DNA from: Plectonema radiosum NIES-515
GTDB lineage: Bacteria; Cyanobacteriota; Cyanobacteriia; Cyanobacteriales; Nostocaceae
Length of the DNA stretch: 64,000 nt
Reading direction: 5' to 3'
Assembly: GCF_025753815.1 (NCBI RefSeq)
Contig: NZ_JAOWRF010000250.1
Span: 1 to 64,000, forward strand
The notes under the pieces: model-generated
Told to the model about the DNA's origin: nothing
The model's database searches: none
What the model saw: the letters and a program-made list of their open reading frames with translations, nothing else
Made by a program: the position numbers and the translations under genes
Shown here: positions 1 through 64,000 of the stretch, one piece after another
Position numbering within the stretch: the stretch's first letter is position 1
Layout: each line of letters begins with the position of its first letter

Positions 1-15
1 CCCCCACTCCCCACT

Positions 16-786
16 ATGACTACTCAACACCCCGAACCAATTTTGTCTCCGTCTTCAGCGATCGCCGCTCTGTCTTGCGAAGATAATCAAATCCGTTATT
101 ATGCTGCTTGGTGGCTGGGGAAGCATCGCGTCCAATCCGGCTGTGAGGCTCTGTGTGCTGCCCTTTTGGATGTAACCTATCGCATCCCCTCAGGCGGGTA
201 TCCCCTGCGCCGTCAAGCCGCACGAGCGCTGGGACAACTGCAAAATCCCCAAGCCGTTAGCGCGTTAATTGGAGCGTTAGAATGTGACACGGATTTACGT
301 CTGCGGGAAGCCGCAATTCAAGCTTTAGCCGCTATTGGTGACGAAAAAGCGGCTACACCTTTGCTTGAACTTTTGCAATCTAGCCTTGAGCAACCTTATG
401 AAGCCCTAATAGAAGCCCTAGCCACTTTGCAAGTTTGGTCAGCTCGAAAGTTAGTTGAGCCTTTTCTTCATCATTCTTCTGAACGGGTACAATGTGCAGC
501 AGCGCGGTATATGTATCTTTTGACTCAACAGCCACAGTACATTGAACGTATTGTTAAAAATCTCAACCATGAGAATATGTATTTGCGCTGGGCAGCGATT
601 TTTGATTTAGGATCTGTTGGTCATCAACAAGCTGTAGAGGCGATTTTGACGGCTAAGGTTCCTAACAGTTTGAAGCTGTTAAATTTGAAGCGAATTTTAG
701 AAGCAGTTTTGGATAATCAGCACTCACAAAAGGAAACATCGCAGTTAATTTTCAAAGCAGTTGATGATTTGTTATTTCAGCTTTGA
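16..786 (+). CDS. pecE: Phycoerythrocyanin alpha-subunit lyase/isomerase subunit PecE
   Basis: A 256-residue HEAT-repeat protein. With PecF it attaches phycocyanobilin to the phycoerythrocyanin alpha subunit and isomerises it to phycoviolobilin. The CpcE/PecE signature YYAAWWLGK is at residues 28-36, followed by Ala/Leu-rich HEAT repeats (for example RRQAARALGQLQNPQAV near residues 63-79). It is clearly paralogous to the cpcE product at 4761-5591. The PecE assignment rests on the partner at 905-1540, which carries the PecF-type His-Cys motif, and on the known pecBACEF-cpc gene order of Mastigocladus/Anabaena; pecB, pecA and pecC should lie just left of the window. The ATG lies 15 bases from the window edge. 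Confidence 0.9.
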   Translation: MTTQHPEPILSPSSAIAALSCEDNQIRYYAAWWLGKHRVQSGCEALCAALLDVTYRIPSGGYPLRRQAARALGQLQNPQAVSALIGALECDTDLRLREAAIQALAAIGDEKAATPLLELLQSSLEQPYEALIEALATLQVWSARKLVEPFLHHSSERVQCAAARYMYLLTQQPQYIERIVKNLNHENMYLRWAAIFDLGSVGHQQAVEAILTAKVPNSLKLLNLKRILEAVLDNQHSQKETSQLIFKAVDDLLFQL

Positions 787-904
787 GATTAGGGACTAGG
801 AATTAGGGATAGGAATTAGTTTTTAATTCAAAACTTCTAACTCTCTAACCTCCAGTCCTTTTTTTAATGGAATTTTGATATCAGTAATTCAGTAATATTT
901 AACC

Positions 905-1540
905 ATGAATAGAATCAATGACGATATTGACGGCTTGATAAAGCAATTAAACCACGCCTCGACCCCAACGGATGCGATCGCTTCAATTTCTGCCATCGCT
1001 GCTACTGGTATAAAAGAACAACCAATTATCAAGGCGTTAATTTCCGCTTTGAGTCATCACCATCCTTCTGTTGGTGCTGCTGCTGTTGAGCTTTTGGTAC
1101 AGTTAGCACCTGCATCAGTCAAACCATTAATTGCTGCTTTTGATACTTCTAGCGATCAAGGGTTGCAAGCTCATATTATTCAGGCTTTAGCCCAAATTGG
1201 CGACCCGGAAGCAATTGAACTATTAGCTGAAGTTATCGGTACATCAGTTGCCAATCACTGTCAGGGAAATGTCCGTCGCATCGCTGCACGAGGACTGGGA
1301 CGAATCGGTAGCATTTCTAACAACCCAGAAAACATCCGCCGTACTCTCGACAAGCTAACTTGGGCGTTGTCCTCTCCCGAAGATTGGGGACTCCGTTACG
1401 CTGCTGTAGTTTCTCTGGCAGAAATTGCAACACCAGAGGCTCTAGTAGCCCTAGAACAAGCTTTAACCCAAGAAACCGATAAAGTTGTCCTTCATCGCAT
1501 TACAACCGCCTTAGAGGCGCTAGAGGTTGGCGTAGGGTAG
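905..1540 (+). CDS. pecF: Phycoerythrocyanin lyase/isomerase subunit PecF
   Basis: A 211-residue HEAT-repeat protein and partner of PecE. The motif NHCQGNVRRIAARGLG starts at residue 117, with the His-Cys pair at 118-119. In studied PecF proteins this pair is needed for the isomerase activity that turns phycocyanobilin into phycoviolobilin. The paralogous cpcF product has RRAAAKGLGNLHW at the equivalent place and no His-Cys pair, so the two can be told apart from sequence. The gene begins 118 bp after pecE and is probably co-transcribed with it. The gap carries the common 'aggaattagggat' type of repeat and no other gene. Confidence 0.9.
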   Translation: MNRINDDIDGLIKQLNHASTPTDAIASISAIAATGIKEQPIIKALISALSHHHPSVGAAAVELLVQLAPASVKPLIAAFDTSSDQGLQAHIIQALAQIGDPEAIELLAEVIGTSVANHCQGNVRRIAARGLGRIGSISNNPENIRRTLDKLTWALSSPEDWGLRYAAVVSLAEIATPEALVALEQALTQETDKVVLHRITTALEALEVGVG

Positions 1541-1547
1541 GGGCAGG

Positions 1548-1668
1548 GTGACAAGGGGGACAAGGGAGACAAGGGGGACAAGGGGGACAAGGGAGACAAG
1601 GGAGACAATGAGAATAATTCTTTCCCCCCCTGTCCCCCTGTTCCCCTCCCCCCCTCCCCCTTGGGACA
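1548..1668. repeat. G-rich 9-bp tandem repeat facing a C-rich tract
   Basis: About seven units of gacaaggg(g/a) run from about 1550 to 1607, directly after the pecF stop. A C-rich tract (ccccctgtccccctgttcccc type, about 1624-1668) follows after an AT-rich spacer of about 16 bp. The two arms are roughly complementary and could fold into a GC-rich hairpin between the pec and cpc units. Open frames over this stretch are low-complexity and not genes. Confidence 0.75.
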
Positions 1669-1689
1669 AAGAATCCAAAAAATTTCCAA

Positions 1690-2223
1690 CCAACTTGAGA
1701 AAGGTAAATTTAACTTTTTGTAATAAATCTGCCCAGAGCAGCAAAGACTATATGAGACTGTAATATGTGCCTTGTAAGGGTTTTTGCCAAACTTAAGAAA
1801 ATATTAAAACAGTGATATCTTGCCTAAATATCCCCTGAAAATTAAGTTTTGTTACTGAAAATATTTGCTTTTCTCAGTTGCAAGCCTTGTATGTAAAGGA
1901 TTTGAGGCTTTTCTTATCTGTGCAACTTATTTCTTCACAATTTGTAACAAATAATGGATCTATGGCGTTGTATAAACATAAGCTGGAGGGGTTAAAGAAC
2001 AGACAAAAGTTAAACGAGGCAATCAATTCATAAAGGTTGCTGGTTTCTCATAAAATCACCCCAGTTTCTCATAATTTTTCTTTCAGACAGTGAAAGAGGA
2101 ATGTGAGAGGAGTTGAGAAACAGTTTTATTTTAAGTCAGTTGTTTAGCAGTTCCGCATTGATAAAACATTGCCAGTTTTAGTCAAGACAGCACTCAAATT
2201 ACGGAATTAGGAGAAAACAGTCC
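1690..2223 (+). promoter_or_regulatory. Leader and presumed promoter region of cpcBA
   Basis: About 530 bp of AT-rich non-coding DNA precede the highly expressed cpcB gene. It contains two TTTCTCATAA direct repeats near 2045 and 2067 and ends in a good ribosome binding site (AGGAG, about 12 bases before the ATG). I infer a strong, probably regulated promoter because cpcBA transcripts are normally very abundant, but I cannot place -10/-35 boxes with confidence. No gene is visible here. Confidence 0.45.
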
Positions 2224-2742
2224 ATGTTAGACGCATTTGCAAAGGTAGTTGCTCAAGCTGATTCTCGTGGAGAATTCCTAAGCACCGAGCAACTCGATGC
2301 TCTCACCAAGTTGGTAAAAGACGGTAACTCCCGTTTGGATACCGTCAACCGCATCACCAGCAATGCTTCGGCGATCGTTACCAACGCAGCTCGTTCTTTG
2401 TTTGAAGAACAGCCTGGATTAATTGCTCCTGGTGGTAATGCTTACACCAATCGTCGCATGGCAGCTTGCCTACGCGACATGGAAATCATCTTACGTTATG
2501 TAACCTACGCGGTGATGGCTGGTGATGCTAGCGTGCTTGATGACCGCTGCTTGAACGGCTTGCGCGAAACATACCAAGCTTTGGGTACACCTGGTTCTTC
2601 CGTGGCAGTTGGTGTTCAAAAAATGAAGGACGCAGCAATCAAGATTGCTAACGATCCTAACGGTATCACCAAAGGCGATTGCAGCCAATTGATGTCTGAA
2701 GTAGCTAGCTACTTTGATCGCGCGGCTGCTGCGGTTGGTTAA
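2224..2742 (+). CDS. cpcB: Phycocyanin beta subunit
   Basis: 172 residues, the standard family length. The chromophore cysteines fall at residues 82 (MAACLRD) and 153 (GDCSQL). Asn72 (APGGNAY), the methylated asparagine of beta subunits, is present. The protein forms the (alpha-beta) phycocyanin building block of phycobilisome rods and carries two phycocyanobilins. AGGAG lies upstream of the ATG. cpcA follows after 79 bp. Confidence 0.98.
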
Positions 2743-2821
2743 TTTAAAACAAAAAAAGTCCGAAGCCTAAAGATTTAGGTTGATAGACAAAAGCTACGAA
2801 AAAAGAAGGAGATTATACATC

Positions 2822-3310
2822 ATGAAAACACCAATTACCGAAGCGATCGCAGCTGCTGATACCCAAGGACGTTTCTTGGGCAACACGGAACTCCAAGCCG
2901 TTAACGGTCGTTTTGAACGCGCAGCGGCGAGCATGGAAGCGGCTCGTGGATTGACCTCCAACGCTCAACGCTTAATTGATGGTGCAGCTCAAGCTGTTTA
3001 TCAGAAGTTCCCCTACACCACCCAAATGAGCGGTCCTCAATTCGCTGCTGATTCTCGTGGTAAGTCGAAGTGCGCCCGTGACATCGGTCACTACCTGCGG
3101 ATGGTAACCTACTGTTTGGTAGCTGGTGGCACCGGTCCAATGGATGAATACCTAATTGCTGGTTTGGATGAAATCAACCGCTCCTTCGACTTGTCCCCCA
3201 GCTGGTACGTAGAAGCTCTGAAGAACATCAAATCAAATCATGGTTTGAGTGGTCAAGCAGGTAACGAAGCCAACACCTACATCGATTACGCAATCAACGC
3301 ATTAAGCTAG
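2822..3310 (+). CDS. cpcA: Phycocyanin alpha subunit
   Basis: 162 residues beginning [13 protein letters not shown], the usual start and length of CpcA. The single bilin-binding cysteine is at residue 84 (SKCARD). A longer frame from 2780 is rejected because AGAAGGAGA ends about 8 bases before the ATG at 2822. CpcA is the substrate of the CpcE/CpcF lyase encoded downstream. Confidence 0.98.
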
Positions 3311-3314
3311 ATAG

Positions 3315-3431
3315 CGATCGGGCCCGGAGAGGGATGCAAGTGCTAGATGAAATCACCTAGCAGTTGGATCTCGCTCCGGGCATCGTTTTATCTGGAATAT
3401 AGATAAAAAATACTTATCACGCGCCCGGAGC
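3315..3431 (+). promoter_or_regulatory. Mutually exclusive stem-loops between cpcA and cpcC
   Basis: GCCCGGAG at 3322-3329 is complementary to CTCCGGGC at 3374-3381. A second copy of the same arm, GCCCGGAGC at 3423-3431, is complementary to GCTCCGGGC at 3373-3381. One central arm can therefore pair leftward (8 bp, plus CGAT/ATCG across a bulge) or rightward (9 bp), but not both. Inside the left hairpin TGCTAG (3341-3346) pairs with CTAGCA (3357-3362). ATCGTTTTAT follows the central arm. The likely role is attenuation or RNA processing that makes cpcBA mRNA exceed linker mRNA. Confidence 0.7.
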
Positions 3432-3470
3432 AACAGCAGCCGACGTAGTGCTTTCAAGGGGGAAATAAAA

Positions 3471-4331
3471 ATGGCGATTACAGCAGCAGCATCCAGGCTA
3501 GGAACAGAAGCTTACAGTGAAACAGGACGAGTTGAATTGCGTCCCTATGCTACGAAAGAAGACATCGAAGGAGTGATTCGTGCCGTGTATCGGCAAGTGT
3601 TGGGAAATGACTATTTGATGGCATCAGAACGCCTCAAAAGTGCAGAATCACTTCTGCGAGATGGCAACCTGACAGTGCGGGAATTTGTGCGTAGCGTTGC
3701 TAAATCCGAACTTTACAAAAACAAGTTTTTCTACAATAGTTTCCAAACCAGAGTCATCGAACTCAACTACAAGCATTTGTTGGGTCGCGCTCCCTATGAT
3801 GAGTCAGAAGTGGTTTATCACTTAGACTTATACGAAACCCAAGGATACGACGCGGAAATAGACTCATACATAGATTCAGCCGAGTACCAAAGCAGCTTTG
3901 GCGAGAATATTGTGCCTTACTATCGCGGCTTTGCCACCCAACCAGGGCAAAAAACCGTAGGCTTCAACCGGATGTTTAGGTTATACCGAGGTTACGCCAA
4001 CAGCGATACCTCCCAAGTAGAAGGCACTAAATCTCGTCTAGCACGGGAATTAGGCAATAATAGCGCTTCCTCAATTGTGGGACCATCAGGTAGCAACGAA
4101 AACTGGAATTTCCGCGCCACTGCGGATGTAACACCCAGAAGAAATATGGGTAACGCAGTCGGTGTAGGCGATCGCGTTTACCGCATCGAAGTAACCGGAC
4201 AGCTAAGTCCTGGGTATCCCCGCGTGCGTCGCAGCAGCTACGCAATCGTCGTCCCCTACGAACGCCTTTCCGAAAAGATGCAGCAAATTCAAAAGCAAGG
4301 TGGCAAAATCGTCAGCGTGTCACCAGCTTAA
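3471..4331 (+). CDS. cpcC: Phycocyanin-associated rod linker, CpcC type
   Basis: 286 residues. A phycobilisome linker domain covers about residues 15-165 ([41 protein letters not shown]). A C-terminal CpcD-like domain covers about 225-283 (YRIEVTGQ ... [17 protein letters not shown]). This is the classic two-domain rod linker that joins phycocyanin hexamers and tunes their absorption. AAGGGGG precedes the ATG. It lies downstream of the attenuator-like hairpins and in the same operon as cpcBA. Confidence 0.95.
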
Positions 4332-4334
4332 GAA

Positions 4335-4441
4335 AGTTAGGAGTGATGAGTTAAAAGTGATGAGTTAAGGGTTATGAGTTAAGAGTAGTGAAGTGATAAA
4401 TTCCGCTCCTCCGCTCTTTTGCTCCTCCGCTCTTTTGCTCC
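4335..4441. repeat. gagtgatgagttaa and gctcctccgctctttt short repeats
   Basis: The gap between cpcC and cpcD holds several copies of a (a/g)tgatgagttaa-like unit (4339-4390), then tandem 15-bp units of the form cctccgctcttttgct (about 4407-4441). A frame starting at 4393 runs through it into cpcD, but the repeat-encoded part (PPLFCSSALLLLL) is not protein-like for this family. Confidence 0.7.
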
Positions 4442-4473
4442 TACTAATTCATACTAAAGGAGAAATTAATCAT

Positions 4474-4737
4474 ATGTTCGGTCAAACCACAGTTGGTACA
4501 GGTGGCATTTCTACTGCCAGTAGCCGGATGTTCCGTTACGAAGTCACAGGCTTGCGGCAGAACTCCGAAAACGACAAAAATAGCTATGAAATCCGTAACA
4601 GTGGCAGCGTGTATGTCACAGTTCCATACAACCGGATGAACGAAGAAATGCAGCGGATTACCCGTATGGGCGGCACCATTGTCAAAATTGAGCCGTTGAC
4701 AGCTCAATCAGCACTAGGTGCAGATAGCGAATCTTAA
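4474..4737 (+). CDS. cpcD: Small rod-capping linker CpcD
   Basis: 87 residues from ATG 4474 (MFGQTTVG). AAAGGAGA sits about 10 bases upstream, which rejects the longer frame at 4393. The CpcD domain fills the protein (FRYEVTGLRQ ... VYVTVPYNRMNEEMQRITRMGG), matching the C-terminal domain of CpcC. CpcD caps the outer end of phycocyanin rods and limits their length. Confidence 0.95.
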   Translation: MFGQTTVGTGGISTASSRMFRYEVTGLRQNSENDKNSYEIRNSGSVYVTVPYNRMNEEMQRITRMGGTIVKIEPLTAQSALGADSES

Positions 4738-4760
4738 GGGCATAACTAAGACTCTTGGCA

Positions 4761-5591
4761 ATGAGAGAAAATGGCGCGGAAGAATATCTAGCAGAAAACG
4801 CACCACCGCTAAACTCTGAACAAGCGATCGCTAATCTGACATCACCAGATATAAGTCTTCGCTATTACGCCGCTTGGTGGTTGGGCAAATTCCGCGTTAA
4901 TTCCTCTTCTGCTGTAAATGCTTTAATTGCAGCGTTAGAGGACGAAGCCGACAGAACAGAACTCGGAGGCTATCCTCTGCGACGCAATGCGGCAAGAGCG
5001 TTGGGGAAATTAGGCGATACACAAGCCGTTGATGGGTTAATTAAGTCCTTGGAATGCTCCGACTTCTACGTGCGCGAAGCATCTGCCCAGTCTCTGGAAA
5101 TGTTGCGCTCACCAGTTGCCGTACCAGCACTGGTTTTACTGTTAGAAGGGGGTGTTGCCGCAGCCGTCCAAGTACCCGGACGCCCGCACTTAATCCAACC
5201 CTATGAAGCAGTATTAGAAGCTTTGGGAGCGATTGGGGCAAAAGAAGCTATTCCCCTAATTCAACCGTTCCTAGAGCATCCACTACCACGAGTGCAATGC
5301 GCCGCAACTAGAGCAATGTACCAACTAACACAAGATCCCAGCTATGGCGATCGCTTAGTTCTCGTATTGGACAGCGACGATTTGAAATTGCGCCGCGTTG
5401 CCCTGGGCGATTTGGGTGCAATCGGGTATCTAGCAGCAGCAGATGCGATCGCTCAGGCAAAAGTGGAAAATAGCTTCAAACTCATCGCCCTCAAAGGATT
5501 GTTAGAGCATCAACTGCCATCAGAGTTAGATGCACTTTCCCTTTGGGAGGATACCATCCGCGTAATGAACCTGATGGATGCGCTGTTGTAA
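4761..5591 (+). CDS. cpcE: Phycocyanin alpha-subunit phycocyanobilin lyase subunit CpcE
   Basis: 276 residues of HEAT repeats with the family signature YYAAWWLGKFR at about residues 35-45. Together with CpcF it attaches phycocyanobilin to Cys84 of CpcA. A TTG two codons upstream (4755) is possible, but ATG 4761 is the simpler start. It lies 23 bp after cpcD and is followed by cpcF. Confidence 0.95.
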   Translation: MRENGAEEYLAENAPPLNSEQAIANLTSPDISLRYYAAWWLGKFRVNSSSAVNALIAALEDEADRTELGGYPLRRNAARALGKLGDTQAVDGLIKSLECSDFYVREASAQSLEMLRSPVAVPALVLLLEGGVAAAVQVPGRPHLIQPYEAVLEALGAIGAKEAIPLIQPFLEHPLPRVQCAATRAMYQLTQDPSYGDRLVLVLDSDDLKLRRVALGDLGAIGYLAAADAIAQAKVENSFKLIALKGLLEHQLPSELDALSLWEDTIRVMNLMDALL

Positions 5592-5670
5592 ATGAGGAGC
5601 GGAGGCGCGAAATTATGAGTTTTAACTCCTCACTCATAACTTATAACTCCTAACTCCTGACTTGTGACCA

Positions 5671-6276
5671 ATGACTAAAGAACTAATTCGCGCGGTCGAG
5701 TCGGCTGATTCACCTGCTTTGATGGTGGCAGCAGTGCAAAAGTTGGCAAGAGCGAAAGATGAAGCGGCAATTCCTACCTTAATTGCGGTGTTTGGTTATA
5801 ACAACCCAACCGCAGCAGTAGCCGCAGTTGCCGGACTGGTGGAATTAGGCTACTTAGCAGTACCACAGCTGCTCTCTCAAATTGATGATTATAACTATGG
5901 CGCACGGGCTTACTCGATTCGTGCTTTGAGTGCGATCGCTGACCCCCGCGCAATAGAAATATTACTCAGCGCTGCTGCCACCGACTTTGCCCCAAGTGTC
6001 CGCCGTGCCGCTGCCAAAGGGCTAGGAAACTTACACTGGCATCAACTGAACGATCAAGATCGCCCATCTGCCCTGTCTCGATGTTTGGAAACATTACTTA
6101 ATATTTCTACAGACTCAGACTGGTCAATTCGTTATGCCGCTGTCGTCGGGTTGCAAGCATTGGCGAAAATTCCTGATTTGCGATCGCCTATTCAGGCTAG
6201 ATTCAAAGAAATGCTCTTCACCGACACCCAGAAAGCAGTTTGTGCCCGCGTACAACTAGCGCAATTAAAAGTGTAG
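5671..6276 (+). CDS. cpcF: Phycocyanobilin lyase subunit CpcF
   Basis: 201 residues of HEAT repeats (RRAAAKGLGNLHW, WSIRYAAVVGLQALA). It is the CpcE partner and lacks the His-Cys pair of PecF, so it is expected to be a plain lyase subunit. The stop codon TAG (6274-6276) is the TAG inside a dispersed repeat core (gTGTAGAGACG), so the last codons may be set by a repeat arriving at the gene end. The 79-bp gap before it contains the 'taactcctaactcc' repeat type. Confidence 0.93.
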   Translation: MTKELIRAVESADSPALMVAAVQKLARAKDEAAIPTLIAVFGYNNPTAAVAAVAGLVELGYLAVPQLLSQIDDYNYGARAYSIRALSAIADPRAIEILLSAAATDFAPSVRRAAAKGLGNLHWHQLNDQDRPSALSRCLETLLNISTDSDWSIRYAAVVGLQALAKIPDLRSPIQARFKEMLFTDTQKAVCARVQLAQLKV

Positions 6277-6320
6277 AGACGCGATAAATCGCGTGTTGTA
6301 GAGACGCTATTTATCGCGTC
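6273..6320. repeat. Palindromic GTAGAGACG-type repeat after cpcF
   Basis: GACGCGATAAA (6278-6288) and TTTATCGCGTC (6310-6320) form a perfect 11-bp stem, and GTAGAGACG occurs twice (6273 and 6298). It belongs to the dispersed family also found at 10057, 18384, 27645, 32668, 48436, 49932 and 60898. It overlaps the cpcF stop codon and lies before cpcG, so it could act as a stem-loop in the operon mRNA. Confidence 0.75.
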
Positions 6321-6355
6321 ATGGATTTATATCATAAAAAAAGGCAAAAGTCAAG

Positions 6356-7189
6356 ATGTCAATCCCACTACTTGAATATACTCCCAACTCGCAAAATCAG
6401 CGTGTTGAAGGGTACGAAGTACCTAGCGAAGACACCCCACAACCTTATCGGTTAACACCAACCTCTGAATATGCAGATATTGATGCGATAATTTGGGCAG
6501 CATATCGGCAAATATTCAGCGAACACTTAATTTTAAAAAAACATCGCCAACCCTTTTTAGAATCACAACTACGAAATCGGGCGATTACCGTTCGCGATTT
6601 GATTCGCGGATTAGGTAAAACTGACGTTTATTGGGAGCTAGTTGGAGAAACCAACTCTAACTACCGTCTAGTTGACATCACCTTAAAGCGGTTTTTAGGA
6701 CGTGCTAGCTACGGCAAAGACGAAGAAATTGCTTGGTCAATTGTAATTGCCACCAAAGGCTTGCACGGTTTCATCGACACCTTGCTTGACTCCCAAGAGT
6801 ATCTAAACAACTTTGGCAGCGACATTGTACCCTTCCAACGCCGCCGCTTCAAAGATAGACCCTTCAACTTAGTTAACCCCCGGTACGATGGAGATTATCG
6901 CAATCGCCTATTGGGACAATACTTAGAGGGACGTTCCTTTTATCAAGCGGTACGTACAGGCGAATCTGGACAACGCGGAGTTCGTCAAGCAATTCCGGAC
7001 ACATTCTTGTCAATGGCAGCGAGTGTATCACCAGGCGGGATGGAATACCAGCGATCGAGCGATCGCGCCAGAAATTACATCTCAAATCTCAAGCTGCCTG
7101 AAATGTCAAAACAAGTTACAGAAACTACCGTCAAACCTACGGAAGTTGCTTTGCCTTACCGTTACATCCCAGGAAACAAAACAACCTGA
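6356..7189 (+). CDS. cpcG: Phycobilisome rod-core linker CpcG (first copy)
   Basis: 277 residues. It begins MSIPLLEYTPNSQNQRV, the conserved CpcG N-terminus, and has a linker domain at about residues 30-160 (IIWAAYRQIFSEH, AITVRDLIRGLGKTDVY, RFLGRASYGKDEEIAWSI). The hydrophilic tail (residues 175-277) is the core-contacting part. It joins phycocyanin rods to the allophycocyanin core. No C-terminal membrane helix is visible, so it is not the CpcL type. Confidence 0.93.
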   Translation: MSIPLLEYTPNSQNQRVEGYEVPSEDTPQPYRLTPTSEYADIDAIIWAAYRQIFSEHLILKKHRQPFLESQLRNRAITVRDLIRGLGKTDVYWELVGETNSNYRLVDITLKRFLGRASYGKDEEIAWSIVIATKGLHGFIDTLLDSQEYLNNFGSDIVPFQRRRFKDRPFNLVNPRYDGDYRNRLLGQYLEGRSFYQAVRTGESGQRGVRQAIPDTFLSMAASVSPGGMEYQRSSDRARNYISNLKLPEMSKQVTETTVKPTEVALPYRYIPGNKTT

Positions 7190-7284
7190 CTACGAGTTAA
7201 GAGTTAGGAGTGAGAAGTTAGGAATTAACAACTTATGACTCATAACTCATGAAGGAATAACTCATAACTCAACACTTATTAACT

Positions 7285-8028
7285 ATGTCAATCCCTTTAC
7301 TACAATACAAACCCAGTTCTCAAAACCAGCGCGTAGCCGGTTACGAAGTCGGTAACGAAGACACCCCCAGAACTTACCGCATAGAAAACACTGGTAATGA
7401 TGGCGAAATCCAAGACTTAATTTGGGCTGCTTATCGGCAGATTTTCAGCGAACACGAAACCCTGAAATTTCATCGCCAAAAAAATCTCGAATCTCAGTTG
7501 AAGAACCGCGCAATTACCGTGCGCGACTTCATTCGAGGTTTGGCAAAATCTGAGGCGTTTCGGCGTTTGGTAGTAGAGACAAACTCTAACTACCGCATCG
7601 TCGAAGTTTGTCTCAAACGGCTTTTGGGGCGCACGTCTTATAATAAAGACGAAGAAATCGCTTGGTCAATCAAGATAGCAACCCTCGGTTGGGGTGGCTT
7701 TGTCGATGCATTGCTAGATAGCGAAGAGTATCAGACCAACTTTGGCGAGAATACAGTTCCCTATCAACGACGTCGCTTCAAAGACAGACCCTTTAACTTG
7801 GTGACACCTCGCTACGGTAATTACTGGCGCGATAAGGAAGAAAATGAACGTTACAAGTCTGGCGATATCAGTAACTTCCTAGATATGGCGAGTGGAATTC
7901 AGATTAGGACTGTTAAATCTACACCAGTTAACACTGCTAATATCCAAATTCCTGACATGACGAGGAATACCTTGCCCCAGGGTATTCCCGTTTCTGTTAG
8001 TCCCAGCGCTAGTTTTCCCGTGCGGTAA
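7285..8028 (+). CDS. cpcG: Phycobilisome rod-core linker CpcG (second copy)
   Basis: 247 residues, a close paralogue of the neighbouring copies. The N-terminus is [17 protein letters not shown], with LIWAAYRQIFSEH and KRLLGRTSYNKDEEIAWSI in the linker domain. The tail is shorter and Pro/Thr-rich, with no hydrophobic helix. The 95-bp gap to the first copy contains gagttaggagt-type repeats. Several rod-core linkers are typical of Nostocales phycobilisomes. Confidence 0.93.
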   Translation: MSIPLLQYKPSSQNQRVAGYEVGNEDTPRTYRIENTGNDGEIQDLIWAAYRQIFSEHETLKFHRQKNLESQLKNRAITVRDFIRGLAKSEAFRRLVVETNSNYRIVEVCLKRLLGRTSYNKDEEIAWSIKIATLGWGGFVDALLDSEEYQTNFGENTVPYQRRRFKDRPFNLVTPRYGNYWRDKEENERYKSGDISNFLDMASGIQIRTVKSTPVNTANIQIPDMTRNTLPQGIPVSVSPSASFPVR

Positions 8029-8177
8029 ATCGATTTGAGATTTTAGATTCAATCCCAAATCCAAATAAGGGACAATAAACAAAGAATCAGGATTTTGAGC
8101 AATCAAGCCTCTTTCAGTTTTCAGTTTCTCTTGGAATGACGTTTAATTCATTAATAAATTACGAGGAAGATTGCAGC

Positions 8178-8942
8178 ATGGCACTGCCATTACTTCAATA
8201 CAAACCCAGCAGTCAAAATCAACGAGTCAAAAGCTTTGGCAAAGCTGATTTAGATGAAGATACACCATACATCTACAGAATAGAAGATGTCAGCAGCTAT
8301 ACTGACATGCAAAATATCATTTGGGCGGGCTATCGCCAAGTTTTCTCAGAACATGAGATTCTCACCTTTAACCGTCAGAAAAATCTCGAATCTCAACTGA
8401 AAAATGGCTCCCTAACTGTACGCGACTTCATCCGTGGTTTAGCCAAATCTGAGGCTTTCTACCGTTTGGTTGTCTCAGTTAACAACAACTACCGCTTAGT
8501 AGACATTTGCCTCAAGCGCTTTTTAGGTCGTTCTTCTTACAACAAACAAGAAGAAATTGCTTGGTCAATTGTGATTGGTACTAAAGGCTTTAGCGGCTTT
8601 GTAGATGCCTTAGTTGACAGCGCAGAATACACCAGCGCATTTGGTGAGAACACCGTGCCTTACCAACGCAAGCGCATGGAAGGACGCCCCTACAACTTGG
8701 TAACACCTCGCTACGGCGAAGACTTCCAAGAAAGAGAAGGCACCGTTCAAACAGACTGGCGCTTCACACTGGACAAATACTACAGCAGCAAGTCCAAAGA
8801 ACGCCGATTGGCAGAAGGCGACCCCCGCAAATATGCGGATATGGCAGCCTCCATCGATACTTCAAATAATTACGCGCAAAAGATTTCTTCTTTTGACCTC
8901 GGCGATTTTCTCAGCCTCGTGCCATCTCGTGGTAGACGCTAG
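8178..8942 (+). CDS. cpcG: Phycobilisome rod-core linker CpcG (third copy)
   Basis: 254 residues from ATG 8178 ([17 protein letters not shown]). GAGGAAGA lies about 8 bases upstream, favouring this start over 8136. The linker domain contains [32 protein letters not shown] and [19 protein letters not shown]. The tail is charged ([21 protein letters not shown]) and ends SLVPSRGRR with no membrane segment. It is the last gene of the operon and is followed by a strong terminator. Confidence 0.93.
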
Positions 8943-8971
8943 GATTTTAACTAGAAATACCTAAAATTTTA

Positions 8972-9068
8972 TACTGGGTCTGGTTTCTGTGTTGATGTGA
9001 CAATTAGCTGATAGTTTCTCTGTTAGCTCGGCGTTGCGTTAAGTGGAGACTAGACCCAGTAGTTTTTT
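8972..9068 (+). terminator. Stem-loop terminator of the pec/cpc operon
   Basis: TACTGGGTCT (8972-8981) and AGACCCAGTA (9052-9061) form a perfect 10-bp stem followed by a T-run (gTTTTTTT, to 9068). It lies 30 bp after the last cpcG. The roughly 70-base loop is long for a simple intrinsic terminator, but stem, position and T-tract agree with that role. The DNA from 9069 to 9267 contains nothing I recognise. Confidence 0.75.
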
Positions 9069-9267
9069 TGGTGTTGAATATTTTACCCTTATTTTTTCTC
9101 TGTTATCTAAAGTACGCTTATAAAGCGCACAACAAAATTACCAAGTAACTTTGTAAAATTATAAATTTGGATTAGTACAAAAAGAAGCCCTACACCTGAC
9201 CTGAAAGGCAGTGTGGGATGAATTTTTGTATTAGCTAAAATGTATCCAATTTTCTCTCTCCTCATCT

Positions 9268-9748
9268 CTAGTCAGACGTTTTCCTCAATGGTGGTAATGG
9301 AACAAACACATCTTTTGGAAAATCAACTGGCATCCGGTCTAACGGAACATCAAAATCGGCAAAGGCATAAATCATACCGTCGGGTTCGGTTGCAGCTAAC
9401 ATTTCGGCATACCACTGCACATATTCGGGGTCATCTAACTTGCCGGCGTTGCGCTAGTTCCTGAAAGCGAGCAATAAATTTTTCGGCAATTTGTTGGGGT
9501 GTGTCGGATTCAACCGTGCCTAATTCAAAATAGTTATAACCATTTCCACTAGTATAAGTTGGGATACCCGAATGTCTAGAAAGGTAGATAGACCTTGCTC
9601 CATGTTTGGGACTAATATATTCTACTGGAACGATTTGGGCACGCCAATACATCCCAGAGGGAGCTAGGTATGGGGCAAGTCGCAATCCTTCGTACTCCAT
9701 CACGTGAAGTTCACGGACAACCAACATCAGTTTGCGGGGGGGATTCAT
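9268..9748 (-). pseudogene. Frameshifted conserved hypothetical gene
   Basis: The minus-strand frame starts at ATG 9748 (MNPPRKLMLVVRELHVMEYEG) and stops at 9431 after ...QELAQRRQVR. Dropping one base (C at 9451, in 'gcgc') restores a frame reading ELANAGKLDDPEYVQWYAEM and ending PLPPLRKTSD with stop TAG at 9268-9270. The repaired product would be 159 residues and looks normal throughout, so the shift is recent or a sequencing error. I do not recognise the family. Confidence 0.7.
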
Positions 9749-10056
9749 CTATTGATTGAAGATTTGAATAAGTGCGATCGCTCTTGTAAAATATAAAGAT
9801 ATGGGCGTACAGCCGAGCTATGCAAGAGAATATACAGGTTATGGTATACCGTAGCATTGAGAAATTTTGGTCAGTTGTTGCGCGAACTGACTTCTAAAAT
9901 AATTCATTCATCATCGTCCATCCATTTAATCGCACTGATTCCACTTTTATTTGTACATTAGCAGAAATTAAAGTCATAAGTCAGTAATAAGCGCGATACA
10001 AACAAATTGCTTCCACTTACTAAAATTATGGCGTTGCAGAATCTGGAGATGAATCC

Positions 10057-10084
10057 TAGAGACGTACAGAAAGGAACGTCTCTA
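10057..10084. repeat. Palindromic TAGAGACGT/ACGTCTCTA repeat
   Basis: TAGAGACGT (10057-10065) and ACGTCTCTA (10076-10084) form a perfect 9-bp stem with a 10-base loop. It is another copy of the dispersed core and abuts the first unit of the 78-bp tandem duplication. Confidence 0.7.
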
Positions 10085-10236
10085 CAAAATGTCGAATTTA
10101 TCGAGGTGTATTGTCAAATCATCCCGCTTTCTCTGCAACGCCAAAATTATTCAGCTATTCTACAAAATGTCGAATTTATCGAGGTGTATTGTCAAATCAT
10201 CCCGCTTTCTCTGCAACGCCAAAATTATTCAGCTAT
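10081..10236. repeat. Exact 78-bp tandem duplication
   Basis: Two identical 78-bp units occupy 10081-10158 and 10159-10236, each running from tctacaaaatg to attcagctat. The period is a multiple of three, so an open frame (10007-10258) crosses it with a doubled 26-residue block, but that frame has no other sign of being a gene. The rest of 9749-10056 holds HIP1 octamers and no gene I can support. The duplication ends 3 bases inside the 3' end of the HD-domain gene. Confidence 0.9.
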
Positions 10237-10862
10237 AAAGATTGAATTTCTGCATTAAGATTGCGACGAGCAGCTTTTTCCCCAACCTCGAACATCAAAG
10301 TTGTGAAGTAAATACGCTGATGCAAAAAGCTCTCTAAAACATGAGCGCGACCCACAATATATTCTGCTTCTGACACCCAAGCATATTCCTTGCGAATGCT
10401 ATTAGCATATTCTCGATATTGGACTGGGTTAGCAGCCAAAATTGCCAAATCAGCATCAAGTAGGACTTGACTATCAAAGTCATCTGCCGCAGCTTGATGA
10501 TTTTTGGTATTTATAATCAGACGAGTTACAGCACTAATATTACTGGGGGGAATGCCCAAACTACTCAGCAATTCACAAGCATAATCAGCGCTTCTTTCTT
10601 CATTATTTTGAGCTTTAGTGTCATAAACTACATCGTGAAACCAGGCAGCAAGTTGAACCGCAGCTAGGTTTCTCGTATGTGCTTGCAAATTGTCAATAAT
10701 TTTGAGAACGTGGTAAATGTGTTTTAGGGTATGGTAATAGCGATCGCTACTAGAGTAAGCCTCAACTAAAAGATTAAATGCGTTGCACTTTTGCACTTGG
10801 TCTACTTCAAAACCTTGGAGTGTGTGCTGCCACTGACAAAATAATAATGAGTCAAGTTTCAT
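10233..10862 (-). CDS. HD-domain metal-dependent phosphohydrolase-like protein
   Basis: 209 residues. HD-superfamily metal ligands are visible: YYHTLKHIYHV (about residues 42-52), AAWFHDVVYD (about 71-80), ERSADYA and the later Asp in LLDADLAIL. This matches the predicted HD phosphohydrolase family. The substrate is unknown, with nucleotides a common guess. The gene stands alone on the minus strand, and its 3' end touches the tandem duplication. Confidence 0.75.
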   Translation of the reverse strand: MKLDSLLFCQWQHTLQGFEVDQVQKCNAFNLLVEAYSSSDRYYHTLKHIYHVLKIIDNLQAHTRNLAAVQLAAWFHDVVYDTKAQNNEERSADYACELLSSLGIPPSNISAVTRLIINTKNHQAAADDFDSQVLLDADLAILAANPVQYREYANSIRKEYAWVSEAEYIVGRAHVLESFLHQRIYFTTLMFEVGEKAARRNLNAEIQSL

Positions 10863-10969
10863 TTAGACAGTATATCTGTCACAAAAGGTTTAATTGCCGA
10901 CCCAATGCGATCGCCTAAAAGTTGCAGTCGCTATAGATCATCTTTGGTGAATTCACACTTACGAAACGA

Positions 10970-11671
10970 TTAGATGAAGCCAAATACATAAATATATATC
11001 TGAATAGATGAATTAGAGAAAGTTTTAACGAGGCTTTTGAATTTAATAATTTGCTTTCTCAAGGCAGATAAATTCAGCAAAAATTCCCGATGAATAATAT
11101 TAATGTAAGATATAAATTTTCCGACATTGTGATGCCTCGCGCACTCGAAATTTAACACATCTCCCGAAGCGATCATCAACTTCAAACGATGTGCAATTAA
11201 TTCCAGTTGCTGTACATCGCGTTCGTTAAAGTCATGAAAATCAAACGTACCGACGTGTATAACCCCAACCAATTGTTCATTGATCGGTATTGGGATACCG
11301 ACAAGCGATCGCAGACCTTTGTGACGGAGAATTGGACTGAACACTTCCACCGCCGACGACATATCATCAATTATCATCGGCTGCATACTAAGAGCAATGC
11401 GACCAGCAATTCCTTCCCCAATGGGGATACGGATCTCTTGTTCAATCTCCTCCTCTAGTCCCAAAGTTGCGTATACCAACAGATGCTGTTGATTTTCCAC
11501 AGGAAGCAGGAGCGTTACTGTATCTACCGATATATACTCTTGCAGCCACTTAAGTAGCTTGTTAATAGAGGCAGCAAATTTAGCTTTTGTGTTAATTTGC
11601 CTGTCACCTACAATTACATTCCAGCCTCTATAAGGCATCGGTTGACCAGTGTGATTTCCCCAAAATATCAT
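10970..11671 (-). CDS. GAF-domain protein
   Basis: About 233 residues from ATG 11671 (a TTG three codons earlier is possible). A GAF domain spans about residues 30-165 (LLPVENQQHLLVYATLGL, IPIGEGIAGRIALSMQPMIIDD, SLVGIPIPINEQLVGVIHVGT). GAF domains bind small ligands or tetrapyrroles, but the domain has no obvious bilin-binding Cys-His motif. The last 55 residues are Lys/Phe/Ile-rich and fit no output domain, so the protein may be truncated or a stand-alone sensor. Confidence 0.7.
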   Translation of the reverse strand: MIFWGNHTGQPMPYRGWNVIVGDRQINTKAKFAASINKLLKWLQEYISVDTVTLLLPVENQQHLLVYATLGLEEEIEQEIRIPIGEGIAGRIALSMQPMIIDDMSSAVEVFSPILRHKGLRSLVGIPIPINEQLVGVIHVGTFDFHDFNERDVQQLELIAHRLKLMIASGDVLNFECARHHNVGKFISYINIIHREFLLNLSALRKQIIKFKSLVKTFSNSSIQIYIYVFGFI

Positions 11672-11919
11672 ATTTAACAAAGAGTCTTTTTCAGCAAATT
11701 ATAACTTTTTCATCCAGAAAAATCGGCGGAAATCCCACCAAATCAAGTTGTCAGGCAAAGCGATCGCTTTTAGCGTCGTCAAAATAATGAAGCAGAAAGA
11801 ATCACACGCAAAAATACCGGGAGCTTGGTAGCCCCTGAGGTACAGGTGCGTAGCACCGCTTACCGTGCAATAGCTGCGGGGTGGAAAAGCGACACGAGCA
11901 GATTTATCTGCCTTTAATA

Positions 11920-12357
11920 TTAATGTCGTTCGTGATGTGGGTCATTAATATAAGCCATAACATTGCTAGTGCTTACTTTACCAGAAGTATCGTAAAAATA
12001 ACTTCTAGTCCAGAGAGACGGAAGTTTTTTTAATTCTGGGAATTCATCTCTCAATAACTTAGAGCTACGTCCTTTAAAAGCTTTGACGACATCTATTGAG
12101 GTTTTTTCATCATACTCGACAAGTAGATGAACATGATCTGACGCTATTTCTTTAGCTTTGATAATCCAATTCTTGTCATGTGCAACAGAATCTAAGATTT
12201 CAGACAGACGTAACTTAATATCACCTTTTAATACAGGCTTTCTGCGTTTAAGTATCCAAACTAAATGTAATGTAGCGAAACCAACAGAATGCTCACTGTG
12301 TCTATAACCGATAGAATCTTTTCTCATTCCTTTAGTTGATGGGTTGTCATCTATCAA
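11920..12357 (-). CDS. tnpA: IS200/IS605 family Y1 transposase TnpA
   Basis: 145 residues. The HUH metal-binding motif is present in ASDHVHLLVEY, as are the family N-terminal HLVWILKRRKPVL and the C-terminal region with the catalytic tyrosine (VMAYINDPHH). These proteins cut and rejoin single-stranded DNA at hairpin ends. The length is normal, so the gene may be active. Confidence 0.85.
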   Translation of the reverse strand: MIDDNPSTKGMRKDSIGYRHSEHSVGFATLHLVWILKRRKPVLKGDIKLRLSEILDSVAHDKNWIIKAKEIASDHVHLLVEYDEKTSIDVVKAFKGRSSKLLRDEFPELKKLPSLWTRSYFYDTSGKVSTSNVMAYINDPHHERH

Positions 12358-12403
12358 CCAATACTATATATTTAAATAGTTGAGATGTAAAGGAGTTCTT
12401 TTA

Positions 12404-13921
12404 ATGCCACGGGCTACCACGCCATCATTCATTACTACGATTCCATTAGTTGTTACCAGTCAGAATGAAGCTGAATTACTGTCTCGTTTTCAAGCGGGGC
12501 GTCAACTTTATAACGCGCTGCTTAACGAATCAATGGTTCGGTTGAATTTGGTGTGTTGCTCAGAATTATTCCAAGCCGCAAAAAAATTGCCTAAAGGTAA
12601 AATCCGTAATGATGCTTTCGATGCTGCAAAAAAAGAATATCGCTATTCTGAATACGATATTCAAGCTTATGCAACGATTGTCTCTAACCGAGCAAAATGG
12701 ATTGCACAAAAAATTGATTCTAATACTCAACAAACTTTAGCTAAAAGGGCTTTCCAAGCTAGTCAAAAGGTAATGTTAGGACGTGCTAAAAAAGTACGTT
12801 TAAAAGTACCTAATCGATTTAATAGCGTAGAAGGTAAAACCAACAAGCAAGGTATTCGCTGGGTTGTAAATCAACTTGTTTGGGGTAAACTTAAGTTTAA
12901 TGCCATGATTGACTCTACAAACCCAGTGACGAGTCACGGTTTAGAGTCTAGGATTAAATATGTCAGGCTACTGAGAAAAGAGATTCGCGGCAAACAAAGA
13001 TGGTTTGCTCAGTTGATTTGTGAAGGTATCCCTTTTCAAAAAACTGCAAACTTTACAGAACAAGGTATTGTCGGGCTTGATTTGAACATTTCTAACGTTG
13101 CTTACGTTGCGAATAACAGCGCTGGGTTGTTACCATTTGCTGAGAAAGTTTCTACTTTTGAGCGTCAAATTAAAGCGTCTCAACGCCAAATGCAACGTTC
13201 TCAAAGAGCATCTAACCCAAACAATTACGAACCTGATTTTAATGGTCGCAAAGGTCGTAAAACGGTAGTCAAAAAAGGAAAAGCAAAGAAAGGTTGTCGC
13301 AAGTGGAATAAAACTAAGCGGTATTTAAAAATTACTTCTAAAAAGCGAGAATTGGAACGGCGTAAAGCTGCTTATTCTAAGTCGCAAAATAGAAAATTGG
13401 TAAACGATATTCTTCGGAATGGAAACCAAATTAAAACCGAAAACGTATCGGTCAAGGGTTGGCAAAAGCGTTATGGTAAAGCCATATCAGCTAAGTCACC
13501 TGGATATTTTCAAAGCGAATTGAAACGCAAGGCTGAAAGTGCTGGCGGTTCATTTACAAAGTTTTCTACTCAGAAAACAGCATTGTCTCAAACTCATCTG
13601 ACAGGTAAACGCATCAAGAAAACTTTGTCAGAACGCGTTCATTATGATGAAACAGGAATTGTAATGGATAGAGATTTGTTCAGTGCGTATCTGGCTAGAT
13701 ATGTTGATGAGAATCAGTTGTCATTGCAGGATGCGGTTAAATCGTATCCGGGGATGGAATCATTCTTGCTAGAGGCATGGCAACGTCATAAAACAAACCG
13801 CAAGCAAGTAAGCATTGCTGAAAACAGGAAGGCTCATCCTCCCTCAGAGCGGTTCTCTAGTAACTCAGAAAAGATTAACCAGATAGACGATTTTAACGAA
13901 TCAGGTCGAAAAGTTAATTAA
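12404..13921 (+). CDS. tnpB: TnpB RNA-guided nuclease homologue lacking zinc-finger cysteines
   Basis: 505 residues from ATG 12404 (AAAGGAG upstream; a TTG at 12380 is rejected). RuvC acidic residues are present: Asp226 (IVGLDLN), Glu346 (IKTENVSV) and Asp422 (MDRDLFSAYLA). The zinc ribbon usual between RuvC-II and RuvC-III is altered: where relatives have SQTCxCG and VHxCxCG, this protein has SQTHLTG (395-401) and VHYDETG (412-418), so all four cysteines are replaced. It is longer than the usual ~400 residues. The catalytic triad looks intact. Confidence 0.85.
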   Translation: MPRATTPSFITTIPLVVTSQNEAELLSRFQAGRQLYNALLNESMVRLNLVCCSELFQAAKKLPKGKIRNDAFDAAKKEYRYSEYDIQAYATIVSNRAKWIAQKIDSNTQQTLAKRAFQASQKVMLGRAKKVRLKVPNRFNSVEGKTNKQGIRWVVNQLVWGKLKFNAMIDSTNPVTSHGLESRIKYVRLLRKEIRGKQRWFAQLICEGIPFQKTANFTEQGIVGLDLNISNVAYVANNSAGLLPFAEKVSTFERQIKASQRQMQRSQRASNPNNYEPDFNGRKGRKTVVKKGKAKKGCRKWNKTKRYLKITSKKRELERRKAAYSKSQNRKLVNDILRNGNQIKTENVSVKGWQKRYGKAISAKSPGYFQSELKRKAESAGGSFTKFSTQKTALSQTHLTGKRIKKTLSERVHYDETGIVMDRDLFSAYLARYVDENQLSLQDAVKSYPGMESFLLEAWQRHKTNRKQVSIAENRKAHPPSERFSSNSEKINQIDDFNESGRKVN

Positions 13922-13931
13922 AGGTTCTGTG

Positions 13932-13963
13932 GAATCCCCCGCGCTTCAGCCGGGGGAGGATTC
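13932..13963 (+). ncRNA. Right-end hairpin, probable omega-RNA 3' part
   Basis: CCCCCG (13936-13941) pairs with CGGGGG (13951-13956), flanked by GAAT and GATTC, ten bases after the tnpB stop. In IS200/IS605 elements the 3' end of tnpB and the right end encode the guide (omega) RNA scaffold. The position and GC-rich stem fit that. The guide would begin just past the element end, which I cannot place exactly. Confidence 0.5.
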
Positions 13964-14083
13964 AACGCTTTTCATTTATCATGAAAGCAACGCTTGGGTG
14001 ATTGTGTCGTAAACTATACTAAAATCAAGAGAATAAAGGCGCGATCGCCTAAAATGTAAAGCACTCTATTTTCATTGAAGCCT

Positions 14084-15200
14084 ATGGAAGTTTTAGAACT
14101 CAAACGCGAAATCGAAACGTTGTATAATCGCCTGGGTAAAACTCAGGACTATCTTTGACATTCCTGCACTGACAGCGAAAATTCAAGATTTAGAACAAAT
14201 ATCCGCTCAACCAGAATTTTGGGACGACCAAACCCAGGCTCAAGAAACTTTACAAGAACTCGACAACCTGAAAGTACATTTATCGCAGTATCATCAGTGG
14301 CAAGCCAGCTTAGAAGATACGAAAGCAGTTTTTGAGCTTTTGGAGTTAGAAACCGATGAGGGACTACTCACTGAAGCACAAATCACCGTCACCAAGCTGA
14401 ATCGCGAACTCGACCAATGGGAGTTACAACAGTTACTTTCCGGTCAATTCGACGAAAAAGGTGCGGTACTGACGATTAACGCCGGCGCTGGTGGAACAGA
14501 TGCCCAAGACTGGACAGAAATGCTGTTGCGGATGTACACTCGTTGGGCAGAAAGGCAAGGTTATAAAGTCACCTCCAGCGAACTTTCTGAAGGTGATGAA
14601 GCGGGGATCAAATCAGTAACCATAGAAATTACAGGTCGCTATGCCTACGGCTACTTGCGATCAGAAACAGGCACTCATCGCTTAGTGCGAATTTCACCCT
14701 TCAATGCCAACGGCAAACGCCAAACTAGTTTTGCCGGGGTGGAGGTGATGCCGCAAATAGATAATACCGTCAAACTAGATATTCCAGATAAGGATTTGGA
14801 AATTACCACATCTAGAGCCGGTGGTAAAGGTGGGCAAAATGTCAACAAAGTCGAAACAGCAGTCCGAGTTGTTCATCTTCCCACAGGTCTTGCCGTCCGC
14901 TGTACAGAAGAACGCAGCCAACTGCAAAATAAAGAGAAGGCTCTTGCCCGTTTGAAAGCAAGGCTGTTAGTTATTGCCAAAGAGCAACACGCTCAAGAAG
15001 TTGCCCAAATTCGGGGTGATATGGTCGAAGCTTCTTGGGGAAACCAAATTCGGAACTATGTGTTTCACCCTTACCAAATGGTGAAAGACTTGCGTACTAA
15101 TGTGGAAACGACGGCGATCAGCGATATAATGAACGGCGAAATTGACATGTTCATCCAAAGCTATCTGCGGCAAGAAAACCAGTTGGTAGAAAGTAAATAG
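14084..15200 (+). CDS. prfB: Peptide chain release factor 2, programmed +1 frameshift
   Basis: Translation starts at ATG 14084 ([17 protein letters not shown]) and reaches an in-frame TGA at 14156-14158 after 24 codons. The site reads TATCTTTGAC, the known prfB +1 shift sequence (CTT then TGA C), with an AGG a few bases upstream. Shifting +1 resumes at GAC 14157 and runs to 15200, giving about 371 residues. The GGQ motif ([11 protein letters not shown]) and the RF2-type SPF tripeptide (RISPFN) are present. RF2 releases peptides at UGA and UAA. The shift lets RF2 regulate its own synthesis. Confidence 0.95.
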
Positions 15201-15206
15201 GAATTG

Positions 15207-15332
15207 GGCAATGGGCAATGGGCAATGGGCATAGGGCATAGGGCAATGCAAATTAAAGACGCTCGATTTTTGATGTGCGTTCTAATAGGATTCTTTCCAT
15301 GCCCCATGCCCCATGCCCAATTCCCCATTCCC
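15207..15332. repeat. gggcaatgggcat repeats with complementary downstream arm
   Basis: After prfB, units of ggcaatgggcaatgggcatagggcat (15207-15246) face catgccccatgccccatgcccaattcccc (15299-15332). The arms are complementary and can form a long hairpin, plausibly a transcription terminator for prfB. The same unit occurs at 62982-63060. Confidence 0.7.
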
Positions 15333-15404
15333 AATCTGCGATCGCTGGCAACTGTCGCCTCACCAAACTGTTACATTTATAAATGAGTTTGTGATCAAAT
15401 CATC

Positions 15405-15560
15405 ATGAGCAACTCTCATAAAACCGAAACGAAACCAAGCTACGTCAAACTCGCCATGCGAAACATGGTGCGTAAGGGTGGCACTTCTGTGAAACATTTT
15501 GCCCTAACCGCAGTCGGACTTGTGGCTGTCTTGGTGGGTCTTGCTTATCTGACTCACTGA
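15405..15560 (+). CDS. DUF3285 family small protein
   Basis: 51 residues: MSNSHKTETKPSYVKLAMRN, then a basic stretch (MVRKGGTSVKHF) and one hydrophobic helix (ALTAVGLVAVLVGLAYLTH, residues 33-51). Size, sequence pattern and the position just before ybeY match the cyanobacterial DUF3285 family of unknown function. Probably a single-pass membrane peptide. Confidence 0.8.
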   Translation: MSNSHKTETKPSYVKLAMRNMVRKGGTSVKHFALTAVGLVAVLVGLAYLTH

Positions 15561-15602
15561 CGATACCGAAGCCGATCGCACCGTCTTACTTTATGGAGAA
15601 AA

Positions 15603-16130
15603 GTGCAAGTCGAATTATATGTAGAAAATTGTTTTGATGAGTCTCCCCCTTACCTACCTCTAAATCTTGGGGAGGCTGAGATTCCAATTGCAGCTGAAAC
15701 TTGGTCAACCTGGTTTCGTCGCTGGTTGGAAATATTACAAGCTGAACTTTACCAAAAATCAATTTATGAAATCGGCTTACGTTTGACAGACGATGCAGAA
15801 ATTCAGGCTTTAAATGCCCAGTATCGTCACCAAGACAAGCCCACAGATGTTTTATCTTTTGCAACATTAGAGGTGGACTTTCCTCAAAGTCAGGAAATAA
15901 GTGGAGCAATGCCTTTATATCTAGGTGATATAGTTATTTCTGTAGATATGGCTAAACGTCAAGCTCAACAGCAGGGACATAGTTTAGCAACGGAATTAGC
16001 ATGGTTAGCGGCTCACGGTTTATTGCATCTACTAGGCTGGGATCATCCTGATGAAGAAACAGAAATGCGAATGCTGAAACAGCAAGGGATATTACTGAAG
16101 GCAATTGGTATTCTCATTGACATAGAATAA
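15603..16130 (+). CDS. ybeY: Endoribonuclease YbeY (16S rRNA maturation)
   Basis: 175 residues starting at GTG 15603. The zinc-binding signature HGLLHLLGWDH is at about residues 139-149, preceded by DVLSFATLE and LGDIVIS, all standard YbeY features. It takes part in rRNA 3'-end processing and ribosome quality control. The ybeY-dgkA-trpG/pabA order is common in cyanobacteria. Confidence 0.93.
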   Translation: MQVELYVENCFDESPPYLPLNLGEAEIPIAAETWSTWFRRWLEILQAELYQKSIYEIGLRLTDDAEIQALNAQYRHQDKPTDVLSFATLEVDFPQSQEISGAMPLYLGDIVISVDMAKRQAQQQGHSLATELAWLAAHGLLHLLGWDHPDEETEMRMLKQQGILLKAIGILIDIE

Positions 16131-16272
16131 CACTTGCCTGCGTGACCGTAAGTGTTAAGTTTTAGTCATTGTTTATATAAGACTTCTATATAAAATTACC
16201 GAAAAATTGATTGGGCGATTAAAATCAGCTAAGATTCCCACTTTATTTAATCTGCTGTTATATTTTCAGCCT

Positions 16273-16734
16273 ATGTCCAAACAAGTTTCTTCATCACCCA
16301 CGCCAAACCACTTAGAAACAATTGTGACCAACGATCGGGAACTCTCCTGGCGCGTTGCCTCTAATTTATTTGTTAGTTTTAAGTATGCCTGGGCTGGAAT
16401 CAGTTACGCTTTTCAAAGTCAACGCAACTTTCGCATTCATGTAGGTGTTGGTGCCTTAGCAATCGGCTTGAGCCTTTTTTTACATCTACAACCAGTGGAA
16501 ATAGCGGTGATTGCCTTAACTAGCGGTTTAGTTTTGGCGTTAGAGTTGCTAAATACAGCGCTCGAATCTCTAGTAGATTTAACAGTCAAGCAAACGTATC
16601 ATGATTTGGCAAAAATTGCTAAAGACTGTGCTGCTGGTGCTGTGCTAATTGCTGCTTTAGTTGCGGTGCTGGTTGCTGGTATACTTTTACTTCCGCCAAT
16701 GTATACCTTAATTTTGTTGGCATTGAAATCCTGA
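16273..16734 (+). CDS. dgkA: Diacylglycerol/undecaprenol kinase family protein
   Basis: 153 residues from ATG 16273. The longer frame from 16207 starts at TTG and adds nothing family-like. After a hydrophilic N-terminus come FRIHVGVGALAIGLSL, then the catalytic signature LALELLNTALESLVDL and two further membrane helices. The small integral-membrane kinases of this family phosphorylate diacylglycerol or undecaprenol; which applies here is not clear. Confidence 0.88.
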   Translation: MSKQVSSSPTPNHLETIVTNDRELSWRVASNLFVSFKYAWAGISYAFQSQRNFRIHVGVGALAIGLSLFLHLQPVEIAVIALTSGLVLALELLNTALESLVDLTVKQTYHDLAKIAKDCAAGAVLIAALVAVLVAGILLLPPMYTLILLALKS

Positions 16735-16928
16735 CAAGCGATCGCCCTTTATATCGGAGGTGACTGCGTTGCCCAGATAACCTCCCAATAAATCTGATAT
16801 AATATTAAATCTTATATTAATTAGGCACGATTAATCGTGTTTTATATTGACGTGTCTAAACAACTATTAAAATCTGGCTAAAAAAAAGCTCATTATATTT
16901 CACTTATAAAAACCAGGAGTTAATCGCT

Positions 16929-17531
16929 GTGCTTATAGTCATCGATAATTACGACAGCTTTACCTATAACTTGGTGCAGTATTTGGGAGAACTAGCAGCA
17001 CAGTTTCCAGTCGCAGCCGATATTAAAGTTTTTCGTAACGATAAGATATCAGTTTGCGAAATTCAATCACTAAAGCCGGATGCAGTCGTGATTTCCCCCG
17101 GACCTGGACGACCAGAAAATGCGGGAATTTCTCTAGATTTGATTGAAAATCTCGGATATAACTTGCCTATTTTGGGCGTATGTTTAGGACATCAAAGCAT
17201 TGGTCAAGTATTCGGTGGTAAAATCGTTTCTGCCCCTGAATTGATGCATGGCAAAACTTCTCTTGTATCTCACGCAGGAGTAGGAGTTTTTCGGAGTTTA
17301 GAGAATCCTATGACCGCAACCAGATATCATAGTTTAGTGATTGACCGCGAAACTTGCCCGGAGGTGTTAGAAATCACTGCTTGGGTAGAAGACGGAACCA
17401 TTATGGGAGTGCGACACCGGAACTATCCTCACATTGAAGGCGTCCAGTTTCACCCAGAGAGTGTCCTGACATCTTCAGGTAAGCAGTTATTGCGAAACTT
17501 TCTGGAACAATTACAGTCGAGAAGTAATTAA
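16929..17531 (+). CDS. trpG: Anthranilate / aminodeoxychorismate synthase glutamine amidotransferase
   Basis: 200 residues starting at GTG 16929 ([22 protein letters not shown]). The class I glutaminase triad is visible: the nucleophile Cys in [11 protein letters not shown] and the His-Glu of FHPESVLT. It supplies ammonia to TrpE or PabB. The amidotransferase is often shared, so trpG versus pabA cannot be decided here. It overlaps the next gene by one base (TAATG), indicating translational coupling. Confidence 0.88.
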
Positions 17532-18301
17532 TGAAACGACGACAATTGATAAGCTCTGCTGGGGCAGGGTTACTAACAGCCTTGGTTACTGAATTTAGTT
17601 CACACCTTCAAGCAGAAGCACAATCTAGCGGTTCATTATCAGTTCAGTGGTTGGGTCATTCTTGCTTTCTGTTTACTGGTGGTGGGACAAAAATTCTCGT
17701 AAATCCGTTTCGGTCGGTGGGTTGTACTGCTAAATATCGTCCTCCCCAAGTCACCGCAGATTTAGTACTGATTAGTAGTCAACTGCTGGATGAAGGTGCG
17801 GTGGAAGGATTACCGGGAAATCCAAAACTAATCTACGAACCGGGAGTTTACGAATTTAAAGGCATAAAATTCCAGGGAATTGCCATAGACCACGATCGCA
17901 AAGGTGGTAAGCAGTTTGGCATTAACACAGCTTGGCGTTGGAAGCAAGGCGGAATTAATATCTTACACTTAGGAGGAGCCGCCGCACCGATTTCAATTGA
18001 ACAAAAAATCCTTATGGGGCGTCCTGATGTGGCATTCATCCCCGTAGGAGGTGGTGCTAAAGCTTACAATCCCCAAGAAGCCAAGCAAGCAGTTCAGGTG
18101 TTAAATCCCAAGCTGATAATTCCTACCCAATACCGTACACAAGCTGCCGATACTGCTACCTGCGATATTTCGACACTTGATGATTTTTTAACTTTGATGG
18201 AGGGCGTGAATGTACTTCGTAGCAATAGTGACACTCTTGCTATTAGCTCTGGTAGTTTACCAGAAAAAGGCGCGATTCAACTTTTAAGTTACAAATATTA
18301 A
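17531..18301 (+). CDS. MBL-fold (UlaG-like) metallo-hydrolase with twin-arginine-like leader
   Basis: 256 residues. The N-terminus [19 protein letters not shown] has an RR pair and a hydrophobic stretch ending near AEAQS, suggesting Tat or Sec export. The mature part starts LSVQWLGHSCFLFTGGGTKI and has AIDHDRKGG and ILHLGGAAAP, the arrangement of the small beta-lactamase-superfamily proteins related to UlaG. The substrate is unknown. It is coupled to the upstream amidotransferase gene by the 1-bp overlap. Confidence 0.78.
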   Translation: MKRRQLISSAGAGLLTALVTEFSSHLQAEAQSSGSLSVQWLGHSCFLFTGGGTKILVNPFRSVGCTAKYRPPQVTADLVLISSQLLDEGAVEGLPGNPKLIYEPGVYEFKGIKFQGIAIDHDRKGGKQFGINTAWRWKQGGINILHLGGAAAPISIEQKILMGRPDVAFIPVGGGAKAYNPQEAKQAVQVLNPKLIIPTQYRTQAADTATCDISTLDDFLTLMEGVNVLRSNSDTLAISSGSLPEKGAIQLLSYKY

Positions 18302-18379
18302 GATGATTGATGTAAAACGAGTTTCTGAAGTGAGAATTTAGCTATTATATATAGCAGCCTATCGCGATAAGATCGAATA

Positions 18380-18440
18380 TACGTAGAGACGTAGCATTGC
18401 TACGTCTTAGAGCGGGTTTTGGGTTTTACGCATGTACCTC
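18380..18440. repeat. Partial copy of the TAGAGAC repeat
   Basis: GACGTAGCA-TT-GCTACGTC (18388-18406) is palindromic, preceded by gTAGA and followed by gggttttgggttttacgcat, which matches the tail (ggggtttTGGATAACGCAT) of the copies at 32.7, 48.4 and 57.5 kb. The element lies in the 222-bp gap before two convergent genes. Confidence 0.65.
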
Positions 18441-18523
18441 CGAAACCTGAAATTTGCTGTATGAGTTAAGAGTAAACAACTCCTAACTCCTAGTTAGACA
18501 GATACCATCACGACCAAATTGGA

Positions 18524-19702
18524 TTAAGAATACCACTCTAAAGGAACTTGGTCTAGATTGGTGGGAGTAGCTATGGTATCATTCATTTGCCAAATGGTAT
18601 TATCGCCGGTTTGAGTATTGCGCCAGAAGATGTCGGTCTTGCCATCACCGTTAAAATCGCCAATACTAGAACTCCAGGCTGGGTCAACTTTCGGCATAAA
18701 AGCAGAAGTATCAATGTTTGTACCATTCATCAGCCAAGCAGTGTTTTCCCCTGTTACAGAATTGCGCCAAAAAATGTCAGTCTTGCCATCACCGTTAAAA
18801 TCGCCAATACTAGGATTCCAGTTAGCATCAAGTGTTGTGAGAGTACCTTCATTGATGAGGATGCCATTCATCGTCCAAACTTTGTTTTCTCCGGTTTGAG
18901 CATTGCGCCAGAGTATGTCAGTATTAGAATCTCCGTTGAAATCCCCAAGGGTATAATTCCAGGATGGGTCGAGTTGGGATAAAGAATACTCACTTTCTTT
19001 CGTCCCATCCATAAACCAAACTTTATTCTCACCAGTTAGATTATTACGCCAAAAGACATCAGTCTTGCGATCGCCATTAAAATCAACAATACTACGAGTC
19101 CAGTTGGCATCAGATGTCGGTAAAAAAGCCGCAGTAGTAACTGTTGTGCCATCCATCACCCAAGCGGCATTTTCACCAGTTTGAGCATTACGCCATAAAA
19201 TGTCTGTTTTGCCATCTCCATTGAAATCGCCAATGTCACTATTCCAAGATGGGTCAACTTGCAACACGGAAGTATTAGAGGCAATTTTTGTGCCATCCAT
19301 CAACCAAATAACATTGTCACCAGTTTGACTATTACGCCATAATAGATCGCTTTTACCATCGCCATTGAAATCAGCAGTCTTAAAATTCCAGGCTGGGTCA
19401 ACTTTATCCAAATTACTTGTTTCGGCAACTCTTGTGCCATCCATCAGCCAAATTGAGGTATCACCAGTTTGAGAGTTGCGCCATAATTTATCTGTCTTAC
19501 CATCACCGTTGAAATCAGCAAGAATTGCCGGACTGTTGAAAATTGAATTCGGATTTTCTGCTGCTTGTGCTGAATCTGAGGATTTACCCAAACCTAAATA
19601 ATTAGTATTTAAATTAAGGTTGTCTCCCAAATCTTTTACAGATTCAAATGAATTTAAGGCACTATCTGTAGAAACAATTAAGGAATTTTTAGATTCAAAC
19701 AT
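18524..19702 (-). CDS. Seven-repeat FG-GAP/VCBS-like protein
   Basis: 392 residues. After a variable N-terminus (about 1-60), seven repeats of about 45 residues each carry DFNGDGKTDILWRN (Ca-binding DxNxDGxxD type) followed by TGENxVWLMDGT. Seven such blades would close a beta-propeller. No signal peptide is seen at MFESKNSLIVSTDS. The function is unknown; relatives are often secreted or surface proteins. A paralogue of the same length and repeat number follows upstream at 19933. Confidence 0.82.
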   Translation of the reverse strand: MFESKNSLIVSTDSALNSFESVKDLGDNLNLNTNYLGLGKSSDSAQAAENPNSIFNSPAILADFNGDGKTDKLWRNSQTGDTSIWLMDGTRVAETSNLDKVDPAWNFKTADFNGDGKSDLLWRNSQTGDNVIWLMDGTKIASNTSVLQVDPSWNSDIGDFNGDGKTDILWRNAQTGENAAWVMDGTTVTTAAFLPTSDANWTRSIVDFNGDRKTDVFWRNNLTGENKVWFMDGTKESEYSLSQLDPSWNYTLGDFNGDSNTDILWRNAQTGENKVWTMNGILINEGTLTTLDANWNPSIGDFNGDGKTDIFWRNSVTGENTAWLMNGTNIDTSAFMPKVDPAWSSSIGDFNGDGKTDIFWRNTQTGDNTIWQMNDTIATPTNLDQVPLEWYS

Positions 19703-19841
19703 CGATTTTCTTTTTCGCGAATTCTCATAACTATTTTTAACTTTTTATTTTGGAGTTTTCTGTTACTTTATGACATCCAATATTTTTGTTTTGTTAAACC
19801 GTATGCCATTTTTATATTTTATATATATATGGTAAAAAATA

Positions 19842-19930
19842 TGACTTGTGTATCCATCTGGATATACAAGTCATATTAGATCGTAGTCAGGACTTCAGTC
19901 CTTAATTTAAGCGTTAAAACGCTGACTACG
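19842..19930. repeat. Hairpin plus three-armed palindrome between the FG-GAP genes
   Basis: GACTTGT-tatccatctggatat-ACAAGTC near 19842-19872 is a hairpin. CGTAGTCAG (19882-19890) and CTGACTACG (19922-19930) enclose AGGACTtcAGTCCT and AGCGTTaaAACGCT, a three-way-junction shape. The same design occurs at 25825-25872 and 44067-44116. Confidence 0.75.
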
Positions 19931-19932
19931 AA

Positions 19933-21114
19933 TTAGAAGGTATACCACTCAGGAGAAAGTGCATCCGTAGGAGTTTCAGTTGCATTCGTTCCATCCATTG
20001 TCCAAATGGTGTTGTCACCTGTTTGGTAATTGCGCCAGAACACGTCACTCTTGCCATCGCCGTTGTAATCGCCAATGCTAGCTACTGAAGATGGATTAGA
20101 TTGCGCTAGAACAGCTTCGCTGCTAACTGTAGTGCCATCCATCAACCAAGCAGTGTTCTCACCGGTTTGCTTATTGTGCCACAAGACATCAGTCTTGCCA
20201 TCACCGTTGAAATCGCCAATGCTAGAAGTCCAGTTGGCATCAAGGGTTGTTAGAGCACCCTCATTAACGAGGACACCATTCATCGTCCAAACTTTATTTT
20301 CTCCGGTTTGAGTATTGCGCCACAAGATGTCAGTCTTGAAGTCACCGTTGAAATCACCAAGGCTAGCAGTCCAAGCTGCATCCTGTGATTGAAGATCAAA
20401 CGGACTCGCTTGAGTGCCATCCATAAACCAAACTTTGTTTTCTCCGGTTGTCGCGTTACGCAAGAAGATATCGCTCTTACCGTTGCCATCAAAATCAACA
20501 ATGGTAGGAGTGAACGCTGGGTCTGACTTATCTAAAGCAGTAGAAGAAGTGACTGTTGAACCATCCATCAGCCAAATGGTATTTTCACCGGTTTGGGCAT
20601 TGTGCCACAAGATATCGGTTTTGCGATCGCCATTGAAATCCCCAATGCTAGAAGTCAACGCTGGGTCAACCTTTTCTAAAGAAGCTGAACTCGCAACTTT
20701 TGTCCCATCCATTAGCGCTAGGACATTTTCACCCGTATTCTTGTTGTGTAACAAAAAGTCGGTCTTACCATCACCATTGAAATCGGCAATATTATAAGTC
20801 CATGAGGATACGTCATAAGTCCCCAGAGAACCCTTTTCGGTAACTGTTGAACCATCCATCAGCCAAACTTGAGTTTCACCAGTGGCACTATTCACCCAGA
20901 CTTTATCCGCTTTACCATCACCGTTGAAATCAGGAACAATCGCTGCACTGGTTAAGTAAGGATTGGGATTGGGGTTTGCTGTTGCCAACGGTGATTCTGA
21001 GGCTTGCGACTGGTAAGAAGAAGTATCTAAAGGATTTTTGCTCGAAGTATTTGAAGTTATGTCTGTTGTTAATGCACTAGTTGTCGCACTTTGGGGATTT
21101 TTCGCTTCAAACAT
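19933..21114 (-). CDS. Seven-repeat FG-GAP/VCBS-like protein (paralogue)
   Basis: 393 residues with the same architecture as the 18524-19702 protein. A Ser/Thr-rich N-terminus (about 1-60) precedes seven DFNGDGKxD...WxMDGT repeats, including one DFDGNGKSD and one DYNGDGKSD variant. The N-terminus MFEAKNPQSATTS matches MFESKNSLIVSTD of the neighbour, so the pair arose by tandem duplication. No recognisable export signal. Probably a calcium-binding propeller; role unknown. Confidence 0.82.
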   Translation of the reverse strand: MFEAKNPQSATTSALTTDITSNTSSKNPLDTSSYQSQASESPLATANPNPNPYLTSAAIVPDFNGDGKADKVWVNSATGETQVWLMDGSTVTEKGSLGTYDVSSWTYNIADFNGDGKTDFLLHNKNTGENVLALMDGTKVASSASLEKVDPALTSSIGDFNGDRKTDILWHNAQTGENTIWLMDGSTVTSSTALDKSDPAFTPTIVDFDGNGKSDIFLRNATTGENKVWFMDGTQASPFDLQSQDAAWTASLGDFNGDFKTDILWRNTQTGENKVWTMNGVLVNEGALTTLDANWTSSIGDFNGDGKTDVLWHNKQTGENTAWLMDGTTVSSEAVLAQSNPSSVASIGDYNGDGKSDVFWRNYQTGDNTIWTMDGTNATETPTDALSPEWYTF

Positions 21115-21287
21115 GTTGTTTGTTTATCACGCCGTTTCATCAAGTTTTAGCTGGTTTTTTCAAGTGAATTCAAGTGTTATTTAAACACTTTTATCGTTGT
21201 TTAATGTTTTCTTTAGGACTGTTATGTTTTTGGGATAAATATCTAACAATTAAAGCTCAGTTTTTCCGTCAAATATGAACAAATTTT

Positions 21288-21865
21288 GTATCCGTTGAGG
21301 GGGGGCGATCGTCAGAAAAACCCCTGTCTGAATTTTTGGTGTGCGATCGCTCCTCTGTAGGAGATCGTTAGAAAAACTCCTGTCTCAATTTTTGAGCCAG
21401 TTCACAGGAGTTGAAACGCTACTGTGAAAAATAGGTATATGTAGATGGTAGATTAAGAGGCATGGATGAAAACTGCCTCGCCTACGGAATTGAAATTTCC
21501 GACTCAGATTGGGAAAAAACTCTCTTACTGTGTCAAACAACTGGTGAAGAAAATGGGGGTTCCAAAAAGTCAGACAAAAAAGGATGCGCCTTGTTTTAAA
21601 GATCCGCGATACCCAACGATACCCTCGATAGAAGGCTGTCCAATTTTGTCCAGTTTTAGTGCAGGGCCATGACTCGCGAGTGGCTCAATCTTTTTTGGGT
21701 GTTTTTGCTCGCGATTACCCCAGACGATAGCGAAGCACTGACAAGTCAGTTCGCGCACCAAAAATTTAGACAGCGGTTTTTATAACGATCTCCTACAGAG
21801 GAGCGATCGCACACCAAAAATTCAGACAGGGGTTTTTCTGACGATCGCCCCCCCTCAACGGATAC
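21288..21865. mobile_element. 578-bp element with perfect 83-bp terminal inverted repeats
   Basis: The left arm 21288-21370 (gtatccgttgagggg...) is the exact reverse complement of 21783-21865. Just inside each arm the motif GATCGTnAnAAAAACnnCTGTCT recurs in degenerate form, extending the symmetry. The interior (21371-21782) has no intact gene, but frames reading IEISDSDWEKT and, one frame over, VKQLVKKMG resemble the N-terminus of IS66-type transposases. I infer a decayed or non-autonomous transposon. Confidence 0.8.
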
Positions 21866-21961
21866 TCTAAATCTTCCTCTTCTAGATAAAATTCAACGCT
21901 GATTTTAAATCTTAGTTTTCCTTTTTTCCAACCTTTAGAGCCAAGGTTGAGAACTTCACAA

Positions 21962-22050
21962 TAGACCTCTTGCATAAATATTTTTTTCTCACGCAAAGGC
22001 GCAAAGGCGCAAAGAAGATAATGAAAATAAGGACTTTTGCAAGAGGTCTA
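21962..22050. mobile_element. 89-bp MITE-like element with 13-bp terminal inverted repeats
   Basis: TAGACCTCTTGCA (21962-21974) and TGCAAGAGGTCTA (22038-22050) are perfect inverted ends. The middle contains cacgcaaaggcgcaaaggcgc, a common intergenic repeat. The outer CTA of the right end is the stop codon of the small minus-strand gene at 22048. The same 13-mer occurs at 54919-54931, at the break in the histidine kinase gene. Confidence 0.75.
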
Positions 22051-22288
22051 ATCTATACCTTCTTTCAAACAATTATCATAAGTAGCATAACAACCATCAG
22101 GATGCATTTTATCCGGATTAATATTCAGACCTTTAGACTTTAATTCATTAATAAATTTTTCTGCTACTGAGCGATTAGATGATTCATTTACTGCTTTTCT
22201 GAGTCTCCCAATTTTGAATGTATGTATCATCTCCAAAAGCCAAAACATCTTCATCATGGCAGTTTACGAGTTTAGATACATCTTTCAT
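22048..22288 (-). pseudogene. Frameshifted small hypothetical gene
   Basis: ATG 22288 (GGAG 7 bases upstream) gives MKDVSKLVNCHDEDVLAFG...IQNWETQK, then stops. Removing one A from the AAAA run at about 22193 joins it to KAVNESSNRSVAEKFINELKSKG...NCLKEGID, ending at TAG 22048. The repaired product would be 79 residues. The family is not recognised. The stop codon comes from the inverted end of the adjacent MITE-like element. Confidence 0.5.
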
Positions 22289-22397
22289 ATTAATCTCCAT
22301 TATTGAAAATAATCTGACAACTATACTCAACAATTGTATTCGCATCAAATATAAATTGTCAGTATATAAGTATTCCAATAAATAAATGATCCAAAGC

Positions 22398-22512
22398 TTG
22401 TCCGAAGCGAGCGTAACGTAGTGAAGAGAAGCAATCGCAGGGACTTTGAGATTGCTTCTCCTGTCGGAGATGCTGCGCGAACATTCCGCTTCGCTCCATT
22501 CGCTTCGGACAA
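22398..22512. repeat. Nested palindromic repeat with 13-bp ends
   Basis: TTGTCCGAAGCGA (22398-22410) and TCGCTTCGGACAA (22500-22512) are perfect inverted ends. Inside, GAGAAGCAATC and GATTGCTTCTC form a second stem. The element can fold into a large cruciform. Beyond it, 22513-22802 holds only cgcagatgaacacagac and cctctgcgcttactttgcg type intergenic repeats and no gene. Confidence 0.75.
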
Positions 22513-22802
22513 TTGGGCATTTTTTTTACTTGGAGTACTCTATAGACAAAACGCCCTCAGAATAGAATTCTGGGGCTATACAAACAAAGTCCGCATGACA
22601 AGGACTTAAAACTCAAAATAACTCTTATATTTGCGTGATAAAAAAAGATATTTAACCGCAGATGAACACAGACAAACACAGATAATTACCTGTGTTTATC
22701 TAAGCGCATAAACAAAATATTAACGAATTAAATTCCGAAAAACCTCTGCGCTTACTTTGCGTTCCTCTGCGCTTAAAAACGCTACAAATTCACCCTTAAA
22801 TT

Positions 22803-25265
22803 CTAACCCTCCTCTACAACATCCGATACCAGAAAACCATTACTCAAAATAGCATCCGAAACCTCATAAATTTTCAGCGAATCATCAACTAAAGGTAACA
22901 AACAATCATATAATCGCATCGCTTGCAAACAACTATTAATTGCCGAAACCGCTGAATTATACCCCTCAATCTTTTGTTCAACAGCAGATAGTAACCGTCG
23001 ATTATTTAATATTTTATTCTCAGCTTCTTGTGCAAGGGTTTCTTCCAAATAAGCACGCGCATGAGAGTATTGTTGCAAAATTTCATCTGCTTGCTTATCT
23101 GCCATTGGTAACAAATGACTTTTGATAGTTTGGTTCACAGTCTGGCGGAAATTTTTGCGGATGGTTTCGGATACTTTCGGCTCAAAATCTAACTTCAATA
23201 ATTGCCTAATTGCGGGTTCAGCTTCAACCATGCTTTCGCAGTCGTAACCTTGAGAAGTTTGCAGCAATGTTTGCCGAAACTGATATATTGAAAAAGTGCC
23301 TTCATCGTAAAATCTGGGACTTTCTCTGACAAAGCGATCGCATTCAACCCGTGCTGCATTTACAAGAGCTTCAGAGACGGCTTTTTCTAACGCTTTTAAC
23401 TCAACTTCAATTCCGCCATCATTACCTAATAAGCGATACAATTGACGGTAATATTCAGATTTACGAATTCTTTCCATCAACCCTTGAAATAGATTAGCTA
23501 TTACTTCCTGTGAAGACTCTACTAAAATATCTTCCAACTGATTCGCCAAATAATAAAAAGCCTCTACTAAAATAGCAATTAATGGTGCAGTCGCATTACG
23601 AGGATGAGTCAAAGTTGCGCGTCGATAAGCATTACTCACAGAAAAGGTATGTAACAACTCATCTAAACGGTGAGTCATGCGTAATTGCAAGTGACGAAAA
23701 TCATCTTCAAAAGCATCACAAGCGTTATTAATGACGTTGTTTACTTCTTCTGTCATATGCTGGCGAAAATCATTGCCAACTTGCTGTAATTGCTGATTGA
23801 GGCGTTGTAATTCCTGCGTTTTCATCGCTTCAATTTCTCGCGGTTGACTATCTAATTCTCGCTGTATAGATTGGTAATGTTTTTTGATTTGGATACAAAC
23901 ATCTTCCAAATCGTCGGCGAGATTTTTGAATAGTAACGGACGCTTTTCTTCGGTAAGATAGCGAGTAATGGCTGTTCTAAATCCTTCAATACCGCTATCT
24001 TGAATTAGTTGATTAATTAATGGCATTCCCTGTTCAGCAATAATTCTCACATAATTCTCATTCGGAGTTTCAAAACTGTTAACCGAAATTCTAAATTGAC
24101 TAGGTGATAACTTACCAGAGTTTGCACAATAACGATTGAACTCATTCACAAATTGCGGCGTTTGTTCGTTATCATTCTGTGAGGGCAGATAAACCCCGTT
24201 CCTACTAGCCAAAATCGAATCTAAACCAAATCTATCTTGTAGGCTTGTCTGTTTAATTTGACTGCCGTAAAATCCTAGTAAAGCACTAGTTTTATAAACT
24301 CTAGTTGTATCTCGAAACTGCCCATTAATCAAATCATCCAATCTTTGTCTTAGCTGGTTGTTGTACCAAGTTTCATCAATGCGGTTGAAAATATAAAATA
24401 CGCGATCGCGAATTCCCCCATTCCCTCGCATCGTTTCCAAAAGTTCCGTTTCTTCCTTCGTCATATCACCCGCTGAAGCCGGTTTCAGCACACACACCAC
24501 CGCAGATGTATCAGAATGTTGAATTTTCGCGTAAGTTAACTGTGCATCTTTTTCAACTGGTGCATCAATTCCTGGTGTGTCGATAATCACATTTCCATCC
24601 TGCAACAAAGGATGATGACAGTAATATTCAATGCGTTTTAAAACAGCACTGTTGCTACCACGACGTGCATATCCAGCAGCTTCCTTCAAATTAGAAAAAT
24701 TAAATTGCTCCATCGAATATATGGCATTATTAACTGTATGAATGCGTTCTCTATTTGCCACATATCCATCAAGCAATAAAATTAACGCTTTCGCTTGTTT
24801 CGCACGTTCCGATTTATTCTCACCACCCTCTTGCTGAATAATTGCTTCACATCCTTGATGCAACAAATCAATCACTTCAACTTGATTTATATTGACTCCT
24901 ACCTTAAATCCCAACAGTTGACATAAACAAGTTGCTTGTTCTCGAATTTCAACTTCACTTAAAAACGTTAAAACAACTCGTTCTTTATTAACTTCCGCAT
25001 ACTCAATTTTGCATTCCGTGCCAGTAGCATGTCCCTCTGCACTATATAACAATTCCCGCTCCAACAGCGCATTAATTAGCATCGACTTACCTGCGCTAAA
25101 TGCACCCGCAAACACAATTTCAAACTTCGGAGAAATCGCTTTACCCAAAGAAGTTTGCACTGATGTAATATCATGCGATCGCAAACTTGCTTCTTGCTGT
25201 AAAAGTTTTAATATAAACTCAACTTGTTCTTTCAGATTTTTACACTGAAGCGGTAGATATGACAT
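22803..25265 (-). CDS. Bacterial dynamin-like GTPase
   Basis: About 820 residues from ATG 25265 (a GTG three codons upstream is possible). GTPase motifs: G1 GAFSAGKS (about residues 54-61), G2 Thr in HATGTECKI, G3 DTPG in NVIIDTPGID, G4-like FNRID. The long C-terminal half is helical with coiled-coil character (IKKHYQSIQRELDSQPREIEAMKTQELQRLNQQ) and a hydrophobic stretch near APLIAILVEAFYYLANQL that may touch the membrane. Dynamin-like proteins remodel or repair membranes. The gene stands alone on the minus strand. Confidence 0.85.
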   Translation of the reverse strand: MSYLPLQCKNLKEQVEFILKLLQQEASLRSHDITSVQTSLGKAISPKFEIVFAGAFSAGKSMLINALLERELLYSAEGHATGTECKIEYAEVNKERVVLTFLSEVEIREQATCLCQLLGFKVGVNINQVEVIDLLHQGCEAIIQQEGGENKSERAKQAKALILLLDGYVANRERIHTVNNAIYSMEQFNFSNLKEAAGYARRGSNSAVLKRIEYYCHHPLLQDGNVIIDTPGIDAPVEKDAQLTYAKIQHSDTSAVVCVLKPASAGDMTKEETELLETMRGNGGIRDRVFYIFNRIDETWYNNQLRQRLDDLINGQFRDTTRVYKTSALLGFYGSQIKQTSLQDRFGLDSILASRNGVYLPSQNDNEQTPQFVNEFNRYCANSGKLSPSQFRISVNSFETPNENYVRIIAEQGMPLINQLIQDSGIEGFRTAITRYLTEEKRPLLFKNLADDLEDVCIQIKKHYQSIQRELDSQPREIEAMKTQELQRLNQQLQQVGNDFRQHMTEEVNNVINNACDAFEDDFRHLQLRMTHRLDELLHTFSVSNAYRRATLTHPRNATAPLIAILVEAFYYLANQLEDILVESSQEVIANLFQGLMERIRKSEYYRQLYRLLGNDGGIEVELKALEKAVSEALVNAARVECDRFVRESPRFYDEGTFSIYQFRQTLLQTSQGYDCESMVEAEPAIRQLLKLDFEPKVSETIRKNFRQTVNQTIKSHLLPMADKQADEILQQYSHARAYLEETLAQEAENKILNNRRLLSAVEQKIEGYNSAVSAINSCLQAMRLYDCLLPLVDDSLKIYEVSDAILSNGFLVSDVVEEG

Positions 25266-25366
25266 CTTCGACACCTAAAAATATATTAATATAGTTTAAG
25301 AATATTTCTCTACTTAATGGTTCAGTAAAATTACTAGCTTAATTTCTCATTCCTAACCGCACAAAA

Positions 25367-25768
25367 ATGAAAATCTATCCCCTCAGACTCAAACCCAACC
25401 AAGATTTAAGACAAAGTTTAAAAAACTTCGCCAATCAAGAAAATATCAAAGCAGGTTTTATATTAAGCGCTATTGGTAGCCTCAAACAAGCAAAAATCCG
25501 CTTTGCAAATCAATCAGATAGCATATTATTAATAGAAAAATTTGAAATTCTTTCCCTCAACGGAACAATAGCAACTTCCGGCGTACATTTACATATTGCT
25601 ATTTCCGATAAACAAGGTAAAATTATCGGTGGACATCTTGACAATGAATGCATCATTTACACAACCGCCGAAATAATAATTGGTACAACAGAACAATTCA
25701 TCTTCAATAGAACTATCGACGAACAAACAGGCTATAAAGAACTAGAAATCATCCCCAATAACTCTTAA
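25367..25768 (+). CDS. PPC (DUF296) domain protein
   Basis: 133 residues covering one PPC domain: YPLRLKPNQDLRQSLKNFA, GFILSAIGSLKQAKIRFA, the HLHIAISDKQGKIIGGHL core and CIIYTTAEIIIG. Bacterial members form trimers and are of unknown function. The domain also occurs in plant AT-hook proteins. It is divergent from the dynamin gene, 102 bp away. Confidence 0.85.
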   Translation: MKIYPLRLKPNQDLRQSLKNFANQENIKAGFILSAIGSLKQAKIRFANQSDSILLIEKFEILSLNGTIATSGVHLHIAISDKQGKIIGGHLDNECIIYTTAEIIIGTTEQFIFNRTIDEQTGYKELEIIPNNS

Positions 25769-25824
25769 CCTCTCTTCCCTCCTTCTCTGCGTCCTTGGCG
25801 CCTCTGCGGTTCGTATTCTTATCA

Positions 25825-25872
25825 GTAGTAAGCGATTTATCGCTTATTATGAGCACTCTTCGTGCTCACTAC
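25825..25872. repeat. Three-armed palindromic repeat
   Basis: GTAGT (25825-25829) and ACTAC (25868-25872) enclose AAGCGATttATCGCTT and GAGCACtcttcGTGCTC. It has the same design as 19882-19930 and 44067-44116. The rest of 25769-26085 carries cctctgcggttcg-type repeats and no gene beyond the short leader at 26086. Confidence 0.7.
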
Positions 25873-26085
25873 GAATTAAAATTTACATTTCCTTTTCACA
25901 ACACCATCAGTCAAAGTGTCACATAAGAACAATTTAATAAAACTGTTGGCATCATACTAATAATATTATGACCGCCATAGCAATCCACATAGTGATTCGT
26001 GAACGGTGGTAGGTGGGGATTGTCTTCTGCGTTACATCCATCTCTGCTCACCCTGTCAAGTCACAACATAAAATGGAGTATTGCT

Positions 26086-26121
26086 ATGACTAAACGGCAT
26101 TGGAGATTGTCATGGTATTAG
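26086..26121 (+). CDS. Possible 11-residue leader peptide
   Basis: ATG 26086 with GGAG about 8 bases upstream encodes MTKRHWRLSWY and stops at TAG 26119-26121, overlapping the start codon of the DUF2157 gene (26112). Two tryptophans, a histidine and a tyrosine in 11 codons, and the overlap, suggest translational coupling or a leader. This could be chance. Confidence 0.25.
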   Translation: MTKRHWRLSWY

Positions 26122-27527
26122 ACAATTTTCGCCGAAAATTACGCCAAGAAGCACAAAAATGGCGGGATGAAGGAATTATTAGTTCTTCATGTTACCAAGA
26201 CCTGGGAAAACGTTATCAATTTGATAACCTGGAAATAGCTGCACGCGATCGCTTCGTTTTTCTTGTCATTGCGATCGGCAGCATTTTGTTAAGCTTAGGC
26301 ATAATTACCTTTGTAGCCGCAAACTGGCAGGCATGGTCACGAGATGTCAAATTTGTGATTTTGATCAGTTTGTTTTTCGCAACTACCATCACAGGTTTTT
26401 ACTCTTTTAGAGAACCTACATTTAATGCCGAAGGAAAAAAGCAACCACGCAGCAAACAACTATTAGGAGAAAGTTTGCTAATTTTAGCTGCTTTGATATT
26501 AGGTGCAAATATTGCGTTGATGGCGCAAATGTTTAATATCAGCGGTTCAACTTCCCAACTATTTCTTTGGTGGGGGTTGGGTGTTTTAATCATGGCATAT
26601 GGACTTAATTTGACTTCCTTGGGAGTCCTATCAATCATCCTCATCCAAATAGGATATTGGACGGGATTAGGAGAATTGTCTTACTCTGCAACTGACTTCA
26701 GTTGGTCGCGATTATTGGTGCAACACATGCCATTATTTATTTGGTTACTGTTTGTACCCTTAGCTTATTTATGTCGATCGCGTTGGATATTTGCACTCGC
26801 AGCGATCGCCTTTACCATCTCCTTACAATTCAACCTCAATCCTCTACAACGTTTAGCTTACTCTAATAATTCAGCTCCTTGGGTTGCATCTTTTGCTTTT
26901 GCACTTCCAGCCGCACTATTTTGGAGTTACGATGACCTACTATTCCCCACAATCAATTTTAGGTTATTTCAACCCCTCGCCCAAAGTCTCTCGCTATGGT
27001 TTTTCGGAACCCTATTTTACGTCCTTTCCTTTTATTGGGTTTGGCAATATCCATCTTCCGGATTTTATCCCCTAACAACCAACTCACAAATTCAGTCATT
27101 TCCCCTAATTGATTTAGGAATCCTCAGCGGTTTAGTAGTATTGCAATGGCTGTTTATGCTGCGTTATCGCAACAGCCTAACCCGTAGAGGAATGGATATT
27201 ACCAATGTCTTTATTACCAGCTTTATTGTCATCGTCGCTTTGATACCTTTTTGGCATCAAGCTGTTACTCGTATTCCCGGTTTAGCAGTTTTTATCTTCA
27301 ATATTCTTCTGGGAATATTTGCCTTTGGACTAATGCGGCACGGCATAGAATACGGTGATAGACGCACATTTTGGGGCGGAATGCTGTTATTAACCCTGCA
27401 AATTATTAGCCGCATGTGGGAATATGACACCGACTTAATTTTCAAATCATTTGTCTTTGCTATGTGCGGTGTCGGTATAATTAGCGCCGGACTTTGGTTT
27501 GAACGGCGTTTAACAGTTAGGAGTTAG
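26112..27527 (+). CDS. DUF2157 multi-pass membrane protein
   Basis: 471 residues from ATG 26112 (GGAG upstream). The N-terminal cytosolic segment (QEAQKWRDEGIISSSCYQDLGKRYQF) is the DUF2157 signature and is followed by about ten hydrophobic helices. These proteins are usually encoded with a GDYXXLXY-domain protein, as here at 27801. The function of the pair is unknown. Confidence 0.82.
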   Translation: MVLDNFRRKLRQEAQKWRDEGIISSSCYQDLGKRYQFDNLEIAARDRFVFLVIAIGSILLSLGIITFVAANWQAWSRDVKFVILISLFFATTITGFYSFREPTFNAEGKKQPRSKQLLGESLLILAALILGANIALMAQMFNISGSTSQLFLWWGLGVLIMAYGLNLTSLGVLSIILIQIGYWTGLGELSYSATDFSWSRLLVQHMPLFIWLLFVPLAYLCRSRWIFALAAIAFTISLQFNLNPLQRLAYSNNSAPWVASFAFALPAALFWSYDDLLFPTINFRLFQPLAQSLSLWFFGTLFYVLSFYWVWQYPSSGFYPLTTNSQIQSFPLIDLGILSGLVVLQWLFMLRYRNSLTRRGMDITNVFITSFIVIVALIPFWHQAVTRIPGLAVFIFNILLGIFAFGLMRHGIEYGDRRTFWGGMLLLTLQIISRMWEYDTDLIFKSFVFAMCGVGIISAGLWFERRLTVRS

Positions 27528-27644
27528 GAGTTAGGAGTTGGGAGTTGGGAGTTTGGAGTTGGGAGTTGGGAGTTGGGAGTTTGGAGTTAGGAGTTAGGAG
27601 TTAGGAGTTAGGAGTTAGGAGTTAGGAGTTGGGAGTTTGGAGTT
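27517..27644. repeat. Heptanucleotide tandem repeat (gttagga / gttggga / gtttgga)
   Basis: About 18 units of a 7-bp motif mix three variants. The array begins within the last codons of the DUF2157 gene, so the C-terminal residues TVRS and the stop come from the repeat. Short tandemly repeated heptamers are typical of Nostocales. No spacers, so not CRISPR. Confidence 0.9.
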
Positions 27645-27672
27645 GTAGAGACGCGATATATCGCGTCTCTAC
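27645..27672. repeat. 28-bp perfect palindrome (GTAGAGACG family)
   Basis: The sequence from gTAGAGACGCG at 27645 to the complementary end at 27672 is a perfect palindrome with no loop. It lies directly after the heptamer array. A block at 27687-27720 (accatttattgcac...aattagcc) recurs inverted at 33917-33952. The tail 27763-27799 carries tandem accatcaac units. Confidence 0.8.
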
Positions 27673-27800
27673 GAGTTAGTAGTTATACCATTTATTGCAC
27701 GAAGATGCGCCTAATTAGCCTGGGTCGGCAATAGCCCCACCCTTCGCTTGGTGAGGGCAATGTAGAGCAACCATCAACCATCAACCATCAACCATCAAAA

Positions 27801-28520
27801 ATGAAAAGCAATTCCAACGAATCTAACAAATCTTTGACACCGGAAATGGAATTTTCCAAAAAGGTGACTTTTGACGATTACATTCAGGCAAATGAACAAA
27901 AATCAACAAAGCCTTTACCATTTTTGCGGCTGATAGTTCCGCTGCTGATTCAAACAGCATTGATTATGGCAATACCATTTCAAGCGATGTTTACTCATTT
28001 CACTGGTAAAACAGTAATCTTGCAAACTGTACCAGTCAACCCTAACAATGCGCTACAGGGAAATTCGGTGAACCTTGATTACAACATCGCTCGTTACGAC
28101 ACTTTGAGAAGATTACCAGGATGGCAAGAATTAGTTAGACGCCGTTCTAATAGAAACAGACAATACGTTTCTTTAGCTGAGGGAACCAATTTTTATGTGA
28201 CTTTGCAAGAGCAAGAATTTCCAGATTCTCGTAATCCTAGGGCTTGGAAGCCGGTGCGGGTTAGTGCTAATCCCCCTAGAACTTTAGCGGCAAATCAGGT
28301 AGCTTTAAAGGGTGTTTATGAGAATAAAGCTATTAACTATGGTATAGAATCATATTCCATCCCAGAAGACCAAAGGCAGCAAATTAACAATAATCTGTTT
28401 CAGGCAGAGCAAACCCAACAAAGACGGCAACAACCGATTTTAGTTGAAGTTAAAGTAGATGCAGAGGGTAACGCTGTCCCCGTTAGTATGTGGGTACGCG
28501 ATCGCAACTACCGCTTTTAA
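27801..28520 (+). CDS. GDYXXLXY-domain membrane-anchored protein
   Basis: 239 residues. A membrane helix at about 39-66 (LPFLRLIVPLLIQTALIMAIPFQAMF) is followed by the domain core ALQGNSVNLDYNIARYDTL, a GN variant of the GDYxxLxY motif. The C-terminal part is extracytoplasmic and ends VPVSMWVRDRNYRF. Its partner is the DUF2157 protein upstream. It overlaps the convergent small gene by 4 bp at the 3' end. Confidence 0.82.
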   Translation: MKSNSNESNKSLTPEMEFSKKVTFDDYIQANEQKSTKPLPFLRLIVPLLIQTALIMAIPFQAMFTHFTGKTVILQTVPVNPNNALQGNSVNLDYNIARYDTLRRLPGWQELVRRRSNRNRQYVSLAEGTNFYVTLQEQEFPDSRNPRAWKPVRVSANPPRTLAANQVALKGVYENKAINYGIESYSIPEDQRQQINNNLFQAEQTQQRRQQPILVEVKVDAEGNAVPVSMWVRDRNYRF

Positions 28521-28756
28521 TCTTCACGTTTTAACTGCCATGCGGCACCAAAAGCTGCCCCAGCCCCAGCTAGCAAACCAGTACTCATTCCTTCTATAGT
28601 TTTGTTAATGGGGTTTCGGGTCAAGCATTCACTCGTCACGGTGTCGGCTTGCAAGCAAATAGTGCTTTCTGCCCAACTTGCCGTACCTCCTAAAACTACA
28701 CCGGTGACACTACAGGAAACAATTAGCAGTAAAAGGCGTTTGATTTTTCTATCCAT
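28517..28756 (-). CDS. Small exported or membrane hypothetical protein
   Basis: 79 residues from ATG 28756 (MDRKIKRLLLLIVSCSVTGVV; an upstream start at 28798 is possible). A Sec signal with probable cleavage near TASWA-ES, two cysteines in the mature part (ICLQADTVTSECLTRN), then a Gly/Ala-rich hydrophobic segment (STGLLAGAGAAFGAAWQL). Function unknown. Confidence 0.55.
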   Translation of the reverse strand: MDRKIKRLLLLIVSCSVTGVVLGGTASWAESTICLQADTVTSECLTRNPINKTIEGMSTGLLAGAGAAFGAAWQLKRED

Positions 28757-29015
28757 AGAGGGTTGTGGAAAATCTTCTTGATGGTATAGGACTCTCAACT
28801 ACTTTACACATACGTGGAAATAATGTCAGCTGTTCGTGTCTAAAAAAAGCGATCGCAATCCATAATACCGTTTCGGCTTTTGCTTACCCAGCCGCAACCA
28901 AAACCCATACCCAAGCCCGCTGAGTGCTCATTACCGCTTCTCGCTTTTTCTGGGAGAAGTTAGGTTTTTCCTTGGGACGTTGCCAGATGAAGATTACCCT
29001 GGTCTGATCCCTGAC

Positions 29016-29240
29016 CTAGAGTTCATTTAAACCCCAATCAAACAAGTTCTCTAGAAACATAGATTTATGCTCATCTTCGCCTGAATATGCATAGAGCGAT
29101 CGCGCCACTTGCAAACAGTAACCCAATAGTAGTAAAATTACACCATAAAGATTACGGCTGTACCTCTGTTTATTGTGCTCAAAGCTAGTTAAATAGAAGA
29201 GTTTTCCCGAAAATACAGACCTAAATTATACACAGTAGTT
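29016..29240 (-). pseudogene. Possible decayed coding remnant
   Basis: In the 690-bp gap before the PAS-CRP gene, one minus-strand frame without a start codon reads SGKLFYLTSFEHNKQRYSRN, then a hydrophobic helix and ENLFDWGLNEL, stopping at 29016. A second open segment in another frame lies at about 28880-29010. The composition looks protein-like, but no family is recognised. The rest of the gap is AT-rich and probably includes the promoter of the downstream gene. Confidence 0.25.
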
Positions 29241-29450
29241 CATCTCAGATGTGTCCGTAATACCTGTATAAATCTTGCTAGTTGCTTGATCCTAAACCCA
29301 AACTATTTATCAAGTTGCAACCGAAAGCTACCTTAGGGGTAGAAGTCAAAAAACATTATAATATTTAGTCTGTTCATTAAGAGGCAATAGCCTGAACAAG
29401 AAATATATCTATACATTTTGTTGGTGAATTGTCTAAGGTGTAAATTTCAG

Positions 29451-30614
29451 GTGAACATAGAAAAGTTTATTCAACGGACAGAAGCATTCCACAGGCGTTT
29501 AGCAGATTTGAACCAAACTGCCAATGCATTGCCTTGGATAACGTCGGACATGTTACCCCAAGCTTTTAAGGAACTCGGTAGCAACTCCAGAATGTTGCAG
29601 TTGGCAGCGGAGGAATTATATTTACAAAATGAGGAATTAATCCGTACACGAGGTTTGCTAGAAGCAGAATGCCAACGCTACCAGAACTTATTTGAGTTTG
29701 CACCAAACGCCTATTTATTAACTAATATTGAAGGCATAATTCAAGAAGCTAACGGTCTTGCCACTAGATTGCTTAACGTTCCCAAACATTATCTAATAGG
29801 CAAACCATTAATTAACTTTGTTCCTTTAGAAGAACGTCGGCGCTTTCGCAATGAATTAAGTGAAGTATTTCGCTCAGACAGCAGTAGAGAATTATTAGTG
29901 CGCTTGCAGCAGCGCGATGGCAAATCTTTTCATTCAGCTTTGACAATAGCCGCTGTTCGCAACGAGTACGGTAAACCGATAAACTTACTTTGGGTGTTAC
30001 GTGAAATTCCTGAGAGCGAGCAACCCCAATTACCTAATAATGAATTTAACTTCAGCAAAAACCGCTCTAGATATGAACATTGTAAAGGAGAAACTATAAG
30101 CCTCAACCCATCACAAATTTTTTATGTTTGTCAGGGTTTAGTTAAACTTAGTACATTTTGTGAAACTGGCGAAGAAGTGCTGACAGGATTAGCAAGTGAA
30201 AAAATGGTTTTTGGCTCTAGTTTAACTTCTTTACAAACTTACGAAGCAACAGCCCTGACGGAAGTTGAGTTAGTTTCAATTGATGTTGCAGAAATAGCAC
30301 AGTCTCCGGCATTGAGTCATGCGCTTTTACCAAAATTTAATCAAAGATTGCGGCAGACAGAATCTTTTTTAGCTATTTCCGGAAGGCAACGAGTGCAAGA
30401 TCGTTTACATTATTTATTCCGACTTTTGAAACAAGAAATCGGTCAATCTATCCCGGAAGGATATCGCTTAAATGTTCGTCTCACCCACGAAGAACTTGCT
30501 AGCGCTTGTTGTACTACCAGAGTGACAATTACGCGATTGATGGGGAAGTTACAACAAGAAGGTGTAATTAGCTTTGATTCAAAAAAGCATATAATTTTAC
30601 AAAATTTGAGTTAG
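29451..30614 (+). CDS. PAS-domain CRP/FNR-family transcription regulator
   Basis: 387 residues from GTG 29451 (MNIEKFIQRTEAF; TTG 29418 would add 11). The N-terminal region is helical, a PAS domain covers about 85-200 (YQNLFEFAPNAYLLTNIEGIIQEANGLA type), a degenerate cyclic-nucleotide-binding-like fold about 220-300, and a Crp-type helix-turn-helix at the end (LTHEELASACCTTRVTITRLMGKLQQEG). A PAS sensor on a CRP-type regulator is unusual but known in cyanobacteria. Ligand and targets are unknown. Confidence 0.78.
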   Translation: MNIEKFIQRTEAFHRRLADLNQTANALPWITSDMLPQAFKELGSNSRMLQLAAEELYLQNEELIRTRGLLEAECQRYQNLFEFAPNAYLLTNIEGIIQEANGLATRLLNVPKHYLIGKPLINFVPLEERRRFRNELSEVFRSDSSRELLVRLQQRDGKSFHSALTIAAVRNEYGKPINLLWVLREIPESEQPQLPNNEFNFSKNRSRYEHCKGETISLNPSQIFYVCQGLVKLSTFCETGEEVLTGLASEKMVFGSSLTSLQTYEATALTEVELVSIDVAEIAQSPALSHALLPKFNQRLRQTESFLAISGRQRVQDRLHYLFRLLKQEIGQSIPEGYRLNVRLTHEELASACCTTRVTITRLMGKLQQEGVISFDSKKHIILQNLS

Positions 30615-30800
30615 GGTAATGGGCATGAATGTGAAAAATTAAAAATTCACGCATTGAAGAAAGTTTGACTATTATCTCAAGCCCCACCGAAACTGAAGCT
30701 ACGTGTAGACTGCTGCGATCGCCTATTTCTTTGGGAGAAGGGATTTTAAATCCTTTAATTGAAGATAAAGAGGTTTTTTTAACTAATTGGTATTGAAGAA

Positions 30801-31082
30801 ATGCGATTAATTTTATACAGCAAACCAGGTTGCCATTTATGCGAAGGGTTGCAAGAAAAGTTAGAACAAATCCTACAGACGCGAAATACGAAGTCTGTAC
30901 AACTGGAAATTCGCGATATTATGACTCGTGATGATTGGTTTGCTGCATATCAGTATGAGGTGCCGGTGCTTTATGTAACGAACCGCAGAGACACAGAGGA
31001 AGCAGAGGAGCAGATGATACCGCGTCCTTCGCCGCGTGCAACCGTGTCACAATTGGAAAAAATGCTCCGGAAGTATTTATAG
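30801..31082 (+). CDS. Glutaredoxin-like protein containing two repeat-derived insertions
   Basis: 93 residues. The redox motif is CHLC (YSKPGCHLCEGL, residues 11-14), followed by YEVPVLYV with the cis-proline. Residues encoded by 30874-30899 (QTRNTKSV) come from a copy of the 26-bp palindrome seen at 60900-60925, differing at two symmetric bases. Residues encoded by 30981-31013 (NRRDTEEAEEQ) come from a cgcagagacacagagg-type intergenic repeat. Both insertions keep the frame. The conserved end (PRPSPRATVSQLEKMLRKYL) is intact. Confidence 0.8.
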   Translation: MRLILYSKPGCHLCEGLQEKLEQILQTRNTKSVQLEIRDIMTRDDWFAAYQYEVPVLYVTNRRDTEEAEEQMIPRPSPRATVSQLEKMLRKYL

Positions 31083-31147
31083 GTGTTTGATAAACTGAAA
31101 AATAGTGCAAAATAGGCGCAATGTTAGCGGGTGACGAGGTTAGTAAA

Positions 31148-32653
31148 ATGAAGCTGCGTGAATTATTAACGGGTGTAGAGGGGATTGGACAATTACCTGG
31201 AGATTCAGCGATGGATGTAGAGGTAAAGGGTTTGAAGACGAATTCTCATGCTTGTGGTGTGGGAGATTTGTTTATTGGTATGCCAGGAACACGGGTTGAT
31301 GGTGGGGAGTTTTGGGAAAGTGCGATCGCATCCGGTGCTGTTGCTGCTATTATCTCACCTGAAGCGGCAGAAAAAAATCCTCCCACGACTGACGTTTGTG
31401 TGATTGTTGCTCTTGATATCACTAAGGCTTGTGCTCAAATTGCAGCAGCCTTTTACAATTATCCTGGGCAAAAACTCAAACTGGTGGGGATGACGGGTAC
31501 GAATGGCAAAACTACTACTACTCATTTGATTGAATATTTGCTGCACAAGGCAAATAAAAATACGGCTTTGATGGGAACTCTCTACACTCGTTGGGCAGGT
31601 TTTGAGCAAACTGCTGTCCACACTACCCCATTTGCGGTCGAGTTGCAGCAGCAGCTGGCATCGGCTTTAAATGCTGGCAATGAGTTCGGGGTGATGGAAG
31701 TTAGTTCTCACGCTTTGGCGCAGGGTAGGGTGATGGGTTGTCAGTTTGAGGTGGGGGTGTTTAGTAATCTAACTCTTGACCATCTTGACTATCACCGCGA
31801 TATGGAGGATTATTTTGCGGCGAAGGCACTACTTTTCAATTCTGATTATCTCACGGGACGGGCGATAATTAACAGCGATGATGTTTATGGAAAGCGATTA
31901 ATTTCGTCTTTGAATTCAGATAAAGTTTGGAGTTACAGTGTTAACGATTCTACGGCTGATTTGTGGATGAGTGATTTAAATTACGAGCCGAATGGTGTAA
32001 GTGGTACAATGCATACACCTCATGGTGAAGTTGCTTTTCAATCGCCTCTAGTCGGTCAATATAATTTAGAAAATCTCCTAGCAGCAGTAGGGGCTGTTTT
32101 ACATTTAGGAGTCGAAGTGGAGTTAATTGCTTCTGTGATACCTGAGTTTCCGGGAGTTCCCGGACGAATGGAACGAGTGCAAATTAGTTCCAAGCAGGAA
32201 ATTAGCGTGATTGTGGATTATGCTCACACTCCCGATAGTTTGGAAAATTTGCTGAAAGCCGCACGTCCGTTTATACCTGGAAAGATGATTTGCGTGTTTG
32301 GTTGTGGAGGCGATCGCGATCGCACTAAACGTCCGAAAATGGGTAAGATAGCTGCTGATTTAGCTGATGTAGCTGTGGTGACATCAGATAATCCGAGAAC
32401 TGAAGACCCAGAACGAATTTTAGCAGATGTTTTGGCGGGAATTCCTGATACAATTAATCCTACAGTTATATGCGATCGCGCTACTGCCATTCGCACCGCA
32501 ATTTTACAAGCTCAACCCGGAGACGGTGTGTTACTCGCCGGTAAAGGTCACGAAGACTATCAAATTCTCGGTACCGAAAAAATCCACTTTGACGACCGTG
32601 AACATGCTCGCAACGCTTTAGAAGAAAGAATCAAGACCTTGGGTAATATCTAA
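31148..32653 (+). CDS. murE: UDP-N-acetylmuramoyl-tripeptide synthetase MurE
   Basis: 501 residues from ATG 31148 (GAGG 8 bases upstream; an ATG at 31121 is less likely). The ATP-binding loop is GMTGTNGKTTTTH, the mid-domain has EVSSHALAQGR and HLDYHRDMEDY, and DNPRTEDPE near the C-terminus is the motif that selects meso-diaminopimelate. It adds the third residue of the peptidoglycan stem peptide. Its stop codon directly abuts a repeat element (TAA|TAGACATC). Confidence 0.95.
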   Translation: MKLRELLTGVEGIGQLPGDSAMDVEVKGLKTNSHACGVGDLFIGMPGTRVDGGEFWESAIASGAVAAIISPEAAEKNPPTTDVCVIVALDITKACAQIAAAFYNYPGQKLKLVGMTGTNGKTTTTHLIEYLLHKANKNTALMGTLYTRWAGFEQTAVHTTPFAVELQQQLASALNAGNEFGVMEVSSHALAQGRVMGCQFEVGVFSNLTLDHLDYHRDMEDYFAAKALLFNSDYLTGRAIINSDDVYGKRLISSLNSDKVWSYSVNDSTADLWMSDLNYEPNGVSGTMHTPHGEVAFQSPLVGQYNLENLLAAVGAVLHLGVEVELIASVIPEFPGVPGRMERVQISSKQEISVIVDYAHTPDSLENLLKAARPFIPGKMICVFGCGGDRDRTKRPKMGKIAADLADVAVVTSDNPRTEDPERILADVLAGIPDTINPTVICDRATAIRTAILQAQPGDGVLLAGKGHEDYQILGTEKIHFDDREHARNALEERIKTLGNI

Positions 32654-32743
32654 TAGACATCTCCAGAAAAGAATGTAGAGACTCCGGACGATCGCGTCTC
32701 TTGGGGTTTGGTTTACGCATATTAAAAGAGCGTTCGATGTCTA
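32654..32743. mobile_element. 90-bp MITE-like repeat A (TAGACATC...GATGTCTA)
   Basis: TAGACATC (32654-32661) and GATGTCTA (32736-32743) are inverted ends. Inside are TGTAGAGACTCC...GATCGCGTCTCTT, then ggggtttggtttacgcatatt. It begins at the base after the murE stop codon and is followed almost at once by copy B. Confidence 0.75.
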
Positions 32744-32744
32744 T

Positions 32745-32812
32745 TAGACACACAAAGTGAAAATGAATGTAGAGACGTAGCACTGCTACGTCTTGTAGGG
32801 GTTCTGGATAAC
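32745..32812. mobile_element. MITE-like repeat B
   Basis: TAGACA (32745) is followed by cacaaagtgaaaatgaa, the core GTAGAGACGTAGCA-ct-GCTACGTCT and ggggttctggataac. The right TGTCTA end is missing. The head is very like copy F at 57446 and like the 18-bp terminal repeat of copy D. Confidence 0.7.
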
Positions 32813-32904
32813 TCCTAATCCCCATTACCTATTCCCATTTATTTGCGGAATTAACTTTAATTTAACTGTAGTAAATAATATAATATAAATATCCGGGAAG
32901 AATC

Positions 32905-33780
32905 ATGAAAAAAATATTCTTTAGGAGATATCTGTCTGTATTCTTGGCATTAGGGCTATCTGTTAGCTGTAGCAAAGTTTTGCTTGCTCAAACACAGTCA
33001 GCTTACGACCAGTATATGCAACTTGGTTACGCCGCAACTGCTCAAAGAAATTATTCAGGTGCTTTCAATTATTTCCAGCAAGCATTACAGCAACGTCCTG
33101 GAGATATATACGCAAGTACAGCAGTAAATAACATTCAAAGTTATATTAAAAATCGTCGTCAAGCTACTTTAGGCTTTGTTTCTAGCATAGGGCGTCCTGG
33201 TAGACGCCAATCAGCAGCATCACGGGCAGGATCTTGTGTGGAAACCGGACAATCTCTTACACCCCTGACACCAAAAACAGATCCGCAACTAACAACAGCA
33301 GCGTATCCAAGTTTCTTTGTTTATGTTCCGCAAAACTCTGCACAAGCGTTAGAGTTTGTTTTACAAGATAATACCACCAACCGGGAATTATACAAAACAA
33401 CCTTAAAGCCCAATAAACAATCTGGTGTTGTTCGTGTTAATTTCCCGAATAATGCAAATTTACCATCTTTACAAAATGGCAAAGAGTACGCTTGGAGTTT
33501 TTCGGTAGTTTGCGATACTCAAAGTCGTGATAAAGATATAGAAGTAACAGGCTCAATTCAACGCATTCAAGCTGACCCTAATTTAGCGATTCAGCTAGAA
33601 AAAGCACAACCCAGACAGCGTGCTGCTTTATATGCAACATCAGGGATTTGGCAAGATACTTTAACAACTATAGCAGATTTACGACGTACCAATCCTAACG
33701 ATTTAGGAATTAAAACTGATTGGGAAGATTTGTTGAAATCAGTCGGTTTAGAAAAAATTGCTTCATCACCTTTACTATAG
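32905..33780 (+). CDS. DUF928 protein with TPR-like N-terminal region
   Basis: 291 residues with a Sec signal peptide (LSVFLALGLSVSCSKVLLAQ, cleavage near residue 28). A single TPR-like unit follows (YDQYMQLGYAATAQRNYSGAFNYFQQALQQRPGD residues). The DUF928 core has GRRQSAASRAGSC, LTPLTPKTD, TTAAYPSFFVYVP and YAWSFSVVCD. It is periplasmic and of unknown function. In cyanobacteria DUF928 proteins often accompany CHASE2/CHAT genes, which lie 1.2 kb downstream here. Confidence 0.82.
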   Translation: MKKIFFRRYLSVFLALGLSVSCSKVLLAQTQSAYDQYMQLGYAATAQRNYSGAFNYFQQALQQRPGDIYASTAVNNIQSYIKNRRQATLGFVSSIGRPGRRQSAASRAGSCVETGQSLTPLTPKTDPQLTTAAYPSFFVYVPQNSAQALEFVLQDNTTNRELYKTTLKPNKQSGVVRVNFPNNANLPSLQNGKEYAWSFSVVCDTQSRDKDIEVTGSIQRIQADPNLAIQLEKAQPRQRAALYATSGIWQDTLTTIADLRRTNPNDLGIKTDWEDLLKSVGLEKIASSPLL

Positions 33781-33916
33781 TGTTTCTTATAACCGTTATA
33801 AGAATGCTCGCTGAAAACCCTTGAAAAAGTGGCACGTGACATCTCTACAGCCTAGGACAAGGGTAGCTTCCCAACCTTAATGCCCACCTTATCTGCGACG
33901 CGCACTCGCGTTCGTG

Positions 33917-33952
33917 GGCTAATTAGGTGCATCTTCATAAAGAAATGATGCC
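33917..33952. repeat. Inverted copy of the 27687-27720 block
   Basis: The reverse complement (ggcatcatttctttatgaagatgcaccta...) matches accatttattgcacgaagatgcgccta... at 27687 with a few substitutions. Nothing else was recognised in the 250-bp gap. Confidence 0.6.
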
Positions 33953-34031
33953 GTACTCAAAGCAGCTACACATCCTTGTATATTGAAAGAACATTTCAAG
34001 GCAGGGCTAAAAGATTAGCAAAAGTCTATAG

Positions 34032-34367
34032 TTACTCCACAGCATAGGCTGTAAATTGACGTTTAAACGGTGAATGAAAACCAACCACAATATCAGAAGG
34101 AGGCACACCCAACTCAACTAATCTATCCGCAACGAGTTCCTCCGTACCGTTATATTGAATCCATATTTTCCCATTTACAATATCAAAATGCATCACCGGA
34201 CCGAATACACGTTTATCTCCCTGCCACCCAACATAAGCTAATTGATAATGATCGTGCTCCAAATCAAAAATTAATTCAGGCTTGACAGTATCTTTCCCCG
34301 AACTAATTTGTGCATGTTCCGTCAAAATTTGTTTAATATGCTGCCGATATAAATCTATTTTATCCAT
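34032..34367 (-). CDS. xisI: XisI-family protein
   Basis: 111 residues. Family features: MDKIDLYRQHIKQILTEHA, the central HYQLAYVGWQGDKRVFGPVMHFDI, and PPSDIVVGFHSPFKRQFTAYAVE at the end. XisI and XisH were named as factors controlling excision of the fdxN element in Anabaena, but the family is widespread and often far from any such element. It overlaps xisH by 13 bp, so the two are translationally coupled. Confidence 0.9.
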   Translation of the reverse strand: MDKIDLYRQHIKQILTEHAQISSGKDTVKPELIFDLEHDHYQLAYVGWQGDKRVFGPVMHFDIVNGKIWIQYNGTEELVADRLVELGVPPSDIVVGFHSPFKRQFTAYAVE

Positions 34368-34771
34368 TGTCTTATTTCCTCCTGCTTTGGGTCATAAATT
34401 ATCAACTTCACTTGATAACGCTGAATAGCACGTTGGATAAAAGGAAGCTGAAAAAAGTCGAAGTAAGTTTCGGATGGAACTGCTAAGAAAAGGATTCTAT
34501 CTGGTTCATTTTCCTCCAATGCTTGACAATAATTAAGGTATTGACCGAGTGCTGTGTGAAATTCGTTAATATCAGAGCTTGCTATAAAACTTTTAATTTC
34601 AACCGCTATTTTTTCTGTATTTCGTTCCGCAGCAATAGCGCTTTCTGCCGCTAAATCTATATGTACTTTTACTGCTTCGCTAATACGAATTATCAATGGG
34701 TCATTTGTAATTATCCACCCATCTTTAATTAAGGCATTTTTCACTTGTTGATGAAAAGCATCTTTAGCCAT
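34355..34771 (-). CDS. xisH: XisH-family protein (PD-(D/E)XK nuclease-like fold)
   Basis: 138 residues. It begins MAKDAFHQQVKNALIKDGWIIT and has EKIAVEIKSFI (the E-x-K part of a PD-(D/E)XK core) and DINEFHTALGQYLNYCQAL. It is the upstream partner of xisI. No fdxN-element recombinase (XisF) or nif gene is in this window, so its role here is open; nuclease-like or toxin-antitoxin-like functions are possible. Confidence 0.9.
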   Translation of the reverse strand: MAKDAFHQQVKNALIKDGWIITNDPLIIRISEAVKVHIDLAAESAIAAERNTEKIAVEIKSFIASSDINEFHTALGQYLNYCQALEENEPDRILFLAVPSETYFDFFQLPFIQRAIQRYQVKLIIYDPKQEEIRQWIK

Positions 34772-34944
34772 TTAATATTATATATTATTAATAGCAGCTT
34801 TTTTATCTCAAAAGGCTTTTATTGACAGCATGATAACACATGAGGCATGGGTGTAGCGAGGCTGTTGACTTTGTGATAAATCCCACGATAAATTTCAATA
34901 CCCTCAGATATGAATCCTTACCGCAAGGAAATTGCGTTACTACT

Positions 34945-37101
34945 TCACAACGGCAATAAAACACTTTCCAAACTCTGTAAAACCTCTTCGGCTGACTGAT
35001 ATCTTTGGATATAGTCGTAAGCTATCATCTTATCTAACACAGTAGCTAATTTTTCACTAATATTATCTAGCTTGCACCAAATTACTGCATCGGCATGTAA
35101 GTCACCTTTGAAAATTAATGCTCCATGCGGATTTCTTTGAAATTGTCTTGGAGGTATTCCAGTTAGCGCTTCAATTCCAATCATTCCCAAAGCATAAATA
35201 TCACTATTTAGTCTGGGATGCCCTAATAGTTGTTCTGGAGGAGCATAACCAGCAGTACCAATTGCAATCGATTGATTATCTTCAATTTGTTGAGATTGAA
35301 TTTGCTTGACAGCACCGAAATCAATTAAAACTAAGCGATTATCTTGTTGTCGTCTAATCAGATTAGCCGGCTTGATATCTCGATGGATCACATGATGACT
35401 GTGAACGAAAATTAGCACCCGCAAAACATCTTGGAGTAAATCAATCACTTGCGCTTCTGATAGACGTTTACCAGATTTAATTTCTTCGCTGAGAGAATGT
35501 CCGGGAATAAATTGTTGCACTAAATAAAATTGTTGATTTTCTTCAAAATAAGCTAACAATTGGGGAATGCGATCGCTCTTACCCAAAAGTTCTAAAATTT
35601 CTCCTTCCGTTTTAAATAAACGTCTAGCGACTTCTAAAAATTCTTCATCTTGACGAGCGGGTTGCAAGTGCTTAACTACACATTCTGGATTGCCTGGACG
35701 CTGAGTATCTGAGGCTAAATAAGTTTTCCCAAATCCTCCAGAACCCAGAGGTTCAGTAACTTTGTAGCGTCGGTTGAGTAAAGTGTCTTTTTCAAACAGA
35801 GGAATTGCTGTCACATCATTATCTGTGTTTCCATCCCCCTGCAAAAGTGCTTGCAATAACTTGATGGTTCTTTCTTGCTCTCGAATTTGTCGTGCGATTT
35901 TTTCTTGCTCTCGTTTGTTGCAAAATGCGCTATAGGCAACGACACTTCCTGTCGCTACGATCAAACCTAATGCGGGAGAGACAACCGGAATCCATCCGGC
36001 TTGGGTAAATATGATATAATTGATTAGTAACAATAAAGTTAAAGTGACTCCACTCCCAAGAGTCAAACGCAGTGGATGTTGAATTCTCCATGCGATAATT
36101 CCTCCTGCTAAACTCCACACCCATATCCAAACAACTTCACCCCACTCAGGGAAAAACCAAAATAAAGGTTGTTTGTTGACGACAGCGCTGAGAATCTGAC
36201 TCACCATTTGCGCTTGGACAACAACTCCAGGCATTTTTTGGTTATCTTGTTGATTGGCGCTATAAGGTGTGTTAAAAATATCTTTGATGCTGGGTGCAGT
36301 TGAGCCAATGAGAACGATTTTATCTTTGACTAAAGCTGGATCGATTTGATTTGCCAGCACTTCGCTAACAGTAACAAGTTTGACAGGGTTAAGAGAACGG
36401 TAATTCAGCAGAATTTGAAAGCCATTTGTATCTACTTTCTGATAACCTCCAGAGTCACTCTGTAACGGTTTAAATATAGTATTACCAATTTGCAGTTCTT
36501 TCTTGGCAGAAAATTTGGGTTGAATGTTTCCCAAATAGCGCAGTGCTAGTTGTAAGCTTAGAGAGTAAGGAGTTGCACAAGCTGAGGTGGATTCTGGTTG
36601 GATCAGTAGTAGATTTCGACGAATAATATCATCTGTGTCTGCAACGACATCGCTAAATCCGACTTGCTCTATTTGTGTTCCTGCTGGCGGTGGTGTGGGA
36701 GAATTAAGAGAATCAGAATGTTTGCAGACAGAAATAATGCGATCGCTCTTCTGGAAATGTTGCAGTAGTTTATCATGACCTGGCTCGACTCGCAAATCGC
36801 GAAAGATATCCAAACCAATTACTCGTGGTTGATATTGTTCTATTTTGGTAAACAGCTTATCGATAATTTCTCCTGATAATGGCCATTTTTGGAAGTTTTG
36901 TAAATCTTTTTCAGTTACTCCCACAACCAAGATGCGAGGATCTAAACCAGGATTGCCCCGCATTTGAATCATCCGGTCAAAAACCTTCAATTCTATTGGT
37001 TCTAGTATTCCCAAGCGCTGAATCCCAAAGAGCAAGATTGTCGCGATCGCACTAGAAATAATCGCCGGCTGGATGAGGAAACTTTTCACTTTTGCCAGCA
37101 T
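34945..37101 (-). CDS. CHASE2-domain serine/threonine protein kinase
   Basis: 718 residues. An N-terminal helix precedes a periplasmic CHASE2 sensor (about 30-310: ELKVFDRMIQMRG, ILVVGVTEKDL, VIGLDIFRDL, KIVLIGSTAPSIKDIFNTPY), then two or three membrane helices (325-410), a short coiled coil (KREQEKIARQIREQERTIKLL) and a Hanks-type kinase domain (about 445-715: LGSGGFGKTYLASD, VVKH, HRDIKPANLI, DFGAVKQI). It senses an unknown extracytoplasmic signal. It lies 86 bp downstream of the exoprotein gene on the same strand, so co-transcription is likely. Confidence 0.9.
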   Translation of the reverse strand: MLAKVKSFLIQPAIISSAIATILLFGIQRLGILEPIELKVFDRMIQMRGNPGLDPRILVVGVTEKDLQNFQKWPLSGEIIDKLFTKIEQYQPRVIGLDIFRDLRVEPGHDKLLQHFQKSDRIISVCKHSDSLNSPTPPPAGTQIEQVGFSDVVADTDDIIRRNLLLIQPESTSACATPYSLSLQLALRYLGNIQPKFSAKKELQIGNTIFKPLQSDSGGYQKVDTNGFQILLNYRSLNPVKLVTVSEVLANQIDPALVKDKIVLIGSTAPSIKDIFNTPYSANQQDNQKMPGVVVQAQMVSQILSAVVNKQPLFWFFPEWGEVVWIWVWSLAGGIIAWRIQHPLRLTLGSGVTLTLLLLINYIIFTQAGWIPVVSPALGLIVATGSVVAYSAFCNKREQEKIARQIREQERTIKLLQALLQGDGNTDNDVTAIPLFEKDTLLNRRYKVTEPLGSGGFGKTYLASDTQRPGNPECVVKHLQPARQDEEFLEVARRLFKTEGEILELLGKSDRIPQLLAYFEENQQFYLVQQFIPGHSLSEEIKSGKRLSEAQVIDLLQDVLRVLIFVHSHHVIHRDIKPANLIRRQQDNRLVLIDFGAVKQIQSQQIEDNQSIAIGTAGYAPPEQLLGHPRLNSDIYALGMIGIEALTGIPPRQFQRNPHGALIFKGDLHADAVIWCKLDNISEKLATVLDKMIAYDYIQRYQSAEEVLQSLESVLLPL

Positions 37102-37187
37102 AGTTTAGCACCTTTTGAGCTAACAGTTTTAGATTTGGTCTCACGCACTCGGAGCAAAGACGCAAAGTAAGAAATCCAGAAATCGAA

Positions 37188-40100
37188 TCACCAAGGATTG
37201 CCAACCATTGTAAATGCTGCCCAATAATAAGGATGGGATAATGGTCCATCAGGTTGCTGGATACTATCAGCGGGTAAAGGTAAATTTCCAACTTCTCCTA
37301 AACCTTGTATTTGTCCGTTTTTTAAGTAAATCTCTCCTTTTGCCATCGCTACTTGAGCTTCTCTTAAAGCTTCTGCCCGAATTCTAGAGGTTTTCAAGCT
37401 TTGGTAAAATTTTGTCATCAAAGCGGCAGAACCAGCATCGTTGACTGCCCACAAACTCGCAACACTCGTTTTTACACCTGCGAGCACTGCTAATCCAGCA
37501 AATCCAATTTCTGCCTCTTCGTCTCCTAAAGCTGTTCTACAAGCACTTAGTACTAGCATTTCTACTTGAGGTTCATTAAAACCTAATTTCCGAATTTGGT
37601 TTAAGCGTAATTTGTCTTCCCAGAGTTGAATATATGAATTACTCAGCGTACCCGTGTTAAAATCAGCATGGGTTGCCATGTGAATAATTCCGAAAGGTTG
37701 TTGACGACGGATAGCTCTAAGATTATCTAAAGTCGCTTGCTTATTGAGAAATAATTTCCCTTGCCAAAGCTTAAACACCAATGTAGATAATTCAACGGGA
37801 ACTGCTGGTAAAGGTGTTTGTCCTTGAGTTGTTTGAGAAACTCCCATCGCTAAAAGTTGAGATTTTTTAATGTCGGTGTAGAGTGTGTTGGTTAAGGTGA
37901 GACTGGGCATCAAGCCAATACTGTATTTTTCTACCAAAAATCCTTTACCATTGTGTAAGGCAGCCATCGGGGTAGAACGTAGACCAACATCAGGCAGAAA
38001 AACTAGATTGTCGATACCTCGTGCTTCTAAATCTGCTTCTAATGGGGAAATTATCCAGCGATAAAGTTGTTGAGAGAAAGGTAAATAACCGTCACTGCGA
38101 CGATTTCGCGGAATCACGATTTGGTTGCGAAATTCTTCAGCAATTTTGAGAACTTCGGCTTTTGTCGCTTCGGGAATCCGTTTGCGTACAGGATTTCCTG
38201 TTCCTGTCACCATGACTAATTCGAGTTGTTGGCTGTTTTGCTCTGCTATAGTATTTAACTGTTTATTACCCAAAACAGATAAAGGAGTAATTTCTACAGG
38301 AACAAAACTGATGTAGATAAATGCAGGTTTGACACCAGTAGCTTTTTCAATCTTTTGAGCAATTGCTTTACCATCATCCAATGTTTTCAGGTTGGGAATC
38401 GGTATACCTAACTGAGTCGCAATCCTACTGGTAAACTTATCCTCAGGAGTGGGATTAGTATCCAGCAGTGCTCGATTACCATCAGTTGGGATGGTGATAG
38501 AAACAGGATTATCCCGCTTAACGGGATTATTATCGCATTGAACTGTGCAGGGGGGAGGAGTTGGAGTTGGAGGTGGAGGTGGAGGTGGAGGTGGAGTTGC
38601 AGGTGGAGTAATATTAAGTCCTACTTGTTGAGGTGCAGAAAAAGAAACGCGATCGCTTGCTCTAACTGTGAAAGCATTAATTCCTCCATTGGCATTACTT
38701 GGTGATGTATAATTAAGAGTCTCGCCAGGAATTAAGGCATCTCCTGGATTTAAAACGGTTTGCGATCGCCTTAATGTTCCAGCAGTAATCGCATCAAGGA
38801 CGATAGAGGTGTTATCAAGATTGATATCGCTGGTGTTTGCTGTAAAAGTAAAAGGAAAAGATTGACCAGCTTGAGCATTATTTGAGAGTGTGGGGTTTGT
38901 CGTTAGTGTTGGTGCGCTGTTGACAGAATTAATTGTAATCCCCGCAGGAGTACCAATAGCAGTTCCACCATTAGACAAAACTGGAAAACTACCCGCAGAG
39001 ATAATTGAGGTTCCACCCGCATTAATACTTCCTGTTGTACCATTGAGAGTTGTCAGAGGTGGAGCACCCACGATAAATGGTACATTATCTGCTCCGCCAT
39101 CATGTTGAATTCTAACAGTTCCTCCACCAGTGGCGATGGTGTCCCTACTTTCCCCAATCGTTCCTGTACCTTGAACAAGTCCGTTTGTGAGCACTTGCAC
39201 ATTACCATTTTGAATAGTAATACCAGCTTCTGCGCCACCTTGGTCAGTTATAGCTTGAGAGTTAATGCTATCAAAACGAATCGTGCTACCAGCTGCATTA
39301 GTTGTTTGTAAGGTGACATCACCACCTGTAGCAGTTCCACCACGTTGGTTAGTATTGACGTTTGCGGAAGAGTTTATTGCTCCTGTAGTAATATTACCAC
39401 CGCTGGTCGTGGCTATAACAGCGCCACCTGTACCCAAACCAAAACCATTATTGGAAGAAGAATCAATCGTATTAGTCTGGATGTCACCTGCGGCAGTTAA
39501 AGTTATTGTTCCTGCCGCATTCCCATTAGTAAAGCCGTTATTATTGCTTGTATTTAGTTGATCAAGAGTTATTCCGCCGCTGGTGGTGGTAACATTAATA
39601 TTGCCAGAGCCATAGCCGTTTCCGCTAGCAATTATATTCCCTGCATTAATATTGCCGCTTGCAGACAAAGTTACATTACCGCTATTGGTGAAATTACCAG
39701 TTGTGCTGAGATTACCCAAAGATAAACTCGCTCCGGAAATATTGATGTTTCCCCCAGCATTTCTGATAGTGTCAGTGGGATTAGCAAAGATGACTCCACC
39801 GCTTTGAGAAGACAAGCTGAAATTTCCACCGTTCAATGTCGCTGTACCGGGGGTAGTTACTCCGGGGGTATCTCCGTTAATGGAATTGATGGTAATATTT
39901 CCAGTAGCCTGTAAATTGATATTGGTAGCTAAACTTAAGGTTCCCCAAGAAATTGTATTCGCACCATTATCAGGTAATGCAAAAGGAATATTACCAGCCG
40001 TACTATCAAAACTACCATTACCTGAAGGCGCATCGATAATCGTTAATGTGCTGGGGTCTAATAATAAAGTGCCAAAATTACCGCTGTTCGCTGAAGTATC

Positions 40101-42200
40101 GACAGAACCTCGAAAAGTTAAGAAATTTTTCCCCGATACTTCCACAAAGCCACCATTCCCAGAATTTAACCCACCGCGAGCAGATATATTACCAAAAAAC
40201 TGAGTGCGATCGCTACCCCAAACAATAACACGTCCGCCATTGCCATTCAACTTACCCTGAGCATTAATCACAGAGTTGGAATCAACATAAGTCTGACTAG
40301 CATTATAGACCGTTCCCTTACCCTGATAATCGCCACCAATTAAGACTGTACCACCATTATTACTGCCAGAGGCGTTAATATTCGCGCCAATCACCGCAAC
40401 TTGCTGACCCAAAACATTGACTGTACCCCCGGTGGAACCAGATACATCAACTTTGCCAGATATAATAGTTGTACCTGGGGAAGTTGGAATTTTCAGGTTT
40501 GAATTTGTTAGTTGTACAGTACCATCAGAATTAGCAGTTAAGCCAGTATTCCCCACAGTGAGCAACTCTGGTAAAGAAGCGACAGGAATAGTCGAGTTTG
40601 ATTGATTGCTCAAAGGCTGAATTTCCAAACTTAAAATATTTCCCGGTTGACTCAAACGCACCCAACTTTGTCCAGGAACCGATGAAACGACGATTTGCCC
40701 CCCAGGAGCGGAAATCTGCCCAGTATTAATTACCGTACCACCTAATAAAGTTAAATTTTGACCAGCCCCCACCCCTAAATTACCAGCATTAATAATTCCA
40801 CCTGGTTGATTGGTTGTAAAAGCGAATCCGTTGGGTTTCCCTACCAACGCAGTATAGTTATTTGTGGCGATCGCATCAAACCAAACATTCCCAAACCCAA
40901 TACCATTTGCCGTCGTCGCCGTAAAAGCACCAGGAACATTTAAACTAGCATTTGCACCAAATACAAATCCTGCTGGATTCAGCAAAAATAAATTAGGACT
41001 TCCACCCGTTACCTGAATCAAACCATTGATAATGGAAGGATTACCCCCCGTCACTCGACCGAGAATATTTTGCAAAACTGGATTAGCCTGAAAATTAGCT
41101 ATTTGTTCTCGTGAAATGCCAAACTCTTGAAAGCTGTGAAATAAGTTTGCCCCATCACCAGAAATCTTACCACCACTAATATCAAGTCTATTGCCGTTAG
41201 GCGTCACAACCGTATTTGTTCCGTCCGCAGCGGGAATAATTTGTTGCGCTGAAGCTAATCCCGCATTCACAGTTGCGATGAAGGGAACAATACCTAAGCA
41301 AGCATACCTGATAAAATTTTGGCATATTTTTAAGATGATTATTTCACTTCTAGACCCAGAGGCACAGAGACAAAAATTGACTTTCCGTAATTCAAAACTT
41401 TGAGCGTGTTCTTTATCCCTTTGCGTCTTTGCGCCTTTGCGTGAGCTTTCCCTTAACAAAAGCCTACCCGTACCGAATTCTACATCAATTTGATATTTAT
41501 CAACAAGTCCCCGCCGCTTTAACGCTTCAGCAATTACCCCCTGGGATAATAGAAGCATTTCCAATCTACGCTCTTGGGTAATATTCCCTGGATGAGTCCG
41601 ATAATAGTAAAGTGGCTTTTTCACCCGTCCAACAGAAGCAACTTCAGAGAGTCGCAGACATAAATCGTAATCTTCAACGACATCCGGTGAACCCTCAAAA
41701 CCCTTCACTTGCTCGAAAAGCGATCGCCGAACTAAGCGAAAATGAAAAGTCATAAAGTCTACCAATAGCCGTTCTGGAGAGTAGGGAATCGAACAGCGAT
41801 GACCATAACTAGTAACTTTACCACTTTCATTTATCTCATAATAATCAGTATAAACAAAACCCATTTCTGGCTCGCGTATAAGTACAGCAGCCGTTTCGGC
41901 TATTGCGGTAGGAGCCAAAAAATCGTCGCTATCTAACCAGCCGATGTAGTCTCCCGTCGTCTGGTTAGCTGCTGCTTGACGGGCTAATGCGATACCTAAG
42001 TGAGGTGCTTTTACTACCCGTAAACGCTTATCTTGTTGAGCAAACTTGTTCGCGATCGCCACTGATTCATCTATAGAGCCATCATCCCAAATTAGCAACT
42101 CAAAGTCTTGCCATGTCTGCGCTAAGACGCTAGCGATCGCTTCCCACAGGTAATCTTGACGATTGTAGTTGACGATGATAATTGAGATTAATGGCGACAT
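37188..42200 (-). CDS. Fusion ORF: GT2 glycosyltransferase + secreted hemagglutinin-type CHAT protease
   Basis: 1670 residues. Residues 1-250 are a GT2 glycosyltransferase (ISIIIVNYNRQDYLWEAIAS, WDDGS 38-42, WLDSDD 88-93). Residues 251-288 are encoded by intergenic-repeat-like DNA. Residues 290-319 look like a signal peptide (FIRYACLGIVPFIATVNAGLASAQ). Residues 320-430 are the two-partner-secretion domain (NGNRLDISGGKISGDGANLF, NLFLLNPAGFVFG). Gly/Asn-rich beta-helix repeats follow to about 1050, then a Pro-rich linker near 1200. The C-terminal CHAT domain keeps His1511 (MATHADF) and Cys1554 (LSACRTALGDEE). No ATG, GTG or TTG in frame was seen between about residues 270 and 300, so the fusion may be real. 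Confidence 0.85.
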   Translation of the reverse strand: MSPLISIIIVNYNRQDYLWEAIASVLAQTWQDFELLIWDDGSIDESVAIANKFAQQDKRLRVVKAPHLGIALARQAAANQTTGDYIGWLDSDDFLAPTAIAETAAVLIREPEMGFVYTDYYEINESGKVTSYGHRCSIPYSPERLLVDFMTFHFRLVRRSLFEQVKGFEGSPDVVEDYDLCLRLSEVASVGRVKKPLYYYRTHPGNITQERRLEMLLLSQGVIAEALKRRGLVDKYQIDVEFGTGRLLLRESSRKGAKTQRDKEHAQSFELRKVNFCLCASGSRSEIIILKICQNFIRYACLGIVPFIATVNAGLASAQQIIPAADGTNTVVTPNGNRLDISGGKISGDGANLFHSFQEFGISREQIANFQANPVLQNILGRVTGGNPSIINGLIQVTGGSPNLFLLNPAGFVFGANASLNVPGAFTATTANGIGFGNVWFDAIATNNYTALVGKPNGFAFTTNQPGGIINAGNLGVGAGQNLTLLGGTVINTGQISAPGGQIVVSSVPGQSWVRLSQPGNILSLEIQPLSNQSNSTIPVASLPELLTVGNTGLTANSDGTVQLTNSNLKIPTSPGTTIISGKVDVSGSTGGTVNVLGQQVAVIGANINASGSNNGGTVLIGGDYQGKGTVYNASQTYVDSNSVINAQGKLNGNGGRVIVWGSDRTQFFGNISARGGLNSGNGGFVEVSGKNFLTFRGSVDTSANSGNFGTLLLDPSTLTIIDAPSGNGSFDSTAGNIPFALPDNGANTISWGTLSLATNINLQATGNITINSINGDTPGVTTPGTATLNGGNFSLSSQSGGVIFANPTDTIRNAGGNINISGASLSLGNLSTTGNFTNSGNVTLSASGNINAGNIIASGNGYGSGNINVTTTSGGITLDQLNTSNNNGFTNGNAAGTITLTAAGDIQTNTIDSSSNNGFGLGTGGAVIATTSGGNITTGAINSSANVNTNQRGGTATGGDVTLQTTNAAGSTIRFDSINSQAITDQGGAEAGITIQNGNVQVLTNGLVQGTGTIGESRDTIATGGGTVRIQHDGGADNVPFIVGAPPLTTLNGTTGSINAGGTSIISAGSFPVLSNGGTAIGTPAGITINSVNSAPTLTTNPTLSNNAQAGQSFPFTFTANTSDINLDNTSIVLDAITAGTLRRSQTVLNPGDALIPGETLNYTSPSNANGGINAFTVRASDRVSFSAPQQVGLNITPPATPPPPPPPPPTPTPPPCTVQCDNNPVKRDNPVSITIPTDGNRALLDTNPTPEDKFTSRIATQLGIPIPNLKTLDDGKAIAQKIEKATGVKPAFIYISFVPVEITPLSVLGNKQLNTIAEQNSQQLELVMVTGTGNPVRKRIPEATKAEVLKIAEEFRNQIVIPRNRRSDGYLPFSQQLYRWIISPLEADLEARGIDNLVFLPDVGLRSTPMAALHNGKGFLVEKYSIGLMPSLTLTNTLYTDIKKSQLLAMGVSQTTQGQTPLPAVPVELSTLVFKLWQGKLFLNKQATLDNLRAIRRQQPFGIIHMATHADFNTGTLSNSYIQLWEDKLRLNQIRKLGFNEPQVEMLVLSACRTALGDEEAEIGFAGLAVLAGVKTSVASLWAVNDAGSAALMTKFYQSLKTSRIRAEALREAQVAMAKGEIYLKNGQIQGLGEVGNLPLPADSIQQPDGPLSHPYYWAAFTMVGNPW
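41401..41450. repeat. Intergenic-type repeat at the fusion joint
   Basis: ttgcgtctttgcgcctttgcgtgag (in part, about 41420-41445) is the same repeat as tctcacgcaaaggcgcaaagg at 21988 and is close to ctcacgcactcggagcaaagacgc at 37140. In this genome such repeats otherwise lie between genes. Here it encodes SRKGAKTQRDKEH inside the long ORF. Confidence 0.7.
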
Positions 42201-42345
42201 GGAACTCCTCCCAATTCAAGGGTGTAATCACAATATAATCCTCATGTGAACCATCTCAGTGAAATCACTAACAAATGTAACTATTTAAAGATAATTTTCT
42301 TGCAGATATGACATACTCAAATATCTGGCAAAGGTAAATCTAATT

Positions 42346-44070
42346 ATGAAGACCTTAATTTCTCTTAGAGACGTTCCGCCGCAACCTCTCTACCATAGCA
42401 CCAAAAATATACGTGTCAGATATGCTTTGTTAATTCTCCACTCTGTCTGCATTCTCTGCATAGCACTAAAAGCTACGGCTGATGATGTCAATACAAATAA
42501 CGTAACATTTCCCGCAATTGCACAGACATCAGATATTGACCCACCCCTCAAACCAGAAACAAGCGATCGCCTGATTGTACGTAAAATCAAAGTTGTCCAT
42601 AGCACTGTCTTTAGCGAAAAAGACTTTAACCCTATTTTACAGCCGTATGTGGGACGAGAATTAACTCTTGAAGAAATTAGACAAGCCGCAGATAAAATTA
42701 CTCAGCTTTATTTAAATCAAAAATATATCAATTCCAGAGCGATTCCGGTAACTGAGCAGACTCCAGACGGTGTGGTGGTAATTCGTGTGATTGAAGGACG
42801 TTTAGCAGAGATTGAAGTTCAAGGAACAAAGCGATTAAATCCCAATTATATTCGCGATCGCATCAAACTTGGTGCTGGTATCCCTCTGAATACTATACAA
42901 CTTGAAGACCAACTAAAGTTACTGCGAATCGATCCACTTTTCACCAATGTGGAAGCTAGTTTACGTCCTACAGGTAAGGTTGGTCAAAGTATTCTCATTG
43001 TCAGAGTGCAAGAAGCAAACCCCATCACCGCTGTTCTTGGTGTAGATAACTATTCATCACCTAGCGTTGGGGGAGAAAGATTGGGTATTGAATTGCGCGA
43101 TCGCAATTTAATCGGAATTGGTGATGAGTTGGCAGGCTCATATTACCATACTCTATCAGGTGGTTCGGATGTTTTTGATTTTAGTTATCAAATTCCCGTT
43201 AACGCCATGAATGGCAAGGTACAATTAAGAGCTGCCCCCAATCGGAACGAAATTACCGAAGCTCCATTTAATAGATTGGGTATTCGGGCAGATCAAGATT
43301 TATATGAAGTTAATTATCGTCAGCCGTTAGTGCGATCGCCAAGAGAAGAATTTGCTCTTTCCTTCGGATTTACCTATCAAGATGGTCAAACCTTTCTTTT
43401 TGATCGACTTCCCACCCCTTTTGGGATTGGTCCCGATGAAAATGGAGTTAGTCGTACCAGCGTAATTAAGTTTAGCCAAGATTATGTCAAACGCGATCCG
43501 CAAGGAGCTACTTTCGTGCGATCGCAATTTAATTTTGGCACTGGTTTATTAGATGCTACGATAAATAATGCACCCATCCCTGACGGTCGTTTTTTCAGTT
43601 GGTTGGCGCAAGTACAGCGCGTACAACAACTGAATAACGATAACTTGTTGCTGATTCAAGCCGACTTACAACTAACACCAGACAGCTTATTACCTTCCCA
43701 ACAATTTGTAATTGGTGGTGGACAGTCTGTCAGAGGATATCGGCAAAATATTCGTTCTGGCGATAATGGCTTTCGTTTAGCGATCGAAGATCGATTCACT
43801 TGCATACGCAACGAATCAGGATTATCCACTATTCAGCTTATACCATTTCTCGACTTAGGAGCCATCTGGAATCAATCTGATAATCCTAACAAACTACCCA
43901 GCCAAAGATTTCTAGCAAGTGCAGGTTTAGGGCTATTGTGGAATCAAGCATTAGGAATCGATCGCCTAACTTTACGACTCGATTATGGAATACCCTTCAT
44001 CGATTTAAACGATAAAGGTAATAATGCCCAAGATCAAGGCTTTTACTTCAGCCTGCGTTTTCAACCGTAG
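42346..44070 (+). CDS. ShlB/FhaC-type TpsB outer-membrane transporter
   Basis: 574 residues. The N-terminal export region is hydrophobic (YALLILHSVCILCIALKATA). A POTRA domain covers about 75-150 (IVRKIKVVHSTVFSEKDFNPIL, ITQLYLNQKYINSRA) with a second POTRA-like part to about 225, followed by a 16-strand barrel with the conserved VRGYR loop (GGGQSVRGYRQN) and a C-terminal FSLRFQP strand. It should secrete the hemagglutinin-type protein encoded divergently 145 bp away, forming a two-partner secretion pair. Confidence 0.92.
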   Translation: MKTLISLRDVPPQPLYHSTKNIRVRYALLILHSVCILCIALKATADDVNTNNVTFPAIAQTSDIDPPLKPETSDRLIVRKIKVVHSTVFSEKDFNPILQPYVGRELTLEEIRQAADKITQLYLNQKYINSRAIPVTEQTPDGVVVIRVIEGRLAEIEVQGTKRLNPNYIRDRIKLGAGIPLNTIQLEDQLKLLRIDPLFTNVEASLRPTGKVGQSILIVRVQEANPITAVLGVDNYSSPSVGGERLGIELRDRNLIGIGDELAGSYYHTLSGGSDVFDFSYQIPVNAMNGKVQLRAAPNRNEITEAPFNRLGIRADQDLYEVNYRQPLVRSPREEFALSFGFTYQDGQTFLFDRLPTPFGIGPDENGVSRTSVIKFSQDYVKRDPQGATFVRSQFNFGTGLLDATINNAPIPDGRFFSWLAQVQRVQQLNNDNLLLIQADLQLTPDSLLPSQQFVIGGGQSVRGYRQNIRSGDNGFRLAIEDRFTCIRNESGLSTIQLIPFLDLGAIWNQSDNPNKLPSQRFLASAGLGLLWNQALGIDRLTLRLDYGIPFIDLNDKGNNAQDQGFYFSLRFQP

Positions 44071-44116
44071 TGAGGACTGAAGTCCTCAAAAAAATAAAGC
44101 GCTTCAGCGCTCACTA
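44067..44116. terminator. Three-armed palindrome / terminator after tpsB
   Basis: GTAGTGAG (44067-44074) and CTCACTAC (44109-44116) enclose GAGGACTgaAGTCCTC (44072-44087), which is followed by AAAAAAA, and AGCGCTtcAGCGCT. It overlaps the tpsB stop region. It is the same repeat family as 19882 and 25825 and could terminate transcription. Confidence 0.7.
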
Positions 44117-44151
44117 CATTATAATCAACACAAATTTCAGTTAATTTACCC

Positions 44152-45198
44152 GTGAATGTTCCCACCAGCTTTTCTACCCAAACTCGCAAAGCAGATCACA
44201 TCCGTATCTGTCTAGAGGAAGACGTTCAGTGTCAGCAAATCACTAATGGACTCGAACGCTATCGCTTTATCCATTGTTGCTTACCCGAATTAGACCGTCA
44301 GGACATTGACATCAGCACAACGTTTTTAGGGAAAACTCTCTTGGCACCGTTGTTAATTTCTTCCATGACTGGTGGTACAGAACAAGCGGGCATCATTAAC
44401 CGTCGTTTGGCAGAAGTCGCACAACATTATAAAATAGCAATGGGCGTTGGTTCTCAGCGCGTAGCAGTAGAAAAACCCTCAGTTGCTGATACCTTTGCCC
44501 TGCGAAAGTACGCACCAGACGTTTTGCTACTTGCGAATTTGGGCGCTGTGCAATTGAATTATAAATACGGTGTAGATGAGTGTCTGCGCGTAGTCGATAT
44601 TTTGGAAGCCGATGCTTTAATTTTACACCTCAACCCGTTGCAAGAATGCATCCAAGGGCAGGGCGATACAAATTTTGGCGGATTGCTTGACAAAATCGCC
44701 GACTTATGTAATAAAGTAAAATTACCTATAATTGTTAAAGAAGTTGGAAATGGTATTTCTGCAAAAATGGCAGAGAAACTGATTGCTGCGGGAGTGACAG
44801 CGATTGATGTAGCAGGTGCGGGTGGTACGTCTTGGGCAAAGGTAGAAAGCGAAAGAGCAGAAAATGCTTTACAAAGACGTTTAGGAGAAACCTTTGCTGA
44901 TTGGGGTTTACCGACAGCAGAGTGCATAACGAGTATTCGGGCTGTAGCACCAAAAGTGCCATTAATCGCTTCTGGGGGATTGCGTCACGGACTAGATGCA
45001 GCAAAAGCGATCGCACTCAAAGCAGATATCGCAGGTTTCGCAATGCCATTTTTGCAAGCAGCAGCGGTGGGAGAATCAGCAATCTATGAGCTAGCTGATG
45101 TTTTAATCGCCGAAATCACCACAGTATTATTCTGCACTGGTAATTCTAACTTATATCAGTTGCAAAATTCTGGAAGCTTACAAAAAATAGAAACCTAA
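44152..45198 (+). CDS. fni: Type 2 isopentenyl-diphosphate delta-isomerase
   Basis: 348 residues from GTG 44152. FMN-enzyme motifs: [15 protein letters not shown] at the start, [54 protein letters not shown] and [18 protein letters not shown]. It interconverts IPP and DMAPP using FMN and NAD(P)H. With ispG in this window it belongs to isoprenoid supply for carotenoids, chlorophyll and quinones. Confidence 0.93.
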
Positions 45199-45463
45199 TC
45201 CCCTACCCCCTTTTCGATTCCGGGAAGGAAAGAAGATGCCTTGCACCTGAACGAAGATTGTCTGCCCCTCTCGTTGTAGGAGAGGTTCTTCTCGTTCCTA
45301 TGCTTTGCGATCTGTGAGAGGTTCATCGAACTTCACGTTAATATAAGTTGCAGCAGCTTTAAGCCGTTTAAATGTTAGGTGTGAGATATTCGGTGGAATT
45401 ATAAACAAACAAGTCAATCGTCCAAGGTTTTTGACTATTGACTAAAGACTAATAACTAAAAAA

Positions 45464-47302
45464 ATGCATAATTTTCTCAAACAAACTTTTGCTAGCTTAG
45501 TTGGCAGCTTACTCGGACTAATTATTTTTTGTGGTGTCGGCACCAGCACACTGTTCTTTCTATTTCTGATCGCTGCTACCTCGAAAGACAATGGACCACA
45601 AGTTAAGGATAAGTCAGTGTTGGTTTTTGACTTAGCGACGAAAATCACTGACAGCGAACCAAGTTCTAACGAAGTTTTTCGGCAAGCACTATCAGGTGAA
45701 GATGACAATAGAATGTCACTCCGCAGGGTGATCGATGCTTTAGAAAAAGCGCGTCGCGACAAGCGGATTGTCGCTATCTACTTAGATGCAACTCACAGCG
45801 GAGCTGGTAGTAGCGTTGCGGGTTTTGCCACTCTCAAAGAAGTGCGTCAGGAGTTCGAGAAGTTCCGCGCCTCCGGCAAGAAGATTATAGCATACGGCAT
45901 GGAATTCGGTAAACGCGAATATTACTTAAGTTCGGTTGCAGACACCGTTATCCTCAATCCCTTGGGAGCGATGGAAGTTAACGGTTTGAGTACACAAACA
46001 ATGTTTCTGACGGGAGCATTGCAAAAGTATGGTATAGGTGTTCAAGTTGTGCGCGTTGGTAAATTTAAAGGCGCGGTGGAACCGTATATACTGCCAAAAT
46101 TGAGTCCAGAGAACCGCGAACAAACTCAAAAATTGTTGGATGATGTTTGGTCAGAATGGCGTACTGCGGTGGGTAAAAGTCGTAAACTTACTCCTCAAAA
46201 ATTGCAGGCGATCGCCGATAATCAAGCAGTCTTAATGGCTGACGAAGCCAAAGCTAGCGGTTTGGTAGATCGGGTAGACTATTTCGATGAAGTAGTTAGC
46301 AATTTGAAAAAGTTAACTGATAGCGACAAGGAAGATAAAACATTCCGTCAAATCGACCTAGCAGAATACGCTGGAGTTTCTGGGAAGCAGTTTGGTATAG
46401 AGCGCGACTCTATAAATAAAATTGCTGTGGTTTATGCGGAAGGCGAAATTGTCGATGGTCAAGGTAATGATAGCGAAGTAGGAGGCGATCGCTTTGCCAA
46501 AACCTTCCGCAAACTACGACAAGATAAAAATGTGAAAGCCGTTGTCTTGCGGATCAACAGTCCCGGTGGTAGCGCGACTGCCGCTGAGGTGATGCAGCGA
46601 GAAATACGACTAACTCACCAAATCAAACCAGTAGTTGTCTCAATGGGCGATCTTGCTGCCTCTGGTGGTTACTGGATCGCTAGCGATTCCAACCGCATTT
46701 TTGCCGAACCAAACACCATCACAGGCTCAATCGGTGTCTTTGGCTTGCTATTGAATGGGCAAAAACTGGCGAATGATAACGGCATCACCTGGGATTCCGT
46801 CAAAACCGGACGCTATGCTGATAGTCAAACCGTTTCTCGTCCCAAATCACCCGAAGAATTAGCTGTTTATCAGCGCAGTGTTAACCACATTTACAATCTA
46901 TTCCTCAACAAAGTTTCTCAAGGACGCAAACTCCCACAACAAAAGGTAGCAGAAATCGCTCAAGGACGAGTTTGGTCTGGGGTAGCTGCAAAGCAAATCG
47001 GTTTAGTTGATGAACTTGGTGGCATTGATGCTGCTATAGATTATGCCGCTAAAACCGCCAATTTAGGAAACGATTGGGAATTACAAGAACATCCCAGACA
47101 CAGCACCTTTGAAGAACGCTTTTTTGGTGGGGTAACTCAAGAAGCGCGGACTATTTTGGGAATTGAGAAAGTAACAACTAAATCACCCGATTTACTAACC
47201 GCTGAATTCCAGAAACTACAAAAAGAATTAGCGATTATGCAAAAAATGAACGATCCCCTCGGTGTTTATGCTCGTTTGCCATTCAACTTCACGATTAAAT
47301 GA
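45464..47302 (+). CDS. sppA: Signal peptide peptidase SppA (long, 67K type)
   Basis: 612 residues. An N-terminal membrane anchor (FASLVGSLLGLIIFCGVGTSTLFFLFL) precedes two tandem S49 protease domains. The catalytic serine region is MGDLAASGGYWIAS in the second domain, and the first domain supplies the lysine (GKKIIAYGMEFGKREYYLSS region). It degrades cleaved signal peptides and may process membrane proteins. The 265-bp upstream gap has no recognisable gene. Confidence 0.92.
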   Translation: MHNFLKQTFASLVGSLLGLIIFCGVGTSTLFFLFLIAATSKDNGPQVKDKSVLVFDLATKITDSEPSSNEVFRQALSGEDDNRMSLRRVIDALEKARRDKRIVAIYLDATHSGAGSSVAGFATLKEVRQEFEKFRASGKKIIAYGMEFGKREYYLSSVADTVILNPLGAMEVNGLSTQTMFLTGALQKYGIGVQVVRVGKFKGAVEPYILPKLSPENREQTQKLLDDVWSEWRTAVGKSRKLTPQKLQAIADNQAVLMADEAKASGLVDRVDYFDEVVSNLKKLTDSDKEDKTFRQIDLAEYAGVSGKQFGIERDSINKIAVVYAEGEIVDGQGNDSEVGGDRFAKTFRKLRQDKNVKAVVLRINSPGGSATAAEVMQREIRLTHQIKPVVVSMGDLAASGGYWIASDSNRIFAEPNTITGSIGVFGLLLNGQKLANDNGITWDSVKTGRYADSQTVSRPKSPEELAVYQRSVNHIYNLFLNKVSQGRKLPQQKVAEIAQGRVWSGVAAKQIGLVDELGGIDAAIDYAAKTANLGNDWELQEHPRHSTFEERFFGGVTQEARTILGIEKVTTKSPDLLTAEFQKLQKELAIMQKMNDPLGVYARLPFNFTIK

Positions 47303-47438
47303 GCCACACCCGCTCAGAATTTAGTCTAAGTGCAGAATGGGAGCGGAATCCTCTTAAAAAAACTCTGCGTACCTCTGCGCTACCTGGTGCGTCTCTCTGC
47401 GTTTAAAAACGCCCTCGTATTAATGCGTCGTATTTTCT

Positions 47439-48413
47439 ATGGAAATTTCTCATTCACGCACAGTTACTTACAGCCCTGCTTATACAATTGTTCCGACATA
47501 CGAGTGCTTTAATCGCTGTACCTACTGCAACTTTCGCACAGACTCGCTGATTAGTCCCTGGATGGCTGTATCAGCCGCAGAAAGTCTTTTAAAACAACTT
47601 CAAAGCAAAAATGTCTGTGAAATCCTCATACTAAGTGGTGAAGTGCATCCCTCATCGTCACGGCGTCAAGCCTGGTTTCAGCGGATTTATGATTTATCTA
47701 AATTGGCACTTTCAATGGGGTTTCTGCCCCACACCAATGCGGGAGTGTTGAGTTATGAAGAAATGGAAAAATTAAAGACAGTTAATGTATCTATGGGGTT
47801 GATGTTAGAGCAATTAAACCCAATATTGTTAAATACAGTACATAAATACGCACCAAGTAAAGTACCATTCGTGCGATCGCAACAATTAGAGTTAGCGGGT
47901 AAGTTACAAATTCCTTTTACAACAGGGTTACTACTGGGAATCGGGGAAACTGAGGATGATTGGTGGGAAACATTAGAAGCTATAACTCGCTTGCATCAGC
48001 GTTACCATCACATTCAAGAAGTCATCTTGCAACCTCATAGTCCTGGATATCAGCAAACCTTTGATGCACCTGGTTTTGACCTGTATAAATTACCAGCAGT
48101 CGTTTTTCAGGCACGTCAAATTCTCTCACCAGATATAAGCATCCAAATTCCACCGAATTTAGTCAAAGATGACCAATGGTTACTCGCTTGTATAGAAGCT
48201 GGTGCCAGGGATTTAGGGGGAATTGGACCAAAAGATGAAGTAAATCCCGATTATCTGCATCTTCAAGTAGAGGCGTTGCAAGAAATTTTACAGCAAGCTG
48301 GCTGGGAAATTGTGCCGAGGTTGCCAATTTATCCGCAGTTTGATGATTGGTTATCGGTGGAATTGCAAGCAGCGGTGAAGCGGTGGCGTCAGCTACAAGA
48401 ACACAGTCTTTGA
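47439..48413 (+). CDS. cofG: 7,8-didemethyl-8-hydroxy-5-deazariboflavin synthase subunit CofG
   Basis: 324 residues. The radical SAM motif CFNRCTYC (CxxxCxxC) lies at about residues 24-31, and GIGETEDDWWETL, ILQPHSPGYQ and DLGGIGPKDEVNPDY are typical of CofG. With CofH it makes the deazaflavin FO, the antenna chromophore of some photolyases and precursor of F420. CofH is not in this window. Confidence 0.92.
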   Translation: MEISHSRTVTYSPAYTIVPTYECFNRCTYCNFRTDSLISPWMAVSAAESLLKQLQSKNVCEILILSGEVHPSSSRRQAWFQRIYDLSKLALSMGFLPHTNAGVLSYEEMEKLKTVNVSMGLMLEQLNPILLNTVHKYAPSKVPFVRSQQLELAGKLQIPFTTGLLLGIGETEDDWWETLEAITRLHQRYHHIQEVILQPHSPGYQQTFDAPGFDLYKLPAVVFQARQILSPDISIQIPPNLVKDDQWLLACIEAGARDLGGIGPKDEVNPDYLHLQVEALQEILQQAGWEIVPRLPIYPQFDDWLSVELQAAVKRWRQLQEHSL

Positions 48414-48420
48414 CCAAAAA

Positions 48421-48506
48421 ACGATGAAAAAAAAATGTAGAGACGCGACCGGTCGCGTCTCTACAAGGGTTTCGGTTAACCCATATTTAAATTCGGTCGA
48501 TGTCTA
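48421..48506. mobile_element. MITE-like repeat C
   Basis: A 30-bp perfect palindrome (48436-48465, TGTAGAGACGCGACC and its complement) is followed by agggtttcggttaacccatatttaaa and ends gGATGTCTA (48499-48506). The left TAGACA end is degraded. It lies 8 bp after cofG. Confidence 0.75.
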
Positions 48507-48637
48507 AAGTATATTTTTTCTTTTTTCATGCTTTTTTTCCACTAAATACTCCAAAAAATGCCTCATCTGTGGCAATCTGGGAAACAGAGATTTTTTTAAT
48601 CTGATATTTTAGCTACAGCAAATTTACCTAAGAGGTT

Positions 48638-49864
48638 ATGCAAACCTTACCAACACTTACTATTTCAAACACCGCATCCAGTGAAGCCACTTTTGACACA
48701 ACTATTAAACGGCGCAAAACCCGTCCTGTGAGAGTTGGCAATGTCACTATTGGGGGCAGCTTCCCCGTGGTGGTGCAGTCGATGATTAATGAAGACACAC
48801 TTGATATTGATGGTTCTGTAGCAGGAATTCGGCGTTTGCACGAAATTGGCTGTGAAATTGTCCGAGTCACAGTACCAAGTATGGCTCATGCCAAAGCATT
48901 GGCAGAAATTAAACAAAAATTAATTAAAATTTACCAAGACGTACCCATCGTTGCTGATGTGCATCACAATGGCATGAAAATTGCCTTGGAAGTCGCCAAA
49001 CACATAGAAAAAGTGCGAATTAATCCGGGTTTATATGTGTTTGAAAAGCCAAACGCTAATAGAAGCGAATTCACCAAAACGGAATTTGATGAAATCGGCG
49101 AAAAAGTGCGTGAAACTTTAGAACCTCTAGTAGTTTCTTTGCGCGATCAAGGTAAATCAATGCGAATCGGCGTAAATCACGGTTCCCTAGCCGAAAGGAT
49201 GCTATTTACCTACGGCGACACGCCAGAAGGAATGGTAGAATCTGCTTTGGAATTCATTCGCATCTGTGAATCTTTGGATTTTCATAATTTAGTTATTTCC
49301 ATGAAAGCTTCACGAGTGCCGGTGATGGTAGCTGCGTATCGCTTGATGGCAAAGCGCATGGACGAACTCGGTATGGATTATCCTTTACATTTGGGCGTCA
49401 CAGAAGCTGGTGATGGCGAGTACGGACGGATTAAATCCACTGCGGGTATTGCCACCTTGCTAGCTGATGGCATTGGCGATACAATTCGAGTATCTCTGAC
49501 TGAAGCACCAGAAAAAGAAATTCCCGTCTGTTACAGCATTTTGCAAGCTTTAGGGTTGCGGAAGACGATGGTGGAGTACGTCGCTTGTCCTTCCTGCGGA
49601 CGTACTTTGTTTAATTTAGAAGAAGTGCTGCACAAAGTCCGAGAAGCAACAAAACACCTCACTGGGCTAGATATCGCAGTTATGGGTTGTATTGTCAATG
49701 GTCCAGGAGAAATGGCTGATGCTGACTATGGTTATGTCGGCAAAACTCCTGGGTATATTTCTCTCTATCGAGGGAGAGAAGAAATCAAAAAAGTACCAGA
49801 AGATAAAGGTGTAGAAGAGTTAATTAATTTGATTAAAGCAGACGATCGCTGGGTAGAACCATGA
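48638..49864 (+). CDS. ispG: 4-hydroxy-3-methylbut-2-enyl diphosphate synthase IspG
   Basis: 408 residues. The substrate-binding TIM barrel begins [24 protein letters not shown]. The C-terminal part has the iron-sulfur ligands CPSCGRT and GCIVNGPGE. It carries out the penultimate step of the MEP pathway, ferredoxin-dependent in cyanobacteria. The 5' leader of about 130 bp contains T-runs and AAGAGG upstream of the ATG. Confidence 0.95.
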
Positions 49865-49888
49865 GAAAATAGATACTCATACCAGTAG

Positions 49889-50049
49889 AGACAAAGAAAG
49901 TGGAAATTAATTATGCGTTATCTGAAACCCTTGTAGAGACGTTACATGTAACGTCTCTACATTCTTCATGTAACGTCTCTACATTCTTCATGTAACGTCT
50001 CTACATTCTTCATGTAACGTCTCTACATTCTTTTCCACTTTCTTTGTCT
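49889..50049. mobile_element. MITE-like repeat D with 18-bp perfect terminal inverted repeats
   Basis: AGACAAAGAAAGTGGAAA (49889-49906) and its exact complement (50032-50049) bound the element. Inside is a 30-bp perfect palindrome (49932-49961), then three exact tandem 22-bp units (attcttcatgtaacgtctct plus ac) at 49961-50026. In inverted orientation it has the same order as copies B and F: head, GTAGAGACG core, ggGTTTCaGATAACGCATA tail. It fills most of the 345-bp ispG-ctp gap. Confidence 0.85.
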
Positions 50050-50209
50050 AGTTACCCAATCCAAGCGTCCAAGCGTCCCTAATCGCCAGAAAAACCGGAT
50101 TCCAAATCATTTTTCTGAAAGAAGAATACATGTCCGGTCTTTACAGTGATACCCTGTGTTAGATTGAGCATACTGAATATATTTTTTCCTTAGCCGCGCA
50201 GCTGTCATT

Positions 50210-51493
50210 ATGGTGATTACAAGAAATGGACTTGTTTTGGGTGCTACGGCAGTAACGTTAACCACAATTGCTGTTACTAGTCTTGGCATTCACTCCCAAG
50301 GACAGGCTTTATTTAAAGAAAGTCCCAAAGAATTGGTAGACCAGGTTTGGCAAATTGTTCAACGCCAATACGTAGACGGTACTTTTAATCAATTAGATTG
50401 GCAGGCTGTTCGTCGTGAGTACTTGAGCAAGTCCTACACCAACAAGCAACAAGCTTACAAATCTATCCGGGAAATGCTGAAAAAGCTGGACGATCCCTAT
50501 ACCCGGTTTATGGACCCTGAGGAGTTCAAAAATATGCAAGTGGACACCTCTGGGGAATTGATCGGCATAGGCATCACAATTAGTCAAGATGAAAAAACGA
50601 AGCAGTTGGTTGTAATTGCTCCCATTGAGGATACACCAGCTTTTAAGGCTGGAATTCTGGCAAAGGATAAGATCCTCAAAATTGACGGGAAATCGACTAA
50701 GGGAATGGATACCAATCAGGCTGTATCCTTAATTCGCGGTGAACCAAATACTTCGGTAAATTTAAGTATTGAGCGTAACGGTCAGCAAAAAGATTTTCAA
50801 ATTAAACGCGCACGGATTGAAATCCATCCGGTGAAGTATTCCCAAAAGCAAACACCAGCAGGGAACACTGGATATATTCGCTTGAACCAGTTCAGCGCTA
50901 ATGCGGCTAAGGAAATGCAAAGCGCAATTAAAGATTTAGAAAGCAAAAAGGTTGCTGGCTATGTTCTGGATATGCGCGGAAACCCAGGTGGTTTATTATT
51001 CGCTAGTGTGGACATTGCCCGAATGTTTATTAATAGCGGTACGATTGTCTCAACTATTCCTCGCCAAGGTGAGGTAGAAAAAGAAGTGGCAAACGGACGT
51101 GCTTTGACAAATAAACCCCTGGTGGTGTTAGTAGATAAAGGTTCCGCTAGTGCTAGTGAAATCCTCTCCGGCGCATTGCAGGATAATAAGCGTGCTGTTA
51201 TAGTTGGTACTCAAACCTTTGGTAAAGGTTTAGTACAATCGGTACGTCCTCTTGACGATGGTTCAGGATTAGCAGTAACGATCGCCAGATATCATACTCC
51301 TAGTGGTAGAGATATTCACAAGCATGGCATAGACCCAGATGTCAAGGTAGATTTGACTGATGCCCAAAAACAGCAATTGTGGCTGCGCGAGCGTGATAAA
51401 CTCGCTACACTAGCTGACCCGCAATTCGCTAAAGCAGTAGAAGTTTTGGGTAAAGAAATTGCTGCCAAAGGTACTACAAGGGCAGAAAAATGA
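50210..51493 (+). CDS. Carboxyl-terminal processing protease (S41 family)
   Basis: 427 residues. An N-terminal hydrophobic export segment (LVLGATAVTLTTIAVTSLGI), then a PDZ domain (about 105-185: GELIGIGITISQDEKTKQL, PAFKAGILAKDKILKIDG) and the S41 domain with catalytic Ser in KGSASASEILSG and Lys in GTQTFGKGLVQS. Cyanobacteria have several Ctp proteases, including CtpA, which trims the D1 protein; which member this is cannot be settled here. Confidence 0.9.
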   Translation: MVITRNGLVLGATAVTLTTIAVTSLGIHSQGQALFKESPKELVDQVWQIVQRQYVDGTFNQLDWQAVRREYLSKSYTNKQQAYKSIREMLKKLDDPYTRFMDPEEFKNMQVDTSGELIGIGITISQDEKTKQLVVIAPIEDTPAFKAGILAKDKILKIDGKSTKGMDTNQAVSLIRGEPNTSVNLSIERNGQQKDFQIKRARIEIHPVKYSQKQTPAGNTGYIRLNQFSANAAKEMQSAIKDLESKKVAGYVLDMRGNPGGLLFASVDIARMFINSGTIVSTIPRQGEVEKEVANGRALTNKPLVVLVDKGSASASEILSGALQDNKRAVIVGTQTFGKGLVQSVRPLDDGSGLAVTIARYHTPSGRDIHKHGIDPDVKVDLTDAQKQQLWLRERDKLATLADPQFAKAVEVLGKEIAAKGTTRAEK

Positions 51494-51549
51494 AGAGTTA
51501 GGAATTTGGAGTCAGGAGTTAGGAAATGATAACTCTACAACTCATAACT

Positions 51550-51738
51550 TTACACTGGTTGACATTTGCCTGAGCGAATCAGCCCTACGCGGCGGGCGAT
51601 CGCTTCTCCTTCTGAGATAAATGGTCCCCATTGTTCTATAATTTCTGGATTATCGTCTTCGGTTATTTCTTGGCTGGGGACGATTTCGCAATTTCCGGCA
51701 GGGCGCTTGACTATATGACAAGATTGTGTACTATTCAT
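51550..51738 (-). CDS. Small conserved-looking hypothetical protein
   Basis: 62 residues: MNSTQSCHIVKRPAGNCEIV, then an acidic stretch (EITEDDNPEIIEQWGPF) and EGEAIARRVGLIRSGKCQPV. Balanced composition and ordinary codon use suggest a real small gene, with three cysteines. Family and function are not recognised. Confidence 0.55.
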   Translation of the reverse strand: MNSTQSCHIVKRPAGNCEIVPSQEITEDDNPEIIEQWGPFISEGEAIARRVGLIRSGKCQPV

Positions 51739-51888
51739 AGGTCATACAAAAATTTTGTTTCTCATACCAATTCTTGATAAAACAGCGCTAAATTAGGACT
51801 TACGCATTGACATAAATTTTATCATATGCATAAGCCATTACTTGATTTGCACCAACAGAAGTTAAGTATTTTTGTGTTCGTGGATAGT

Positions 51889-52323
51889 TTACCAAGAAAA
51901 TGGGTAAAAGCCCCGTCCTTCGCTTGACGGCTTTAATTGATTTTGTATATACTTTTTTAGCACTTCTAGGGGTGCGCCGCCAACTGTTGAGGCAAAGTAA
52001 GAGGGACTCCACAAAGCCTCTTTTCCTAACGGCTTTTTAAATCCTTCCTGTCCATATCGACGGCTTGATACTCCTTTAAGTGCATTCACTATTTGAGAGA
52101 TAGAAAGCTTGGGAGGATATTCTATTAATACGTGTACATGGTCTACCTCCCCATTAAATTCCTGTACCAAGAAATTCATTTTTTCAGCTACTTCTTTGAA
52201 AGATTTTTCAATCAATGCAAGGCTCTTAACTGTGAAAACAGGTTTTCGATATTTTGTCACACAGACCAAGTGAATCTTTAAGTCCGTAACACTGTGCCTT
52301 TCTCTACGAAGATGACTTGACAT
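51889..52323 (-). CDS. tnpA: IS200/IS605 family Y1 transposase TnpA
   Basis: 144 residues from ATG 52323 (MSSHLRRERHSVTDLKIHLV; a start at 52371 would add 16 unlikely residues). HUH motif in EVDHVHVLIEY, catalytic Tyr in LKKYIQNQ. Full length and motif-complete. Confidence 0.88.
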   Translation of the reverse strand: MSSHLRRERHSVTDLKIHLVCVTKYRKPVFTVKSLALIEKSFKEVAEKMNFLVQEFNGEVDHVHVLIEYPPKLSISQIVNALKGVSSRRYGQEGFKKPLGKEALWSPSYFASTVGGAPLEVLKKYIQNQLKPSSEGRGFYPFSW

Positions 52324-52375
52324 TTTGTACAGACCAATATAATGTAAACATACAGACCAACTATAGCACAAAGGG

Positions 52376-53536
52376 ATGAAAGCAAGATATCAATACCGAT
52401 TCTATCCAACAGACCAACAACGAACGAGCCTCGCTCAGTTGTTTGGTTGTGTTCGTGTAGTCTGGAACGATGCCTTGGCTTTGTGCAAACAATCCCAAAA
52501 ACTTCCTAGTAACGGAGACTTGCAAAAATTAGTATTAACCCAAGCAAAAAAGACTGAGAGTCGAGAATGGCTTAGTGGTGTAGCTAGCATTGCTTTGCAG
52601 CAATCAGTCGCGGATTTGGGAACCGCCTACAAAAACTACTTTGACTCTTTAAAAGGCAAAAGAAAAGGCAAGAAACTAGGTAGCCCTAGATTCAAAAAGA
52701 AAACTAATCAACAGTCAGCGAGGTTAACTCGTGGCGGCTTCTCAATACAAAAAGAAACGGTTTATTTAGCCAAGATTGGCAACGTAACACCGATATGGTC
52801 AAGAGAGTTGCCATACCTTGCTAGCTCTGTGACTATCATCAAAGACTGCGCTAATCGCTACTTTTTAAGTTTTGTGGTTGATATTGAGCCTGTCAGCCTT
52901 GACACTAAAAACCAAAATATCGGAATTGATTTAGGTATAAAGACTTTTGCGGTAATGAGTAATGGTGAAAAAGCTGAAAGTCCTAGCTATAAAAAGCTTG
53001 ACAGGAAAGTTCGCAAACTACAAAAGAAATTAGCACGGCAACAGAAAGAGTCTAAACGTCGGAATAAGACACGTTTAAAAATAGCTAAAAAGCATAACGA
53101 GATTGCGGATATCCGTAAAGATTTCTTGCATAAACTATCTACTAAAGTCGTTAGCGAAAATCAAACTATCGTCTTAGAAGATTTGAACGTGTCGGGAATG
53201 GTCAAAAATCGTAAACTCTCTAGGGTAATTAGCTTTCAGGGGTGGCGAGAATTTAGGACTCAATGCACGGCTAAATCCCAAAAGTACGGACGTGAGTTTG
53301 TTGTTATAAATAGGTGGGAGCCAACTAGCCAAGTTTGTTCTGAATGCGGATACAAATGGGGCAAGCTAGATTTAAAAATTCGGTCGGTTCAATGTTTAAA
53401 TTGTAGAACTGAACACGATCGAGATGAAAATGCGGCTAAAAATATAAACAAAGTCGGGATAGGGCATTGCCACGACTCTAAATGCACGTCGAGACGGAGT
53501 AAAACCATTCCGGTGGTATCTGTCAACGAAGCGTGA
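52376..53536 (+). CDS. tnpB: TnpB RNA-guided nuclease (IS605 OrfB family)
   Basis: 386 residues. An N-terminal helix-turn-helix region (YQYRFYPTDQQRTSLAQLFGC) precedes the RuvC residues: Asp in IGIDLGIKTFAV, Glu in IVLEDLNVSGM and Asp in DRDENAAKNI. The four-cysteine zinc ribbon is complete (CSECGYKW ... CLNCRTEHDRD). TnpB uses an RNA made from the element's right end to cut DNA next to a short motif and so helps keep the element in place. Confidence 0.92.
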   Translation: MKARYQYRFYPTDQQRTSLAQLFGCVRVVWNDALALCKQSQKLPSNGDLQKLVLTQAKKTESREWLSGVASIALQQSVADLGTAYKNYFDSLKGKRKGKKLGSPRFKKKTNQQSARLTRGGFSIQKETVYLAKIGNVTPIWSRELPYLASSVTIIKDCANRYFLSFVVDIEPVSLDTKNQNIGIDLGIKTFAVMSNGEKAESPSYKKLDRKVRKLQKKLARQQKESKRRNKTRLKIAKKHNEIADIRKDFLHKLSTKVVSENQTIVLEDLNVSGMVKNRKLSRVISFQGWREFRTQCTAKSQKYGREFVVINRWEPTSQVCSECGYKWGKLDLKIRSVQCLNCRTEHDRDENAAKNINKVGIGHCHDSKCTSRRSKTIPVVSVNEA

Positions 53537-53539
53537 AGA

Positions 53540-53565
53540 ATCCCCGTGCGCAGATCGCCGGGGAG
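53540..53565 (+). ncRNA. Right-end hairpin, probable omega-RNA 3' part
   Basis: CCCCG (53542-53546) pairs with CGGGG (53559-53563) directly after the tnpB stop, the expected place of the omega-RNA scaffold. The guide would begin near 53570-53580. Confidence 0.45.
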
Positions 53566-53587
53566 TATGTCAAACAAACAACTCAAA

Positions 53588-53752
53588 TAGACATCTCCAG
53601 GGACTAAGAATCAACCACGATTTCACTTCTGTTTTCCGGCTGATTTTTGGAGATGTCTAATAGACAACCTATTTGAAAAAGAATTATTGTGACGTTAAAT
53701 TTAACGTCTCTTGGGGTTTGGGCAACGCATAGTTCATTTTTGGAGATGTCTA
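53588..53752. mobile_element. Two tandem MITE-like repeats (E1 and E2)
   Basis: E1 (53588-53659) has perfect 12-bp inverted ends, TAGACATCTCCA and TGGAGATGTCTA, and an unrelated interior. E2 (53661-53752) starts TAGACA, contains GACGTTAAATTTAACGTC (53691-53708) and ttggggtttgggcaacgcat, and ends in the same TGGAGATGTCTA (53741-53752). They sit just outside the right end of the IS200/IS605 element. Confidence 0.8.
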
Positions 53753-53990
53753 ATACTCGATTAGGGCATTCAAGGTTGTTAGCTGACTGAATGTTTGCCA
53801 GCACTCCACCAAGAGAAGGAACTAGAAACCATGTCAAAAGGTGGTTTTTCTATATTCGTAGCGATCGCATCATTCCACTTGTTGTAGACATCATGGCAAT
53901 TTAGCTGACAATCTCAGCGATCGCTGTACTCAGTCGATTATTGTTTGGATTGAAACCCTTGGTAGAGACATCAGGAACATCTGCTTTCAT

Positions 53991-54190
53991 GCGATCGCTC
54001 AACAAGCAGGTGTAAGTGAAGCATAAGTTATTCGCTTTTGCATTGACCTTTATCTTCGTGGAATAACCGCACCCCAAATTAATCTTGCAGCGTGGGAAGC
54101 GGAAAAAGAATTTATCAAAAAAATTAAAACTCGACCTGCTCTAGTTGCAGGTCCCGATTGCCAACGTGAACACCTCACCCTCAGAGATTT
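53991..54190 (+). pseudogene. Remnant resembling a ribbon-helix-helix antitoxin
   Basis: One frame reads AIAQQAGVSEA, then a TAA (54024-54026), then VIRFCIDLYLRGITAPQINL and AAWEAEKEFIKKIKTRPALVAG. The pattern of helix-turn and following text resembles the CopG/RHH antitoxins that pair with PIN toxins, with CAA to TAA as the likely damage. No start codon is visible. A PIN-like fragment lies 1.3 kb away at 55497. 53753-53990 holds no other gene. Confidence 0.35.
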
Positions 54191-55348
54191 TCTGAAGACA
54201 TTGATTTATGTACATCAACACGAATAATTGGAATTTCAATTATAAATTCTGCTCCTTTACCTGGTGCTGAAATACACTTCATATGTCCTCTATGTTGGTT
54301 GACAATGATTTGATAGCTAATAAATAACCCCAACCCGATTCCCTCCCCCACTGATTTTGTTGTAAAGAAAGGCTCAAATAACTGCGACTTAATTTGGTCG
54401 TCGATTCCTATTCCATTATCCTTAATACTAATTTTTACCCAGTTTTTATTGATAAAATCAGTACAAATTATAATCACACGAGCATCATTTATAATTGGAG
54501 AAATATCACAGTTTTTGTGAGATTTATTTAACACATCAATAGCATTGATTATCAGATTCATAAAAACTTGATTTAATTGACTTGGATAACATTCCACATG
54601 GGGCAAATTCCCATATTCTTTAACTATTTCAATGTTAGAAGTTCCTAGCTCCGATTTTAACTGATGAGAAATAAGTAATAACGTACTATCAATGCCATCA
54701 TGAATGTTAACAGATTTTATCTGGGCTTCATCTAAGCGGGAAAAATTACGTAATGCTAGTATAATCTGTTCAATACGTCTTGTTCCTGCCTCCATTGATG
54801 ACAAAAGCATTGGTAAATCTTTAATTACAAAATCCGTCTCAGATTTTTCAATCAGGACTTCAATTTCCGCATCAGCATCAGGATAGAGTTGACGGTAAAG
54901 GTTAATTAAATCTACCAATGCAAGAGGTCTATTGATTTAGATGAAATAGATTGACATGAATAAAATTTACAGGATTATTAATCTCATGAGCAATGCCAGC
55001 GACTAATCGTCCAAGACTAGACATTTTTTCAGCCTGAAGCAATTGGGGAGCTAGCTGGAGCTTTTTCATTGTTTTTTCCAGCTGTTCAGCTTTTTGTTTT
55101 AAATCTGCTTCCGATAGTCTTAATTCTTTCTCCATTAGTAAGCGTTCTTTATATTGGTGATTAAAAGGACGGTATAAGAAAAAATATAGTGCTGGTGAAA
55201 TCAATATTGATAGCAGAGTAGAATCAAGAAAAACCTCAACTAATTGAGGCATATTTGGTAAGAGCGGGAAGAGTAGCATTATGAATGTCTCAGCACAGAA
55301 TACTGAAATTGCGATTCTGCTGACAAAAAACCAAGGAGAATTTCGCAT
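54181..55348 (-). pseudogene. Sensor histidine kinase split by a +1 frameshift
   Basis: The first part (54929-55348) has two membrane helices, a coiled coil (LRLSEADLKQKAEQLEKTMKKL) and the H-box SSLGRLVAGIAHEINNPVNF, ending FHLNQ-stop. The second part (54181 to about 54930) reads RPLALVDLINLYRQLYPDAD and has the N-box (NQVFMNLIINAIDVL), G1 (DNGIGI), F-box (FEPFFTTK) and G2 (GLGLFIS). The joined length is 3n+1, so one extra base (the T of CAATAGACC) breaks it. Repaired, it would be about 388 residues. Confidence 0.8.
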
Positions 55349-55496
55349 TTTGCAGATATTTTATAAATAAATGGATTTAGTTCTATATAGTATTCCCAAA
55401 AATTTCTTTAAGTTTGTTTCACAAGGCAGCTATGCTGGAGGTATTCGTGACCTGACTTTTCTCGTGAAGTCTGTCTAGCAAGCTGCCAACCTTCAC

Positions 55497-55640
55497 CGTT
55501 GCCGTATTCTTGTTTACATCTATGACCCATTTGATACTGCTCCCGCAAGAACGTGCGATCGCAGTTGTTGATCGATTAATTAGTTCTGGAAAAGCGGTAA
55601 TTAATACCCAGGTGATCGAAGAATTTTTGATGGCAACCAC
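55497..55640 (+). pseudogene. Remnant resembling a PIN-domain toxin
   Basis: Two frames join to give RCRILVYIYDPFDT and, after a shift near 55545, QERAIAVVDRLISSGKAVIN then TQVIEEFLMATT. This is like the N-terminal half of PIN (VapC-type) RNases (LVYxxD ... QERA ... GKxVIxTQVxxEF). The rest of the domain is absent. Confidence 0.4.
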
Positions 55641-56295
55641 CTGCTTGCTTGCGATCGCGATAGTTTGGCTATGAATTCAGAAGTGAATGGCTCAATTGCG
55701 CTTAAAAAGTCACTTTGATAAACATACTGACAGAAAAGCACATCGCAAAATATCCGTTGACACAGACTAAAGTCAGACAATCAAAATCCGAAAGACCCTG
55801 AGTATACAGATATAAGCTATTTATATTCTTAAATAAAATAAATCTCAATGTAAATCAAAGGTAAACACCAATATATGAGAAAGTGTAAAGAAGCTAGTAC
55901 CGCTTTCTGGGAATTTGCATTCTCTTGATTCAAAAACCTTTAGTTATAGGCTTTTGAGCTTTTGCGGTAGAAAATTTATTTATGCTTATCTGTGATACCG
56001 ACTGAGGGCATAAGCAAAATGCATAATTAATAATCGAGGATGCTGACATTCTTGAGAAGGAAAGGGAAAAGGGAAGAAAATATTGTTCCTTATTCCTTTA
56101 ACCTTTTCCCCTGATAAAATTACCCTTCCCCTTCTTCATTTTTTGAGCAATATCCATCCACACTAAAAACCGCAGCCAAAGAAACTTGATAGTCTAAGGT
56201 AGTTCATTTATATTTAGTGAGGTAGCGATGCAATCTCCGGGGAATTACTGTCAAGCAGAACTGTAAACGTATATAAATGTGAATAAATTATCAGC
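55641..56295. other. AT-rich intergenic region, no gene recognised
   Basis: About 650 bp with HIP1 octamers near its start and aaggaaaagggaaaaggg-type purine repeats with a complementary ccttttcccc arm at about 56055-56125, a possible hairpin. The last 100 bp probably carry the promoter of the SpoIID-like gene. Confidence 0.5.
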
Positions 56296-57441
56296 ATGAA
56301 GTTACAATTGTTATTAGGGTCTTTATTTTCCCAGATTAAAGTCCGCCATTGGTGGATAAGCATTCTGTTTTGGATTGTTTTGGTTGCACCAGCTCAAGCA
56401 TCTGTAATATTGCGTGTGGCAATTGAAAGAGGTGTTAATCAGGTAAAAGTCGGCAGTTCTACAACTGCGATCGTTAAAGATGGTTCTGGTCGCACTTTAG
56501 GACAATTACCGTCTATGAGTTCCTATTATGCCCAAGCGATTTCTGGGGGAGTTGCTTTGGATAGATGGCGATCTGGTTTATTTTGGATTGAGCCAACAGG
56601 TAAGGGATTTGTTTATATAGGCGATCGCTGGTATCGAGGCAGAACTCTGGTTATTCCTACAGACAAAGGTTTAACCGCCGTTAATTGGGTTGATATCGAA
56701 GAATATCTCTACAGCGTCATCGGTGGCGAAATGGATGCCAACTGGCCCCAAGAAGCGCTACAAGCACAGGCGATCGCAGCTCGTACCTATGCCCTCTACG
56801 AACGCGAAAAACAGCGCAGCAATCCCATTTACGATGTCGGCGATACCCCCGACCGCTGGCAAATTTACAAAGGCGTAATTAGTGAATCCGGTGGCATTTA
56901 TAAAGCAGTCGATGCCACATCTGGGCAAGTATTAACTTATAAAAATCAAATTATTCTTTCAGTTTTTCACGCTTGTTCTGGTGGACACACTGAAAACGTC
57001 GAAGATGTTTGGGGAAACACCCTGCCTTACCTGCGTGCAGTTCAAGACTTCGACCAAAATATTAGCGAGTGCAGTTGGGTGAAAACCTTCTCAAGCGCAC
57101 AAATCAGCGCCATGATTCCTTCTGTGGGCAATGTCAAAGATATGCTTACAGAGGCGTTTTCCCCTTTCGGCAGCGTTAAAACCTTGAAAATTGTCGGTGA
57201 CAAAGGTACTAAAGTGTTACAAGGCGAAGAAGTGCGTACAGCACTAAAGTTGAAAAGTACTCGCTTTCGGGTCAGCAAGGGAACAGGTGGTAGTTTTGTA
57301 CTCCAAGGACTCGGCTACGGTCATGCTTTGGGTATGAGTCAATGGGGAGCGTATAATTTAGCTCGGCGAGGAGCAAACCATCTACAAATTTTGGGGCATT
57401 ATTACCAAGGTGTAGCCCTAACCCCAATTCGAGTCAAGTAG
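56296..57441 (+). CDS. SpoIID/LytB-domain exported protein
   Basis: 381 residues. Signal peptide (HWWISILFWIVLVAPAQAS, cleavage near residue 37). The SpoIID signature is DANWPQEALQAQAIAARTYAL (in part), followed by VFHACSGGHTENVEDVWG and the C-terminal GLGYGHALGMSQWGAYNLA. SpoIID is a peptidoglycan lytic transglycosylase in spore formers; cyanobacterial homologues are probably cell-wall enzymes or amidase enhancers. Confidence 0.88.
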   Translation: MKLQLLLGSLFSQIKVRHWWISILFWIVLVAPAQASVILRVAIERGVNQVKVGSSTTAIVKDGSGRTLGQLPSMSSYYAQAISGGVALDRWRSGLFWIEPTGKGFVYIGDRWYRGRTLVIPTDKGLTAVNWVDIEEYLYSVIGGEMDANWPQEALQAQAIAARTYALYEREKQRSNPIYDVGDTPDRWQIYKGVISESGGIYKAVDATSGQVLTYKNQIILSVFHACSGGHTENVEDVWGNTLPYLRAVQDFDQNISECSWVKTFSSAQISAMIPSVGNVKDMLTEAFSPFGSVKTLKIVGDKGTKVLQGEEVRTALKLKSTRFRVSKGTGGSFVLQGLGYGHALGMSQWGAYNLARRGANHLQILGHYYQGVALTPIRVK

Positions 57442-57445
57442 TTAG

Positions 57446-57541
57446 TAGACACGCGAAAGTGAAAATGAATGTAGAGACTATTCTGTGCTACGTCTGTTGG
57501 GGTTCTGGATAACGCATATTTAATTTCTACTCCTATGTCTA
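57446..57541. mobile_element. 96-bp MITE-like repeat F
   Basis: TAGACA (57446) and TGTCTA (57536-57541) are the ends. The order is cgcgaaagtgaaaatgaa, TGTAGAGAC core, CTACGTCTgttggggttctgg, ATAACGCATATTTAATTTC. It starts 5 bp after the SpoIID-like stop codon. 57542-57783 holds nothing else recognised. Confidence 0.8.
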
Positions 57542-57783
57542 GTGGTTAGTTGATAGTGGTTCAGGACTTAGTACAGGATTTCACAAATTCCTAGCGTTTT
57601 TAAATGCACACGAGCAAAAAAGATAAGCGATTCGATAAGTGTGGTCATACCCCCATGAACAACTTTTCAAGACAGAGTGACGCAGAGTTTTTGTAATAAA
57701 TTTTCGTCATAATTTATGCAATATTGTAGATAGCGCAGTCTTTGGCTGCGCCCTGACCATACAATTTTCATTACGACAATATT

Positions 57784-59349
57784 ATGGCGCATCAAAAAGC
57801 CCCTGCTCTTATCCCACATTCGGCACCGTCGAATATGGTAGCTAACAAGTATCCAACAGTTGGATTGATTGAAGTTCCAGCAACCGGACTATACGATGCA
57901 GAAGGCAATAATTGGACTTCTTTATATAGACATCGTTCTTTAATCAGCAAGCAAGTTTTGATAGCTGACTTGCAAGCAGGAGGATTTGATGCGCGATTGG
58001 TCAACCTCAGAGATGGGGATTATAGTCAAGAATTTGGGCAGATTTTCTGGAAAGGGATGACCTTGCGGAAAACTTATGTAGGTGGAGAAATTTTCGCTCT
58101 CGATCCTCACGCTTATGATGCTTGGGGAATTACAGTGAATTTCTCCCAAGATCGTCAAGTAAGCTGTATGATTGTTGAGCATCTTGCCAAAGGTGGTCGT
58201 CCCATTATCGTTGGGGGATCTGATGCTGTCGCAGAACCGCAACACTACTTGCAGGCAGGAGCAGTAGCAGTAGTTCAGGATAAATCCGGTGCAGCTAATT
58301 GGGCTATTCTCGACTATGTACTCGGAAAAACCCCACGGGAAGAACTGACGGGGGTAATTCTCGCAGATGGTAGACAATTTGCCAGGAAGACTAAAGCTAA
58401 AAGTCCAGAAGATTGGACTCTACCCTCTGTGGAGGTGGCTACCGAATGTTTAGGGATGCTACCAAATGTACAGGGAGTTGTGCCGATTGGTTCATTAGTG
58501 GCTGACATTGGTTGCGATCGCACCTGCGATTTTTGCATGACACCCACCTACGGCACTGGCTATCGCCGAATGACCCCAAAAACCGCCCTCAAATGGCTGG
58601 CTATTCAGAAAGAAGCGGGAGCTCGTTCGATCAATATCGGTTCCGATCAATTCCTAGCCCGTGGACTCTTTCCTGGGGGACGAGAAGAGATCCTCGAAAT
58701 TACCAATGGGGCGCGGGAGATGGGAATATCTCTCATGTGGCCTAATGGTTTAGAACTGCGGAAAGCCACGGTGGGACACGGACGCAACTACGACAATACC
58801 GATCTCAGCCCTGACGAAGAAGTTATTCAAGCACTGTTTGGCTGGGATGGCAAAGTCGGTTGTCCTTTAGCTTATATCCCTGCTGAACGTCCCGTTTTTG
58901 GGCGAGAATCATACAGCAAGTTGTTGCCGTGGCAAGAGCATTGTACGTTGATGAAATCTGTCGTCAGAACTGGTATACCTGTTATTGCTTATGGCATTAT
59001 TATCGGGCTACCAGATGATGACGATGATAGCTTGTTACGTCTTGAGGAAGCGATCTCAGGACTCGTTGATGAACTCATAGAGATTAACCCTGAATTGGAA
59101 TTTCAGATTGCTGTCTACAGCATTGCCCCCTTGCCAGGAACTCCCCAATCCCAGAACTTACGCAAGTTAGGTCTGTTGCAGTTTGAAGACCCCTGTGTTT
59201 GGGGAGGGCTATGGACACCTACTTGCAATACTCATCACCTTACCTACGAGCAGGTTTCCGATTGGCAAATTCGTCTATCTAAGATTCGCAGAACAAACAC
59301 TGAATTTACCAACTACAACGGGGAATATTCAGCGCTAGTTAATAACTAA
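57784..59349 (+). CDS. B12-binding-type radical SAM protein with frameshifted C-terminus
   Basis: 521 residues. The N-terminal half resembles a cobalamin-binding-like domain (GLIEVPATGLYDAEGNNW, MIVEHLAKGGRPIIVGGSDA). The radical SAM cluster is CDRTCDFCMTPTYG at about residues 245-258. The ORF stops at 59347 inside TAACTAAC. Removing one TAAC unit continues ...LVNNYPVADDWLVEVNHHRG to a TAA at 59438-59440, adding 29 residues that look native. A 4-bp duplication therefore probably truncated the protein. Substrate unknown. Confidence 0.82.
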   Translation: MAHQKAPALIPHSAPSNMVANKYPTVGLIEVPATGLYDAEGNNWTSLYRHRSLISKQVLIADLQAGGFDARLVNLRDGDYSQEFGQIFWKGMTLRKTYVGGEIFALDPHAYDAWGITVNFSQDRQVSCMIVEHLAKGGRPIIVGGSDAVAEPQHYLQAGAVAVVQDKSGAANWAILDYVLGKTPREELTGVILADGRQFARKTKAKSPEDWTLPSVEVATECLGMLPNVQGVVPIGSLVADIGCDRTCDFCMTPTYGTGYRRMTPKTALKWLAIQKEAGARSINIGSDQFLARGLFPGGREEILEITNGAREMGISLMWPNGLELRKATVGHGRNYDNTDLSPDEEVIQALFGWDGKVGCPLAYIPAERPVFGRESYSKLLPWQEHCTLMKSVVRTGIPVIAYGIIIGLPDDDDDSLLRLEEAISGLVDELIEINPELEFQIAVYSIAPLPGTPQSQNLRKLGLLQFEDPCVWGGLWTPTCNTHHLTYEQVSDWQIRLSKIRRTNTEFTNYNGEYSALVNN

Positions 59350-59543
59350 CTATCCGGTGGCTGATGATTGGCTTGTGGAAGTCAATCATCACCGTGGTTT
59401 TCGGATTGTTCAAAACCCGGAAATCCGCGCGAATAATTAACTGGACAGGGATACCTGTAAAACATAGTCAGTTGACTAGGAAATACTCACATTTTATGCA
59501 ATTAGGTGATCTGGCAAGATGCTTGTGCTAAGTAGGGAGGCAC

Positions 59544-59632
59544 AATTAAATATAAGATAAAGCCTCACCCGAAATCCCTCTCCTTAAGAAGGAGAGGGAA
59601 GCGGTCGGCTCTTTGAGGTTTTATATTTAATT
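59544..59632. repeat. 89-bp palindromic element with 12-bp ends
   Basis: AATTAAATATAA (59544-59555) and TTATATTTAATT (59621-59632) are perfect inverted ends. Inside, TCCCTCTCCTT (59575-59585) pairs with AAGGAGAGGGA (59589-59599) around a 3-base loop. Elsewhere in 59441-59752 I see no gene. Confidence 0.7.
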
Positions 59633-59752
59633 TGACCCACTTACTTACAGTTGCCTGATGATCAAGAACGACTTTAAACAGAGCAAAACTAGGGTTCGTC
59701 TCAATTTCTCTCAAAACGCCGATTTTAGTCAATTAAAATAAAGGGTAAAGAG

Positions 59753-60613
59753 GTGCAAAATTTTTTTAATTTCTGTTTTGAAATCGAATTTTATCTAAAG
59801 ATTGCTATTAGTTGCACGATTGTTCAGCAGGTATTTTATTGGCTTTTGCACGATACCAAACTCAACTTGATAACAGAGGTGCTATTGTACTGGCTCGTTG
59901 GTTCTATCTCATTTTATATTCTTGGCATTTTCATTGAGAAAGGAATCAAAAGCAACGATGTTTTTCGGGAAAAACTGACGGCAAGAGTTAAAAAAGTCAA
60001 AAAACAAGCATTTCCTTCATTTACCGTAAAAGGCATCATTACAGGGGAAATCAAAGCTTTGATAGCAGCGTTAATAATTCTATATCTAGCTCCAGAGGTT
60101 CATAGAGGAAATAGCTTACTCCTAAATCTGGGATGGTTTTTGATGAGAATAGTTGCTGCTGATTTCTGTTTTTACGTTTCCCATTGGCTCTTGCATAAAA
60201 AATTCTTGCAGAAAATCCATCTTAAACATCATGATTTTCAAGATTCATCAAGTTTTGTCGCTGGACATAAGAGCCTTATTGAATACATTATTGTCACCAT
60301 CACAGACGTTTTGCCTATCTTTATATTTGGATATGACATCACCCAACTCTGTGCCTGGACTTTTATAGGCAATGCTTACAATTTAGAAGGTCATAGTTCT
60401 TTGTCAATATTTTTCATTCCCTCAGATTTTCACGATCTTCATCACACTGATTTTAAGGGAAACTATGGCATTCACGGATTTTGGGACAGGGTATTCAACA
60501 CACTGAATCCTCCTACAAAGAAGCCGGGAATTATGTTCCCTGTGAGTCTTATTGAGAATAGAATCATCAAGTCGTCTATTACTTTGGATAGATCTATTAA
60601 GTCTATAGAGTAA
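59753..60613 (+). CDS. Sterol desaturase / fatty acid hydroxylase superfamily protein
   Basis: 286 residues from GTG 59753. At least four hydrophobic segments and the eight-histidine di-iron pattern: HWLLH, HLKHHDF, HKSL and HDLHHTDFKGNYG. Members hydroxylate or desaturate lipids and carotenoids in membranes. The substrate is not predictable. It lies alone between repeat elements. Confidence 0.85.
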   Translation: MQNFFNFCFEIEFYLKIAISCTIVQQVFYWLLHDTKLNLITEVLLYWLVGSISFYILGIFIEKGIKSNDVFREKLTARVKKVKKQAFPSFTVKGIITGEIKALIAALIILYLAPEVHRGNSLLLNLGWFLMRIVAADFCFYVSHWLLHKKFLQKIHLKHHDFQDSSSFVAGHKSLIEYIIVTITDVLPIFIFGYDITQLCAWTFIGNAYNLEGHSSLSIFFIPSDFHDLHHTDFKGNYGIHGFWDRVFNTLNPPTKKPGIMFPVSLIENRIIKSSITLDRSIKSIE

Positions 60614-60666
60614 TGATCTCAACCCTGAGAGCCTATTTATAAAGTAAATATAAAGATGGGTGTGTT

Positions 60667-60769
60667 ATATCATGTCCGCTTGAACACTTACGATAAAAAT
60701 GACGCTGAGATTTTGGAATATAACAACTCTGCAAATTTTATATCGTAACTAATTACCCGGACATGATAT
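60667..60769. repeat. 103-bp element with 12-bp inverted ends
   Basis: ATATCATGTCCG (60667-60678) and CGGACATGATAT (60758-60769) are perfect inverted ends around AT-rich DNA without coding potential. It lies in the 415-bp gap between the desaturase-like gene and a convergent gene. Confidence 0.65.
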
Positions 60770-60897
60770 TACGGCTATGTAGGAATTTGAGGGTTTGAGC
60801 AAGTTTAAATTTAGCCGTAACGCACCCTACAAATTAAGATTTACTTTATAAATCAATACGCGGGCATGTTAAGGATTTTTGGTACTGATTTTAGACC

Positions 60898-60927
60898 TGT
60901 AGAGACGCGAAATACGAAGTCTCTACA
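60898..60927. repeat. TGTAGAGAC...GTCTCTACA palindromic repeat
   Basis: TGTAGAGAC (60898-60906) and GTCTCTACA (60919-60927) with gcgaaatacgaa between. The inner 26 bases are the same as the palindrome inside the glutaredoxin-like gene at 30874-30899 except for two symmetric positions. Confidence 0.8.
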
Positions 60928-61028
60928 CTCGTATTTTGCGCTTAACACCAAGCGTATTGCTATATATGTGCCAATTGACATTATTTTGTGACGCTTGCGT
61001 AAGTCCTGTGGTTAAAGAATACCAACCA

Positions 61029-62294
61029 CTAACTCCCCGAATCAAGACGCCGTTGCCATTCAGCATCCTCTTGTTCTATTAAGTCAGTTTCTGTGGTGTA
61101 TGCTAAATCTTCATGTCCAATGACTTTTTCAGCCGCAAACTGATGAGCATAGTCAATTTTATTTTGCAAAGAAGCATCAGCCGAAGCTAATAGTCGGGCA
61201 CGCTCAAGGCGATCGCCATTACGTGCGACAATTTTACTATTGTGCCATTGAATCCAAAAATAACGCACTAGCGGTATCCCCAAGAAACCGATTCCGTAAG
61301 CCAACAGCAACCAGTAAATTCCTTGGACAAAAGCCACAAGTCCACCCAGTTTTGCCGCAACAATACCACCTCGCAACAAACTTCCCAACACCAAAGCACC
61401 AACCAAATTTACTCCACCCAACCCAGCACTGAGCAGAATTTGTCCGGAAGTTGCCGCACTAAACTGCCAACGAAATTCCTCCAGGTACACCGATTCTGAC
61501 TGAGGACGTTTTTTCCCAGCACTCACTTGCAACTCTGGGAAGTAATAAACAATCTCCCCTTGGGGACTTACCGCTGGTTGCCCATTAAAGCGAGTGAGAA
61601 CAGGCAACATATAGTCTTCATATTCTTGTTGATATTTCTCACCGATATTATCTAGATAGGGAGAAATTTGTTCAGCTACCACTGCACCACGGTTGTTGCG
61701 AATTACACTTGCAATTTCTCGCCAGCGGCGTTGATCTAATTTGGTGTTAGGATTGCCATCACCAAACAAAAATGAAAAAACAGCTTCAAAGAAATTTAGC
61801 TCGCTTTTCGTTCGTCGCCGTTCTTGGTAGTGAGTGCGGTAGTCTGGGCTAAAATACCAGAATAAATCGGGAAAATAGAAAAAGCCGATACCCCCACTAC
61901 CAGAATTACCTCCACCGTTACTATCGCGATCTGAGTTGATCGCAGTAATAATGATGATCGTGGCGATCGCGATCAAGGCGATGGAAGCAATTAAGAAAAT
62001 TGCAAAGGAAATGCGAATTAGGTAAAATAGGATACTCCAGACCTTTTTCCACCATTGCTGCAATCGCAACTGCCAATACTTATTGCGTAAAATTACCCGA
62101 AAGTTTTTTGGAAAAAGGTAAACAATATCACCTGTTTCCGCTACCTGCAAATGTGCGCCGGCTTCAGATGCAAAAGCTAATAAGCCCTGATTCGCCTCCG
62201 CAACATTTAATCCTGCCTGGGTTGCCACATCACCTACGGTGACACGATAACCCAATTGTTCCACAGCTTGCATAATGGTGGGATTGGGAGCCAT
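61029..62294 (-). CDS. Conserved cyanobacterial membrane protein
   Basis: 421 residues from ATG 62294 with AGGAGG upstream. N-terminal helical domain (TIMQAVEQLGYRVTVGDVATQAGLNVAEANQGLL residues), membrane helix at about 85-118 (FYLIRISFAIFLIASIALIAI), Gly/Ser loop, a middle soluble domain, then two or three hydrophobic segments at 285-350 and an acidic tail. I recall similar proteins being shared by cyanobacteria and plastids, but no function can be given. Confidence 0.65.
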   Translation of the reverse strand: MAPNPTIMQAVEQLGYRVTVGDVATQAGLNVAEANQGLLAFASEAGAHLQVAETGDIVYLFPKNFRVILRNKYWQLRLQQWWKKVWSILFYLIRISFAIFLIASIALIAIATIIIITAINSDRDSNGGGNSGSGGIGFFYFPDLFWYFSPDYRTHYQERRRTKSELNFFEAVFSFLFGDGNPNTKLDQRRWREIASVIRNNRGAVVAEQISPYLDNIGEKYQQEYEDYMLPVLTRFNGQPAVSPQGEIVYYFPELQVSAGKKRPQSESVYLEEFRWQFSAATSGQILLSAGLGGVNLVGALVLGSLLRGGIVAAKLGGLVAFVQGIYWLLLAYGIGFLGIPLVRYFWIQWHNSKIVARNGDRLERARLLASADASLQNKIDYAHQFAAEKVIGHEDLAYTTETDLIEQEDAEWQRRLDSGS

Positions 62295-62501
62295 TGCTCT
62301 TCCCTCCTATGAAAATTTATTCTCCCTTTATTTAGTATAAAGTTTTATTTTTGTTGCTTTGTAAACTCTGCTGGGCGACTGCCTCAACTTGAACGGAAAA
62401 TCTAAAATTATTTTGGGAATTTTTAATTAACTTGCCGTGACTCACTTCATGTTAAAATGATTTCCCTCGGCTTGGTTAACCAGCAACTTTTTTGCTTAGA
62501 T

Positions 62502-62981
62502 ATGGTTCAGTACACTCTTGCTCAAAGCCCAGAAATAATTCTCACTGTTCCTGGTAAAGATTCAGCTAAAGCCCGTGAGAAAGCGATGGATCAGCTGATG
62601 GAACTAATGGAAGCAGGCAACCTACCTACCGAATTAGAAGAGGGGTTTGGTGCTCAACAATTAATTGAGGTGAAAGAAGCATCAATTGACACTGGTAGTG
62701 GTGAGGATGCAATTACACAAGCTGTCCAAGTTTTGAGCAATCTTGCTACACTCAAGCTCAAAGTTCAAGATTCTCGCGCTGAAGCATTGGAAATTCGCAA
62801 AGCAGTTGATGTGCTGTTTAGCGATCAGTCAGTGACTGAGGAGGAAATTACCCGTCTCAAGGAAGGTTTTAAAGTTCTCAAAAATTTTGCCCAAGCTAAT
62901 ATGCGTTATCAAGAAGCCCGAGCTAAAGCAGAACAAGCAAGGCTTATTCTCGATCAGGCTCTCAAATCACCGGAAAAATAG
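62502..62981 (+). CDS. Conserved cyanobacterial hypothetical protein
   Basis: 159 residues from ATG 62502 (MVQYTLAQSPEIILTVPGKD; an ATG at 62457 would add 15). Soluble, strongly helical, with a coiled-coil-like C-terminal half (RLKEGFKVLKNFAQANMRYQ ... KAEQARLILDQAL). No function known to me. Confidence 0.65.
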   Translation: MVQYTLAQSPEIILTVPGKDSAKAREKAMDQLMELMEAGNLPTELEEGFGAQQLIEVKEASIDTGSGEDAITQAVQVLSNLATLKLKVQDSRAEALEIRKAVDVLFSDQSVTEEEITRLKEGFKVLKNFAQANMRYQEARAKAEQARLILDQALKSPEK

Positions 62982-62994
62982 GGAATGGGGCATA

Positions 62995-63059
62995 GGGCAA
63001 TGGGCATAGGGCATAGGAAAGAATTTGCCTTTATTCCCAATTCTCAATGCCCATTGCCC
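62995..63059. terminator. Hairpin between convergent genes
   Basis: GGGCAATGGGCAT (62995-63007) pairs perfectly with ATGCCCATTGCCC (63047-63059), loop 39 bases. The sequence unit is the one found after prfB at 15207. It lies between the 3' ends of two convergent genes and may terminate both. Confidence 0.65.
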
Positions 63060-63062
63060 ATG

Positions 63063-64000
63063 CTAACGTCCTTTTATGTTTGTCATTGAGGTAGAATTAG
63101 CGGTGTCGTCATCGGTATCGGCACCAACTCGTTCAGCACTCATGCTCTGTCTGTAATACTGCTGATAGTGGCTATAAGACGATAATGTGGAATCTTTAGA
63201 TTTATTGGCGATTAACCCTAAAATCGGAGTGCCAGAAACTTGAATTTCTTCTAATGCTTGTTGGAGTAAAGTACGTTTGAGCTTACCCAAACCAGCAACT
63301 AGCACCATACCGTTGGTGTTAGCCGCTAGTAAATAGGCATCTGCAAAGCCCAAAAGTGGTGGTGTGTCATAGATTACCAAATCGAAACTGGCTTGCAGAT
63401 CGTCCATTAAATCTTGCATTTTCTGAGAAGCGAGTAACCTTACCGAGTCTGGTGGAATGGGACCAGCACTCATAACAAACAGATTTTCTTCGTCATGCGA
63501 TCGCTCAATTACATTACTCCACTCTAAATCTTGGGAAATTACATCGGTCAATCCTTGAATATTCATCAGCCCTACTCGATTGTGCAAAGTCGGACAACGT
63601 AGATTGGCATCTACTAATAATACTCGTTGCCCCATCGCTGCTGCTGCCTGGGCTAACTGTATAGCCACAGTAGATTTACCGTCTCCCTGTCCTGCCGAAC
63701 TGATTACTAGTGAGCGAATTGGTGTATCCGAACCCAAAAGAAGAATATTTGTATAGAGAGAGCGAAATACTTCAAAAAAGGAAATGCTACTTACTGCTTG
63801 CACTCCTTTAGCTACATTTTCTGGCTTCGCCAATGCGGCTATTTCTTTTCTTAACGGAACTACACCTAACAAAGGCAGTCTAGTAGCATCTTTAAGTTCC
63901 TTAGAAGTATAAAAGACATTGCTAAGTTTATCTACAACTAAAGCTGCCCCTACACCCAACAGCAAACCTAACATTCCCCCCAATGCTAAGTTTTTCTTAG
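63063..64000 (-). CDS. Polysaccharide-biosynthesis tyrosine autokinase, C-terminal part (cut by window edge)
   Basis: At least 312 residues; the frame stays open to base 64000, so the N-terminal Wzz-type chain-length domain lies outside. Visible: the second membrane helix (GGMLGLLLGVGAALVVDKL), a BY-kinase domain with Walker A SSAGQGDGKST, Walker A' LLVDANLRCPTLH and Walker B LVIYDTPP, and a C-terminal Tyr-rich cluster (SSYSHYQQYYRQ) that is the usual autophosphorylation site. It controls exopolysaccharide polymerisation and export. Confidence 0.9.
   Translation of the reverse strand, partial: KKNLALGGMLGLLLGVGAALVVDKLSNVFYTSKELKDATRLPLLGVVPLRKEIAALAKPENVAKGVQAVSSISFFEVFRSLYTNILLLGSDTPIRSLVISSAGQGDGKSTVAIQLAQAAAAMGQRVLLVDANLRCPTLHNRVGLMNIQGLTDVISQDLEWSNVIERSHDEENLFVMSAGPIPPDSVRLLASQKMQDLMDDLQASFDLVIYDTPPLLGFADAYLLAANTNGMVLVAGLGKLKRTLLQQALEEIQVSGTPILGLIANKSKDSTLSSYSHYQQYYRQSMSAERVGADTDDDTANSTSMTNIKGR

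What the first reader, a model, noticed from the sequence alone, without database searches (positions are those of the whole stretch)
37188..42200. Glycosyltransferase fused in frame to a secreted hemagglutinin-type CHAT protease
The sequence shows one uninterrupted 1670-residue frame: GT2 domain (1-250), repeat-encoded linker (251-288), a signal-peptide-like helix (290-319), TPS domain, beta-helix repeats and CHAT domain with its His and Cys. A signal peptide 290 residues into a protein makes no sense for a cytosolic GT2 fusion, so either two genes were joined by loss of a stop and a start, or the exoprotein uses a rare start codon. Either way the arrangement is odd.
Basis: partly seen in the sequence, partly recalled or inferred. 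Interest (0 to 1): 0.75.

Follow-up and report, generated by a model that had tools for sequence, protein, structure and literature searches.

The report
Glycosyltransferase fused to secreted CHAT exoprotein
In many filamentous cyanobacteria one gene encodes a cytosolic sugar-transfer enzyme joined, through a signal peptide in the middle of the protein, to a large secreted protease-like exoprotein; the join is old and kept in frame, not a glitch of this genome, and implies that one chain is built for two cell compartments.

Summary
In detail: 42200..37188 (-) is one 1670-codon frame: GT2 (6-165), internal signal peptide (~290-318), TPS (326-541), repeat region, CHAT (1375-1668, His1511/Cys1554). 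It is not a recent accident or assembly error. In all 61 first-sweep loci where this GT2 lies just before a TPS (54 distinct N-termini), except one split by a single extra A, and in 7 more from another family, GT2 and TPS share one frame. Linkers have 28 lengths; 574 codons of long linkers hold no in-frame stop against 20 and 34 in the other frames; 25 of 54 have no ATG/GTG/TTG between GT2 and signal core. A four-genome clade has a dead, deleted GT2, yet the GT2 ATG and open frame persist and TPS/CHAT stay under purifying selection. So the exoprotein is translated from the GT2 start. The repeat in this window is a later in-frame insertion into an existing fusion. Most likely the internal signal is a type II signal anchor: GT2 stays in the cytosol, TPS-CHAT goes through Sec, signal peptidase I cuts at ASA|QQ, and the divergent TpsB secretes the exoprotein. 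Translation as one chain is strongly supported; the cut and GT2's substrate are inferred.

The parts
41451..42200 (-). GT2 glycosyltransferase domain, residues 1-250 (WDDGS 38-42, DSDD 90-93, EDYD 176-179, H203); ATG with GGAGGAG upstream
   Evidence: Pfam; catalytic columns invariant or nearly so in 54 relatives; AlphaFold pLDDT about 90 and Foldseek top hit K4 chondroitin polymerase
41334..41450 (-). repeat-derived linker, residues 251-289, an in-frame insertion between the GT2 C-terminus and the signal peptide
   Evidence: inverted repeat in sequence; left arm about 40 copies in genome; near-neutral dN/dS but open frame
41247..41333 (-). internal signal peptide / signal anchor, residues 290-318, predicted cleavage ASA|QQ
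   Evidence: hydropathy, charge and A-x-A in 54 relatives; helix 284-315 in model
40578..41225 (-). TPS secretion domain, residues 326-541
   Evidence: Pfam PF05860; NCBIfam adhes_NPXG
38079..40577 (-). Gly/Asn/Thr-rich repeat passenger with a proline-rich stretch, residues 542-1374
   Evidence: sequence; GGAGGT tandem repeat at 38557-38608; fold not modelled
37197..38078 (-). CHAT domain, residues 1375-1668, His1511 and Cys1554
   Evidence: Pfam PF12770; His and Cys invariant in 55 of 55
42346..44070 (+). divergent TpsB (ShlB/FhaC-type) outer-membrane transporter, likely partner
   Evidence: Pfam ShlB, POTRA_2; adjacent in nearly all window-type fusions
34945..37101 (-). CHASE2 - Ser/Thr kinase gene downstream; close homologue beside the fusion in same-genus relatives, weaker ones in a few others; role not claimed
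   Evidence: Pfam

Best explanation
An old, conserved gene fusion translated as one chain from the GT2 ATG. The GT2 folds in the cytosol; the hydrophobic segment after it (natural GT2 C-terminus, basic residues, h-region, A-x-A) enters Sec as a type II signal anchor, N-terminus inside; signal peptidase I then cuts at A-x-A|QQ, leaving a membrane-tethered GT2 and freeing the TPS-CHAT exoprotein to be secreted by the neighbouring TpsB. Shown by comparison: single frame, GT2 start used for the exoprotein, active-site residues kept under selection in most species, GT2 dispensable in some. Inferred: cleavage, topology, partnership with TpsB, and that GT2 acts on cell-envelope glycan or on the nascent exoprotein.
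For: GT2 and TPS in one frame in 61 first-sweep loci (one further locus split by a single extra A) and 7 further ones in another family. 28 linker lengths, all in frame; 574 codons with 0 stops against 20 and 34 in other frames, 0 of 2000 shuffles. 25 of 54 lack any ATG/GTG/TTG in the gap. Clade L110-L113: GT2 catalytic part deleted, 902 codons with 0 in-frame stops against 44 and 52 in the other frames, TPS dN/dS 0.02-0.08 and CHAT 0.06-0.13, nested inside the fused clade. Richelia keeps only the first ~25 GT2 residues in front of the signal peptide. GT2 dN/dS well below 1 in 16 pairs, with conserved DD, DxDD, ED. h-region mean hydropathy 2.4, Ala at -1 in 50 of 54 and at -3 in 47 of 54.
Against: No transcript, N-terminal or secretion data. 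SignalP was not available; hydropathy and A-x-A were scored by a simple script. TTG stands before the basic stretch in 22 of 34 alignable linkers (Leu background 0.13-0.19), so internal TTG initiation in part of the species is not excluded. Clade B fusions have no TpsB next door. The exoprotein tolerates loss of GT2 activity, so a functional link between the halves is not shown.
Confidence: 0.68

Rival explanations
1. Two products from one frame: the exoprotein is translated separately, starting inside the linker at TTG or a rarer start codon, and the GT2 start is not needed for it.
For: TTG directly before RRKK in 22 of 34 linkers, above the Leu background; the product would have a normal N-terminal signal peptide.
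Against: In 12 of 34 the codon is TTA, CTG or CTC; no Shine-Dalgarno-like stretch at proper spacing; 25 of 54 have no usual start in the gap; frame and openness are kept even in long drifting linkers and with a dead GT2, which this model does not need. In the window the homologous codon is TTA.
Confidence: 0.12
2. The internal segment is an uncleaved membrane anchor: GT2 in the cytosol and TPS-CHAT held in the periplasm or threaded through TpsB as one transmembrane protein.
For: Type II topology with folded cytosolic N-domains is common (own knowledge: CadC, ToxR-type regulators); a GT2 + signal + short Pro/Gly-rich tail without TPS exists in another family.
Against: A-x-A before the TPS is kept in nearly all members and matches unfused TPS signal peptides such as KTAIA|QNITPA.
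Confidence: 0.15
3. Assembly error or recent pseudogene joining.
For: The genome is a 421-contig draft; the linker holds a dispersed repeat.
Against: Same architecture in dozens of independent assemblies, several on single multi-megabase contigs, under purifying selection.
Confidence: 0.02

Closest known systems
HMW1A/HMW1B/HMW1C three-gene two-partner secretion system (Haemophilus influenzae; PMC3983070, PMC5422565)
   Same: TpsA exoprotein, TpsB pore and a cytosolic glycosyltransferase made together
   Different: HMW1C is a separate GT41 (GT-B) N-glycosyltransferase; here a GT2 (GT-A) enzyme is fused upstream of the signal peptide and no glycosylation of the exoprotein is shown
Unfused TPS-CHAT exoproteins of cyanobacteria
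   Same: signal peptide, TPS, repeats, CHAT
   Different: start directly at the signal peptide (e.g. L145, L071)
FbcH cytochrome b/c1 polyprotein of Bradyrhizobium (own knowledge; search gave no paper on it)
   Same: one chain cut at an internal signal into two proteins
   Different: both halves belong to one membrane complex; here a cytosolic enzyme and a secreted exoprotein
Extended signal peptides of FhaB/HMW1-type TpsA proteins (PMC5422565)
   Same: extra residues before the TpsA signal core
   Different: a short extension, not a folded 250-residue enzyme
K4 chondroitin polymerase (2z86/2z87)
   Same: closest solved GT2 by sequence (E 1.3e-32) and by fold, about 29% identity
   Different: two-domain polymerase without exoprotein

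Membership tests
Two-partner secretion exoprotein (TpsA) | TPS domain (filamentous hemagglutinin N-terminal type) | tested here: met
   PF05860 and TIGR01901 above cutoff
Two-partner secretion exoprotein (TpsA) | Sec signal peptide at the N-terminus, just before TPS | tested here: not met
   signal-like segment lies just before TPS but 290 residues into the chain
Two-partner secretion exoprotein (TpsA) | cognate TpsB | tested here: inconclusive
   divergent ShlB/POTRA_2 gene adjacent; pairing itself not tested
GT2 glycosyltransferase | GT-A fold with DDG, DxD and ED residues | tested here: met
   activity not tested
CHAT protease | CHAT domain with His-Cys dyad | tested here: met
   PF12770, His and Cys invariant in 55 of 55; activity not testable here
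HMW1C-like third partner | GT41 N-glycosyltransferase modifying TpsA | tested here: not met
   family is GT2, not GT41
Signal-peptidase-split polyprotein | cleavage at the internal signal | not testable with these tools
   only A-x-A conservation seen

The most novel reading that the evidence does not exclude
A bacterial polyprotein in which a cytosolic glycosyltransferase and a secreted CHAT exoprotein are made 1:1 from one chain and parted by signal peptidase, the GT2 glycosylating its own exoprotein, or a glycan it travels with, during export: a three-partner type V system with the third partner fused ahead of the signal peptide.
Probability: 0.25. Interest if true: 0.85.

Novelty: new variant of a known kind. 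Interest (0 to 1): 0.68.

Why it matters
Exoproteins of two-partner secretion are described as starting with an N-terminal signal peptide (PMC5422565). Here a whole cytosolic enzyme precedes it in many cyanobacteria, with natural variants in which the enzyme is dead or nearly gone. That gives a ready test of how far into a chain a Sec signal can act, whether bacteria use signal peptidase to make two proteins from one, and whether enzyme and exoprotein work together. It also explains misnamed database entries.

Tried and rejected
Assembly artefact: rejected by dozens of independent relatives. Repeat as cause of the fusion: rejected, as most fusions lack it. Internal TTG start as the general rule: not conserved, no ribosome site. 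Split genes in relatives: only L118 (one extra A in a homopolymer; slip or sequencing error). Papers naming this architecture: searches on CHAT with two-partner secretion, hemagglutinin or Nostoc, and on internal signal peptide with glycosyltransferase, returned none. A single origin of the fusion could not be settled: TPS-CHAT and GT2 trees both show at least two fused groups mixed with unfused ones. The AlphaFold model of the TPS part was poor and not used.

Full report
What is there. The minus-strand frame 42200..37188 is a single 1670-codon reading frame with an ATG behind GGGAGGAGTTCC. Pfam places a GT2 glycosyltransferase at 6-165, a TPS secretion domain at 326-541 and a CHAT domain at 1375-1668. 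The gene upstream on the other strand is a ShlB/FhaC-type TpsB. Residues 251-289 come from an imperfect inverted repeat whose left arm is dispersed in about 40 places in the genome, followed by a basic and hydrophobic stretch ending ASA|QQIIPA.

It is conserved. A search of 145 genomes of the family and of named genome contigs found the same GT2-TPS-CHAT arrangement in many Nostoc, Desmonostoc, Tolypothrix, Spirirestis, Anabaena and other genomes, with GT2 identity down to 52%. In every locus of the first sweep where the GT2 lies just before a TPS, both are in one frame (61 loci, 54 distinct N-termini), except L118, which has one extra A in a run of As compared with its sister L115. A later search added seven from another family, one of them with about 220 extra residues between signal and TPS. 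In the family sample my count is 33 of 145 genomes with both in one frame.

The frame is under selection. The gap between GT2 and TPS has 28 different lengths, all in frame and without stops. Sixteen long linkers total 574 codons with no in-frame stop, against 20 and 34 stops in the other two frames; none of 2000 shuffles did as well. Loci were chosen for sharing one frame in that count, but only the single L118 was left out by the choice. Several lineages have taken different repeat-like stretches into the linker, always in frame. In the window's own group the linker drifts with dN/dS about 0.65-0.74 while GT2 and TPS are constrained.

The exoprotein is read from the GT2 start. In 25 of 54 fusions no ATG, GTG or TTG occurs between the GT2 end and the signal core. 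Where TTG does stand before the basic residues it alternates with TTA, CTG and CTC and has no ribosome-binding stretch at the usual spacing. Most telling are natural losses. In L110-L113 the GT2 lost its catalytic middle, so it cannot work, but the ATG, the frame and the signal persist over 180-290 codons without a stop, and TPS and CHAT keep dN/dS of 0.02-0.13. In Richelia sinica only about 25 GT2 residues remain in front of the signal peptide. Both lie inside the fused clade in the TPS-CHAT tree, so they are secondary losses of GT2.

The join sits at the natural GT2 C-terminus. Standalone members end '...VGRYSLRPKA*' or similar; fused ones read '...GRFILRRKKSLLSSIAASVLVIAPLLSAISPKLAQAQQIVPA'. 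The basic end of the GT2 serves as the n-region of the signal. AlphaFold models a confident GT2 to residue ~250 and one helix at 284-315; the TPS part of the model is poor and is not used. Foldseek and sequence both point to K4 chondroitin polymerase. Active-site aspartates are invariant or nearly so in the 54 fusions.

How it most likely works. A folded cytosolic domain followed by a hydrophobic segment is type II topology. With A-x-A kept in nearly all members I expect signal peptidase I to cut there, leaving a membrane-bound GT2 and a periplasmic TPS-CHAT protein for TpsB. Translation as one chain: about 0.9. Cleavage into two: about 0.7. GT2 acting on the exoprotein: perhaps 0.25; acting on envelope or exopolysaccharide glycan is at least as likely, because sister GT2s are fused to sulfotransferase-like parts or a second GT2 (the sulfotransferase reading is from sequence, no family search was run).

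Comparison. The HMW1 system has a separate cytosolic GT41 enzyme as third partner (PMC3983070, PMC5422565); this is not a member of that family, but is alike in bringing a glycosyltransferase and a TpsA together. The review describes TpsA proteins as having N-terminal signal peptides, some extended (PMC5422565); a 250-residue enzyme in front is outside that description. I found no paper on the architecture in the library searched, which lacks most subscription journals; databases probably hold such proteins, since standalone plasmid copies of the GT2 bear the name 'filamentous hemagglutinin outer membrane protein'.

Noticed in passing
L185:1391-2587, L222:1495-2676, L223:1023-2159: The same GT2 followed by an internal signal-like segment (A-T-A end) and a Pro/Gly/Tyr-rich tail but no TPS; relatives in 10 of 14 genomes of another family: GT2 plus internal signal may be a reusable unit.
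   Followed up: partly
L221:1524-2936, L224:1073-2377, L225:638-2383, L133:9284-11536, L135:5198-7414: The GT2 subfamily is fusion-prone: sulfotransferase-like C-terminal parts and a second GT2.
   Followed up: partly
AP018308.1:135025-135771, AP018293.1:41979-42725, AP018208.1:67121-67876 (plasmid records): Standalone GT2 genes are deposited as 'filamentous hemagglutinin outer membrane protein', apparently by name transfer from the fused relatives.
   Followed up: no
L143:5083-6138: A fused relative whose frame stops within the TPS domain, with a divergent TpsB: a decaying copy.
   Followed up: partly
window:21992-22014: Second near-identical copy of the linker repeat arm (CGCAAAGGCGCAAAGGCGCAAAG).
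   Followed up: no
window:10081-10236 and window:27515-27644: An exact 78-bp tandem duplication, and about 19 copies of the heptamer AGTTAGG at the end of a gene.
   Followed up: no
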